This document shows positions 1-36,901 of a DNA stretch of 36,901 bases, in pieces (positions within the stretch are counted from its first letter, which is position 1; each line of letters opens with the position of its first letter). The position numbers were made by a program, and so were the translations under genes. The DNA comes from a virus. The stretch covers positions 1-36,901 of the IMG/VR virus record IMGVR_UViG_3300038701_002498; one strand, written 5' to 3'. Under the pieces are notes generated by a model. It was not told the DNA's origin. It searched no databases and saw only the letters and a program-made list of their open reading frames with translations.

Positions 1-165
1 GCTGACCAATTCCCGAACCCTGACCGAAAGGCGAACTGAATACCGGCGATCAAGCGCAGTTTGGTAAGCCCGCACCGAGGCATCCAACCGCGCCTGTGCT
101 CCAAGCTCCCGCTGCGCCGCAGCTTCATTCAGGTAGCGCATCGGGTTGTCGCGCAACTCACACAT
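1..165 (-). CDS. Small early/late-junction protein, N-terminal part (continues at window end)
   Basis: This minus-strand frame starts with ATG at 165, preceded by a clear GAGG ribosome-binding site about six bases upstream. It stays open for exactly 55 codons to base 1. If the window ends are joined it continues in the same frame from 36901 to a TAA at 36815, giving 84 residues and stopping 42 bases before the small terminase gene. Residues around 8-33 (PMRYLNEAAAQREL...) align without gaps to a stretch of the baseplate protein J encoded at 25766-26722 (PMRYLNEAAAAREL...), with roughly 16 of 26 positions identical. At DNA level, 122-145 matches 26520-26543 at 23 of 24 bases. Function is unknown. 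It may be a paralogue or remnant of a J segment, or a small protein reusing that helix. The clean start and coding-like continuation across the ends make it likely real. Confidence 0.6.
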   Translation of the reverse strand, partial: MCELRDNPMRYLNEAAAQRELGAQARLDASVRAYQTALDRRYSVRLSVRVRELVS

Positions 166-234
166 AGGAAACCTCGTTTCCTGTGCACGCGCGGGAAAGC
201 GGTGCAGGGTGAAGCCATGATTTGCCGCGCACAT

Positions 235-261
235 ATCCCCGCATCAGCTGGCCCTCTTCAT
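235..261. repeat. 27-bp direct repeat, copy 1
   Basis: An exact 27-bp copy of 763-789. On the minus strand it encodes the end of one ORF (MKRAS-stop), carries a Shine-Dalgarno-like AAGAGG, and overlaps stop with start as TGATG. The similarity extends loosely upstream (GGCGATG, TGGC, GAAC in both copies), so a duplicated gene junction is more likely than chance. Confidence 0.85.
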
Positions 262-351
262 TGCAAGTTCGGCCACATCGCCGCAAACAAGGTGACGGAA
301 CAGGCCCAGCACGGCCCGTTCCGCCAATTCAGCCACCACTTGAAAGGACAC
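244..351 (-). pseudogene. Possible remnant or small ORF resembling the Cro-like C-terminus
   Basis: The last 30 or so codons of this minus-strand frame look coding (LAERAVLGLFRHLVCG..., ending MKRAS). They resemble the end of the Cro-like protein at 772-1008, which also ends MKRAS and shares a GGDA/CGDV-like stretch before it. The frame remains open upstream to 570, but that part is antisense to the plausible plus-strand gene at 353-580 and looks like a shadow. No good ribosome-binding site precedes GTG at 351 or 339. I read it as a fragment left by duplication of the cro region, though a short expressed peptide cannot be excluded. Confidence 0.3.
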
Positions 352-352
352 A

Positions 353-580
353 ATGATGGCCGAGACGATGAAATTGGAAGAAATCCTAGAACGAGCCGCC
401 GCGCGGGCGGAGGCGAATTCCAAAGCAATCGCCATGATTGCAAAAGAACTCGAAACGGCAGCGCCCGGTGCGGTAGGTCGCATTTCCGAGGCGCTGGATG
501 CAATCGGCAGAGCCGAAGCGTCAACACCGGCGCGGGCCGAGGAATTTGCAAGGTTAATTCGTATCATCACTTCACCCTGA
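353..580 (+). CDS. Small helical protein of unknown function
   Basis: A 75-residue frame with ATG at 353, or at 356 just after it, preceded by AAAGGA at a suitable distance. It is rich in Ala, Glu and Arg and predicted to be largely helical (LEEILERAAARAEANSKAIA...). No family is recognised. It lies on the plus strand within an otherwise minus-strand early region. Its stop (578-580) nearly abuts the stop of the opposing gene at 584, so the two genes are convergent with no spacer. Codon choice looks coding, but the minus strand is also open here, which lowers certainty. Confidence 0.5.
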   Translation: MMAETMKLEEILERAAARAEANSKAIAMIAKELETAAPGAVGRISEALDAIGRAEASTPARAEEFARLIRIITSP

Positions 581-583
581 CCA

Positions 584-772
584 TTAATCCGAAAAGCTGG
601 CGCTTATCGTCTTCGCGACACGCTGCCCGATGTGGTCGATCTCATCACGAACCCCGGCTTCAATCGTCGGCTGAAGCCGCAGCTCTACCGCATCCGCGAT
701 ACACTCGATCCGGTAATCCGCGTCGAACGCATAGCGGATGCGGTGGCGAAGTGTGCTTATCCATCCCCGCAT
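584..772 (-). CDS. Small protein with a tape-measure-like C-terminus
   Basis: A 62-residue protein whose ATG at 772 overlaps the TGA of the Cro-like gene (TGATG), implying translational coupling. Its last 15 residues (IGQRVAKTISASFSD) closely match the end of this phage's own tape measure protein (IGQRVAATMSASFSD). Over the first 54 bases from each stop codon, about 43 are identical between 584-637 and 17375-17428. The N-terminal part (MRGWISTLRHRIRYAF) has no counterpart that I recognise. Function is unknown. The tail similarity suggests either a duplicated fragment of gene T or a shared C-terminal interaction motif. Position directly behind cro suggests early expression. Confidence 0.6.
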   Translation of the reverse strand: MRGWISTLRHRIRYAFDADYRIECIADAVELRLQPTIEAGVRDEIDHIGQRVAKTISASFSD

Positions 773-789
773 CAGCTGGCCCTCTTCAT
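763..789. repeat. 27-bp direct repeat, copy 2
   Basis: An exact copy of 235-261, 528 bases away and in the same orientation. Here it forms the junction between the Cro-like gene (stop at 774-772) and the 62-residue gene that starts at 772. The repeat therefore carries a translational-coupling junction. Confidence 0.85.
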
Positions 790-1008
790 CGGTTCGCCAG
801 CATCGCCACCGGCAGATTTAATGAAATTGAACAGTTCATCAGGGCAGTCGATGCCGTCAGTGCGGCAAAGACTCTTCACCACCGCATACCACTTGGCAGG
901 AAAGACGCCGGACACTGCGGCGTTGCTGATGGTGGTCGCGCCAACGCCAAGACTGTCCGCCATGCGCTTCCGACCAAGTTTGTCACAGACTTCGGATGTG
1001 TTTGTCAT
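772..1008 (-). CDS. Cro-like helix-turn-helix regulator
   Basis: A 78-residue protein with an N-terminal helix-turn-helix (LGRKRMADSLGVGATTISNA, about residues 10-29) followed by VFPAKWYAVVKSLC, a pattern common in small Cro-type regulators of Rhodobacteraceae prophages. I chose ATG at 1008 because upstream codons run back through the operator region and into the divergent repressor gene. There is no strong ribosome-binding site, so translation may be near-leaderless from a candidate promoter with -10 TATCAC at 1022-1017. It is divergent from the XRE repressor at 1098 and overlaps the next minus gene by TGATG. The likely role is antagonising the repressor and opening lytic transcription; this is inferred from position and fold. 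Confidence 0.75.
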   Translation of the reverse strand: MTNTSEVCDKLGRKRMADSLGVGATTISNAAVSGVFPAKWYAVVKSLCRTDGIDCPDELFNFIKSAGGDAGEPMKRAS

Positions 1009-1097
1009 GACATCAAGTGATAGCCCATAAATTATGGATAGTCCACATCCATTTCGACTCCGGTTCATTTTTTTTGGACAAAGCGTAGAACTAAGCC
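1009..1097. promoter_or_regulatory. Divergent operator/promoter region of the lysis-lysogeny switch
   Basis: The gap between the Cro-like gene and the repressor holds two overlapping dyads: CCATAA-A-TTATGG at 1025-1037, and ATGGAT-7-ATCCAT at 1034-1052. A third feature, a run of eight T followed by GGACA near 1068-1080, resembles the T-tract plus GGATA at 2089-2101. For the minus strand, TGGACT and TATCAC spaced by 17 bases form a candidate promoter overlapping the first dyad. For the repressor, TAGAAC at 1086-1091 could be a -10 for a leaderless transcript starting at or near the ATG. All promoter calls are by eye. Confidence 0.55.
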
Positions 1098-1433
1098 ATG
1101 GACATTGAACGCAAAGAGCACCTCGCCCACCGTGGCGACATGGGCGTGAAAGCAAGCGCTATTCGCGTGAAGGCGGCGCGGTACACGAGCGGCTTCGAAA
1201 AGCAGCAGGAATTCGCCCGCGCCTGCGGAATCTCAAAGACTTCTTACAACAATATCGAGAAGGGACTTCAGTTTCCGAACAGGGACGTGATGAAATACTT
1301 GTACCGCGCGCACCGGATTGACTTTAACTTTATTATGAACGGCGATTTCGCCCAGCTTCCCGCTGATGTTCAGCAGAACCTTTTCGACGCGCTCGAACGC
1401 GCAAATAGTGAATGGGATCAAACACAAGGTTAA
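1098..1433 (+). CDS. XRE-family phage repressor
   Basis: A 111-residue XRE-type DNA-binding protein. The helix-turn-helix covers about residues 30-70 (QEFARACGISKTSYNNIEKG), followed by a short C-terminal segment (FIMNGDFAQLPADVQQNL) typical of small Rhodobacteraceae XRE regulators. It lacks a LexA-like autocleavage domain, so induction by RecA-driven self-cleavage is not expected. ATG at 1098 has no Shine-Dalgarno sequence; ATG at 1140 is an alternative start that keeps the whole domain. It is divergent from the Cro-like gene across operator-like dyads, which makes it the best candidate for the prophage maintenance repressor. Confidence 0.75.
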   Translation: MDIERKEHLAHRGDMGVKASAIRVKAARYTSGFEKQQEFARACGISKTSYNNIEKGLQFPNRDVMKYLYRAHRIDFNFIMNGDFAQLPADVQQNLFDALERANSEWDQTQG

Positions 1434-1648
1434 GGTTCACACCGAACCAGTTTGCAACCATTGCCAATCTGTAAGCGAGCGGTTTCCGCATCCAACCCTC
1501 CATAGGCAGAACATTAGGGGAACAGACGCGCGGCGAAGCTGAAAAACACCGAACCGATTGTCCCCGACCAGCGTTCGCGGCAGGCACAACCGGTGCACCC
1601 GCAACCAACCACCCCAACATCGGCACAACTGGAAATAGATAAAGCGAT

Positions 1649-1705
1649 ATGAGACAATGCCTTAAGGTCGCGGATCCGGCACCAAAACGACAGGAGCGAG
1701 AATGA
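1649..1705 (+). other. Possible 18-codon leader ORF ahead of the membrane-protein gene
   Basis: ATG at 1649 opens an 18-codon frame whose TGA (1703-1705) overlaps the ATG of the next gene as ATGA. It contains the ribosome-binding site of that gene. It may be a chance frame or a coupling leader. The rest of 1434-1701 shows no convincing gene. Confidence 0.2.
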
Positions 1706-1989
1706 CGGGAAACATGGTAATTATTGCGATGGTCAGCGCAATCATCTTGGCAGCTATCGGCATGCGAATTGCAGGCGGCGAACCTTGGAAGGGTGGGGTA
1801 TTGGCCGTTGCCTTTATCATTGGCAGCATTGGCGCAAGCGTTGTCGCCCAAAGCCTCGTTCTGGCGTTCATTGCGGGTGCGGTGGTCGCGTCCATTGTCG
1901 CAGGGGCAATGAAGGTTCCGGCAAAGCAATCCGCCAATGCCTTGCTTGGATGTGTTATCGGTCACCTTATCCCCTTTGCCCTTATGTGA
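1702..1989 (+). CDS. Small polytopic membrane protein near the repressor
   Basis: A 95-residue, very hydrophobic protein with about three transmembrane segments: roughly residues 4-22 (MVIIAMVSAIILAAIGM), 33-50 (VLAVAFIIGSIGASV) and 53-70 (LVLAFIAGAVVASIVAG). The start is well supported by AGGAG a few bases upstream. It lies alone between the repressor and the operator of the next operon. Small membrane proteins beside phage repressors are often made in lysogens and can block superinfecting DNA entry; that role is an inference here. No family is recognised. Confidence 0.7.
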   Translation: MTGNMVIIAMVSAIILAAIGMRIAGGEPWKGGVLAVAFIIGSIGASVVAQSLVLAFIAGAVVASIVAGAMKVPAKQSANALLGCVIGHLIPFALM

Positions 1990-2049
1990 CGCACTTCGGT
2001 CAAACCGTTCGGCGTACTTCTTGCGCTGGCGTAAATCCATATAAGTTGG

Positions 2050-2105
2050 ATTTTTTTCTTGCAAGTCCATTTTTTTCTTGCAAGTCCATTTTTTTTGGAT
2101 ACTGT
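2050..2105 (+). promoter_or_regulatory. Tandem palindromic operator and promoter of the plus-strand operon
   Basis: Two exact 19-bp tandem units lie at 2050-2068 and 2069-2087, each with a T-tract followed by the perfect palindrome CTTGCAAG (2058-2065, 2077-2084). A third partial unit (T-tract then GGATA) starts at 2088. The second palindrome contains TTGCAA (2078-2083), which with TACTGT at 2100-2105 and a 16-base spacer makes a good sigma-70-type promoter. A regulator bound to the palindromes would cover the -35 box. The next gene starts at 2133. Confidence 0.65.
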
Positions 2106-2132
2106 ACCTTCATCGAACCGATGGAGGCACCT

Positions 2133-2510
2133 ATGCGTGACACTGAAGTCCAGCCGCTTGTCAGCGATGACCTGCTGGCCGAACTGGCCAACCCCAACGA
2201 AAACCGCCAATGCGGCGACTTTGACGCGGAAACCCGCGCGCTATTGGCCATGGCCTTGCCTGAAATCTGCAGCGAACTGCTGCGCTGGCGTCAGGCCGCC
2301 GCGAACCAGCCTTTCGCGTTGGCGCTGGCCCTGCGGTCGGAAGCTATTGAGGCCCGACTGACCGATGCCCGCCGCGCCATCCGTGCCACGGACCTGACCC
2401 ACCCCCGCGCCCTGACTGCCGCCTGCGAAACCCTGCTGCGCCATTCGACCGACGCCACTGAGCGCGCCGCCGCATCCGATGTGCTGGCGCAGATGCAGGA
2501 GGCCGCGTGA
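2133..2510 (+). CDS. Hypothetical helical protein, first gene of the plus-strand operon
   Basis: A 125-residue acidic, Ala- and Leu-rich, probably all-helical protein (DDLLAELANPNENRQCGDF..., ETRALLAMALPEICSELLRW). I chose ATG at 2133 because GGAGG lies six bases upstream; an in-frame ATG at 2121 lacks this. It is the first gene behind the promoter at 2078-2105, so it is probably the most strongly expressed of the operon and directly under the CTTGCAAG operators. Its stop overlaps the next start (TGATG). No family is recognised and no function is proposed. Confidence 0.75.
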   Translation: MRDTEVQPLVSDDLLAELANPNENRQCGDFDAETRALLAMALPEICSELLRWRQAAANQPFALALALRSEAIEARLTDARRAIRATDLTHPRALTAACETLLRHSTDATERAAASDVLAQMQEAA

Positions 2511-2815
2511 TGGATGCCCTGCACAGCCGCCTTCCGGCCTTCCTGATGAACTTGGAACGCCTGTCCGCCGAAGGGCATATGGACGCCTTTGTGAACGAAG
2601 TGATGGAAACCTTCGGTCGGTTCGCCCCGCCCGCAGGCGACCGGACCCATCGGTGGGAACTGGACCTGCACGGCATCAGCGCCGATGGCGCGACCGAAGA
2701 AGAGGCGATGGCCAACTGGAAGCGTTTGGCCCGCCAGCAATGCAGGCTGGACGGCACCGAAGATGACGGATTCATCACGGTATACCCGCCCATCAAACAG
2801 ATTGGGGCCGCGTGA
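2510..2815 (+). CDS. Hypothetical protein
   Basis: A 101-residue protein; ATG at 2510 overlaps the previous TGA and is preceded by AGGAGG. GTG at 2507 is also in frame but less likely. The sequence has a helical N-terminus (LPAFLMNLERLSAEGHMDAF) and a central part resembling small phage proteins with a WELDLHGISADGATEEEAMANW stretch, which suggests an alpha/beta fold. It is unrecognised. Tight overlap with both neighbours shows it belongs to the same polycistronic unit. Confidence 0.75.
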   Translation: MDALHSRLPAFLMNLERLSAEGHMDAFVNEVMETFGRFAPPAGDRTHRWELDLHGISADGATEEEAMANWKRLARQQCRLDGTEDDGFITVYPPIKQIGAA

Positions 2816-3225
2816 TGACAAAGCACGCAAGCCCCACACCCTTGCCGTATGAAACCGGCACCACTGCCGGGGGCGGACTGTTCGCCGCTCCCGGCGCTTT
2901 TTTCCGCCGGTTTCGCAAGTGTTCCGCAGGTGACACGGCCCAGCCCGTGCGCCCGCCGCTGTTTCCCGATCAGCAATGGTTGGTGACGTACATGCGCCCG
3001 AATGGCGACGTGGCCACCGAAGCCGTTCTGATTAACGGTGGCAACCTGCAGGCCGACATCGACACGCTGGCGCGGCTGGCGCTGCGCGAACAGCGTGACA
3101 TCGACTGCGCCACCATCATCCGCATCCAGCTAGACTACCGCGCCACCCCGGCGCGGGCCGAACTGCTGGACCGCATCACCCGCGACTACAACGCCCGCCT
3201 TCGCTTCGAAGCGGAGTGCGGCTGA
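2815..3225 (+). CDS. Hypothetical protein
   Basis: A 136-residue protein starting at ATG 2815 within TGATG, overlapping the previous stop. The first 50 residues are low in secondary structure, rich in Gly, Pro and Arg (TTAGGGLFAAPGAFFRRFRK). The second half looks folded: WLVTYMRPNGDVATEAVLINGG, then helices ending at DRITRDYNARLRFEAE. It is not recognised. It is coupled to its neighbours on both sides. Confidence 0.7.
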   Translation: MTKHASPTPLPYETGTTAGGGLFAAPGAFFRRFRKCSAGDTAQPVRPPLFPDQQWLVTYMRPNGDVATEAVLINGGNLQADIDTLARLALREQRDIDCATIIRIQLDYRATPARAELLDRITRDYNARLRFEAECG

Positions 3226-3521
3226 TGGCAGGGCACCTGGTCAAATTGGCCATCCGCAAGGTGCGCAGCTTTGATGAACTCCCTGCAGCACAACAGGCGG
3301 GGATGTTGTCCAATGATGCGCGCTTCCAGCGCTTCGCCGGAATGCGCACCCTAAAGTCAGACATTCAGGTGACAGCAAGCGCCGCCGCCGAATTCATCCG
3401 CGTGTCGTGCGGGGTGACCAGCCGCCGCGATCTGAACACAAACGCTTTGGCCGCAAACCGATTTCATCAACTTCGCACAGATTTTGATGCGTGGTCGGGC
3501 CGCATTCCCGAACAAAGATAG
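3225..3521 (+). CDS. Hypothetical basic protein
   Basis: A 98-residue protein starting at ATG 3225 inside TGATG. It is basic (HLVKLAIRKVRSFDEL..., GVTSRRDLNTNALAANRFHQ) and could bind nucleic acid, but no known motif is visible. It is followed after nine bases by the NYN-domain gene. Confidence 0.65.
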   Translation: MAGHLVKLAIRKVRSFDELPAAQQAGMLSNDARFQRFAGMRTLKSDIQVTASAAAEFIRVSCGVTSRRDLNTNALAANRFHQLRTDFDAWSGRIPEQR

Positions 3522-3530
3522 GAAACCACT

Positions 3531-4076
3531 ATGTTCTACAAAGACGAAAACTTGGCCCTGTTCATCGACGGCCCCAATTTCTATTCCACCGCCCGAGCGT
3601 TGAATTTTGACGTGGACTATAAGCGCCTGCTGGAAGCCTTCCAGACCAAGGGGCGGTTGCTGCGGGCCAGCTACTTCACCCCGCTGGCCGATACCGATGA
3701 TCACGTGGCCATCCGCCCGCTGGTGGATTGGATGCAGTACAACGGCTGGAACGTGGTGACCAAGCCCGCCAAGGTCTTTGAAGGCGAAGACGGGCGCAAG
3801 CGCATCAAAGGCAACACGGACATCGAAATGGCGGTGGAAGTGATGAAGCTGGCACCGGCCATCGCGCATGCAGTGCTGTTCACTGGCAATCGCGACTTCG
3901 CCCCGCTGGTCGGCTTCCTTCAGGAACGCGGCACGCGGGTCACCGTGGCGTCCAGCATCCGCACGCAACCCCCGATGATTGCCGATGACCTGCGCCGCGC
4001 AGCTGACGCTTTCGTGGAACTGGACACCCTTCGCGATGCCATCGCCCGCAAAGCCCGCGACGGCGCTGCGGCATGA
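3531..4076 (+). CDS. NYN/LabA-like PIN-fold ribonuclease-type protein
   Basis: A 181-residue protein covering one NYN domain (LabA/DUF88 group of the PIN-like nuclease fold). The conserved acidic positions are visible: Asp13 and Asn16 in LFIDGPNFY, Asp97 in GNTDIEMAVEVM, and Asp122 in FTGNRDFAPLVGFL. The order and spacing match metal-dependent single-strand RNases of this family. ATG at 3531 follows AGGAAACC. It overlaps the next gene by ATGA. In a phage early operon it could process or degrade host or competing phage RNA, or act as a toxin-like effector. That role is inference; family membership is well supported. Confidence 0.85.
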   Translation: MFYKDENLALFIDGPNFYSTARALNFDVDYKRLLEAFQTKGRLLRASYFTPLADTDDHVAIRPLVDWMQYNGWNVVTKPAKVFEGEDGRKRIKGNTDIEMAVEVMKLAPAIAHAVLFTGNRDFAPLVGFLQERGTRVTVASSIRTQPPMIADDLRRAADAFVELDTLRDAIARKARDGAAA

Positions 4077-4348
4077 CGGAACAAAGCGGCCCCTGTGTAG
4101 CGGCACCCACTACACAGGGGCCGCATGGAATTGGCCACAATAGCAGGCAAGCCATTGAAGATGTTGAGCCATTCGGGCTTCGCGCGGCTTGGCTGCATTT
4201 TGCAAACGAACTTGAATTGCGGCGCTTGGCGAAGCTGCACATGCGCATCGAACGCCGCAAGCGCGGGCTGGATGACCTAATCACAGAACGCCAGAAAATT
4301 ATGAACCGCTGCATTCGCCGGATGCGCCGAACCCAAGGGAAAAACTAG
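4073..4348 (+). CDS. Hypothetical basic protein with GHNS motif
   Basis: A 91-residue protein starting at ATG 4073, overlapping the NYN gene stop. It has the short GIGHNS motif seen near the N-terminus of many alphaproteobacterial phage proteins, then a strongly basic helical region (RRLAKLHMRIERRKRGLDDL) suggesting nucleic-acid binding or a coiled coil. Codons 5-18 coincide with a perfect 15-bp inverted repeat (4086-4124), so the encoded residues there may be dictated by the DNA or RNA structure. Function is unknown. Confidence 0.7.
   Translation: MTEQSGPCVAAPTTQGPHGIGHNSRQAIEDVEPFGLRAAWLHFANELELRRLAKLHMRIERRKRGLDDLITERQKIMNRCIRRMRRTQGKN
4086..4124. repeat. Perfect 15-bp inverted repeat
   Basis: GCGGCCCCTGTGTAG at 4086-4100 and its exact complement at 4110-4124 are separated by nine bases. 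It begins 13 bases into the gene at 4073. No T-run follows, so it is not a simple terminator. Candidates are a regulator-binding palindrome, an mRNA hairpin controlling the gene, or a replication or recombination site. Confidence 0.9.
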
Positions 4349-5374
4349 ATGCGACAGGTAAACCTACACCTGCACGACACCCACATTGGCATTTCTCAGG
4401 ATGACCCGAACGATCCCAGCTTTCGTCGGGACATCTTTCAGAAGGTGATCACACACCTGCGCAAGCGCGGCTGGACGGTCAGCCCAGACCCGATGGTTCT
4501 CAAACACCACAAATGCATCAGCCCCAACTACAAGTTCGCACGTAAGGGCACTGTCAGGGCGCATCTGGAAACCGGCGGGCGCAGCTGCAAAATAGAATTT
4601 TGGTCAGACGCCGCACGGCGCAAAAATCCAAATGGCCCGCGCTACGACTTCGACAAATTCGACCGCATGCCGTATCTCGACCAAAAGAGGTTCCTGCTGG
4701 AACGCCAAAAGATCATTGATTGGCTGACCGGCGAATGCTGCGCCACCATCACGCGCCCCGTGAACCGAAAATCGCACCGCACCGCACGGGACTACATCGC
4801 CGCGCGATATGCCGAAAGCTGGCACTCTGACAAGGATCTAGGGCGACCGGTTTGCACATGCGCCCGCAATGCGCGGGCTGCGGATGGCGGCGCAGTCACG
4901 CACGGATGCACCGTTTGGTTTCGCGGCCATGACGGGCGGTGGCGGCGTGGGCAGGCGTTCTACAACATCAACAACATGTGGTGGGTGGTCGAAAACCGGT
5001 TCAACTGGCGCAACCTTGCGTGTTTTGAACTGCATCTGGAACAGCCCGCCGACCTGCGCGAAAAGCGCGATGACCGAAGCCGCCGCCGCGCCCTTGAACG
5101 CGAACTGAAACTTGCCCTGCAAGCGTCAAACTATGCCCGCGCAGACGTGGTCAACCACATCCTGTTTGGCGACGACGCGCCGCACTTCATCTGGTCCCGC
5201 AAGAACGATGCCTATTACGGCACGAATTACTGCGGTTACACCAGCAGCCAGCTGCAGGCAGGTCGGTACACCCGCGCCGAGGCCGAGGCCGAATGCCGCC
5301 GTGTTCCACACATTTTGGAAATGGTCTGCCCCAATGGCAATCGTGTCCGCTTCGACCAAGAGGTTGCAGCATGA
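4349..5374 (+). CDS. Large orphan protein of the early operon
   Basis: A 341-residue basic protein, the largest unrecognised gene of the plus operon. ATG at 4349 follows the previous stop immediately. The N-terminal part (HLHDTHIGISQDDPNDPSFR, then HLRKRGWTV) looks alpha/beta. A central Cys/Trp-rich stretch near residues 165-230 (VCTCARNARAADGG, GHDGRWRRGQAFYNINNMWW) could bind metal. The C-terminal 60 residues (FIWSRKNDAYYGTNYCGYT, AGRYTRAEAEAECRRV) resemble a short domain seen in several uncharacterised phage proteins. It is the only sizeable unknown in the early region of a genome with no recognisable replication protein, so a replication role is possible, but nothing in the sequence proves it. 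Confidence 0.75.
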   Translation: MRQVNLHLHDTHIGISQDDPNDPSFRRDIFQKVITHLRKRGWTVSPDPMVLKHHKCISPNYKFARKGTVRAHLETGGRSCKIEFWSDAARRKNPNGPRYDFDKFDRMPYLDQKRFLLERQKIIDWLTGECCATITRPVNRKSHRTARDYIAARYAESWHSDKDLGRPVCTCARNARAADGGAVTHGCTVWFRGHDGRWRRGQAFYNINNMWWVVENRFNWRNLACFELHLEQPADLREKRDDRSRRRALERELKLALQASNYARADVVNHILFGDDAPHFIWSRKNDAYYGTNYCGYTSSQLQAGRYTRAEAEAECRRVPHILEMVCPNGNRVRFDQEVAA

Positions 5375-5601
5375 CCGCCCCGATGAAGCCCATCCCGATC
5401 AGCGCCGCCGAACGCATCGCGAAATCCTATGGCTATGACCAAGTGGTCATCATTGCGCGGCGCGTGGGCGAAGAACCGGAACCCTGCGGCGAACACGTCA
5501 CCACCTACGGCCGGAACAAGGCGCACTGCGATGTCGCAGCCCGCATCGGTGACTTCCTGAAATTCAAGGTGATGGGGTGGGCCAAGGACAATGCGGAGTG
5601 A
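5371..5601 (+). CDS. Hypothetical protein
   Basis: A 76-residue protein; ATG at 5371 overlaps the previous TGA and follows AAGAGG. It appears to be a compact alpha/beta protein (IAKSYGYDQVVIIARRVGE..., HVTTYGRNKAHCDVAARIGD). A similar small protein type is often seen in phage early regions, but I cannot name a family. Confidence 0.65.
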   Translation: MTAPMKPIPISAAERIAKSYGYDQVVIIARRVGEEPEPCGEHVTTYGRNKAHCDVAARIGDFLKFKVMGWAKDNAE

Positions 5602-5604
5602 CCA

Positions 5605-5820
5605 ATGCCAGACCCCACGCTGCACGGCAATGGCTACACCTGCCCAGCCTGTGAATTGCGGCGCGAAGCCGACCGGCAGCGCACCGTCTTCGGTTCAACC
5701 GACATTCCCTGCAATCAGTGCAACGGCACTGGTCGCATCGCCAAAACCGCCGCGCAGATCGTCGCTGAACAGGTCGCATGGGCGCTGGAACACTATTGGA
5801 GCCAAAAGCGATATGCCTGA
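5605..5820 (+). CDS. Small CxxC zinc-ribbon-type protein
   Basis: A 71-residue protein with two CxxC pairs: CPAC at about residues 13-16 and CNQC at about 36-39, the latter followed by GTGR as in DnaJ-type zinc knuckles. It probably binds one zinc ion. It is as long as P2 Ogr-type late activators and has a roughly similar Cys layout, but the second pair differs (CxxC rather than CxxxxC) and the rest does not match, so an activator role is only a possibility. The start is four bases after the previous stop, with GGAG upstream. Confidence 0.7.
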   Translation: MPDPTLHGNGYTCPACELRREADRQRTVFGSTDIPCNQCNGTGRIAKTAAQIVAEQVAWALEHYWSQKRYA

Positions 5821-6040
5821 CCATCCCCGCATCATCGAATTCGGTTATGTCAACTGGCGCGGCCAGTTCGCCATCCGGACGGTCACCCCGATCCGCATCT
5901 ATTGGGGCGCGACCAAGCACCATCCGCAGCCGCAATGGCTTTTGGAGGGCTTCGACCACGACAAGAACGCCACCCGCGACTTTGCGCTGCCGGACTGCGA
6001 TTTTGCGGCGCGTCGTGACGGTGAAGAGATAGCCTTCTGA
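5813..6040 (+). CDS. WYL-like small hypothetical protein
   Basis: A 75-residue protein starting at ATG 5813, overlapping the previous gene by eight bases. Its content (FGYVNWRGQFAIRTVTPIRI, then HHPQPQWLLEGFDHDKNATR) is typical of a small beta-rich domain. It resembles the YVNWRGE...R.V.P..I..G.T..HPE.QWLL.A.D..K.A.RDFA pattern of short WYL-related proteins in Rhodobacterales. Its role is unknown. The HTH protein two genes downstream (6300-6590) resembles the N-terminal half of WYL regulators, so the two may be split halves of that architecture; this is inference. Confidence 0.65.
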   Translation: MPDHPRIIEFGYVNWRGQFAIRTVTPIRIYWGATKHHPQPQWLLEGFDHDKNATRDFALPDCDFAARRDGEEIAF

Positions 6041-6303
6041 TGCCGGTGCAGTTCGCAAACCCCAAGGAACGCGCGTTCCAGAACCTGCTGGCCAAAGACA
6101 AGGTGCGCTTGCGCAACCCGCAGACAGGCGAACTGCTGCACCTGTCCGGTCAGGGCACCACCACCGATGTCACGTGGTCATGGCTTGGCTATCACCACCA
6201 AGCCGAAACCCTGCGCAGTCGCGCCGCCATCAGGGGCGAAGACTGGCCATTCGTGCCCATGCACCGCAACCTGCTGGACCCTGTACGGGAGGCGGAAGAA
6301 TGA
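6040..6303 (+). CDS. Hypothetical protein
   Basis: An 87-residue protein starting at ATG 6040 inside TGATG. It is basic at the N-terminus (ANPKERAFQNLLAKDKVRLR) with Gly/Thr-rich central residues and several His/Trp. No family is recognised. It overlaps the following HTH gene by four bases (ATGA). Confidence 0.65.
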   Translation: MPVQFANPKERAFQNLLAKDKVRLRNPQTGELLHLSGQGTTTDVTWSWLGYHHQAETLRSRAAIRGEDWPFVPMHRNLLDPVREAEE

Positions 6304-6590
6304 AGCGCCCGTTTTCACAATTCCTGCGCCTTGTCTGGATCGACTCTCGGCTTGAACAGGGCACCATCAACCGCAGCGACATTGCGGCAGCGTTCGGCAT
6401 GTCCATCCCGCAGGCGTCGAACGACCTGAAGGCGTACCAGACAGACCACCCCGACCGCATCGAATATGACCACCGGGCGAAGACCTATCAACGCCCACAC
6501 CGCGCGAAACCGGCTTACTCACAGCACCTGCGCCTGCAGGTTCAGACGACCGTGCATGCGGTGAACACGCATCGGGAGGCGGCGCAGTGA
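6300..6590 (+). CDS. Winged-helix/HTH DNA-binding protein
   Basis: A 96-residue protein starting at ATG 6300, overlapping the previous stop. Residues about 10-50 (LVWIDSRLEQGTINRSDIAA, then GMSIPQASNDLKAYQ) match the N-terminal helix-turn-helix of alphaproteobacterial WYL-type regulators, here without the WYL domain in the same chain. The C-terminus is basic. It may regulate the early operon or integrase expression. It could alternatively bind the 4086-4124 palindrome or the CTTGCAAG sites, which cannot be decided from sequence. Confidence 0.75.
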   Translation: MKRPFSQFLRLVWIDSRLEQGTINRSDIAAAFGMSIPQASNDLKAYQTDHPDRIEYDHRAKTYQRPHRAKPAYSQHLRLQVQTTVHAVNTHREAAQ

Positions 6591-6955
6591 CCCAACCGTC
6601 CGACATCCACGATGACCTGCAGCGCGTGCTGGCACTGGCGAAACGGGCCTTGACGGCACGCGATGACGCCGCCGCATGGTCGCGGGCACCTGAAAAACAG
6701 ATTGGCCACCACGGGGCGTGCTGCGATGCGCTTTGGGATGAACTGGAAAGGCTGGTGCAGATCCATGATGGCACCACCCCAGCTATCGAACACCCCGCAC
6801 TGCGCGAACGGCGGATTGCCAAGGAAATTCGCGGGCGCATCATTTCTGAAATCTTGGAAATCGCCCGCGACCGCCTCGAGACAACGATGGATGGTGCATT
6901 CGTTTGGGAAGAACCGGGGGCCTTAACCCGGCACGAAACCGAGGAACTCATGTGA
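6587..6955 (+). CDS. Hypothetical helical protein
   Basis: A 122-residue, mainly helical acidic protein beginning with GTG at 6587, which overlaps the stop of the HTH gene. It contains long helices (DDLQRVLALAKRALTARDDA; KEIRGRIISEILEIARDRLE). No domain is recognised. Confidence 0.65.
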   Translation: MTQPSDIHDDLQRVLALAKRALTARDDAAAWSRAPEKQIGHHGACCDALWDELERLVQIHDGTTPAIEHPALRERRIAKEIRGRIISEILEIARDRLETTMDGAFVWEEPGALTRHETEELM

Positions 6956-7281
6956 TGGCGGTCTATGTCGATGCACCCCGTCACCGTGTCGGTCGGATGG
7001 TCATGTGCCACATGCTGGCTGACAGCATGGAAGAACTGCTGGCGATGGCCGACCGGATTGGTGTGGCCCGCAAGTGGTTTCAGCCCGTCAGCCATCCACA
7101 CTTCGACATCTGCAAAGCAATGCGGGCCAAGGCGGTCGCCGCCGGGGCCATCGAAGTGGACCGCCGCCAGCTGGTCGATGTGATGAAGCGATACCGCAGC
7201 AAGTGGTTCGCAGACCTTGAAGAACGTGCCGCAGTCGAAGCGGCGAAAGCCGCCTGCGTGAAAGGACAAGCCCATGGCTGA
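6955..7281 (+). CDS. DUF4031 family protein
   Basis: A 108-residue protein starting at ATG 6955 (TGATG overlap). The N-terminal MAVYVDAPRHRVGRMVMCHM and LLAMADRIGVARKWFQ with a following His-Asp segment match DUF4031, a small family widespread in phages and bacteria with no established activity. Conserved Asp, Arg and His residues suggest an enzyme or nucleotide binder. It is the usual size. It overlaps the Gp37/Gp68 gene by eight bases. Confidence 0.8.
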   Translation: MAVYVDAPRHRVGRMVMCHMLADSMEELLAMADRIGVARKWFQPVSHPHFDICKAMRAKAVAAGAIEVDRRQLVDVMKRYRSKWFADLEERAAVEAAKAACVKGQAHG

Positions 7282-8299
7282 ACAGTCGAAAATTGAATGG
7301 ACAGACCACACGTTCAATCCGTGGGAAGGATGCCAGAAGGTCGCCCCGGAATGCGACCACTGCTACGCCGAAAACCGCGACCAAAGGTTCACCGGCGGCA
7401 TCCATTGGGGGCCAAAGGCCCCAAGGCGCAGGACCAGCGCACAGAATTGGAACAAGCCGCGCCGGTGGAACGCACAGGCCGAAGCCTTCCACGCCACCCA
7501 CGGGCGGCGACAGCGGGTCTTCTGCGCATCGCTGGCCGATGTCTTCGACAATGCCGTGGACACCAGCTGGCGCGAAGACCTTTGGGCGCTCATTCGTGAA
7601 TGTGACCAAGTGGATTGGCTGCTGCTGACCAAGCGCCCACAGAACATCGCGAAGATGTTGCCGCCGGATTGGGGGGATGGCTGGCCTCAAGTATGGCTTG
7701 GCACCAGCGCCGGGACACAGAAGACGGCAAACCAGAATATTCCGCATTTGCTGAAAACGCCCGCCGCCGTTCGTTTCGTCAGCGCTGAACCGCTTTTGGG
7801 AAGCATAGACTTTGCCGAAGTTCCGAAGGGGAAAATCAGCACAAACATCACCATTTGTTTCGGCGCATTGACCGGCGTCGATGGCCTTGGCCAGAGCGGC
7901 CCGCGCATTGATTGGGTGATCTGCGGCGGCGAAAGCGGCCCGAATGCCCGCCCGATGCACCCCGATTGGGCGCTGTCACTGGCTAACCAATGCGCTGAAG
8001 CAGATGTGCCATTCTTTTTCAAGCAATGGGGTGAATGGTTACCCTGCACACCTTCCGCGCAAGAACCGTTTTGGGATTGGGCAAACGGCGATGGACAGAT
8101 TGACGCCCACCACTTTCCCGACTTCGCATGCTGGCCAGACAACAAAGGCTGGACGGAAGACGTCGGTTGCCTACTGGAGGACCAAGTTTGCGTTGCGAAG
8201 AAGGTTGGTAAAAAAGCCGCCGGGCGCATGCTTTATGGTCGCGAATGGAACGAGGTGCCACGCGGCCCGCTGGAAGGGGACGCGCCATGCCAGCCATGA
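7274..8299 (+). CDS. Phage Gp37/Gp68 family protein
   Basis: A 341-residue protein of the Gp37/Gp68 (DUF5131) family. Signatures are IEWTDHTFNPWEGCQKV, then a C-x6-C-x2-C cluster near residues 20-30 (ECDHCYAE), LLLTKRPQNI, FVSAEPLLG, WVICGGESG and FFFKQWGEW. The Cys cluster at the start of a barrel-like repeat of strands is reminiscent of radical-SAM-type iron-sulphur enzymes, but no reaction is established. Length is normal for the family. ATG at 7274 is preceded by AAAGGA. It overlaps both neighbours, so it is co-expressed with the early operon. Confidence 0.85.
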   Translation: MAEQSKIEWTDHTFNPWEGCQKVAPECDHCYAENRDQRFTGGIHWGPKAPRRRTSAQNWNKPRRWNAQAEAFHATHGRRQRVFCASLADVFDNAVDTSWREDLWALIRECDQVDWLLLTKRPQNIAKMLPPDWGDGWPQVWLGTSAGTQKTANQNIPHLLKTPAAVRFVSAEPLLGSIDFAEVPKGKISTNITICFGALTGVDGLGQSGPRIDWVICGGESGPNARPMHPDWALSLANQCAEADVPFFFKQWGEWLPCTPSAQEPFWDWANGDGQIDAHHFPDFACWPDNKGWTEDVGCLLEDQVCVAKKVGKKAAGRMLYGREWNEVPRGPLEGDAPCQP

Positions 8300-8472
8300 C
8301 AGCCGAAAAGAAAGCCCTGAACTACCTGAAAGCCTTCGAAGCCGAAGGGAGGGTTGTCAAGCGCGTGGTGATCGAGGGAAAACGAATCGAGTTAGAATTA
8401 GAAACGGAACCGGAAAACCTTTCGGAATTTGACAAAGTGGATATGCGATATGACAAAGCGGGAGCTTCCTAA
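8287..8472 (+). CDS. Small protein preceding integrase
   Basis: A 61-residue highly charged protein (KKALNYLKAFEAEGRVVKRV, then IEGKRIELELE). The start is ATG 8287 after GAAGGGG, with 8296 as an alternative. It overlaps both the Gp37/Gp68 gene and the integrase. Position just before int would fit an excisionase or an integrase cofactor, but no HTH or Xis motif is visible, so function is open. Confidence 0.65.
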   Translation: MPAMTAEKKALNYLKAFEAEGRVVKRVVIEGKRIELELETEPENLSEFDKVDMRYDKAGAS

Positions 8473-9445
8473 ATTTATATACCGACAACGCAATGGTCTA
8501 TATTTTCAGCGGCGCGGTTGGCCTTCGCAAAAGATCAAATCGGACTTCGGAACACCTGAATTTTGGGCCGAATATGCCGCCATCCTGAAGGGTGAAGAAC
8601 AGCCCAAAGTCCTGCGCCGCAGTTTTTCCGCGCTTATTCGCAGCTACCACAAGTCGCCGCGCTATCGGAATTTGAAGCCTCGCACAGCGATGGATTATGA
8701 CAAATACACCGCCTTTATTGACGAACGGTTCGGGCCGCTGAACCCGGCCAACCTGCAGCGCAAGGATGTCATTCGCCTGCGCGACCAGAACGCCGAAAAG
8801 CCGTACTTCGCGAACTATGCGGTGAAGGTCATCCGCATCCTGATGGAACATTGCATCGACCTTGGCTGGCGCACAGACAACCCCGCCAAGGGCGTGTCGC
8901 TGCTGAAGGTAGACACTGACCCACGCCTGCCATGGCCGCAAAGCCTGATAGATGATTTCCGCAAAGCCGCGCCCCTTGGCACGCGCGAACGCTTGCTGAT
9001 GGAATTGTGCCTTGGGTCCGGCCAGCGCATCGGTGACGTGCTGGAAATGCGGTGGGGCGACATTCAGGACGGGGGAATCGCGGTCAAGCAAAACAAGACC
9101 GGCAAACGGCTTTGGGTGCCCATCGTGCCCGCGCTTCAGGAAGCGCTGGACGCGGCACCGCGCCGGTCGCTGTTCATGCTGACGAACCACCGCGCGACCA
9201 ACCGCTGGTCATATCGCGGCGCTTCGCAGGCCATTCGGAAGATCAGGGAAGACATCGGGGCGCTGGATTTCGACATTCACAGCTGGCGCTACAACGCGGC
9301 ATGCGAACTGGTCGAAGCGGGATGCAACGACGAACTGGTGGCCGCAGTGACCGGCCAAAGCCCCAAGATGGTCGCACACTACACCCAGCAAATCCGTCAG
9401 CGCGTGCGGGCAATCGAAGCCCAAAGCCGCCGGAAAAAGCCGTGA
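8450..9445 (+). CDS. int: Tyrosine-recombinase integrase
   Basis: A 331-residue site-specific recombinase. The SAM-like core-binding domain is about residues 55-150. In the catalytic domain I see Arg193 (GSGQRIGDVLEMRW), Lys in NKTGKRLWVPI (about 216-219), His277 and Arg280 in DIHSWRYNA, and nucleophile Tyr311 in MVAHYTQQ. The usual second His (GH before the Tyr) is Gln303 here (TGQS), a tolerated variation. I chose ATG 8450; 8429 is in frame but overlaps further into the preceding gene. It lies about 500 bases from the tRNA-Cys-derived attP core at 9963-10006, its presumed substrate. Confidence 0.95.
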   Translation: MTKRELPKFIYRQRNGLYFQRRGWPSQKIKSDFGTPEFWAEYAAILKGEEQPKVLRRSFSALIRSYHKSPRYRNLKPRTAMDYDKYTAFIDERFGPLNPANLQRKDVIRLRDQNAEKPYFANYAVKVIRILMEHCIDLGWRTDNPAKGVSLLKVDTDPRLPWPQSLIDDFRKAAPLGTRERLLMELCLGSGQRIGDVLEMRWGDIQDGGIAVKQNKTGKRLWVPIVPALQEALDAAPRRSLFMLTNHRATNRWSYRGASQAIRKIREDIGALDFDIHSWRYNAACELVEAGCNDELVAAVTGQSPKMVAHYTQQIRQRVRAIEAQSRRKKP

Positions 9446-9618
9446 CTGTTCGGCAGCCCGCGTTTCAGAAAACGGGCCAAAACGCGGGTGGGCCGCGCAA
9501 GATTTTGCTGAGCAATGATCGGATCGAAACGCCCCGAAAAGAGCAATCATCGAGGGCTTCATGCACCCCCAAAACCCCCTATGTCCTGATCACCGGAACA
9601 CATGAAAAGGACAGACCG

Positions 9619-9840
9619 ATGACCAACGCCAAACCACGCCGCCAAGCCATTGACGCCTTTCTGGCCGCCAAGGCCGACATCGACCAGATGCTGGCCCGCC
9701 TCGAAGCCCTGAGCGCCGATCACTTTGACGTCCACCCGGACGAGGTTGACTGGGGCCACGTTGGCACCCTTGACGACTACCGGACCAAACTCCGCCAGAT
9801 TACGGACGCCGCCTTTAAAGAGGGTGAACACGCCCTCTGA
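9619..9840 (+). CDS. Small acidic hypothetical protein between int and attP
   Basis: A 73-residue protein with ATG at 9619 after AAAAGGA. It is helical and acidic (RQAIDAFLAAKADIDQMLAR, then DHFDVHPDEVDWGHVG). It is separated from int by 173 bases with no other gene. Possibly a recombination directionality factor by position, but no motif supports that. A weak GAGGG/CCCTC dyad overlaps its stop. Confidence 0.7.
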   Translation: MTNAKPRRQAIDAFLAAKADIDQMLARLEALSADHFDVHPDEVDWGHVGTLDDYRTKLRQITDAAFKEGEHAL

Positions 9841-9894
9841 TCCGTCGGGGAAGGGCTTTTAAACGCCTGAAAAACGAACAGAACAAAAACAGAA

Positions 9895-9915
9895 TGCTTA
9901 GACATTTGCTTAGAC
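9895..9915. promoter_or_regulatory. Candidate integrase arm-type sites left of attP
   Basis: TGCTTAGAC occurs at 9895-9903 and again at 9907-9915, with a 12-base period. A near match in inverted orientation (GCTTAGTC) lies right of the core at 10053-10046. Short repeats flanking a core are typical of integrase arm-binding sites. The stretch 9841-9962 has no gene. Confidence 0.45.
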
Positions 9916-9962
9916 GTGATTTCACACTAAAGTATAAATTCCGCTAAGTACTTGATTTTAAA

Positions 9963-10006
9963 TGGAGGCGAGTACCGGAATCGAACCGGTGTACACGGAT
10001 TTGCAA
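9963..10006 (-). other. attP: attP core: 3' end of tRNA-Cys(GCA)
   Basis: Read on the minus strand, this 44-bp stretch is the 3' half of a tRNA: anticodon loop TTGCAAA with anticodon GCA, the 3' anticodon stem strand TCCGT, a variable loop, the T arm (ACCGG-TTCGATT-CCGGT), acceptor strand ACTCGCC, discriminator T and CCA. A U73 discriminator is characteristic of tRNA-Cys. The sequence upstream of the loop no longer pairs as a tRNA, so homology starts at the anticodon loop. With integrase nearby and phage genes on both sides, this is attP rather than attL or attR. Integration would restore the host tRNA-Cys. Confidence 0.88.
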
Positions 10007-10308
10007 GAGATGGAATGCCACTGATTTCGCACGGCTTTTCGATTAGACTAAGCCGGAAATATCGCGGAACGTATCGTGAATGCCTAGAGGCTCTTTGGGG
10101 CGTTGTGGTGCCGCTAACTGGCCACATCACAAAACAGTTGCGTGCAAGGACACACCTAACTGAAGGGTCGAAATATCCACTTCCCTTGCCTTCCATTAAG
10201 TAACTGGCGATAAGAGCCGTAGGTAACTCAACGTCTAGTGGTGTTAGTCGCTTTTAAGGCCCGAAGACGCAAACTCGGACCAACACGAATTACGGAAGCA
10301 AGTTTAAT
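10007..10308. other. Non-coding attP right flank
   Basis: No convincing gene is seen. Short open frames crossing the core on both strands include tRNA sequence and lack ribosome-binding sites. It holds one possible arm-type site (10046-10053) and presumably the promoter of the cassette at 10309, though I see no clear -35/-10 pair. Base composition becomes AT-richer from here to about 12100. Confidence 0.5.
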
Positions 10309-11454
10309 ATGCCGACCCTAAAAATTGATCTTTCAACCAGAATTCTAAGCGATGACATGAAGGTGTTTTTGGTCCACCCCGGAGCCAGATATGCCTTCTA
10401 CAATACCGTGCTGGAGCATAGCGTTCTGCCTGCAGACGTTCCATTCTTGAGTCTTGAGAATGGCAAGGGTGTTCCGGAACCAGATGGAATTGGCCCAATG
10501 CTTGAACGCGCGCGCCAGATGCGAAAGTGGGCAAAAAGGCCGCTGGTGGAAGAGAACAAACCCCGCCCCCCTATGGATTTGGATTTCTACCGTTTTGGAC
10601 TTGAGACAGAAGCGGGAGCCCAAGGCGCTAGAACAAAACTTCGGAATTCTGCGCAAAAAATCCTTTGGTCAATACCGGAAAAGTCCCTCATTGTAGTGCC
10701 CTCTCAGCGCATCACCGAGCATGCGTTGATTGCAGAGGCTGGCCCACGTGAGGCTGACCGCCAAATAGTGGGTGGGACTGACCAGTACAATGGAATGAAG
10801 TTTCTGGCCCGACCACTTATCGGTGTCAAAAAAGTACCAATGCTTAAACTGCCCGGATCTGTGGTCGCCAGCGCCCGAAGTCCCAGCATTGTAGAAGAAG
10901 TAGACGGCCATGCCGAAGACCAATTGCTTCGCCTCTACTATGGTGATTACCAGCGTGACAGTGAGTATGTGGCAGGGGTGATCGCCAACACCGACGATTT
11001 TGATTCAATGGTATTGGGTCAAATGATCGACCTGCATGTTGCAATCCAACATTTCTTGGATACTGGATCTGTCCTACAACCGGGGCGCGCGCTGTATGAC
11101 AAGAACGTCGATAAGGCACCAAGACTTCATGCGACGATCAACAGCCCTGACGGTCGCGCATCACTTGAGTCCAGCGGAATAGCTACCTTTGCTGTCAAGC
11201 TACTGATGATTGTCGCAGCCAGCGGGGTTTCGTTGTCCATCGCAGGTGACCTCATCGCGAACGAGAGTGTCATTTTGGAAAACTCGGCACAGCAGATGGT
11301 TGATCCTGAGCTGATGATTGCCAGTAAGAACGCTCTTGTCGATTTTTTCGCAACATCTGGATATTCGAACTATAATGAATATCTTGAGGCACTACAGAAC
11401 GGCCTGGAACGAAACGCGACAACCCCAACAGGAACGGCTGTTATACAGCCTTGA
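10309..11454 (+). CDS. Cargo protein A of unknown function
   Basis: A 381-residue protein, not recognised. It begins MPTLKIDLSTRILSDDMKVF, with an early segment (VFLVHPGARYAFYNTVLEHS) that looks like a folded alpha/beta domain, a basic middle, and a hydrophobic stretch near residues 295-318 (FAVKLLMIVAASGVSLSIAG) that could be buried or span a membrane. No nuclease, ATPase, methylase or HTH motif is visible. It is the first of two genes next to attP, in sequence more AT-rich and with different codon use than its neighbours, which points to recent acquisition. The ribosome-binding site is weak (GGAAG about 11 bases upstream). Phage integrase-side cargo of this kind often affects the lysogen, for example defence or superinfection exclusion; that is inference. 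Confidence 0.8.
   Translation: MPTLKIDLSTRILSDDMKVFLVHPGARYAFYNTVLEHSVLPADVPFLSLENGKGVPEPDGIGPMLERARQMRKWAKRPLVEENKPRPPMDLDFYRFGLETEAGAQGARTKLRNSAQKILWSIPEKSLIVVPSQRITEHALIAEAGPREADRQIVGGTDQYNGMKFLARPLIGVKKVPMLKLPGSVVASARSPSIVEEVDGHAEDQLLRLYYGDYQRDSEYVAGVIANTDDFDSMVLGQMIDLHVAIQHFLDTGSVLQPGRALYDKNVDKAPRLHATINSPDGRASLESSGIATFAVKLLMIVAASGVSLSIAGDLIANESVILENSAQQMVDPELMIASKNALVDFFATSGYSNYNEYLEALQNGLERNATTPTGTAVIQP
11436..11450 (+). promoter_or_regulatory. Hairpin at the cargo A/B gene junction
   Basis: GGCTGT-TAT-ACAGCC forms a perfect 6-bp stem with a 3-base loop, ending immediately before the TTG/TGA overlap and ten bases before the ATG of gene B. It may gate translation of gene B by coupling, since gene B lacks its own clear ribosome-binding site. 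Confidence 0.5.
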
Positions 11455-11459
11455 TTTCA

Positions 11460-12032
11460 ATGACTGCTGACGAGAACAACACCACATGGCTACACACCAT
11501 GGTCTCTGTATGGGACAAGGTGCGGTCGAATCGTATTGTGCGCGCCATTATATGGTTGCGTTGGGTAATCACAGTAGCGGGCTTCCTCGCTACGATGCTT
11601 TGGTATTCCTATCTGGAGGGACAGGACATCAGCGGCGACCTGTCCGCTGACTACGCGGCCGTGCAAAAGGCGCAAAAAACACTGCTGGATGACAGTTTGC
11701 TCCTTCATCAACAATTATTGAATCCCAAGGCCAGCGTGGATCTGGATGCAGAACTGTCTGAACTTAGGGAAATGTCACGGAATACCATCGGATCGCTAGC
11801 TGGACTAAGAGCGCCAACCAATAGCCTTGCAGAAGCGCAAATAGAGTATCGCAAGGCCCTCGAGCAACTCATTGCGACAGCCAATCGTTTGGAGCGTGGC
11901 GAAATTCAAGGCATGGCTGGCACGCTTCAAAGTGGACTGCAGGGCGTTAGCAATGCGGGCGGGAAACTCAACCAGATGGTGCGAAACTTTCAGGGTGGCA
12001 TGTGGCCACAGTTAATGGGTTCAATTTTCTAA
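11460..12032 (+). CDS. Cargo protein B: membrane-anchored coiled-coil protein
   Basis: A 190-residue protein with one transmembrane segment at about residues 28-50 (AIIWLRWVITVAGFLATMLW), a short cytoplasmic N-terminus with basic residues before the segment, and a long helical, coiled-coil-like remainder (VQKAQKTLLDDSLLLHQQLL; SLAEAQIEYRKALEQLIATA). The heavy charge inside and the start of the helical part suggest a periplasmic domain. The in-frame TTG at 11451 overlaps gene A's stop; I prefer ATG 11460. It is translationally coupled to gene A, so the two proteins probably act together, with B placing the system at the inner membrane. The family is unknown. Confidence 0.75.
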   Translation: MTADENNTTWLHTMVSVWDKVRSNRIVRAIIWLRWVITVAGFLATMLWYSYLEGQDISGDLSADYAAVQKAQKTLLDDSLLLHQQLLNPKASVDLDAELSELREMSRNTIGSLAGLRAPTNSLAEAQIEYRKALEQLIATANRLERGEIQGMAGTLQSGLQGVSNAGGKLNQMVRNFQGGMWPQLMGSIF

Positions 12033-12100
12033 AACAAAAGTTTTGCGTCGTATACCACCTTTGAAATGTAGGCTATTCGGACAATCATGCTGAAATGACC

Positions 12101-12556
12101 TCATTCTGGTATCTGATGACCCCAAGTGACCACATCGAACAGCAGCTGCGGCGACAGGCGCTGCGGGTTCGGAAGACCAAGCGCTGCAGCGATGATTTCC
12201 GAACAGAACCACCGGTCTTCATCATGGCGACCGAACGCCAGAAGATGCGACAGCAGCAGCCCGGTGTAGTCATACCGGGAACCGATGCGCGACCGGATGA
12301 AGTCCGCCGGACCATCATCGTCGATGGCCAGCTGGACCAGATCCCAATGCGCAGGCTTCAGCACCATCATCTTCGACCGCACGCCGCCGTCGCGCCCGGA
12401 TGATGATAGGCATTCAAGCGGCTGACCAAAATCAGCAGCACCTGCGATTAATTCCACGTGGCTATAGCGACCACGGGTCGCGAAACGAATTCCCGCATCC
12501 TGAAGCCGATGCCACGGGTTGGTCGCGCGCCCCTTATAAAAGGCCAGAGTGATCAT
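12101..12556 (-). CDS. Permuted papain-like (YiiX/NlpC-P60 type) enzyme
   Basis: A 151-residue protein with the circularly permuted NlpC/P60 order: His33 in RYSHVELI first, and the nucleophile Cys118 in WFCSEIIAAALG later, as in YiiX/YaeF-type amidases. The start at ATG 12556 overlaps the stop of the Rz1-like gene (ATGA). Upstream codons are antisense or out-of-frame with the spanin genes. No signal peptide is seen. It is the last gene of the minus-strand late operon, beyond the spanins. A role in cell-envelope or lipid cleavage during lysis is possible but unproven. Confidence 0.75.
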   Translation of the reverse strand: MITLAFYKGRATNPWHRLQDAGIRFATRGRYSHVELIAGAADFGQPLECLSSSGRDGGVRSKMMVLKPAHWDLVQLAIDDDGPADFIRSRIGSRYDYTGLLLSHLLAFGRHDEDRWFCSEIIAAALGLPNPQRLSPQLLFDVVTWGHQIPE

Positions 12557-12867
12557 TGCGCGGCACCCCGGCGAAGCCCCGCCTGCAACTGGTCGTACCA
12601 CGCAGCGCAGCGCGTCGTGCGGGCGTTTTGCTGGAACAGCGCAGCGTCCGCCTTTTGCGCCGCGACATCCAGCCGGTCGCCGCCGCGCACGCCGGAAAAC
12701 GACAGACGGCGGCAATCGGCGGGCAGATCGGGCAACAGCCCCTCGGCCTGCACCTGCCCGACCGCCTCACCAGCCGCCTGCAGGCGCGCGACGTCAGTTT
12801 GCCCGCAACCGACCAAGAAGATCGGCATCGACAGCGCAATCAGGATTAACTTGGGTGTCACGTTCAT
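12553..12867 (-). CDS. Outer-membrane spanin (Rz1-like lipoprotein)
   Basis: A 104-residue protein with a lipoprotein signal: hydrophobic segment LILIALSMPIFLVGC and lipobox LVGC with Cys21. Its 5' end overlaps the 3' end of the Rz-like gene by 74 bases in another frame, the hallmark of Rz/Rz1 pairs. The mature part has several Cys and Pro residues. It would be anchored in the outer membrane and bind the inner-membrane spanin to fuse membranes at lysis. It is longer than lambda Rz1, as is common in other phages. Confidence 0.8.
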   Translation of the reverse strand: MNVTPKLILIALSMPIFLVGCGQTDVARLQAAGEAVGQVQAEGLLPDLPADCRRLSFSGVRGGDRLDVAAQKADAALFQQNARTTRCAAWYDQLQAGLRRGAAQ

Positions 12868-13156
12868 ACGCCTCCAGTTCGGCGGCAAAGCGCAAGGCTT
12901 CACCGGTTGCAGCCTGCACCTTTTTCTGCAAACTTTGGCTGGCCTCATACGCCGCAGCTATCCTGCGGCGCATCGCATCCAGTTCGGCCTGCACTGCGGT
13001 CAGCTCGAATTCGCGCACGAACCCCTCGCGGGCCGCGCTGACCGCTTGTCGCTTGTCATAGACGTGCCAGCCCCACAGGAGCGCGCAGCAAAACACCGCC
13101 AGACCGGCGCGGCTGGACAAAAGTCGCCAGCCATAGCGACAAACAATCGACATCAT
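12794..13156 (-). CDS. Inner-membrane spanin (Rz-like)
   Basis: A 120-residue protein with an N-terminal transmembrane segment (GLAVFCCALLWGWHVYD, about residues 18-34) and a long periplasmic coiled coil (VQAELDAMRRRIAAAYEASQ...). ATG at 13156 or 13153 with GGGAG upstream is used; frames further up have no site. The overlapping out-of-frame lipoprotein gene identifies it as the i-spanin of the pair. Confidence 0.8.
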   Translation of the reverse strand: MMSIVCRYGWRLLSSRAGLAVFCCALLWGWHVYDKRQAVSAAREGFVREFELTAVQAELDAMRRRIAAAYEASQSLQKKVQAATGEALRFAAELEAYERDTQVNPDCAVDADLLGRLRAN

Positions 13157-13191
13157 TGCTGCACACTCCCAGAACGTGAACGCGACACTGC

Positions 13192-14007
13192 CTATAACAG
13201 GCTGGTGCGGACTTTTCGGTTTGACAGGATCAATTCCTTGGCTTCGCACCCGTCGCCCTTTGCAACTGTGTAAGTCAGGGACACCTCTTCGATCTCAAAC
13301 CCCGAAAAAATCTGTCTAATTTCTGGAACGTCATTGATCGACATTACAAAAGCACCCTTGATTGAGCGCAAGGCAGTCGCCATGGCCTCAAAATCTGACC
13401 GCGCGAACATGTCTTTGCCATAGTCGGCCTCGCCGCCCCAATATGGCGGGTCGAGATAAAAAAGCGACTTTGGGCCATCGTATCGCTGCACGACATCTAG
13501 CCACGGCAAATTCTCGAAGACCACGCCATCCAACCGTGAATGCGCGGCATCCAGAATCGGCTCAAGCTTGGTCAGACTGAACCGAGGGGCGTGCGACGGT
13601 GACACTCCAAATGTGCCGCCCACCTTGCCGCCGAAAGCCAGCCGCTGAAGGAAAAGGAAGCGCGCGGCGCGCTCCAGGTCGGTCAACGTTGACGGGTCAC
13701 AACGGCGCAGGCGCTCAAATTCGGCACGCGACGATATTTGAAACCGCATCACCTCCATGAACTGCGGATAGTGGCGCTGCAAGATGCGGAAAAGGTTTGT
13801 GATTTCGCCGTTCAAGTCATTGGCGACCTCACACTTTGGGCGCCATGCGCGGCGCAAGAAAACGCCGCCCATACCCACGAATGGTCCAATATAGGTATCA
13901 TGCGGAATGCGGTCGATCCGCGCGATGATCTTGCTGTGCAGCGCCTTTTTACCGCCCAGCCACGGAGCCACAGGTGTAGCGGGCGACACTTTTGTCATTG
14001 TTGTCAT
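13192..14007 (-). CDS. D12-class DNA adenine methyltransferase (Dam-like)
   Basis: A 271-residue N6-adenine methylase. WLGGKK at 16-21 and PFVGMGG at 42-48 form the AdoMet-binding motifs, and DPPY at 186-189 is the catalytic motif; the order and length fit the D12 (Dam, GATC-type) class. The start at 14007 follows GGAAA; ATG 13998 is an alternative. No cognate restriction gene is present, so it is an orphan methylase, perhaps protecting phage DNA from host restriction or timing packaging and transcription. It sits unusually inside the lysis cassette, between lysozyme and spanins. Confidence 0.9.
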   Translation of the reverse strand: MTTMTKVSPATPVAPWLGGKKALHSKIIARIDRIPHDTYIGPFVGMGGVFLRRAWRPKCEVANDLNGEITNLFRILQRHYPQFMEVMRFQISSRAEFERLRRCDPSTLTDLERAARFLFLQRLAFGGKVGGTFGVSPSHAPRFSLTKLEPILDAAHSRLDGVVFENLPWLDVVQRYDGPKSLFYLDPPYWGGEADYGKDMFARSDFEAMATALRSIKGAFVMSINDVPEIRQIFSGFEIEEVSLTYTVAKGDGCEAKELILSNRKVRTSLL

Positions 14008-14026
14008 TTCGATTTCCAGAGATGCT

Positions 14027-14051
14027 GCCCGCACTCTCGCGAGAGTCGGGC
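14027..14051. promoter_or_regulatory. GC-rich dyad upstream of the methylase gene
   Basis: The 14-bp perfect palindrome ACTCTCGCGAGAGT is extended by GCCCG/CGGGC arms with one unpaired base. It lies 20-44 bases upstream of the methylase start on the minus strand. No T-run follows, so it may be an operator or an mRNA hairpin controlling the gene. Confidence 0.5.
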
Positions 14052-14106
14052 GATGTTTTCTGGAACGTGCATCGGCGCAGCTTTTTTCAAATCAGACTGC
14101 GTGGTT

Positions 14107-14143
14107 CGGGGTGTTGGTGCACCCCGGCCCCCGCCAAGGCGGG
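14107..14143 (-). terminator. Two tandem hairpins after the lysozyme gene
   Basis: CCCGCC-AA-GGCGGG (14130-14143) and CGGGGTG-6-CACCCCG (14107-14126) lie just past the lysozyme stop at 14170, reading on the minus strand. No clear U-tract follows, so they may attenuate or stabilise the transcript rather than end it. Confidence 0.35.
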
Positions 14144-14169
14144 TAAGACAGGTGTTTTGGGTCAGGATG

Positions 14170-14931
14170 TCACAGTCCGCGCAGGCACAGCGCGATTTCC
14201 TCGGCGCGTCGATTGACAAGGCCACGCACAACGCGACCACCGGCCTTGTTCCACCAACCGAGCGCGGTGCAGCCGCCCGCCACATCGCCCGCGTTCAAGC
14301 GGCGCGTGGCGGTGGACCGACCGGCACCGCGAATACCGACGTTATAGGCCAGCGACACATAGGCTGCGTCCCGATGTGGCGTCAGACGGGTGGCACTGGT
14401 TGCGTCGGTGAAGTAGCCATGCAGCCCAGCCCGAAAATCATTGGCGAGACGCTGCTCCAACTTCGTCCGGCACTCCGCATCGGTCGCCCGGTCCCCCAAG
14501 CGCACCCCGCGCGTTTCGCCGAAACAAAGCGTCGGCACCCCAACGATATCCAGATAGGCACAGTGCAGCGCCGGGTTGTCTCGACAGCGATGCTCGCCCT
14601 CCCACTTGGTCACCAATGGTACCAGAACCCGCATGGTGGCCCGCTCTGTGGTCTGGGCCATCGCTTGCGCGGCTACCAGCAAAGTGCCGATCACGACAAC
14701 GCCGAGAACAAGCCGACGCCGCAGCGCACTTTCGCGGGGCTGCAGGATCAACCGACCCAAAATGCCCAGCACGATGACCCAGATTTGCAGGGCCGACCAA
14801 ACGGCGGGATTTGTGTCGCGCTCTGCAATCAGGTAGATGACGTCGGGCGCGACAGTGATCGCCGCAAGGATATAGAAGGCCCAAGCGGTATAGGAACGCA
14901 GGACAATCGCCCGCCAGTCTTTATCAAGCAT
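14170..14931 (-). CDS. Membrane-anchored GH24 lysozyme (holin-like domain fused to endolysin)
   Basis: A 253-residue protein. The first 95 residues hold three hydrophobic segments (about 13-35, 42-63, 74-92); the last, ending AAQAMAQTTE, looks like a signal-anchor or cleavable signal. Residues 100-253 are a T4/P22-type lysozyme with catalytic Glu111, Asp128 and Thr134. Asp-Thr spacing is canonical, but Glu-Asp spacing is 17 residues instead of about nine, because of an insert with Cys116 and Cys124. It cuts peptidoglycan in the periplasm. The membrane part suggests Sec export with release at holin triggering, or a holin-like role of its own. It lies between a thiol-peptidase-like gene and the methylase. 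Confidence 0.85.
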   Translation of the reverse strand: MLDKDWRAIVLRSYTAWAFYILAAITVAPDVIYLIAERDTNPAVWSALQIWVIVLGILGRLILQPRESALRRRLVLGVVVIGTLLVAAQAMAQTTERATMRVLVPLVTKWEGEHRCRDNPALHCAYLDIVGVPTLCFGETRGVRLGDRATDAECRTKLEQRLANDFRAGLHGYFTDATSATRLTPHRDAAYVSLAYNVGIRGAGRSTATRRLNAGDVAGGCTALGWWNKAGGRVVRGLVNRRAEEIALCLRGL

Positions 14932-14950
14932 AGCAGCTCTCCATGAAACG

Positions 14951-14966
14951 GCCCGCGTGGGCGGGC
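14951..14966 (-). terminator. Hairpin between the peptidase-like and lysozyme genes
   Basis: GCCCGC-GTGG-GCGGGC is a 6-bp GC stem located between 14989 (stop of the upstream gene) and 14931 (start of lysozyme). On the minus strand it is followed by only three T residues, so it is a weak terminator or an attenuator. Confidence 0.3.
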
Positions 14967-14988
14967 GATGGGTTTTAGGGTAAAGTCG

Positions 14989-15384
14989 TCAGATGCGCCG
15001 CAGGATTGGCCGCAACAGGAAATTCAGCGCGACCAGTGGGAAAAGGTAGGGAAAGCGCAGCCGATAGCCCTTAGCCTTCAGGACGCCGCGCGACACCAGC
15101 TGTCGCTGGATGTTATCGGTCCAGCCGCGTCCACGCCGCCAAAGAACCGCATGGCCCGCGCCACTTGGCGACAGGCAATGCCAAAGCAGGTATTTGAACG
15201 TGATCAGCGCCCACCAGAAGCGCAGCATCGACCGGCCTTCATAGAGCCAAATCAACGTCAGCGAATAGTCTTCGCAGTCGCCCGCCACAGGACCATCGCC
15301 ACCCATGATGCGCCAGCTTTCGCCTTTGTCCGCACGATAGGTGAAGCGCCCATTCAGAGACGCCTGAACAGCATCAGCAGCCAT
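14989..15384 (-). CDS. Transglutaminase-like cysteine peptidase homologue (BTLCP type)
   Basis: A 131-residue protein with the BTLCP-type papain-fold core: Cys37 in GDCEDYSLTL, His78 in GHAVLW and an Asp90/Asn91 position in GWTDN. Compared with bacterial members it lacks a signal peptide. It has hydrophobic stretches in the middle and at the C-terminus (YLFPLVALNFLLRPI), which may attach it to the membrane. Similar small genes occur near lysis genes in phages, but their role is not established. ATG at 15384 follows AAAAGGAGG. It is 20 bases after the holin gene stop. Confidence 0.8.
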   Translation of the reverse strand: MAADAVQASLNGRFTYRADKGESWRIMGGDGPVAGDCEDYSLTLIWLYEGRSMLRFWWALITFKYLLWHCLSPSGAGHAVLWRRGRGWTDNIQRQLVSRGVLKAKGYRLRFPYLFPLVALNFLLRPILRRI

Positions 15385-15404
15385 TGCCGCCTCCTTTTAT
15401 ATTT

Positions 15405-15722
15405 TTAGCTTTTTCGGGCTATCCAGCCCTCGAATATAGCGGCAGCGCCGCGAGGCCCGAGGTAGGAAAGAACTGCGATAATTCCGACTTTGACTGTGTT
15501 TTCAAAGCCCATGTAATCCCCAAGGGAATCACCAATCAGCGCCATGCCTACGGCCAACGGAACCTCCCAAATCAAATCCACTGAAAAGAGGTTTCGCCGC
15601 TTTGCGCGAACCTCTCCAGCATGGAACATGGCCCTGCCGATAAAAGCTGAAACTAGTGCAGTTGCGGCCCCGCCTATTGCATTGCTGATTGCCTCAATAA
15701 GGCCCGTTTCCGGATCAATCAT
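15405..15722 (-). CDS. LydA-like phage holin
   Basis: A 105-residue protein beginning MIDPETGLIEAIS with two to three hydrophobic segments (AIGGAATALVSAFIGRAMFH; VPLAVGMALIGDSLG; VGIIAVLSYLGPRGAAAIF). Length and layout match LydA-type holins. It starts the lysis cassette directly after tail gene D, 16 bases away, and would set lysis timing by permeabilising the inner membrane. Confidence 0.75.
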   Translation of the reverse strand: MIDPETGLIEAISNAIGGAATALVSAFIGRAMFHAGEVRAKRRNLFSVDLIWEVPLAVGMALIGDSLGDYMGFENTVKVGIIAVLSYLGPRGAAAIFEGWIARKS

Positions 15723-15738
15723 ACTGTCCCCTTGACTG

Positions 15739-16731
15739 TTATTCGGCCTTTAATTTGCCCGTGAAGGCGGTGCGCAGACCGCCGGATTTCGTGAAGGTGT
15801 GCGTCACCCGGTCAAGGATGAATTCACGGCCATCGACCAGCGGGCGTACCCCCGAATAGATGACAGGCTGACCCGCCATCAGCGCCGGGCGACCGACGAT
15901 CGAACACCCGGTCGCAATCAGGCCCCGCATCATTTCGCGGGCAGCGGCCTTGGCGGCAGCGGTTGCCTCTTCTTTTGAGCTGTACGGGTCGCGCAAGACG
16001 TGTTCACCGCTTGCTTCTTGGTCGGCATCCACGATGACTTCTTGCCGCTTCGCACCCTTGCGGTCCTGCCAGTAGGCTTTGACAGTTGCGAACCGGTCCA
16101 CATCGGCCTCGGAAACCTGACATGATCCTTCGATGATGGACGGCACAAGCACCAGCGATGGCGGAATGGCCGCACCGTCTGCCGTTTTTCCCGTGCCGCG
16201 CTCCAACCAAAGAAGCGTGCCGTTCTTGATGGTGAACAGCGCCCCATGGCGCTGCGCCAGACGTTCCAGAAAGTTCAGGTCGGATTCGTCCTGCTGCCCG
16301 ATCCATTCATAGACGTGACCCGACACCGAACCGGAAATCTTGGACTGCAGGCCATAATCGCTGGCCTTTTCTTCCACGATGTCTTTCACCGACGCATCGT
16401 CCCAATGCTTGGTCTTGTTCGCCTTCATTTCTGACCGAAGGTCAGCCGAATGCCCCCTGACCGTGATGGTGTAGGGCAGGCACGCGAATTCCACCCGGTC
16501 GATGATATAGGCCCCGACAAACCCGCCGCTGCTGCCATTCAGGATGGTGACAGTGACAACCGCCCCACGCCGGGGCGACTGGAAATGCGGTGCCGCATCA
16601 TTGAAAACCAGATCCAGCGTGTCAGACCGGATGCCTTCGCGGTCGGTGATGGTCAGGCTGACAAGCCGATCAAAGAACGCCCCCGACACGGGCACACCAT
16701 CGACAGTCACCAGAATGCGCGGATGCGTCAT
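15739..16731 (-). CDS. D: Tail protein D (baseplate hub, P2 gpD-like)
   Basis: A 330-residue protein of the late-control-D family. The N-terminal barrel (ILVTVDGVPVSGAFFDRLVS, SLTITDREGIRSDTLDLVF) and the central YEWIGQQDESDLNFLERLA, GALFTIKNGTLLW are typical. gpD forms the hub that connects the tail tube to the spike and is also an injection-machine part. ATG at 16731 overlaps gpX's stop (TGATG), so the longer upstream start is rejected. It is the last of the tail genes T-U-X-D, in the same order as P2. Confidence 0.92.
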   Translation of the reverse strand: MTHPRILVTVDGVPVSGAFFDRLVSLTITDREGIRSDTLDLVFNDAAPHFQSPRRGAVVTVTILNGSSGGFVGAYIIDRVEFACLPYTITVRGHSADLRSEMKANKTKHWDDASVKDIVEEKASDYGLQSKISGSVSGHVYEWIGQQDESDLNFLERLAQRHGALFTIKNGTLLWLERGTGKTADGAAIPPSLVLVPSIIEGSCQVSEADVDRFATVKAYWQDRKGAKRQEVIVDADQEASGEHVLRDPYSSKEEATAAAKAAAREMMRGLIATGCSIVGRPALMAGQPVIYSGVRPLVDGREFILDRVTHTFTKSGGLRTAFTGKLKAE

Positions 16732-16943
16732 CAGTCCCACAACCTCAATGGCTGGCCAGCTTTATCCTGCACCACCATGTCGGGCAGGGTGATTTCAGTG
16801 CCAACCGGCAACCGGTGGGCCACGTTCTTGATATGGGGGTTCGCCTCGAGTACCCGCTCAACCGCACCCGCCTGTGCCCCATATTCGCGCAGACAAATCA
16901 GGTCCAACGCATCCCCGGCGGCGGTCACGTAAACACTGGCCAT
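16731..16943 (-). CDS. X: Tail protein X (LysM-like)
   Basis: A 70-residue protein matching P2 gpX: a LysM-like fold with VYVTAAGDALDLICLREYGA and LPVGTEITLPD. It is thought to join tail hub and tube. Overlaps with both U (one base) and D (TGATG) indicate strict co-translation. Confidence 0.9.
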   Translation of the reverse strand: MASVYVTAAGDALDLICLREYGAQAGAVERVLEANPHIKNVAHRLPVGTEITLPDMVVQDKAGQPLRLWD

Positions 16944-17365
16944 CAGAAAATCCCCAGCAGTGACAACAGGCTGAACCCGGCCCCGATGCGCTTCACTTCG
17001 ATGGTGAAAGCATTGCGGCCCGGCGTGCCGTAGCGGTCATGAAACGCGCGGTCTTCATCGACCTTCTGGATGGCGTGACTGCCAAAGACCTTGCCACCCA
17101 AGGACACCAGCATCAGCGGCACCCCGGATTTCGCGGCCAGCCGCACGCCTTCGAATGTGCCAGCGCCACCGAATTCTTGCGGGAACAGCACGCCATTGAT
17201 GGTCACCACTTCGGTGCGCGGGCCGGTCCACTGCAGGGCGTTCAGCCGTCCCGCAGTTTCGATTTCGGCCCACGTGGTGTCCAGCTTACGCCCGACTCCG
17301 GTGTAGCCGAAGCCGTGGGCACGAAACATGAATGGCCCCAAGGCCATGGTCACAGGTCCAGCCAT
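16943..17365 (-). CDS. U: Tail protein U (P2 gpU-like)
   Basis: A 140-residue protein with the typical gpU start (MALGPFMFRAHGFGYTGVGR, the WAEIETAGR stretch) and LQWTGPRTEVVTINGVLFP. It is a small tail completion or hub protein of myoviruses. It is located directly after the tape measure gene, as in P2. Confidence 0.92.
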   Translation of the reverse strand: MAGPVTMALGPFMFRAHGFGYTGVGRKLDTTWAEIETAGRLNALQWTGPRTEVVTINGVLFPQEFGGAGTFEGVRLAAKSGVPLMLVSLGGKVFGSHAIQKVDEDRAFHDRYGTPGRNAFTIEVKRIGAGFSLLSLLGIF

Positions 17366-17374
17366 GTCACCCCC

Positions 17375-20300
17375 TTAGTCGGAAAAGCTGGCCGACATCG
17401 TGGCCGCGACACGCTGCCCGATACGGTCAGACACAAGGTCTGCAATCGCGTCAGGGTCGGATACGCCAGACGGCACATGCACAGTGAAGTTTTCAATCTG
17501 CACCGTCACAGCCCCCAAACCGGGCTTTGCAGCCTGCGCAGGCTGCGCTGCGACCGGTGCCGCAAGTGCCGAACCGGTCAGCATCGCAAGGCTGGCAGCG
17601 CGAAGCCCCTGCGCCCCACGATGCAGCCGCGCCAGTTCTGGATTGCGACCGACAGCACGCGGGGCAATACTAGGCAAATGCGACCGGAAAGCCGCCTGCG
17701 CCTGACCCACGTTCAGGACGCCGCCCGATTGGCTTGGTACGAACCACTCCGAACGCGGGGTGTTTTCGTTCACCAGATAGGGCAGACCCATCCGGACTGG
17801 CCCACCACCGGCGCGGGCACCGGCGGGCTTGGGTGTGGGCGCGCCACCAGCACCCGACGAAGGCAAAGCGCGAATGCCTGCCGCAAGCTGCTGCACTTTT
17901 TCCATCGCACGGTCGATGGACTCGGTGTTGATTTCCGGGGCCACTTCAGTTCCATTCAGAACCTGCAGCGCCTCGGTTAGCTGCGCAGACTCCGTTTCAG
18001 TGCTTTTCAACCGATCTTCAGCACGCCGCAGCCCAGCTTTCACGGCATCCAGCTCACCTTGCGCCTGCATGCGAAGCGGGTTGGTGATGCCACTGCCGAA
18101 TTTTGGGGTGGCATCTAGCGCCGCCTGCGCGGCCTCGACCTCCGCCCGATACGCAGCCACCTCTTCGCGCAAGTGCGCGATACGATCAGGGGTCGGCAGA
18201 CTGTCTTCACCGGCATATTGATAGACAGTATTAGCCGCAGCCCTTACGCCGGGGTCATTCGGCAGCAGCGCCGGTTCGACAGGCGGCGGCTTTCCATGCA
18301 CCCACTCAAACGTGCGCTCATAGCCTTCAATCAGATGGCTAATTCCGGGCGCGTTGCGGAAAAACTGGTCCATCGACCGAACATTGTTTTCCTGAAACGC
18401 CGCAAGGTGTTCTGGGTTTTCCGGAATATTGCGCATCGCAAGATAAGTCATCGCCCCGGCGGAAAACGCGCCCCACCGAATGCGCCTCATAGCCCGATTG
18501 TGTCGCCTCTCGATAGCGTCGATGTGACCAACGGCACCACGTCTGAAGTCGGCAAAATCCGCAAGATGGCCCGCTAGACTAGGGCGGCCCAACCTCAATC
18601 GGCGACGATTCAGGCGACCTATTTCGGAACCCATACCCGTCAGATCGCCCGCAGCAAAGGCCGCACGTGCCCCAAACCCGACCAGCCCAAAGCGTAGCAC
18701 CGCTAGTGTCCCGATCAGGCCAGCGGCGGCTGTCAGCAACGCACCACCCGTCACTGCCATCGCACCAAGGGCCGTGGCACCAAGGAACAGCGTCTTGACC
18801 AGCTTGGGGTTTTCTTTCTTCCAGACAATCATCCGCTCTACGATGGCGTCTGTTTTTTGAAAAAGGTCGGTCAGCGATTCCAGAACCTCCGGTGGAAGCG
18901 AAAACAGTTTACCGACAGATTCCCCAAGTTGCGCCTTGGATTCGTTGTAAGTGTTAATCGCATTTTCGAAATCGGCATCCACCACACCGTCAGCAGACAA
19001 TGCGGCCTCTTTGATGCGCCGGTATTCTTCCAAGTTCGGAATCATGGCCCGCAGGAAGTCCAACACCTGCTTGTCACCGAACAGTTCACCCATTTTCAGC
19101 GCATCGCCGCCTGTCAGGTCATCAATGACCCCAAGCATGTGTTCGAACGGGGACACGCCGTTTTCAGCCGCCTTGCGAAGTTCATCTTCGATACTCACGC
19201 CCATCTTGGCAAAGCGTCTGACTGTCTCTGGCGACGTCAGCTTGCCCAAGAAATTGGACAAATTGGTGGCGGCTTGATCTTCAGAACCAGCCGATTTCAT
19301 TGACACCTGAAGGGCAGCGGTCAACTGCGTCAGCGAATCCACGCCCTCCATTCCAAGTGCCCGCGCTCCGGCAGTGATTTCCGGCAGTTTTCGGGCCATA
19401 GCATCTAGCTCGAAGCCACCTTCCTTGCCGCCCTTGGCCAGCACATCAAACCCCTTGCGCAGCTCGCCGGGCGCAATTTTGAGGTTGTCATACAACGCAA
19501 AGCCCGACGCGCCCATTTCATCCAGCGGCGTCTTGGTGGCCTTCGCAGCCCGACCCACCGCAGGAAACGCTGCAAGCGCCTCCTCAAAGTCCATACCTTT
19601 GCCGACCAGCACACCAAGGCCACTCAGCATTTCCGAGACGCTACTCTTGGTAACATCCCGCAGCCCGTCCAGTTCTTCACGCAACTGGACCAGGCGCGTG
19701 TCATCAATGCCGGTCAGGTTTTGGAAGTCGGCAAATTGCTCTTCCAGATCGCCAGACCGATTCGCGACTTGTGACAGCGGCGTCAGGATGCGCTGCCCCG
19801 TCGCGGTCGCCGCGCCACCCACAAACGACAGGTTCCCTGCCGTGGCGAGCGACTGATCCATGCGCCTGCGCCCATCCGCGATCCGGGTCTGCATCGTTTC
19901 TAGGCGGCGCATACGATCCATCTGGCGGCGGAAAGCAGGCGCGGCGTTGTCCAGCGCGGTCGCCAGCCTGTTCTGCTCGGCCTTCAGGTTCGATGTATCG
20001 ACTCCGGCCTCTTTAAGGTCGGTGCGCAATGCCCCCAGCTTGCGCCGGTGCCGCTCATGAAGAGAGTGCATTTTGTTGACGTTACGCTTGGCCGCCTCGA
20101 ACTCGCGGCGCATCGAATCGGTGATCTGCCCGCCTGACGATAGTTTTTTCTTGGCGCGTCGCAAACGTTCCTGAGCTTGCACCAGCGCGTCTGCGTACTG
20201 ATTTGCCTTTGCTTTCGCCGTCCTGAAATCTTCTATCAGCTTCAGGGGGCCGCGCATGTCCTGCAGGCGGCTCATTTCGGTGCGCACGCCATCGGCAAAG

Positions 20301-20392
20301 CGCCCGGTCACAGCACGCATATTTCGCAGCCTGCCGGAATACTCGTCTACTGCTTTAATGGTCAGCTGTGTCTCGATACGCTTGGTCGCCAT
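17375..20392 (-). CDS. T: Tail tape measure protein (P2 gpT-like)
   Basis: About 1005 residues. The long N-terminal coiled coil includes LKLIEDFRTAKAKANQYADA. The TP901-type core has SVSEMLSGLGVLVGKGMDFE and LQVSMKSAGSEDQAATNLSN. Hydrophobic segments near residues 545-580 may insert into the host membrane, and the C-terminus is Ala/Pro-rich, ending IGQRVAATMSASFSD. Its length sets tail length. ATG 20392 is taken; GTG 20407 is in frame, and neither has a strong ribosome-binding site. A promoter for the plus-strand moron overlaps its 5' end. Its final residues recur in the small ORF at 584-772. Confidence 0.93.
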   Translation of the reverse strand: MATKRIETQLTIKAVDEYSGRLRNMRAVTGRFADGVRTEMSRLQDMRGPLKLIEDFRTAKAKANQYADALVQAQERLRRAKKKLSSGGQITDSMRREFEAAKRNVNKMHSLHERHRRKLGALRTDLKEAGVDTSNLKAEQNRLATALDNAAPAFRRQMDRMRRLETMQTRIADGRRRMDQSLATAGNLSFVGGAATATGQRILTPLSQVANRSGDLEEQFADFQNLTGIDDTRLVQLREELDGLRDVTKSSVSEMLSGLGVLVGKGMDFEEALAAFPAVGRAAKATKTPLDEMGASGFALYDNLKIAPGELRKGFDVLAKGGKEGGFELDAMARKLPEITAGARALGMEGVDSLTQLTAALQVSMKSAGSEDQAATNLSNFLGKLTSPETVRRFAKMGVSIEDELRKAAENGVSPFEHMLGVIDDLTGGDALKMGELFGDKQVLDFLRAMIPNLEEYRRIKEAALSADGVVDADFENAINTYNESKAQLGESVGKLFSLPPEVLESLTDLFQKTDAIVERMIVWKKENPKLVKTLFLGATALGAMAVTGGALLTAAAGLIGTLAVLRFGLVGFGARAAFAAGDLTGMGSEIGRLNRRRLRLGRPSLAGHLADFADFRRGAVGHIDAIERRHNRAMRRIRWGAFSAGAMTYLAMRNIPENPEHLAAFQENNVRSMDQFFRNAPGISHLIEGYERTFEWVHGKPPPVEPALLPNDPGVRAAANTVYQYAGEDSLPTPDRIAHLREEVAAYRAEVEAAQAALDATPKFGSGITNPLRMQAQGELDAVKAGLRRAEDRLKSTETESAQLTEALQVLNGTEVAPEINTESIDRAMEKVQQLAAGIRALPSSGAGGAPTPKPAGARAGGGPVRMGLPYLVNENTPRSEWFVPSQSGGVLNVGQAQAAFRSHLPSIAPRAVGRNPELARLHRGAQGLRAASLAMLTGSALAAPVAAQPAQAAKPGLGAVTVQIENFTVHVPSGVSDPDAIADLVSDRIGQRVAATMSASFSD

Positions 20393-20408
20393 GGGTCGCA
20401 CGCTCACG

Positions 20409-20437
20409 TTGTAATTTCAGGAGGAAATGCCTATACT
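20409..20437 (+). promoter_or_regulatory. Sigma-70-type promoter of the moron
   Basis: TTGTAA at 20409-20414 and TATACT at 20432-20437 are separated by 17 bases, a good match in spacing and in the -10 box. The predicted start of transcription falls at or just before the ATG at 20444, giving a leaderless or very short leader transcript. It lies on the opposite strand to the late genes. Confidence 0.7.
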
Positions 20438-20443
20438 TAGGCT

Positions 20444-20662
20444 ATGGAAATTTTTGCGATGATCTTTGCCATCTTTATGATTGCCGCCGCCGTCGCGGCG
20501 ACAATCCTTGTGGGCATGCTTGCAGGCGGGCTTTGGGGCGCACTGGCCTTCGCAGTACTGCTGGTGGTGACCTATCGCGCCATGACGCATCAGAGCGGAC
20601 CAACCCGCCCGATGAAGCGCGACCAGCTGAACGCCTTCCAGCGCCCGCTGTCCGACGACTGA
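20444..20662 (+). CDS. Moron: small membrane protein on the opposite strand
   Basis: A 72-residue protein with two transmembrane segments (about 5-24, FAMIFAIFMIAAAVAATILV, and 27-46, LWGALAFAVLLVVTYRA) and a basic, polar tail (GPTRPMKRDQLNAFQRPLSD), probably cytoplasmic. It lies between the E' frame (ending 20665) and the tape measure gene (starting 20392) but runs the other way, with its own promoter at 20409-20437. This is the definition of a moron, likely transcribed in the lysogen. Small membrane proteins of this kind often act in superinfection exclusion. That is inference; no family is recognised. Confidence 0.75.
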   Translation: MEIFAMIFAIFMIAAAVAATILVGMLAGGLWGALAFAVLLVVTYRAMTHQSGPTRPMKRDQLNAFQRPLSDD

Positions 20663-20664
20663 CC

Positions 20665-20838
20665 CTATTCGAACTTCAGACGGGTTGCCTCCCACACATC
20701 GCGGGCCGTATCCTGCCAGATGTGGAATTCACTGACCTTCATGGTCAGCACCTGCGGAAGCGGGGTCGCCAGCGCCTGCGCGACGAACCCAGCGGCAAAG
20801 CGCAGGTCTTTCGCTACTTTGCCGCTTCCCCGTTTCCC
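20665..20838 (-). CDS. E': E' extension of the tail assembly chaperone (-1 frame)
   Basis: In the -1 frame after the slippery site, an open frame of 58 codons runs to TAG at 20667-20665. It encodes a coding-like peptide with VAKDLRFAAGFVAQALATPL and VSEFHIWQDTARDVWEAT. Slippage at 20838-20832 would fuse 92 residues of gpE to 55 residues of this frame, giving a product of about 147 residues. P2-like phages make gpE and gpE+E' in the same way; both help assemble the tail around the tape measure protein. No independent start with a ribosome-binding site is visible. Confidence 0.85.
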   Translation of the reverse strand, partial: GKRGSGKVAKDLRFAAGFVAQALATPLPQVLTMKVSEFHIWQDTARDVWEATRLKFE

Positions 20839-21107
20839 ACGTCAGTTCCGGCATTAAGACTTTCGTGGTAAGGGTCCACGACACGTTGCCGGATTTTGGC
20901 ATAGTCACTGCCCTTCACCTTCAGCAGCACGGCGCGTTCAATACCCGCCATCCCCGCCAATAGCGCGACAGTTTGGTGGGCAAGGGTTTCTTCCTCTTCC
21001 ACCGCGATCATCGTGCCAAGGTCCGGTTCATCGAACACCAGCTTGTCGATGGTCTCGCCATCAATGGTGACGGGGCTCTGAAGGGTCACTTCAATGGGAT
21101 AATCCAT
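20814..21107 (-). CDS. E: Tail assembly chaperone E (P2 gpE-like)
   Basis: A 97-residue acidic protein between tail tube FII and tape measure T, the P2 position of gpE. The start MDYPIEVTLQSPVTIDGETI and the central VFDEPDLGTMIAVEEEETLA are typical of phage tail assembly chaperones. Nine codons before its stop lies the heptamer GGGAAAC in the correct phase for -1 slippage. It is ten bases after FII. Confidence 0.88.
   Translation of the reverse strand: MDYPIEVTLQSPVTIDGETIDKLVFDEPDLGTMIAVEEEETLAHQTVALLAGMAGIERAVLLKVKGSDYAKIRQRVVDPYHESLNAGTDVGNGEAAK
20832..20838 (-). other. -1 ribosomal frameshift site (G GGA AAC)
   Basis: The minus strand reads GGGAAAC at 20838-20832, phased as X XXY YYZ in the gpE frame (GTG GGA AAC). 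This is a canonical tandem-slippage heptamer. The -1 frame remains open for 55 codons afterwards. Confidence 0.85.
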
Positions 21108-21116
21108 GATGCCTCC

Positions 21117-21623
21117 TTACAGCAGCAGCGCGGCGCGGATGTCGCCGGTCTGGCTGACGCCGCCCACCGAGAAATCGAAATCGTCAATCTCGAAGATTTC
21201 CGACCCGTCGATTTCCAGCTTGGCATAGTTCTGCACCACGGTGCACTTCAGTTCGGCCTTGTCGCCGGGCTTCCAGTTCCCGGCATCGCCCGCGACGAGG
21301 CGACCGCGCACGTAATAAACGGCACTGTGCGTCACACCGTCTTCATCGACATGGGCACCGGTGACCATGAACGGGTGTTCCGTGCCGGGCTTACCGGTCA
21401 TCAGCTTCAGCGTGGCCGGGTCGAAGGCGGTCAGGGTGAATTCAAGGTCATCATGTTCATAGCCCATGCTGGCCTTGCGTTCCTTGATCATGCCGCCGTT
21501 GCGGAAATTTTCGGTCTTTTCCTTCGGCATCGAAATCGACACTTCGGAAAACTGACCGACCTTCACGTCTTCATTGGCCCACAGGGCGCAGTTCCGCAGG
21601 ATGTAAGCGGGGGTGGATTTCAT
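21117..21623 (-). CDS. FII: Major tail tube protein (P2 gpFII-like)
   Basis: A 168-residue protein of the FII family: ILRNCALWANEDVKVGQFSE, KASMGYEHDDLEFTLTAFDP, and a C-terminal FEIDDFDFSVGGVSQTG. It polymerises into the rigid inner tube. The start has GGAGTAACAGCC upstream. A GCCCGAA/TTCGGGC hairpin lies in the gap (21655-21684) between it and the sheath gene. Confidence 0.93.
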   Translation of the reverse strand: MKSTPAYILRNCALWANEDVKVGQFSEVSISMPKEKTENFRNGGMIKERKASMGYEHDDLEFTLTAFDPATLKLMTGKPGTEHPFMVTGAHVDEDGVTHSAVYYVRGRLVAGDAGNWKPGDKAELKCTVVQNYAKLEIDGSEIFEIDDFDFSVGGVSQTGDIRAALLL

Positions 21624-21709
21624 GGCTGTTACTCCTTGTCAGCGCGATGTTGTGGCCCGAACGCGACCTTCGCCGCATTCGGGCTATTCGGTCACCGGGG
21701 CGGGGTGGC

Positions 21710-22888
21710 TTATGCCGCCGCCTTCAGCGCTTCCTTGGTCAGTTCCAGATAATACTGGATGTTGCGGTGCGCGATGAACCGGATGTCTTCCATCGGCGCG
21801 GGTGGTTCGAATTCCATGGACAGCGTGATCTTGCCCGCCGCCATTTCGGTCGGCTCGTTCAGGGTTTCGTCAATCCAGACGCGACCGCCCAGAATGGCAC
21901 CGGATGCCTTGAAGGTCCGCATCGCCGCGTTGCCGCTTTCCAGCATGAACTTCAGGTTCGCCGCCGAAAACGGCTTGTCCACGAATTCCAGATACGCCTT
22001 TTCGATGGCCTCGTTGATGAAGTCCGCCGTCCGGCGCACCGACAGGAACACCCACAGGTCATCTTCAGTCGCGGCACGGTTGCCCCACGTGATGAACCCG
22101 GACCCCATGTTGATGATGGTGCCCACGTGGTTTTCGTTCAGGTAGTTCGCCTGCAGCCCGTAGGTCACGGTGCGGGACGCGCCGCCGATGCCGTTGATGG
22201 CCTTGTTCGACAGCGAATGCCAGAAGCCCAAATTGGTATCGACGCGGGCCTGCACACCAGCGAAGCGGGCCGATGCAGGGCGGGCAACATAGGCGCTGGT
22301 GGCCGTATCCCAAACCAGCACTTTGGGGTCCACGACATAGACGCGCTGCGACCCGATCAGGTTGCGATAGGCGATGGCATCCGCATCGGTGGTGTCGGGA
22401 CCATCGACAAAGGCCACGGCCTTCAGCTGGTCCAGCACACCGACCAGTTCGGCCACCACCGGGTTCGCTGTCACACCGTCGCCGCTGGTGAAGCCCGGAA
22501 TGGCGATCAGGCGGGGCTTGATGCCCAACTGCGCTTCGGCCTTCTTCAGCGCGTGCACGCCGGTCAGTTGCGTGGCATCGCCCACCAGATTGGACATGGT
22601 GGAAGCGGCGTCCACACCCTCTTCGACGCGGATGACGATGGTGTAAGCACCGATCTGGTCAAACACGTCATCGACCGCATCCTTCAGGGTGCCGGTGTCG
22701 CCAAGGCCCGCCGCATCCGTGGGCGCGCCCTTCAGCAGCACCGGGGTGTTCAGCGGGAACTTGGCCGCGTCCGCATCTGGCGCAGTGCCCAGAAGGCCGA
22801 CAACGGCGGTTTGGGCCACTTGCACCAGAACAGGGGTTTCATTGGATTCCGCCAGTCGCGTGCCGTGGTGGAAACTTGCAAAGCTCAT
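21710..22888 (-). CDS. FI: Tail sheath protein (P2 gpFI-like)
   Basis: A 392-residue contractile sheath protein. The start at 22888 is fixed by AAGGAG nine bases upstream; the longer frame has no site. Features include VQVAQTAVVGLLGTAPDADA near the N-terminus, GVTANPVVAELVGVLDQLKA, and the conserved C-terminal FINEAIEKAYLEFVDKPFSA and FIAHRNIQYYLELTKEAL. The length is typical. A terminator lies directly upstream, so transcription may restart or be attenuated here. Confidence 0.95.
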   Translation of the reverse strand: MSFASFHHGTRLAESNETPVLVQVAQTAVVGLLGTAPDADAAKFPLNTPVLLKGAPTDAAGLGDTGTLKDAVDDVFDQIGAYTIVIRVEEGVDAASTMSNLVGDATQLTGVHALKKAEAQLGIKPRLIAIPGFTSGDGVTANPVVAELVGVLDQLKAVAFVDGPDTTDADAIAYRNLIGSQRVYVVDPKVLVWDTATSAYVARPASARFAGVQARVDTNLGFWHSLSNKAINGIGGASRTVTYGLQANYLNENHVGTIINMGSGFITWGNRAATEDDLWVFLSVRRTADFINEAIEKAYLEFVDKPFSAANLKFMLESGNAAMRTFKASGAILGGRVWIDETLNEPTEMAAGKITLSMEFEPPAPMEDIRFIAHRNIQYYLELTKEALKAAA

Positions 22889-22900
22889 TGCTTTCTCCTT

Positions 22901-22933
22901 TGCCAAAAGAAAACCCGGCACGCATCTGCCGGG
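22901..22933 (-). terminator. Rho-independent terminator between fibre chaperone and sheath genes
   Basis: On the minus strand CCCGGCA-6-TGCCGGG (22933-22914) is followed by TTTTCTTTT. It lies between the fibre-chaperone stop (23021) and the sheath ribosome-binding site (about 22897). A further GC-rich imperfect hairpin lies just upstream at about 22936-22966. Sheath and tube transcription therefore probably needs readthrough or its own promoter. Confidence 0.75.
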
Positions 22934-23020
22934 CATGACCCGGCTTCCGCCGGTGTCGGGTTATGGGCCAGACGGCCCGGTCAGTAGCTTGCCGTGACCG
23001 CCAAGCCGTTCTTGCTTCAG

Positions 23021-23728
23021 TCAACCAGACTGAAACGAAGCGATTGCCGCCTGAACGTCTTCGTTCAGTTCAGAAAACACTTGGTCGATGCGCTTAGTGA
23101 TGCCATCCAACGGCACAGCCTCATCGGTTGCCGCCATGATGGCAGCACGGCCTTTGGCGCGAAGACCGGCGGCCAGCCCAATAAGCGTAAGGAATGCGTC
23201 CGCCTTGGCAATGATGGTCGCGGCCAACTCGGCCTCGGTGATGCCAGCGCATTGAGCCTCTGCGGCAAGCATGGCGGTTTGACCGGGTGTTGCGGTGCCC
23301 GCCTCAAAAGCGCGGGCCGCTTCCTCTTTGACCCTCCATGTGTCGCGTTCGGCCACGGTCGCGTCGCCGGTCAGCGCCACGAGATAGATGGCATGCTCCT
23401 GATCAATGCGGGCCAGCGCGGTCTTGCGTTGATCCTCGCGCGGCTTGGGTGGCGCGGCATCAAGCGCATCCTCTGGTGGCACTTCACCAATCGCGATGAT
23501 GGTGTGATGCGAGCCATCGGCCAGCCAGTATTCCGTGCCGCGATGATCCGGCTTGATGGTCCAAGCATCATCGGCCCATATTGCGACCTCGTAGTCGCCG
23601 GTCCTGGGCGGTGCCTTGATCGTGGCATTTGCAGGCGGCGGTGCGGTGCCGTCCAGCGGGTCAGAGCGATACTGGACCTCGCCAAGGATCTCGCCTGTTT
23701 TGGGGTGATAACTGTAAGCGGTGTTCAT
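23021..23728 (-). CDS. Tail fibre chaperone-type protein (DUF4376-like)
   Basis: A 235-residue protein following the tail fibre gene, the place of P2 gene G. It has an N-terminal domain (YSYHPKTGEILGEVQYRSDP..., GTEYWLADGSHHTIIAIGEV) and a helical second half (AIYLVALTGDATVAERDTWR, DAFLTLIGLAAGLRAKG) resembling DUF4376 domains of tail-fibre-associated proteins. It probably assists fibre folding or attachment. The start is ATG 23728; its frame upstream overlaps the fibre gene. Confidence 0.7.
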   Translation of the reverse strand: MNTAYSYHPKTGEILGEVQYRSDPLDGTAPPPANATIKAPPRTGDYEVAIWADDAWTIKPDHRGTEYWLADGSHHTIIAIGEVPPEDALDAAPPKPREDQRKTALARIDQEHAIYLVALTGDATVAERDTWRVKEEAARAFEAGTATPGQTAMLAAEAQCAGITEAELAATIIAKADAFLTLIGLAAGLRAKGRAAIMAATDEAVPLDGITKRIDQVFSELNEDVQAAIASFQSG

Positions 23729-23739
23729 GGGCGCGATCC

Positions 23740-25122
23740 TCAAAACTTGATGCAGAACATTTGCGCGATGTTGCGGGGCCGGGTTTCGGAGCCACCGACA
23801 TTCAATGTGAACCAATGACCGGAACCCGGCAGAAAACTGTCACCATTCGAGGTGGTGCCGTTTTCGTCGACAAGTGAAACCACGCTTCCAGCGTACGCGC
23901 CTTTTGTTGCGATTGGGTGACTGTGGCTTTGAACCGCATGGCCTTGCCACGAACCAAAGGCGCGTCCGCTATCCACGCCGCGTCCGTTGTCCCAACCACG
24001 CAGAAACTCGCCACGAGCATCGAGTGTGCCAAAGGTGGTGGACCCGTCACCAGCGCCGTATGTGGTGCCCGTGCGCCAGAAAAGGTCAGCGTAGGAGTCG
24101 CGGTTGCGCGCGGCACCATTGGCCTCTAGGCGATCCAGAAGATCGCCACTATGCGTCTGTATGACCAGATCACCGATGTCCGGCCCATCCGCCGTCCAAT
24201 TGCTCCAAACGCCAGTACGGCGGGTGCGGATATGCTTGGTTAGGAACACCCCACCTGGTGTGATGCGATAGGCTTTCTGGACTGCGCTGCCGTCGGAAAA
24301 CTCGGTGTGTTCGATGGTGCCGCCGATGGCGAGAGGTGGGATCAGAACGCCTTGCGCAGCGGTCCAGATCGAGGTGGCGTTCACGGCATCGAGTGCCGCG
24401 TCATCGGCAATGGCCGCGACTACTGGCGTTTTCAGATTGCCAATCTCAGCAAGGACAGTGGCCGCGAAATTCGGATCATCACCAAGCGCCGCCGCCAACT
24501 CGTTGAGCGTGTCCAAAGCACCGGGCGCACCATCCAGAACGTTCGCCATGATTGCAGCAACCAACGCAGGGGACATCACCTTGTCGGTGCGCGCACCCGC
24601 AACAGCCTCCGCCTCACTTGCAAAATCAACCGTCAACGCGCGGTCTTCCGACAGGTCACCCCCACCCAGCAATCCAGCACCGGTGCCTAAATTCCGCTCA
24701 ACCGGCACGTAGGCGTCAGTGGATTGCACACTCAAAATGAGGTTTTCCAAGTCAGAAAACACCACATTGATGCGCACCAACGCTGTCACGGTGTCTTTGG
24801 GCTTGTTCACTGGCGGGTCATATTTTGCCAAGGCAATCAAGTCGCCATCCACATCAAACAACCCGGCCTCGCGAATGATGAATGGCCCTTCATTCGCATC
24901 CAAAAGGATTTCGAAGAACGCAGTATTCAAAGTTTCTGGAACAAGACCATTGCCCTGAACCTGCTTTCGACCGGCTTCATTCAGAAGGGCGGTTTCGCCA
25001 CCGCCGGGCACACGGTCACCATCACCCCAAGCGATTTCAGTGACAGACAGCGAGGTTCCATTTGCCAGCGCAGCCGCCTCTTTGTTACGGCCAACATTGG
25101 TCATGATTGCATATGACGACAT
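23740..25122 (-). CDS. H: Tail fibre with collar domain (P2 gpH-like)
   Basis: A 460-residue protein. The N-terminal 150 residues (SSYAIMTNVGRNKEAAALAN, EIAWGDGDRVPGGGETALLN) are the conserved baseplate-attachment domain of P2-type fibres. Later comes GDGSTTFGTLDARGEFLRGW and QGHAVQSHSHPI, a tail-collar domain. The distal end (WFTLNVGGSETRPRNIAQMF) is compact. It binds the host receptor and is likely to set host range. The start has GGAGTAGCC upstream. It is shorter than P2 gpH, so another protein may extend the fibre. Confidence 0.9.
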   Translation of the reverse strand: MSSYAIMTNVGRNKEAAALANGTSLSVTEIAWGDGDRVPGGGETALLNEAGRKQVQGNGLVPETLNTAFFEILLDANEGPFIIREAGLFDVDGDLIALAKYDPPVNKPKDTVTALVRINVVFSDLENLILSVQSTDAYVPVERNLGTGAGLLGGGDLSEDRALTVDFASEAEAVAGARTDKVMSPALVAAIMANVLDGAPGALDTLNELAAALGDDPNFAATVLAEIGNLKTPVVAAIADDAALDAVNATSIWTAAQGVLIPPLAIGGTIEHTEFSDGSAVQKAYRITPGGVFLTKHIRTRRTGVWSNWTADGPDIGDLVIQTHSGDLLDRLEANGAARNRDSYADLFWRTGTTYGAGDGSTTFGTLDARGEFLRGWDNGRGVDSGRAFGSWQGHAVQSHSHPIATKGAYAGSVVSLVDENGTTSNGDSFLPGSGHWFTLNVGGSETRPRNIAQMFCIKF

Positions 25123-25131
25123 GGCTACTCC

Positions 25132-25773
25132 TTACGCAGCTGTCACGGTTGTTTTGATTTGCGTTGTCGGAACCACAGCGAAAGATGCGGCGACAACTGA
25201 TAAGGGCGGTGGGTCTATCCGGGACTCGGCGGTCGCCTTCAGATAGGTCACCGGAAACGCGCCGATGTAAGCGGGCGCGACAGCACGAACGCCCAACTCC
25301 AATGACCAACCGCGCGAAATCGGCGAAACACTGTTCAGCATGGACTTCATCGCGCTGACCACCGGTGCAGTGACAATCAATTCATCAGCACCATCCAGAG
25401 GGTCAGTCACAAACGCGCGGGTCGTGAACGTCCCGGGAATGCCCGAACCATCAGGTTCAAACCATTCCACCAGTTCGACATCAACGCCGAACGACTTTAG
25501 CGCAGTCCGAATGCCATGAGGCGTGCCCTTGTAGCGGTGGACTTCGGAGCTGACAGCAATGACGCTGCGCTTGATGTCTTCAGGCCATTCGGAATCCCAA
25601 GCGTCAACGGAGTTTTCCCACGCCAGATGGTCCAATAAGCCCACATCGACCGACCAAGGATCTTTGGTTATCATCTGGACCGGCAGGGCAAACAGCCGTT
25701 CTTCTAAGATGTCCAGCGCCTTCGCCAGCGGGGTGGCCGTGGGCGGAAGCAAGGTGTCTTTCACATCAAACAT
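25132..25773 (-). CDS. I: Baseplate protein I (P2 gpI-like)
   Basis: A 213-residue protein with the family signatures TPLAKALDILEERLFALPVQ near the N-terminus, then LLDHLAWENSVDAWDSEWPE and HRYKGTPHGIRTALKSFG. It forms the baseplate wedge with J and W. It overlaps J by eight bases and is followed by the fibre gene, the P2 order J-I-H. Confidence 0.93.
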   Translation of the reverse strand: MFDVKDTLLPPTATPLAKALDILEERLFALPVQMITKDPWSVDVGLLDHLAWENSVDAWDSEWPEDIKRSVIAVSSEVHRYKGTPHGIRTALKSFGVDVELVEWFEPDGSGIPGTFTTRAFVTDPLDGADELIVTAPVVSAMKSMLNSVSPISRGWSLELGVRAVAPAYIGAFPVTYLKATAESRIDPPPLSVVAASFAVVPTTQIKTTVTAA

Positions 25774-26722
25774 CGCGCCACCCCCCGGTGATGGATTGCA
25801 GCGTCACGGTGATGCCGGTGCAGTGGGGCGCATCGAATGGCCCGATGTCCAAGTCAGCAGCAGGAGACACCAGTTCGACATCAACCACGCCCTGCACATT
25901 CAGCGCCGCCGCGATGGACGTGCGGTAAAGTTTGCGCCCGATGCGGATGCGGCCATTCACGAATGCCTGCGCTGCCGCCTGCGCCGCCGCCTGAACCGCT
26001 GACGCGGTTTCCGGGGTGGTGACATGCAGAACCGCTTCGATGGCGTAGGGCACCGGCTGCGCGGACACCACGGTCAGCTTGTCGGCCACCGGGCGGCGCT
26101 TGTCGGTGGTGCAGTGCTGGAACACCGCATCCAGAAGCGCCGCATCCGCCGTGCCGTCGCCTTCGCTCGACAAGATGACCATCTTGGGTTCGGCGGGCGG
26201 AATGGCCGGGTCCAGCCCGTGGTTCGGGCCATAGACCGCCACGTCCACCACTCGGTCATCGGCATCCAGCGCCCAATAAACATATGACCCCTCGGTGCCA
26301 TGCGGCGACCACGCTTCGATGACCAGCTGGATGCGGGCGCGAAACGCTTCATCGCTTTCCATGACTGGATTGTCCGGGTCTTTGTCATCCAGCACCTTGC
26401 GCAGCACGCCGCGATTGGCCCCAATCTGGTCAAGGTCATCGCCACGTGCCGTGGACAGGAACACCGACCGCACCGCTTCATTGATGCGGTTTTCCAGATA
26501 CAGTTCCCGCGCTGCCGCCGCTTCATTCAGATAGCGCATCGGGCTGGCCGCGATGTTGCGGGCCAGCGCCATGACTTCGGCCACCTTCGGCGCGTCGAAG
26601 ACTTCCGCCAACTGCGCTTCCAGTTCGACCAGTCGCGCCTCCAGAATGGCGTCGAAGTCCAGAACGCCAATCGCGGTCGGGTCCGGCAGTGTGGTCAGAT
26701 CCAGCGCGGCAAAGCGGCTCAT
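25766..26722 (-). CDS. J: Baseplate protein J (P2 gpJ-like)
   Basis: A 318-residue baseplate wedge protein. The start is ATG 26722 overlapping W's stop (ATGA). Typical elements are VAEVMALARNIAASPMRYLN, LSTARGDDLDQIGANRGVLR, DEAFRARIQLVIEAWSPHG and VTVVSAQPVPYAI-like segments. One of its segments (PMRYLNEAAAAREL) recurs in the small junction protein at 1-165. Confidence 0.94.
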   Translation of the reverse strand: MSRFAALDLTTLPDPTAIGVLDFDAILEARLVELEAQLAEVFDAPKVAEVMALARNIAASPMRYLNEAAAARELYLENRINEAVRSVFLSTARGDDLDQIGANRGVLRKVLDDKDPDNPVMESDEAFRARIQLVIEAWSPHGTEGSYVYWALDADDRVVDVAVYGPNHGLDPAIPPAEPKMVILSSEGDGTADAALLDAVFQHCTTDKRRPVADKLTVVSAQPVPYAIEAVLHVTTPETASAVQAAAQAAAQAFVNGRIRIGRKLYRTSIAAALNVQGVVDVELVSPAADLDIGPFDAPHCTGITVTLQSITGGWRDV

Positions 26723-27108
26723 GCGGCAAGGCTCCAATTTTCCACCCGGTCACGCATGACGCGGATGGTCTGAATGTTATCGACAACCGTGGTCAGGTCG
26801 CCCTTGTGGGCGTTCGGTCGGTGGTTCCCGATCAGGGTCATGGTGATGGCCCCGGTTTCGGCACCCTCCACCGCCACATCGGTCAGTTCAAAACGGGGTT
26901 CCCACCGTTCCAGCGCTTCGGCCACGGCCACGTAAAGCGCCAGAACATTGGCTTCATTCATGGGCGCATCGACCAGCGCCGGAACTTCGGACCCGAATTC
27001 TCGCCGGAAGACGCGGGCATTCAGCCGCGTGGCAAGGATGGTCTGGATGCTTTGCACCACGTGATCCCACTCTTCGACCGCGCCCCCGGTGTTATGGTTC
27101 AGGTCCAT
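26719..27108 (-). CDS. W: Baseplate protein W (gp25-like)
   Basis: A 129-residue protein related to T4 gp25 and P2 gpW: VVQSIQTILATRLNARVFRR with the conserved REFGSEVPALVD motif, then helices and a C-terminal strand pair. It starts sheath assembly at the baseplate. It overlaps J by four bases. Confidence 0.93.
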   Translation of the reverse strand: MDLNHNTGGAVEEWDHVVQSIQTILATRLNARVFRREFGSEVPALVDAPMNEANVLALYVAVAEALERWEPRFELTDVAVEGAETGAITMTLIGNHRPNAHKGDLTTVVDNIQTIRVMRDRVENWSLAA

Positions 27109-27113
27109 GGCGA

Positions 27114-27341
27114 TCAGCCCTCGGCCTTGTCGCCTTTGCTTGCGGGCTTTTCAGCATCCGCCTTCGGCTTGGTCGCGGCCTTTGTTGCGGCGGCTTTCAG
27201 GCCGGTACCGTAGGGCGGGAGGTAGTATTTCGCCTGCGCGGGAATCATCGTGATGGACTCGCCCGCCGTACGGTACACGCCCCCGATTTCGCGGGATTGC
27301 GTCACTTCATAGTCCACCGGGGCGGTTTTGGTGTTGGTCAT
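27114..27341 (-). CDS. Small baseplate-region protein
   Basis: A 75-residue protein between PAAR and W. The N-terminal half (YEVTQSREIGGVYRTAGESI, AKYYLPPYGTGL) looks like a small beta fold; the C-terminal half is Lys/Ala-rich and disordered. No name is assigned. Its position suggests a structural or chaperone role in baseplate assembly. The ribosome-binding site AAGGAG lies directly upstream. Confidence 0.7.
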   Translation of the reverse strand: MTNTKTAPVDYEVTQSREIGGVYRTAGESITMIPAQAKYYLPPYGTGLKAAATKAATKPKADAEKPASKGDKAEG

Positions 27342-27362
27342 TTTTCACTCCTTGGGTTTGGG

Positions 27363-27656
27363 CTATCCGCCCGCAAAAACGTCGCCAGAACCGACGGCGA
27401 CACTTGACCCGCAATTAACGGGATCACCGATGCGTCCAATCTGACGCCCGTTCACGAAAACAGTGGCCGACCCGCTGGCCAGCACTCCGGCGTGCGTTTC
27501 CGGTATGGCTGGGCAGGTGTGCGGCTGCCACGCATCCCCTTGTCGGTGCACAGCGATGCCATTGGCAAAGACATCACCGCTGCCCTCACTACTTGGGCGC
27601 GGTGGCCAGCAGCCATGACCGGTGCAGGCATCGCCTTTTCTTGTGACAGCAGGCAT
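27363..27656 (-). CDS. PAAR-domain spike tip protein
   Basis: A 97-residue PAAR-repeat protein. GDACTGHGCWPP, GSGDVFANGIAVHRQGDAW, a His/Cys pair (HTCP), SATVFVNGRQIGRIGDPV and a final Cys give the expected zinc-binding His/Cys set. It sharpens the tip of the V spike for membrane piercing. In P2 the tip is part of gpV; here it is a separate gene one base after V. Confidence 0.9.
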   Translation of the reverse strand: MPAVTRKGDACTGHGCWPPRPSSEGSGDVFANGIAVHRQGDAWQPHTCPAIPETHAGVLASGSATVFVNGRQIGRIGDPVNCGSSVAVGSGDVFAGG

Positions 27657-28129
27657 CAGTTCAGGTCGATGCGCGGCGAGTCCAGGACGATGCCGCCATC
27701 CGTCATGGTTATTGTACTTGCGCCCACCTTCAGGACCATGGTCGCCCCTCCGCCACTTATAGTCACGCTGGCCGCGCCCACAGACGCCAGAACGTATTCA
27801 TCGCCAGCCCCGGAGGGTCGGCCATTCGCGTCCGAATTCAAGCTGCCCTGAATGCTGGCATCGTGAAGGTCGCCCGATTCCGAATACAGCTTCACCTGCT
27901 GCCCAACAGAAGGTGGGTTATGTGTCTTGTTCGCCCCAGCTGCTGGCTCTTCCCATGGTATCCAGCCTGTCAGGAAAGGCGTATCGCCCTCCAAAAGCCG
28001 CACCCGCGCCACGCCGTTCGCGGCGTCCACCTGCTCAACCACGCCGGTCCGCGACTGCGACCGAATGCGCCGTTCCAACTCGCTAACCCGGCGGCGCAGG
28101 TCATCAATGATTTCCGGAAGACCCGCCAT
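27656..28129 (-). CDS. V: Baseplate spike protein V (P2 gpV-like)
   Basis: A 157-residue protein with an OB-like domain (RTGVVEQVDAANGVARVRLL, FLTGWIPWEEPAAGANKTHN, PSVGQQVKLYSESGDLHDA) and a beta-helix stalk (ASVTISGGGATMVLKVGAST). It forms the trimeric puncturing spike. It starts immediately at the stop of the preceding gene. Confidence 0.92.
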   Translation of the reverse strand: MAGLPEIIDDLRRRVSELERRIRSQSRTGVVEQVDAANGVARVRLLEGDTPFLTGWIPWEEPAAGANKTHNPPSVGQQVKLYSESGDLHDASIQGSLNSDANGRPSGAGDEYVLASVGAASVTISGGGATMVLKVGASTITMTDGGIVLDSPRIDLN

Positions 28130-28905
28130 CAGACCGGCACCGCATCATTCGTCGCGTCCGTTACCACTACGTCACGCGCCACGCCGCCGAAGGTGTAAAG
28201 GCGCAGCCCGTGCGCATCGCGGGTGGTCATGCCTGTCTGGCGCTCGAATTCCTCATACGAGCCGTACGCAGGGTCGCCTAGCAATTGCTGGAACAGCGCC
28301 AGTTGCGGCACGTTGTGTCCGGCCATCAGGGCCATGAAACGCGGCCACGGCCCGCCTTCCGCCAGCGGCTGACCGTGGCGCGGGTCGGCAAAGACATCGA
28401 CCGTCAGCTTGGTTTGGCCAGCCGCAAGGCGGACGTTTTCCGCAGAACTGCTGGAACGGACATGTTCCTTCGTCACATAGGCTTGCACGAAATCCCCGAA
28501 GACCTGCGCCCAAGGGTTGTCAGGGTCGGTCAGGATGCGACTGATCTGAACATCCAGCGCATCCAGAACCGCTTCCAGATTGGCGTCGGTCGCCGGGAAC
28601 AGGTCCACGATTTCTGTTTCCCCGGTTTCCTTGTTCGTTTCGGCCATCGTGACCGACACGCCGCAGTTGAACGTGACGGCCACCCGGCCATTCGACCGCA
28701 GCCCGGTCTGGCCCAACTCTTGGGCCTTGGCCGCATCGGTATAGACCGCAATGAATGGGCGCTGCTGGTCGCTGCGCAGCTGACCGTCCGCCGTCTGGTC
28801 TATGGCGGAAATCTGACTGTCTAGCACGTTGTCACCAACAAGCGTGCCGCCAGCCTTCAGCGCCTGAACCGCCGCAATCCGCAGTGCCATCATCGTCAGC
28901 GACAT
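28129..28905 (-). CDS. Head-tail junction protein (lambda Z position)
   Basis: A 258-residue protein; ATG 28905 overlaps the previous stop (TGATG). Its sequence (MALRIAAVQALKAGGTLVGD, AVTFNCGVSVTMAETNKET, LDALDVQISRILTDPDNPWA) does not match a family that I can name with certainty. It lies where lambda Z (tail completion) would be, between the head-joining protein and the baseplate genes, at the border of head and tail modules. A tail terminator or connector role is likely from position only. Confidence 0.65.
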   Translation of the reverse strand: MSLTMMALRIAAVQALKAGGTLVGDNVLDSQISAIDQTADGQLRSDQQRPFIAVYTDAAKAQELGQTGLRSNGRVAVTFNCGVSVTMAETNKETGETEIVDLFPATDANLEAVLDALDVQISRILTDPDNPWAQVFGDFVQAYVTKEHVRSSSSAENVRLAAGQTKLTVDVFADPRHGQPLAEGGPWPRFMALMAGHNVPQLALFQQLLGDPAYGSYEEFERQTGMTTRDAHGLRLYTFGGVARDVVVTDATNDAVPV

Positions 28906-29276
28906 CAGCTTGCATCCCCGAGTTCGCAAATCAGTCGAAGGTGCGACCGGTCATCGACCGACAGCACTTCGAACACCGGCTGGCCATCGCGGTCCAGCGC
29001 CACCACCTTATCACCCTTGCGCACCACCAGAGCGGCATGCACCGCACGGTCGATGCGCAAATGTCCACCATCTGCCGTCACACCCGCGCGGGCGTTGTTC
29101 CCGCGACCGAAGTTCAGTCGCTCCGCATCGCGGTCACCCGTCCGCAGCACAGCGGTGAATTCCACCGCATCGCGTTCCGGGTCTTTGCGGCCCTCGGCCA
29201 GTGGAAGATGCCGGACGGTCTCCGACCAGACATCATCCACTTCAGCCATCAGGTCTTCGCGCAGACTGCGGTCCAT
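28905..29276 (-). CDS. Head-tail joining protein (FII-like position)
   Basis: A 123-residue protein with a helical N-terminus (REDLMAEVDDVWSETVRHLP) and a beta-rich end (VVRKGDKVVALDRDGQPVFE, VDDRSHLRLICELG), the layout of lambda gpFII-type joining proteins. It begins at the preceding stop. The assignment rests on fold pattern and gene order. Confidence 0.65.
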   Translation of the reverse strand: MDRSLREDLMAEVDDVWSETVRHLPLAEGRKDPERDAVEFTAVLRTGDRDAERLNFGRGNNARAGVTADGGHLRIDRAVHAALVVRKGDKVVALDRDGQPVFEVLSVDDRSHLRLICELGDAS

Positions 29277-29647
29277 CAGGATGCGGGCTGCAGCGCGGCC
29301 AATTCGGTGACCGCTTCATCCAGTTCTTTGGTCAGGCCTTCCCAGCCGTCATCGCCTTCGGACATTTCGCCCAACTTGGCGTTCAGGCCATCGACACGGG
29401 ACTGCGCTGCTTCCAGCTTCGCTGCAGCTTCCGCAGCGGACTGTCCGCCGGATTTCTTCGGCGCAGCCTTCTTCGGCGCATCACAGAACGCGGCAAAGCC
29501 ATCCTGCACCACGTGGTCCGCATAGCCTTCAGGAAGCTGGACGGGTTCACCGACCTGCATCTTCTGGTCCTTGTCTTCACCCATCACATCGCCGGGCACG
29601 GTGGCATTGCTCTTGAAGGCCACCCACTTCTTCTTCGACTGCGCCAT
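29276..29647 (-). CDS. Capsid-associated protein (lambda FI position)
   Basis: A 123-residue acidic protein with a short basic start (MAQSKKKWVAFKSNATVP) and a C-terminal coiled coil (AAEAAAKLEAAQSRVDGLNA). ATG 29647 follows GGAGACAATC. Directly behind the major capsid gene, it occupies the place of lambda gpFI, the packaging helper, but sequence alone does not prove that. Confidence 0.65.
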   Translation of the reverse strand: MAQSKKKWVAFKSNATVPGDVMGEDKDQKMQVGEPVQLPEGYADHVVQDGFAAFCDAPKKAAPKKSGGQSAAEAAAKLEAAQSRVDGLNAKLGEMSEGDDGWEGLTKELDEAVTELAALQPAS

Positions 29648-29707
29648 GATTGTCTCCTTCACAGGCTGAATTCCGAAGCGCCATGCGGGCGCTTGGGGAT
29701 GCAGCCA

Positions 29708-29735
29708 AAGGCCCGGCAGTTTCCCGCCGGGCCTT
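29708..29735 (-). terminator. Terminator-like hairpin after the major capsid gene
   Basis: AAGGCCCGGC at 29708-29717 pairs perfectly with GCCGGGCCTT at 29726-29735 (10 bp, 8-base loop). On the minus strand it follows the capsid stop (29761) and is followed by only three T. It is probably a partial terminator or an RNA-stabilising hairpin that keeps capsid expression above downstream genes. Confidence 0.55.
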
Positions 29736-29760
29736 GCTTCACTGTCCTGCTCTTCAGGTT

Positions 29761-30759
29761 TCAGGCGATCGTCAGCTTTTTCAGCACGCCGGGACGGGTG
29801 CAGAGCGAAATCGCGTTCATCTGACTGTCCAGATGATACCCCTTATCGTCATAGCGCTCCTTCAAGCGCGTATATCGCGGAAGCCCAATTGTGTTCGGTG
29901 CCCCATTCCAATCACTTGGCGCAAATCGCGTGATGAAAAGGTCGCGAACTCCCACCGGGAAGGCACGCGCCTCGTTATCCGCAATAAACGCCGCGCCACC
30001 ATTCGCGGCGGTCGCTTTCTTGCCGGTGCGGTAGCGTTCGAAGGTGACCTTGCCGACCGTGAACACGTCCGGCGCACCGTCGCGCAGCTGATAGCCCATG
30101 TTGTCGGCAAGGAAAGTTTCGCGGACTTCCTTTTGCCCCCACAGGGCATCGTGGAAGTCGCGACCACACATCGCGTGGATGTGGTCATAGGAAGCATCCA
30201 ATTCGTCTTCCATCGCGTAGACAACATCGCCCTTGATTTTTCCGGCAATGCCGGTGACATCCGCGTTGATGCCAAGCGCAATCGGCGCAGGCACGGCAAG
30301 GCCGAAGCGGTCATAAAGGTTGTGCAGCACCTTGCCGCTTTTGGATGTCACAACGCCTTTGATGGCCCCAACCCGCTGGTGTTCCAGCGTGGCATCCAAG
30401 TCTGCGGCATGACGGGCCAGCCGGTCATCAATGCGGTCCTGCATTGTTTCCAGCTGCACTTCAGAAGAAAACTGAAGGATGCCAAGGATTTCGTCGGCAC
30501 TGATGGTGTCGTTGTATTCATAGTGGTCAATGACAAACGGCAACGCTTCACGATCCCCCTCATCAACCGTTTGCCCCGGCGCACCGCGCGGGGTCGGCTC
30601 CACCAGCGACAGGTTTCCATCCTGCACACGAATCTTGACCATGTTTGTCAGCTCGCCGCGCTCATCGAACAACTTCAAAGCACTGAGTTGGCCGGGAACA
30701 TAGGGCTGTTTGTTGATTGCCGCAGTTAGGGCAATTACGGAAAATTCAGTTTCCCACAT
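29761..30759 (-). CDS. E: Major capsid protein (lambda gpE-like)
   Basis: A 332-residue protein of the lambda-type capsid family: VIALTAAINKQPYVPGQLSA near the N-terminus, VDEGDREALPFVIDHYEYND, and the C-terminal RAFPVGVRDLFITRFAPSDW. The length is almost that of lambda gpE. The start has AAGGAG ten bases upstream. It follows the D-type decoration gene, the lambda order. Confidence 0.94.
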   Translation of the reverse strand: MWETEFSVIALTAAINKQPYVPGQLSALKLFDERGELTNMVKIRVQDGNLSLVEPTPRGAPGQTVDEGDREALPFVIDHYEYNDTISADEILGILQFSSEVQLETMQDRIDDRLARHAADLDATLEHQRVGAIKGVVTSKSGKVLHNLYDRFGLAVPAPIALGINADVTGIAGKIKGDVVYAMEDELDASYDHIHAMCGRDFHDALWGQKEVRETFLADNMGYQLRDGAPDVFTVGKVTFERYRTGKKATAANGGAAFIADNEARAFPVGVRDLFITRFAPSDWNGAPNTIGLPRYTRLKERYDDKGYHLDSQMNAISLCTRPGVLKKLTIA

Positions 30760-30770
30760 TTCGCTTCTCC

Positions 30771-31151
30771 TTAGCGCACGCGGATGCCGACAGCGTTCAG
30801 CTGCGTCACCTTCGCATCGGTTTTGGTCTGGTCATCCACCGAGGCGTCGAAGGACAGCATCGGCAGCTTGGCTTCGGCATCGCGGTCGATGGCGGTGACT
30901 TCCACCGCTTGGTCGGTCGCATCGACGCCATAGGCCAGAATAGCCACGGCAGTTTCGGCACCTTCCTTGCCGACCACTTCGGCATCGGGCGCGGGAACGT
31001 ATTCGCCGGTGGCGGTCACCTTGCCCAGAACGGTGCCAGCGGCCAGCTTGCCTGCACCATTGGCGATGGTGACGATGCTGCGCGAACGGCGACCTGCGGA
31101 TTCAGACAGCAGGAACGCCAGATTGCGGGTCTGCATGGTTACATTTTCCAT
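30771..31151 (-). CDS. D: Head decoration protein (lambda gpD-like)
   Basis: A 126-residue protein of the gpD family: AFLLSESAGRRSRSIVTIAN, VLGKVTATGEYVPAP, AVAILAYGVDATDQAV. It trimerises on the expanded capsid and stabilises packaged DNA. GAGG lies upstream of ATG. It is three bases after the protease gene. Confidence 0.9.
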   Translation of the reverse strand: MENVTMQTRNLAFLLSESAGRRSRSIVTIANGAGKLAAGTVLGKVTATGEYVPAPDAEVVGKEGAETAVAILAYGVDATDQAVEVTAIDRDAEAKLPMLSFDASVDDQTKTDAKVTQLNAVGIRVR

Positions 31152-31154
31152 GGC

Positions 31155-31550
31155 TTATGCCTCCTTTCCGGCACGGCGGGCGGCATAAATGCCCCCGGTG
31201 TTGATGGTGGCCTTCGGCTTGGCCGAAGCGCCCGGCGCGGGCTGCGCAAGGTCAGCGGCGGCACTGCGGCTGGCCTGATACTTGGCGGGGTTCGGCGCAT
31301 CGTCGGCCTTCGCCTGCGGCGCATCGGTTGCAGCCGCCTTCAGCGCCGCAATGGCGTCATCGGCTGGCATGTCGGTGTCGAACGCCAGATGCTTCGCAAG
31401 GGTTTCATGCCCCTTTGCCGCATCGTCTTCTGTGATAGCTTTGATGCGGGCCTTCACATCCGCAGCGCTGGAAGCATCAGCGCCGCCGGTCGGCTGACCG
31501 GTGGCCGGATTGGCGGGTGTCTTGTCCGCCGCTTCAGGTTTGGGTGCCAT
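31155..31550 (-). CDS. Nested scaffold protein (Nu3-like internal start)
   Basis: ATG at 31550 (MAPKPEAADKTPANP) is in frame with the protease gene and preceded by AAGGAG nine bases upstream. It would yield a 131-residue product identical to the protease C-terminus, with low-complexity linkers around a helical core (DVKARIKAITEDDAAKG). Lambda Nu3 is made in the same way. The site is too good to be random inside a coding sequence, but expression is inferred. Confidence 0.75.
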   Translation of the reverse strand: MAPKPEAADKTPANPATGQPTGGADASSAADVKARIKAITEDDAAKGHETLAKHLAFDTDMPADDAIAALKAAATDAPQAKADDAPNPAKYQASRSAAADLAQPAPGASAKPKATINTGGIYAARRAGKEA

Positions 31551-32225
31551 GGTCGGTTTCTCCTTTTCATGGTCCGGGGGTTGCACGGCGGACGCCGCGT
31601 TTCGGGTCGCAGCTTCGAAGGACCAATTTTCCTTCTTCGCCATGGCCACGAGTTTCTTGGGGGCTTGGGAATAAACCCGGTAATCGAAGGCGGCGACAGC
31701 CTTGGCGCGGCCCCCTTCGGTATCGGTTGCGAACCCGCGTTCCACCGCTTCCGCGCCGGTCAGCCACAGTTCCGCCTTCATGTCTTCGCGGATGGTTTCG
31801 GCATCTTCGCCGGTCTGTTCGGCGTAGATGTCAGCCATCAGGTCGGCCAGCTTGTTCAGCTGTTCGGTGGACTTTTCGTGGTCACCCGCGTTGCCCCACG
31901 TAAACTTCGCCGGGTCATGGATCATCATCAGGGCACCGGCCCGCATGGTAATCGTGTCACCGGCCATTGCGATGACCGAGGCCGACGATGCGGCAATGGC
32001 ATCGACCACCACGGCCACGTCGCCGCGATGCGCCCTCAGCGCGTTATAGATGGCGATTCCGTCATCGGTATAGCCGCCGCCGGAATTGATGCGCACGGTG
32101 ATGTCTGCATCCCGCCCCAGCATCGCCAGCGCGTCGATGACCTGCGATGCGGTGAAGCCATCACCCCAAAAGTCATCCCCGACGAACCCGTAAAGCACGA
32201 GTTCGCCATCCACCAAGATGGTCAT
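31155..32225 (-). CDS. C: ClpP-like capsid maturation protease (lambda gpC-like)
   Basis: A 356-residue protein. Residues 1-200 form a ClpP-fold serine protease: VRINSGGGYTDDGIAIYNAL, the nucleophile region AASSASVIAMAG (Ser80) and catalytic His103 in MMIHDP. The rest is Ala/Pro/Lys-rich and helical, serving as a scaffold. An internal in-frame ATG at 31550 has a strong ribosome-binding site, as in the lambda C/Nu3 arrangement. It starts 17 bases after W. Confidence 0.92.
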   Translation of the reverse strand: MTILVDGELVLYGFVGDDFWGDGFTASQVIDALAMLGRDADITVRINSGGGYTDDGIAIYNALRAHRGDVAVVVDAIAASSASVIAMAGDTITMRAGALMMIHDPAKFTWGNAGDHEKSTEQLNKLADLMADIYAEQTGEDAETIREDMKAELWLTGAEAVERGFATDTEGGRAKAVAAFDYRVYSQAPKKLVAMAKKENWSFEAATRNAASAVQPPDHEKEKPTMAPKPEAADKTPANPATGQPTGGADASSAADVKARIKAITEDDAAKGHETLAKHLAFDTDMPADDAIAALKAAATDAPQAKADDAPNPAKYQASRSAAADLAQPAPGASAKPKATINTGGIYAARRAGKEA

Positions 32226-32242
32226 GTCTGTCTCCTTGTCGG

Positions 32243-32503
32243 TCAGGTGAAGCGGAACCGCTTCGCATGTCTGGTGCGGGCCGCGCCGCCGGTCTTCCGG
32301 CGACAGGCGTTTTCGTATTCCGCAATCAGCTGTTTCAGGTCATCCAGCCGCGCCCGCTGGAATGTCACCTCTTCGCCGTCCATGCGCACGGTTTCCCGTA
32401 GCTGGCCCGCACTTAATCGGATGCGAACCTTGCGCAGCGCATCTGCCATCGCGCAGGTGTCATCCATCTGCACGACATCTTGGCCAACCTTCATCGTACT
32501 CAT
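32243..32503 (-). CDS. W: Head completion protein W (lambda gpW-like)
   Basis: An 86-residue protein with helical N-terminus (DDTCAMADALRKVRIRLSAG) and a strand pair (RETVRMDGEEVTFQRARLDD), as in lambda gpW, ending in a basic tail. It plugs the portal after packaging. It overlaps the portal gene by ATGA. Confidence 0.88.
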   Translation of the reverse strand: MSTMKVGQDVVQMDDTCAMADALRKVRIRLSAGQLRETVRMDGEEVTFQRARLDDLKQLIAEYENACRRKTGGAARTRHAKRFRFT

Positions 32504-34080
32504 GGGGCAGGCTCCGTTTCGATGATGGGCTGCGTATCCCGTACCGCATAGGGCGATTCCATCCCGGCATCGACATAGCGTTGATGTTCCCGCTGGCGCT
32601 GTTCAAACAGCGCGTCAGGGTCCACCCCAAGATCGCCGGTCTCATTGGCGATGGAACTGGTGCCATTCGACAGTCGTTCGGTCGAAGCCCGTGCCGACTT
32701 GTAATCGTCAGCCGTGGGCTTCGCAGGGCCTTGCCAGTTGGCAGCTGCAACCCGGTCGCGGTTTGCGCGGAAGGCTTCATATCCGCCTTTGAACGGAATG
32801 CAGCCTTCGCCCACTTCTTCATCCAGCCAATTGCCGTAGACCATCTGGCACATCGGGGCTGCGATGCGTTCGCGCCGCCGCATCACCACGGCCCAGATGG
32901 ACGCATTCTCCATGCGAACGCTGGAATAGGTCGCGGCGGTGTGGTCCATCGTCAGGCCACCGTAGGTGATGCCGATGGTGCGGGCCATGTCGCGGGCAAG
33001 GCTGTTCGAGAATGGCAGGAAGTCCTGACCGGGAACCTGCGCGCTTTCCATGCCCAGTTTTTCGCCGGGGCCAAGATGTGACACCTGCGGATCGGAGCCG
33101 ACTGAAATCCGGCTATCCGCAGCACGGTCCAGCTGCGCCCCAAGATAGTCCAGATATTCCTGCGCGTACCCCGTGCCGCCCTCGCTTTCCTTCAGCACTT
33201 CCAGTGCCTCATAGGCGTCTTGACTTGGCGCTTCACTGGTAAGCGTGATGGCAAAGACCGTCTGCAGGATGGCCATCTGAAGGGTCGCATCATCCAGCAT
33301 TTCCGCCTGAATGTGCTTGCGGAAAGCGGGGGCCAGAAGTGAAATGCCGCGAACATCGGTGGCGTCCATCGGGTCGAATACGTGCATGACCAGCGGACGG
33401 CCATCGACATCGAACGCGGCATAGTCACGCTTTGACTTCAGGCCGGTGGTGACGGTCTCAAAGCGGTAGGAAACCGGACGGCCCTTGCCATCGTGGTGCA
33501 CCCCTTGAAACAGACCTTCCAGCGGGCTGGTGTCCTGTACCAGCCGGGGCGGCGGAACAAGGCACAGCTTGGTGCCGCTGGTGATGCCATAGCGGCTGCG
33601 GTCGCCTGCGGTGAAGAAGTCGAAGACGCCGGTCGCCTCGCCATAGGCGATGTGCCAGCGCAAGCCGATGTCCACCATTTGCGGGCCAGTCAGCTTGCCG
33701 CGCATGTCGCATTCGCGGGCGTTGCTCCAGTAGCGCTGCCAGCGCCTCTTCACCAGCCTGATCCAGTCCGCCTTTTCCTTTTCGTCATACCCCATGCCAG
33801 ACAGGTCCGGGTCGGGCGTCAAGGTCAGACCTACACCAACCGTGTCGGCCAGAACCTGATCAGTCGCACCTTTCAGGCGACCGCTGTTCTGGATCAGATC
33901 CATGGCCAAACCGGCGGCGCGCGACCAAGACCGGCGCACATCGTCACGGTGGTTGGTCAGCGGCGCGACCCGCGATGCGATGACGCCGCTTTTGGTGTCA
34001 CGCATGTAGCGGGCCTGCGGGCGCGAAGGCCGTGCAGCCGCTGCCAGCGGCGTTCCATCTGGTTTGATAAGACCGCTCAT
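32500..34080 (-). CDS. B: Portal protein (lambda gpB-like)
   Basis: A 526-residue lambda-type portal: VRRSWSRAAGLAMDLIQNSG, DTVGVGLTLTPDPDLSGMGY, AYGEATGVFDFFTAGDR and GPGEKLGMESAQVPGQDFLP. The dodecameric ring is the DNA channel and docking site for terminase. ATG 34080 overlaps TerL's stop (ATGA); the upstream in-frame ATG 34098 is less likely. Confidence 0.93.
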   Translation of the reverse strand: MSGLIKPDGTPLAAAARPSRPQARYMRDTKSGVIASRVAPLTNHRDDVRRSWSRAAGLAMDLIQNSGRLKGATDQVLADTVGVGLTLTPDPDLSGMGYDEKEKADWIRLVKRRWQRYWSNARECDMRGKLTGPQMVDIGLRWHIAYGEATGVFDFFTAGDRSRYGITSGTKLCLVPPPRLVQDTSPLEGLFQGVHHDGKGRPVSYRFETVTTGLKSKRDYAAFDVDGRPLVMHVFDPMDATDVRGISLLAPAFRKHIQAEMLDDATLQMAILQTVFAITLTSEAPSQDAYEALEVLKESEGGTGYAQEYLDYLGAQLDRAADSRISVGSDPQVSHLGPGEKLGMESAQVPGQDFLPFSNSLARDMARTIGITYGGLTMDHTAATYSSVRMENASIWAVVMRRRERIAAPMCQMVYGNWLDEEVGEGCIPFKGGYEAFRANRDRVAAANWQGPAKPTADDYKSARASTERLSNGTSSIANETGDLGVDPDALFEQRQREHQRYVDAGMESPYAVRDTQPIIETEPAP

Positions 34081-36047
34081 CGCGTCCTGTTTCTCCACTT
34101 CGACCGCGCACGCTCCTTGGCCTGCGCTTCGGTTTCGTCTTCGCCGGGCTTAGCGGCTTCTGCTGGTTCGGCTTGCGGCTTCGCTGCCATCAAAAGGTCT
34201 TCGAAGTCGCCCTGAACATCTTCAGGCGGGCGTTCGCGCTCCGACATCAGCCGGTCCCATTCGGTGTCCGGCAGGTTGCGGACCCCAAGGCGGATGGCGG
34301 CGGCTTCCGCTTGCAGGTGGGTGTCCAGACCCTCGTTCGCTTGGTTCGGGTCTTTCACCCACAGATACCGGGTGAAGCCCGACTTTGCCTTTTGCGCCTT
34401 TCGGCTTTCCGCCGTCAGTTGCCGGAAAAATTCGTCTTCCAGCCCTTTCGGCATGGCGATGAAGCCGCGTTCTTCCGGGTCGGTTTTCTTCAGGTTCCGG
34501 TAGAGGCCCATTTTCAAAACCGACGAGGCGAAGTTGAAAAACCGCTTGGAGTAGCGAACAACCTTGCCGCGCCGGTTGCGCTCTTTCTTCACCTGCGCCA
34601 GCAGCGGGGCGCTTTCAGGATGAACGCCACGCACCATGATGACACGGGATGCCGGGTGCCGCCGCGCCCACTCCCACACGTCTTCGGTGTAGGCGTTGCC
34701 GTCGATGGCCAGCATGTCGATTTCGACCTTTCGCCCGTAAGCGTTCCGAAACCCCTGCCGAAGCAAGCCGTTCAGCTTTGTCTGGCATCCCTCATCGGAA
34801 ATGTGCCCGTTGAACACGCCGTACTCGACCACGGCGCGCCGCTTGTTCTGACCCCATGCCACCACCTGCCATTCCACGCGGTCGCCCTGACAATCCACGC
34901 CGCAGGTCAGCATCGGATAGCCCGCCGGGATATTCCCGTGCGAATAGTCCGACTCTGCCGCGCGGTCGCGGATGTCTTCCCACGGCGGCGCTTCGCCCAA
35001 GACCCGGTAGGCTTTACCCACCACGTCATTCCAGAAGGTCTGCTCCTTCGGCGGGTCACCCTTGGCCGACAACCATGACCGCGCGATGCGCTCAAACGAC
35101 TGCAGCAGGGAATAGGCCGACCAAAGGTAGAAGGACCGGTGCACCCGCTTCATCTTCGGGTTCGAGGCAACCCACTTGGCACCCCGCAGCATCTTCGGGC
35201 GGTGATGCTCTTCAATCGACGCGCCACACCCTTCGCAGGTGAAGTGCGCCCGTTCCGGATGGTCTTCATCCAGAGCGGCCAGCATGTTTTCCCATTCCAG
35301 CACCTGCATGTGGCCGCATTCGTCATGCGGGCACGGCACATGCAGAAATTCCTGACTGCCGGACTCGAAGTTCTTGGTGATGCGACACCCCGGAACCACC
35401 ATGGGTGTCGAAATCTTGAAAATCTTGGCGAATTCGTAACCCTGACTGCGGCTGTCCGCTTGGGTTTCCGGGTCGCCCGCGCTGTTCATATCCCACTTGG
35501 CAAGGTCATCCTGAACCTGCCGGGACATGGACACCTGCGAAAGCGAAGCGGGCGAATTCGCACCTGAAATCTGGATAGCCCCGCGACCGTCGCGGCGCTC
35601 TTTGTAGAAAACCGAATCCTGCCCGTCGCGGGCCTTCATCGGGAAAATCTTGCGCAGCGCCGTTGTGCCTTTCAGCATGGGCGACAGCTTCATCTTCGAC
35701 CACCGCCGCGCGTTTTCATCGGTCGGGTGGACATAAAGGAAATCGCCGGGGTCCATGTCCATGGAGCCGCCGGTGAAGATATTGGCCAGCACCGTGCCGC
35801 CCAGCTGCGCCGACTTCGACAAGGTGACAACCCGGCACGGATCATCGGGCGACAAGGCCCGCAGGATTTCATCAAAGTAGCTGAACCGTTCCCGATTGTA
35901 AGGACCGGGCAGCGGGCTTTCCCGCGACGAAAACACAATGTTTTCTTCCGCCCACGTCAGGTAATCGACGGGCGGCGGCGGGTCAATGATATCTGCAAGA
36001 ACATGGTGCGCCATCCATTCAGCGCTTGTGACGGCGACATCCAGCAT
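34077..36047 (-). CDS. Large terminase subunit (lambda gpA-like)
   Basis: A 656-residue GpA-family terminase. The ATPase has the deviant lambda-type Walker A, with Lys78 in TLSKSAQLGGTVLAN instead of a GKT end. A zinc-finger-like segment has CPHDECGHM and CEGCGAS. The nuclease domain begins MLTCGVDCQGDRVEWQVVAW, its first Asp the probable metal ligand. It pumps and cuts concatemeric DNA; GpA-type enzymes normally cut at cos. It overlaps TerS and portal by a base or more on both sides. Confidence 0.95.
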   Translation of the reverse strand: MLDVAVTSAEWMAHHVLADIIDPPPPVDYLTWAEENIVFSSRESPLPGPYNRERFSYFDEILRALSPDDPCRVVTLSKSAQLGGTVLANIFTGGSMDMDPGDFLYVHPTDENARRWSKMKLSPMLKGTTALRKIFPMKARDGQDSVFYKERRDGRGAIQISGANSPASLSQVSMSRQVQDDLAKWDMNSAGDPETQADSRSQGYEFAKIFKISTPMVVPGCRITKNFESGSQEFLHVPCPHDECGHMQVLEWENMLAALDEDHPERAHFTCEGCGASIEEHHRPKMLRGAKWVASNPKMKRVHRSFYLWSAYSLLQSFERIARSWLSAKGDPPKEQTFWNDVVGKAYRVLGEAPPWEDIRDRAAESDYSHGNIPAGYPMLTCGVDCQGDRVEWQVVAWGQNKRRAVVEYGVFNGHISDEGCQTKLNGLLRQGFRNAYGRKVEIDMLAIDGNAYTEDVWEWARRHPASRVIMVRGVHPESAPLLAQVKKERNRRGKVVRYSKRFFNFASSVLKMGLYRNLKKTDPEERGFIAMPKGLEDEFFRQLTAESRKAQKAKSGFTRYLWVKDPNQANEGLDTHLQAEAAAIRLGVRNLPDTEWDRLMSERERPPEDVQGDFEDLLMAAKPQAEPAEAAKPGEDETEAQAKERARSKWRNRTR

Positions 36048-36772
36048 CAGGCATCCAGTTCAACCGAGGTGGTCGCTTCCTTTTCCACATCATTCGCGCG
36101 GGCGCGTTCTTTCATCGCCGCCGTCTTGCGGACCTTCTTGAATTCCGCCCGCAGCAGGTGCAGGACATCGCGCTGCGGCACGTCAAATTGGGCTGCAACC
36201 GCCGCCGCAAGGTCGGGCAGCGCGCCTTCGAAAATCTGCAGCATCATTCCTGCAATGCGGCTCATCTGTTCGCGGGCGTCATCCGCGTCCATCAGCATGC
36301 CTTGCCGCAGCGCTTCATCCGACGCCTGCAGGCGGTTGCGGCGCAGCTGCTCTTCCAGCTTCGCCCGCTTCAGCTGGTCTTCGACGGTATCGGGCTTTGG
36401 TGCAGCCGGGGTCGATGACGGGGCTGGCGCTTCGGGAGCGGCCTGTTCAGGCGGGGCAGCTTCGGCAATCGGCAGGCTTGGCTGCTGATCCGGCGCGGGG
36501 TCGGGTTCAGGCACAGCGGCAGGCTGTACCTGCGCCGCATCGTCCACCGTTGTCCTGGTCGCGATACCGTTGCCAAGCGATTGGCCGATGTCACGGTTGC
36601 GCCGGACCTGCTCGACCGCGACCGCGTAGATGATCTTGCCTGTCTTTCCCGGTTTGGTGAACGCATCGTCGCGCAGGATGTCCTTCGACTTCCACTGGCT
36701 GACCGCCGCGCGGCTGACCCCCATCGCCCGCGCGAAATCGGCCTGCGACATTTCCTGATGTGCTGGCTGCAT
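36047..36772 (-). CDS. Small terminase subunit (Nu1-like)
   Basis: A 241-residue protein with an N-terminal HTH (QADFARAMGVSRAAVSQWKS), then a Pro/Ala-rich linker at about residues 75-120, and a helical C-terminus (EDQLKRAKLEEQLRRNRLQA) for binding TerL. It recognises the packaging site. Compared with lambda Nu1 (181 residues) it is longer because of the linker. ATG 36772 is used; 36751 is an alternative. The region just upstream holds repeated GTTAAG motifs that could be its binding sites. Confidence 0.85.
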   Translation of the reverse strand: MQPAHQEMSQADFARAMGVSRAAVSQWKSKDILRDDAFTKPGKTGKIIYAVAVEQVRRNRDIGQSLGNGIATRTTVDDAAQVQPAAVPEPDPAPDQQPSLPIAEAAPPEQAAPEAPAPSSTPAAPKPDTVEDQLKRAKLEEQLRRNRLQASDEALRQGMLMDADDAREQMSRIAGMMLQIFEGALPDLAAAVAAQFDVPQRDVLHLLRAEFKKVRKTAAMKERARANDVEKEATTSVELDA

Positions 36773-36813
36773 GTGTGCCTGTCCATCCTGTCCGGGGCCG
36801 GTGGGGCAGGTAT

Positions 36814-36853
36814 GTTAAGCGCCCGGCGTTAAGTGAAATCCCCTATTGTTAAG
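36814..36853. repeat. GTTAAG triplicate near terminase (candidate packaging-site repeats)
   Basis: GTTAAG occurs at 36814-36819, 36829-36834 and 36848-36853, all in one orientation, 42 or more bases upstream of the TerS gene. Small-terminase binding sites of cos phages are short repeats in this position. Close by, GAACCC-TC-GGGTTC at 36879-36892 is a palindrome near the window end. The link to cos is inference. Confidence 0.35.
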
Positions 36854-36901
36854 GCTTTCCAAAACCCGTCTGACTGCCGAACCCTCGGGTTCCTCTCTTC
36901 T
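36815..36901 (-). CDS. C-terminal part of the junction-spanning small protein
   Basis: These 28 codons plus TAA continue the frame that begins at 165 if base 36901 is joined to base 1. The residues are charged (RREEPEG..., ending HLTPGA) and no start codon with a ribosome-binding site is visible inside this part, so it makes sense only as the end of the 84-residue protein. It sits directly upstream of the small terminase subunit gene on the same strand. If packaging cuts near the window ends, this gene would be intact only in the circularised genome. Confidence 0.55.
   Translation of the reverse strand, partial: RREEPEGSAVRRVLESLNNRGFHLTPGA

Follow-up and report, generated by a model that had tools for sequence, protein, structure and literature searches.

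A candidate anti-phage gene pair on mobile DNA of Alphaproteobacteria, with an Mrr-type N-terminal domain in one of its proteins

Abstract

The N-terminal half of protein A, the first product of a two-gene cassette located beside attP in a viral genome, is homologous, judging from profile-profile alignment, to the N-terminal domain of COG4127/Mrr-type restriction endonucleases; this is a new finding. We see about even prospects that gene A and its small neighbour, gene B, constitute an undescribed two-gene system in which an Mrr-type sensor domain is taken off its nuclease and placed on a membrane effector that has a membrane protein of its own as partner; the system would be directed against phages, and prophages, satellite-like elements and plasmids would have spread it among Alphaproteobacteria. 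The observations behind this proposal are the conserved pair, its mobile carriers, the variable slot, the homologous N-terminal domain, the missing nuclease domain and the conserved hydrophobic helices.

Results

Genes A and B

The window, i.e., the whole stretch of DNA that was analysed, is the virus record IMGVR_UViG_3300038701_002498 of 36,901 bases. The genes considered here and their immediate surroundings are as follows.

10309 to 11454, plus strand: gene A, an open reading frame of 381 aa
11436 to 11450: hairpin with a 6-bp stem and a 3-nt loop at the A/B junction
11451 (TTG) or 11460 (ATG) to 12032, plus strand: gene B, an open reading frame; the layout is the same in relatives
12101 to 12715, minus strand: YiiX-like gene, the last of the late operon; beyond it lie the spanin, methylase, endolysin and tail gene D

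No other long plus-strand gene lies between attP and the late operon, which is convergent with A and B, and the coordinates given for the two in the initial annotation are correct. The product of B has 193 aa if translated from the TTG, which overlaps the stop codon of A as TTGA, and 190 aa if translated from the ATG. Both genes are truly coding, considering their homology to other sequences and the purifying selection in close relatives (dN/dS of 0.03 for A and 0.10 for B between L059 and L060).

The cassette was described as AT-richer than the rest, and it is: the GC content is 50.7% for positions 10250-12060 versus 60.1% in the rest of the window, and only 2% of windows of the same size are equally AT-rich, though the low-GC stretch (9750-12250) takes in the att region too. 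The GC3 values of the two genes (0.51 and 0.565) lie below those of most phage genes sampled (about 0.62-0.75); the composition differs from that of most of the genome. Elsewhere in the window, a 245-aa minus-strand open reading frame at the repressor position (1333-2070) has a GC3 of 0.516 and lacks a PHROG match.

The hairpin reported at the junction exists; however, it is at chance level: the window has 14 perfect hairpins with such a stem and loop, and the A/B junctions of ten relatives show no apparent counterpart. A functional role for it was therefore dropped.

The cargo slot beside attP

The site of the cassette was compared with close phage relatives, which were found via tail gene D (up to 95% identical) and include roseobacter-group genomes. 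The relevant features of the window are as follows.

9963 to 10006, minus strand: attP core, a copy of the 3' half of tRNA-Cys(GCA), 44 bp at 95% identity
10007 to 10142: att-arm sequence common to related prophages
10109 to 10142, minus strand: second, diverged copy of the YiiX 3' end, flanking the cassette towards attP
12117 to 12150, minus strand: matching 3'-terminal stretch of the intact YiiX-like gene, at the other insertion edge

The tRNA match confirms the attP proposed earlier. L006, L012 and L013 share the att arm (about 9959-10142) at 81-86% identity; their slot is empty, and the arm is directly adjacent to the YiiX-like gene at its 3' end. Window positions 10142-10109 and 12150-12117 both align to the same segment of L006 (12001-12034), so that a diverged copy of the YiiX 3' end lies on each side of the cassette. 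In L005 and L031 the YiiX-like gene is shortened, and two large convergent genes lie between it and the att arm (11969-15722 in L005, about 13.9-17.7 kb in L031); by reading of the sequence only, they encode a 611-aa FkbM-like and a 660-aa glycosyltransferase-like protein. Considering the relatives with an empty slot or other cargo, together with the flanking YiiX copies, the alignments identify the cassette as an insertion into a variable cargo slot, in agreement with the initial annotation. The pair is absent from the close phage relatives; it shows presence or absence at one site, its own orientation and a different composition, as is usual for prophage cargo (morons).

The cargo of L005 and L031 suggests surface modification by lysogens, and the location alone is no proof of defence, since the slot of a relative carries genes of this type. 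It could be proposed from these FkbM- and glycosyltransferase-like genes that A-B likewise alters the host envelope or physiology and has no role against phages; we find this improbable, given the restriction-type N-terminal domain of A and the defence genes near six of the loci (both described below).

Two further observations concern neighbouring sites. Just past the att core of L006 there is a three-gene set (12663-14985) encoding proteins of 509 aa, 108 aa (STAS-like by eye) and 158 aa (with a hydrophobic helix). It was set aside as cargo of the A-B slot in view of its position past the core, probably outside the prophage, and is probably chromosomal or part of a second element; the first two genes have no Pfam match, and the first and third have no PADLOC match. 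In L014, another phage relative, a DUF6414-like gene (E 0.0018; 11508-12233) follows the lysis genes.

Relatives and their carriers

Searches of the window proteins A and B against Pfam, PHROGs, PADLOC and NCBIfam gave nothing significant; the best values with PADLOC-DB 2.0 were 0.0059 (PtuB, for window B) and 0.0086-0.02 (for relatives), all of them partial and inconsistent. With tblastn, A matched a single plasmid, p5 of Thioclava sp. GXIMD4216 (E 8e-16, 23% identity), which led on to plasmid pF of Methylobacterium sp. FF17. HMM searches by taxon found relatives of A as follows: family of G001, 5 of 395 genomes; order of G012, 2 of 397; class, 2 of 385; phylum, 1 of 398 (already counted); one genus, 3 of 100. 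A pattern scan with the L042 protein added four prophage-like IMG/VR contigs; no relatives came from scans that started from window A, from window B, from the Thioclava protein or from small alignments, and none were found among 50,697 phage records. Identity of the relatives to window A is 17-25%.

The pair recurs elsewhere. It is carried by plasmids (L001, which is Thioclava p5, and L003), prophages or prophage-like sequences (L042, L059-L062 and L068) and tRNA-linked integrative elements: in L058 it lies near tRNA-Cys and an integrase remnant, and in L069 beside an integrase and tRNA-Leu. L057 is satellite-like, with integrase, helicase, Rha-like and terminase-small-like genes (identities by reading of the sequence). 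The pair is found only on mobile DNA, in alphaproteobacteria; homologues residing on plasmids and integrative elements are not what would be seen for a conserved set of phage structural or lysis genes. L042 is a divergent Rhizobiales prophage (its D is 39% identical) in which B-A runs convergent to the late operon and is followed by tRNA-Arg; this site in a different phage is equivalent to that of the window. At the end of the same prophage, a 421-aa open reading frame (L042 11454-12716) runs divergent from A; it starts with MKVFWSWQSDTPGKTGRHF, is TIR-like by eye only and has no Pfam or PADLOC match.

A and B as a conserved pair

The two genes were annotated as coupled; a B-like gene lies 3' of A on the same strand in all loci with enough sequence (15/15). 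A 4-nt ATGA overlap joins A and B in L001, L044, L045 and L052; in L045, B begins and is broken near the contig end. The B sequences are highly divergent and have the N-terminal hydrophobic helix and the length in common. The distance matrices of A and B are strongly correlated over 11 loci (r = 0.946, Mantel p = 0.0005), which in sequence terms is co-inheritance and no proof of physical contact.

An overlapping two-gene operon, found in several loci, also brings to mind a toxin-antitoxin or maintenance function, with one protein a membrane toxin and the other restraining it, to the benefit of the plasmid or prophage. It also counts for this function that one carrier is a 6.3-kb plasmid, that a Fic gene adjoins one A-B locus, and that L001 has a polymorphic toxin/immunity pair alongside. 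However, A is large for a component of such a system and its N-terminal domain is restriction-like; the purifying selection on both genes counts neither way. We regard this explanation as rather improbable.

The N-terminal domain of A

Protein A of the window can be divided as follows.

Residues ~18-199: COG4127/Mrr-type N-terminal domain, by profile-profile comparison
Residues ~200-285: mostly helical region; secondary structure from low-confidence models only
Residues ~291-309: hydrophobic helix, by hydrophobicity
Residues ~310-381: tail

A direct HMM search for the N-terminal domain in 190 genomes gave no convincing match outside the family. The L069 protein looked similar to COG4127/Mrr-type N-terminal domains, and this was put to the test; the link emerged only once Mrr proteins were tested directly. 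Loci with Mrr_cat (PF04471) were fetched and their 259 ORFs were searched with the HMM of the A N-terminal half; the top two matches were Mrr proteins with the N-terminal domain (E 5.8e-5 and 0.0011). Nine more such domains came from plasmids, in proteins annotated as restriction endonuclease, AAA ATPase or DUF3578 protein, and the comparison set consisted of 11 COG4127-type domains.

Aligned to this set with hhalign, the A profile scored 75.9 at 97.3% probability over 141 columns. Leaving out L069 gave 96.3%, and so did full-length A, of which window residues 18-199 were aligned; the scores at these probabilities of 96-97% ranged over 64-76. When both sides were realigned a second way, the probability was 95.9%. 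The controls were far lower: at most 3.0% (score 21.9) for 100 column-shuffled profiles, at most 2.7% (score 20.5) for 24 unrelated natural families, 0.1% for the reversed profile, 0.5% for the B family and 0.1% for the C-terminal half of A. Three separate subgroups of A gave 76%, 88% and 95%. Window A together with its nearest relative, L047, gave 3%, a two-sequence profile being too thin to judge; the assignment reaches these two proteins through the family. Solved structures gave no match to the COG4127-type domain.

The initial annotation saw no recognisable motif in A, and this must be revised in view of the profile alignment. Two other matches were rejected: ribosomal eL18 with the A profile (E 0.0022) is a short local match to "GD-IVVP", and RecA with the L069 protein (E 6e-6) arose from fused RecA repeats, no stretch passing by itself. 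Mrr_cat was found neither in 12 A proteins at E<=10, where only four unrelated weak families appeared, nor in window A; no AAA match was found in the 12 A proteins or three B proteins scanned against Pfam.

Hydrophobic helices and topology

A hydrophobic segment recurs at about residues 290-310 in the A proteins examined (mean Kyte-Doolittle 1.2-2.4). It is moderate in several members, and within-protein shuffles are often as hydrophobic. Lysines and arginines are usually more numerous before the segment than after it; two cysteines of the tail occur together in 11 proteins, are both missing in 3, and never occur singly. The charge bias and the paired cysteines would fit a cytoplasmic N-terminal half and a periplasmic, disulfide-bonded tail. 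The description of A as soluble is probably wrong, considering the helix at 291-309. Around residues 290-330 an A-x-A-like motif often comes after the helix, much as in signal peptides, and the tail might be cleaved in the periplasm. AlphaFold models of A from 6-row alignments were unusable (pLDDT 33 and 37).

In B, the single membrane segment of the initial annotation is confirmed as a hydrophobic helix near the N-terminus (residues 29-47, counted from the ATG); the remainder is helical. Matches of B relatives to RSS_P20, Rsd and ATG17 were taken as noise common to helical proteins.

A hydrophobic helix in both proteins, and domains that may face the periplasm, could also serve superinfection exclusion, with an A-B complex in the inner membrane blocking the DNA entry of related phages and the cell left alive. 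P22 SieA is a precedent for inner-membrane exclusion (PMC10883804), and prophages do carry A-B in the position of lysogenic cargo. Nevertheless, about half of A is a domain otherwise seen on cytoplasmic restriction proteins and not obviously needed to block entry, and the pair is also found on plasmids that are not phages; we consider exclusion unlikely.

Defence genes near the pair

About 20 neighbouring genes were hand-picked for matching to PADLOC. L001 has a CBASS cyclase (4e-206) and a SAVED-HNH effector (6e-134), and L052 has RmrT (7e-41) and RmrA (3.5e-148). PtuA-like ATPases were found in L042 (1e-83) and L054 (2e-17), a type I HsdR lies 0.25 kb from B in L057 (6e-38), and a Fic candidate (PDC-S04, 5e-17) is directly upstream of A in L056. 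Defence genes are thus present around six A-B loci; with hand-picked neighbours and no background control, the link to defence is suggestive only. Between the CBASS genes and A-B of L001, positions 12696-18921 hold an FtsH-like AAA/M41 protein and a Tox-REase-5/Imm52 pair.

Discussion

We believe that anti-phage defence, taking the membrane-effector and entry-exclusion forms together, is probably the role of A-B, and it is the likeliest of those considered. As to the form, we lean slightly towards a mobile two-gene anti-phage module in which A senses infection and the membrane is then disrupted together with B, the mechanism being our inference. A would consist of a cytoplasmic sensor domain, the helical region, a single membrane-spanning helix close to the C-terminus and a short periplasmic tail, in this order; B would be its small partner, which has a membrane helix at the N-terminus and a helical domain facing the periplasm. 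The cytoplasmic domain of A would recognise some feature of the incoming phage DNA or of the infection. A, presumably in complex with B, would then disturb the inner membrane by a pore or depolarisation, and phage growth would be stopped or the infected cell killed.

If confirmed, the pair would be a case of a membrane effector under the control of a restriction-type sensor, would bring in a system missed by four libraries (Pfam, PHROGs, PADLOC and NCBIfam), and would provide a simple two-gene test bed for what the N-terminal domain recognises.

Comparison with known systems

RexAB of phage lambda is an exclusion system encoded by two prophage genes, one for a cytoplasmic sensor and one for its membrane partner, RexB, a multi-pass membrane protein. 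A-B would resemble it in its working only; B, unlike RexB, has a single hydrophobic helix.

Csx28, an accessory membrane pore of type VI-B CRISPR, is similar to B in size and layout. The match of the N-terminal region of B to it is non-significant (NCBIfam E 0.16, 12 of the 50 bits of the cut-off; PDB 8gi1, E 0.2), other helical proteins outscore it in the PDB search of B, and no Cas13b-like protein was annotated or noticed near A-B. The likeness is a lead only.

P2-like prophages have defence hotspots with the tin/old and fun loci and the PD systems (Vassallo et al. 2022, PMC9519451). A-B likewise occupies a variable cargo position in a temperate phage; in contrast to these hotspots, its site is where the late operon ends, next to attP, in alphaproteobacterial phages, and the genes are other ones.

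The closest comparison is with the restriction proteins. COG4127/Mrr-type endonucleases combine the N-terminal domain, to which residues ~18-199 of A are homologous by profile alignment, with Mrr_cat; A, in contrast, lacks Mrr_cat, has a helical C-terminal half with a hydrophobic helix and a tail, and is paired with the membrane protein B. McrB-like AAA and DUF3578 proteins (a Rhodococcus AAA ATPase, a Microvirga DUF3578 protein) have the same domain with another output part, and A differs from the former in having no AAA match. According to Kosinski et al. (2005, PMC1189080), some COG4127 members have the N-terminal domain only or an unrelated C-terminal domain; its function was undetermined at that time, and nuclease-less members were regarded as useful for finding it. 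Protein A would be such a nuclease-less carrier of the Mrr-type domain, with a different, membrane-bound output.
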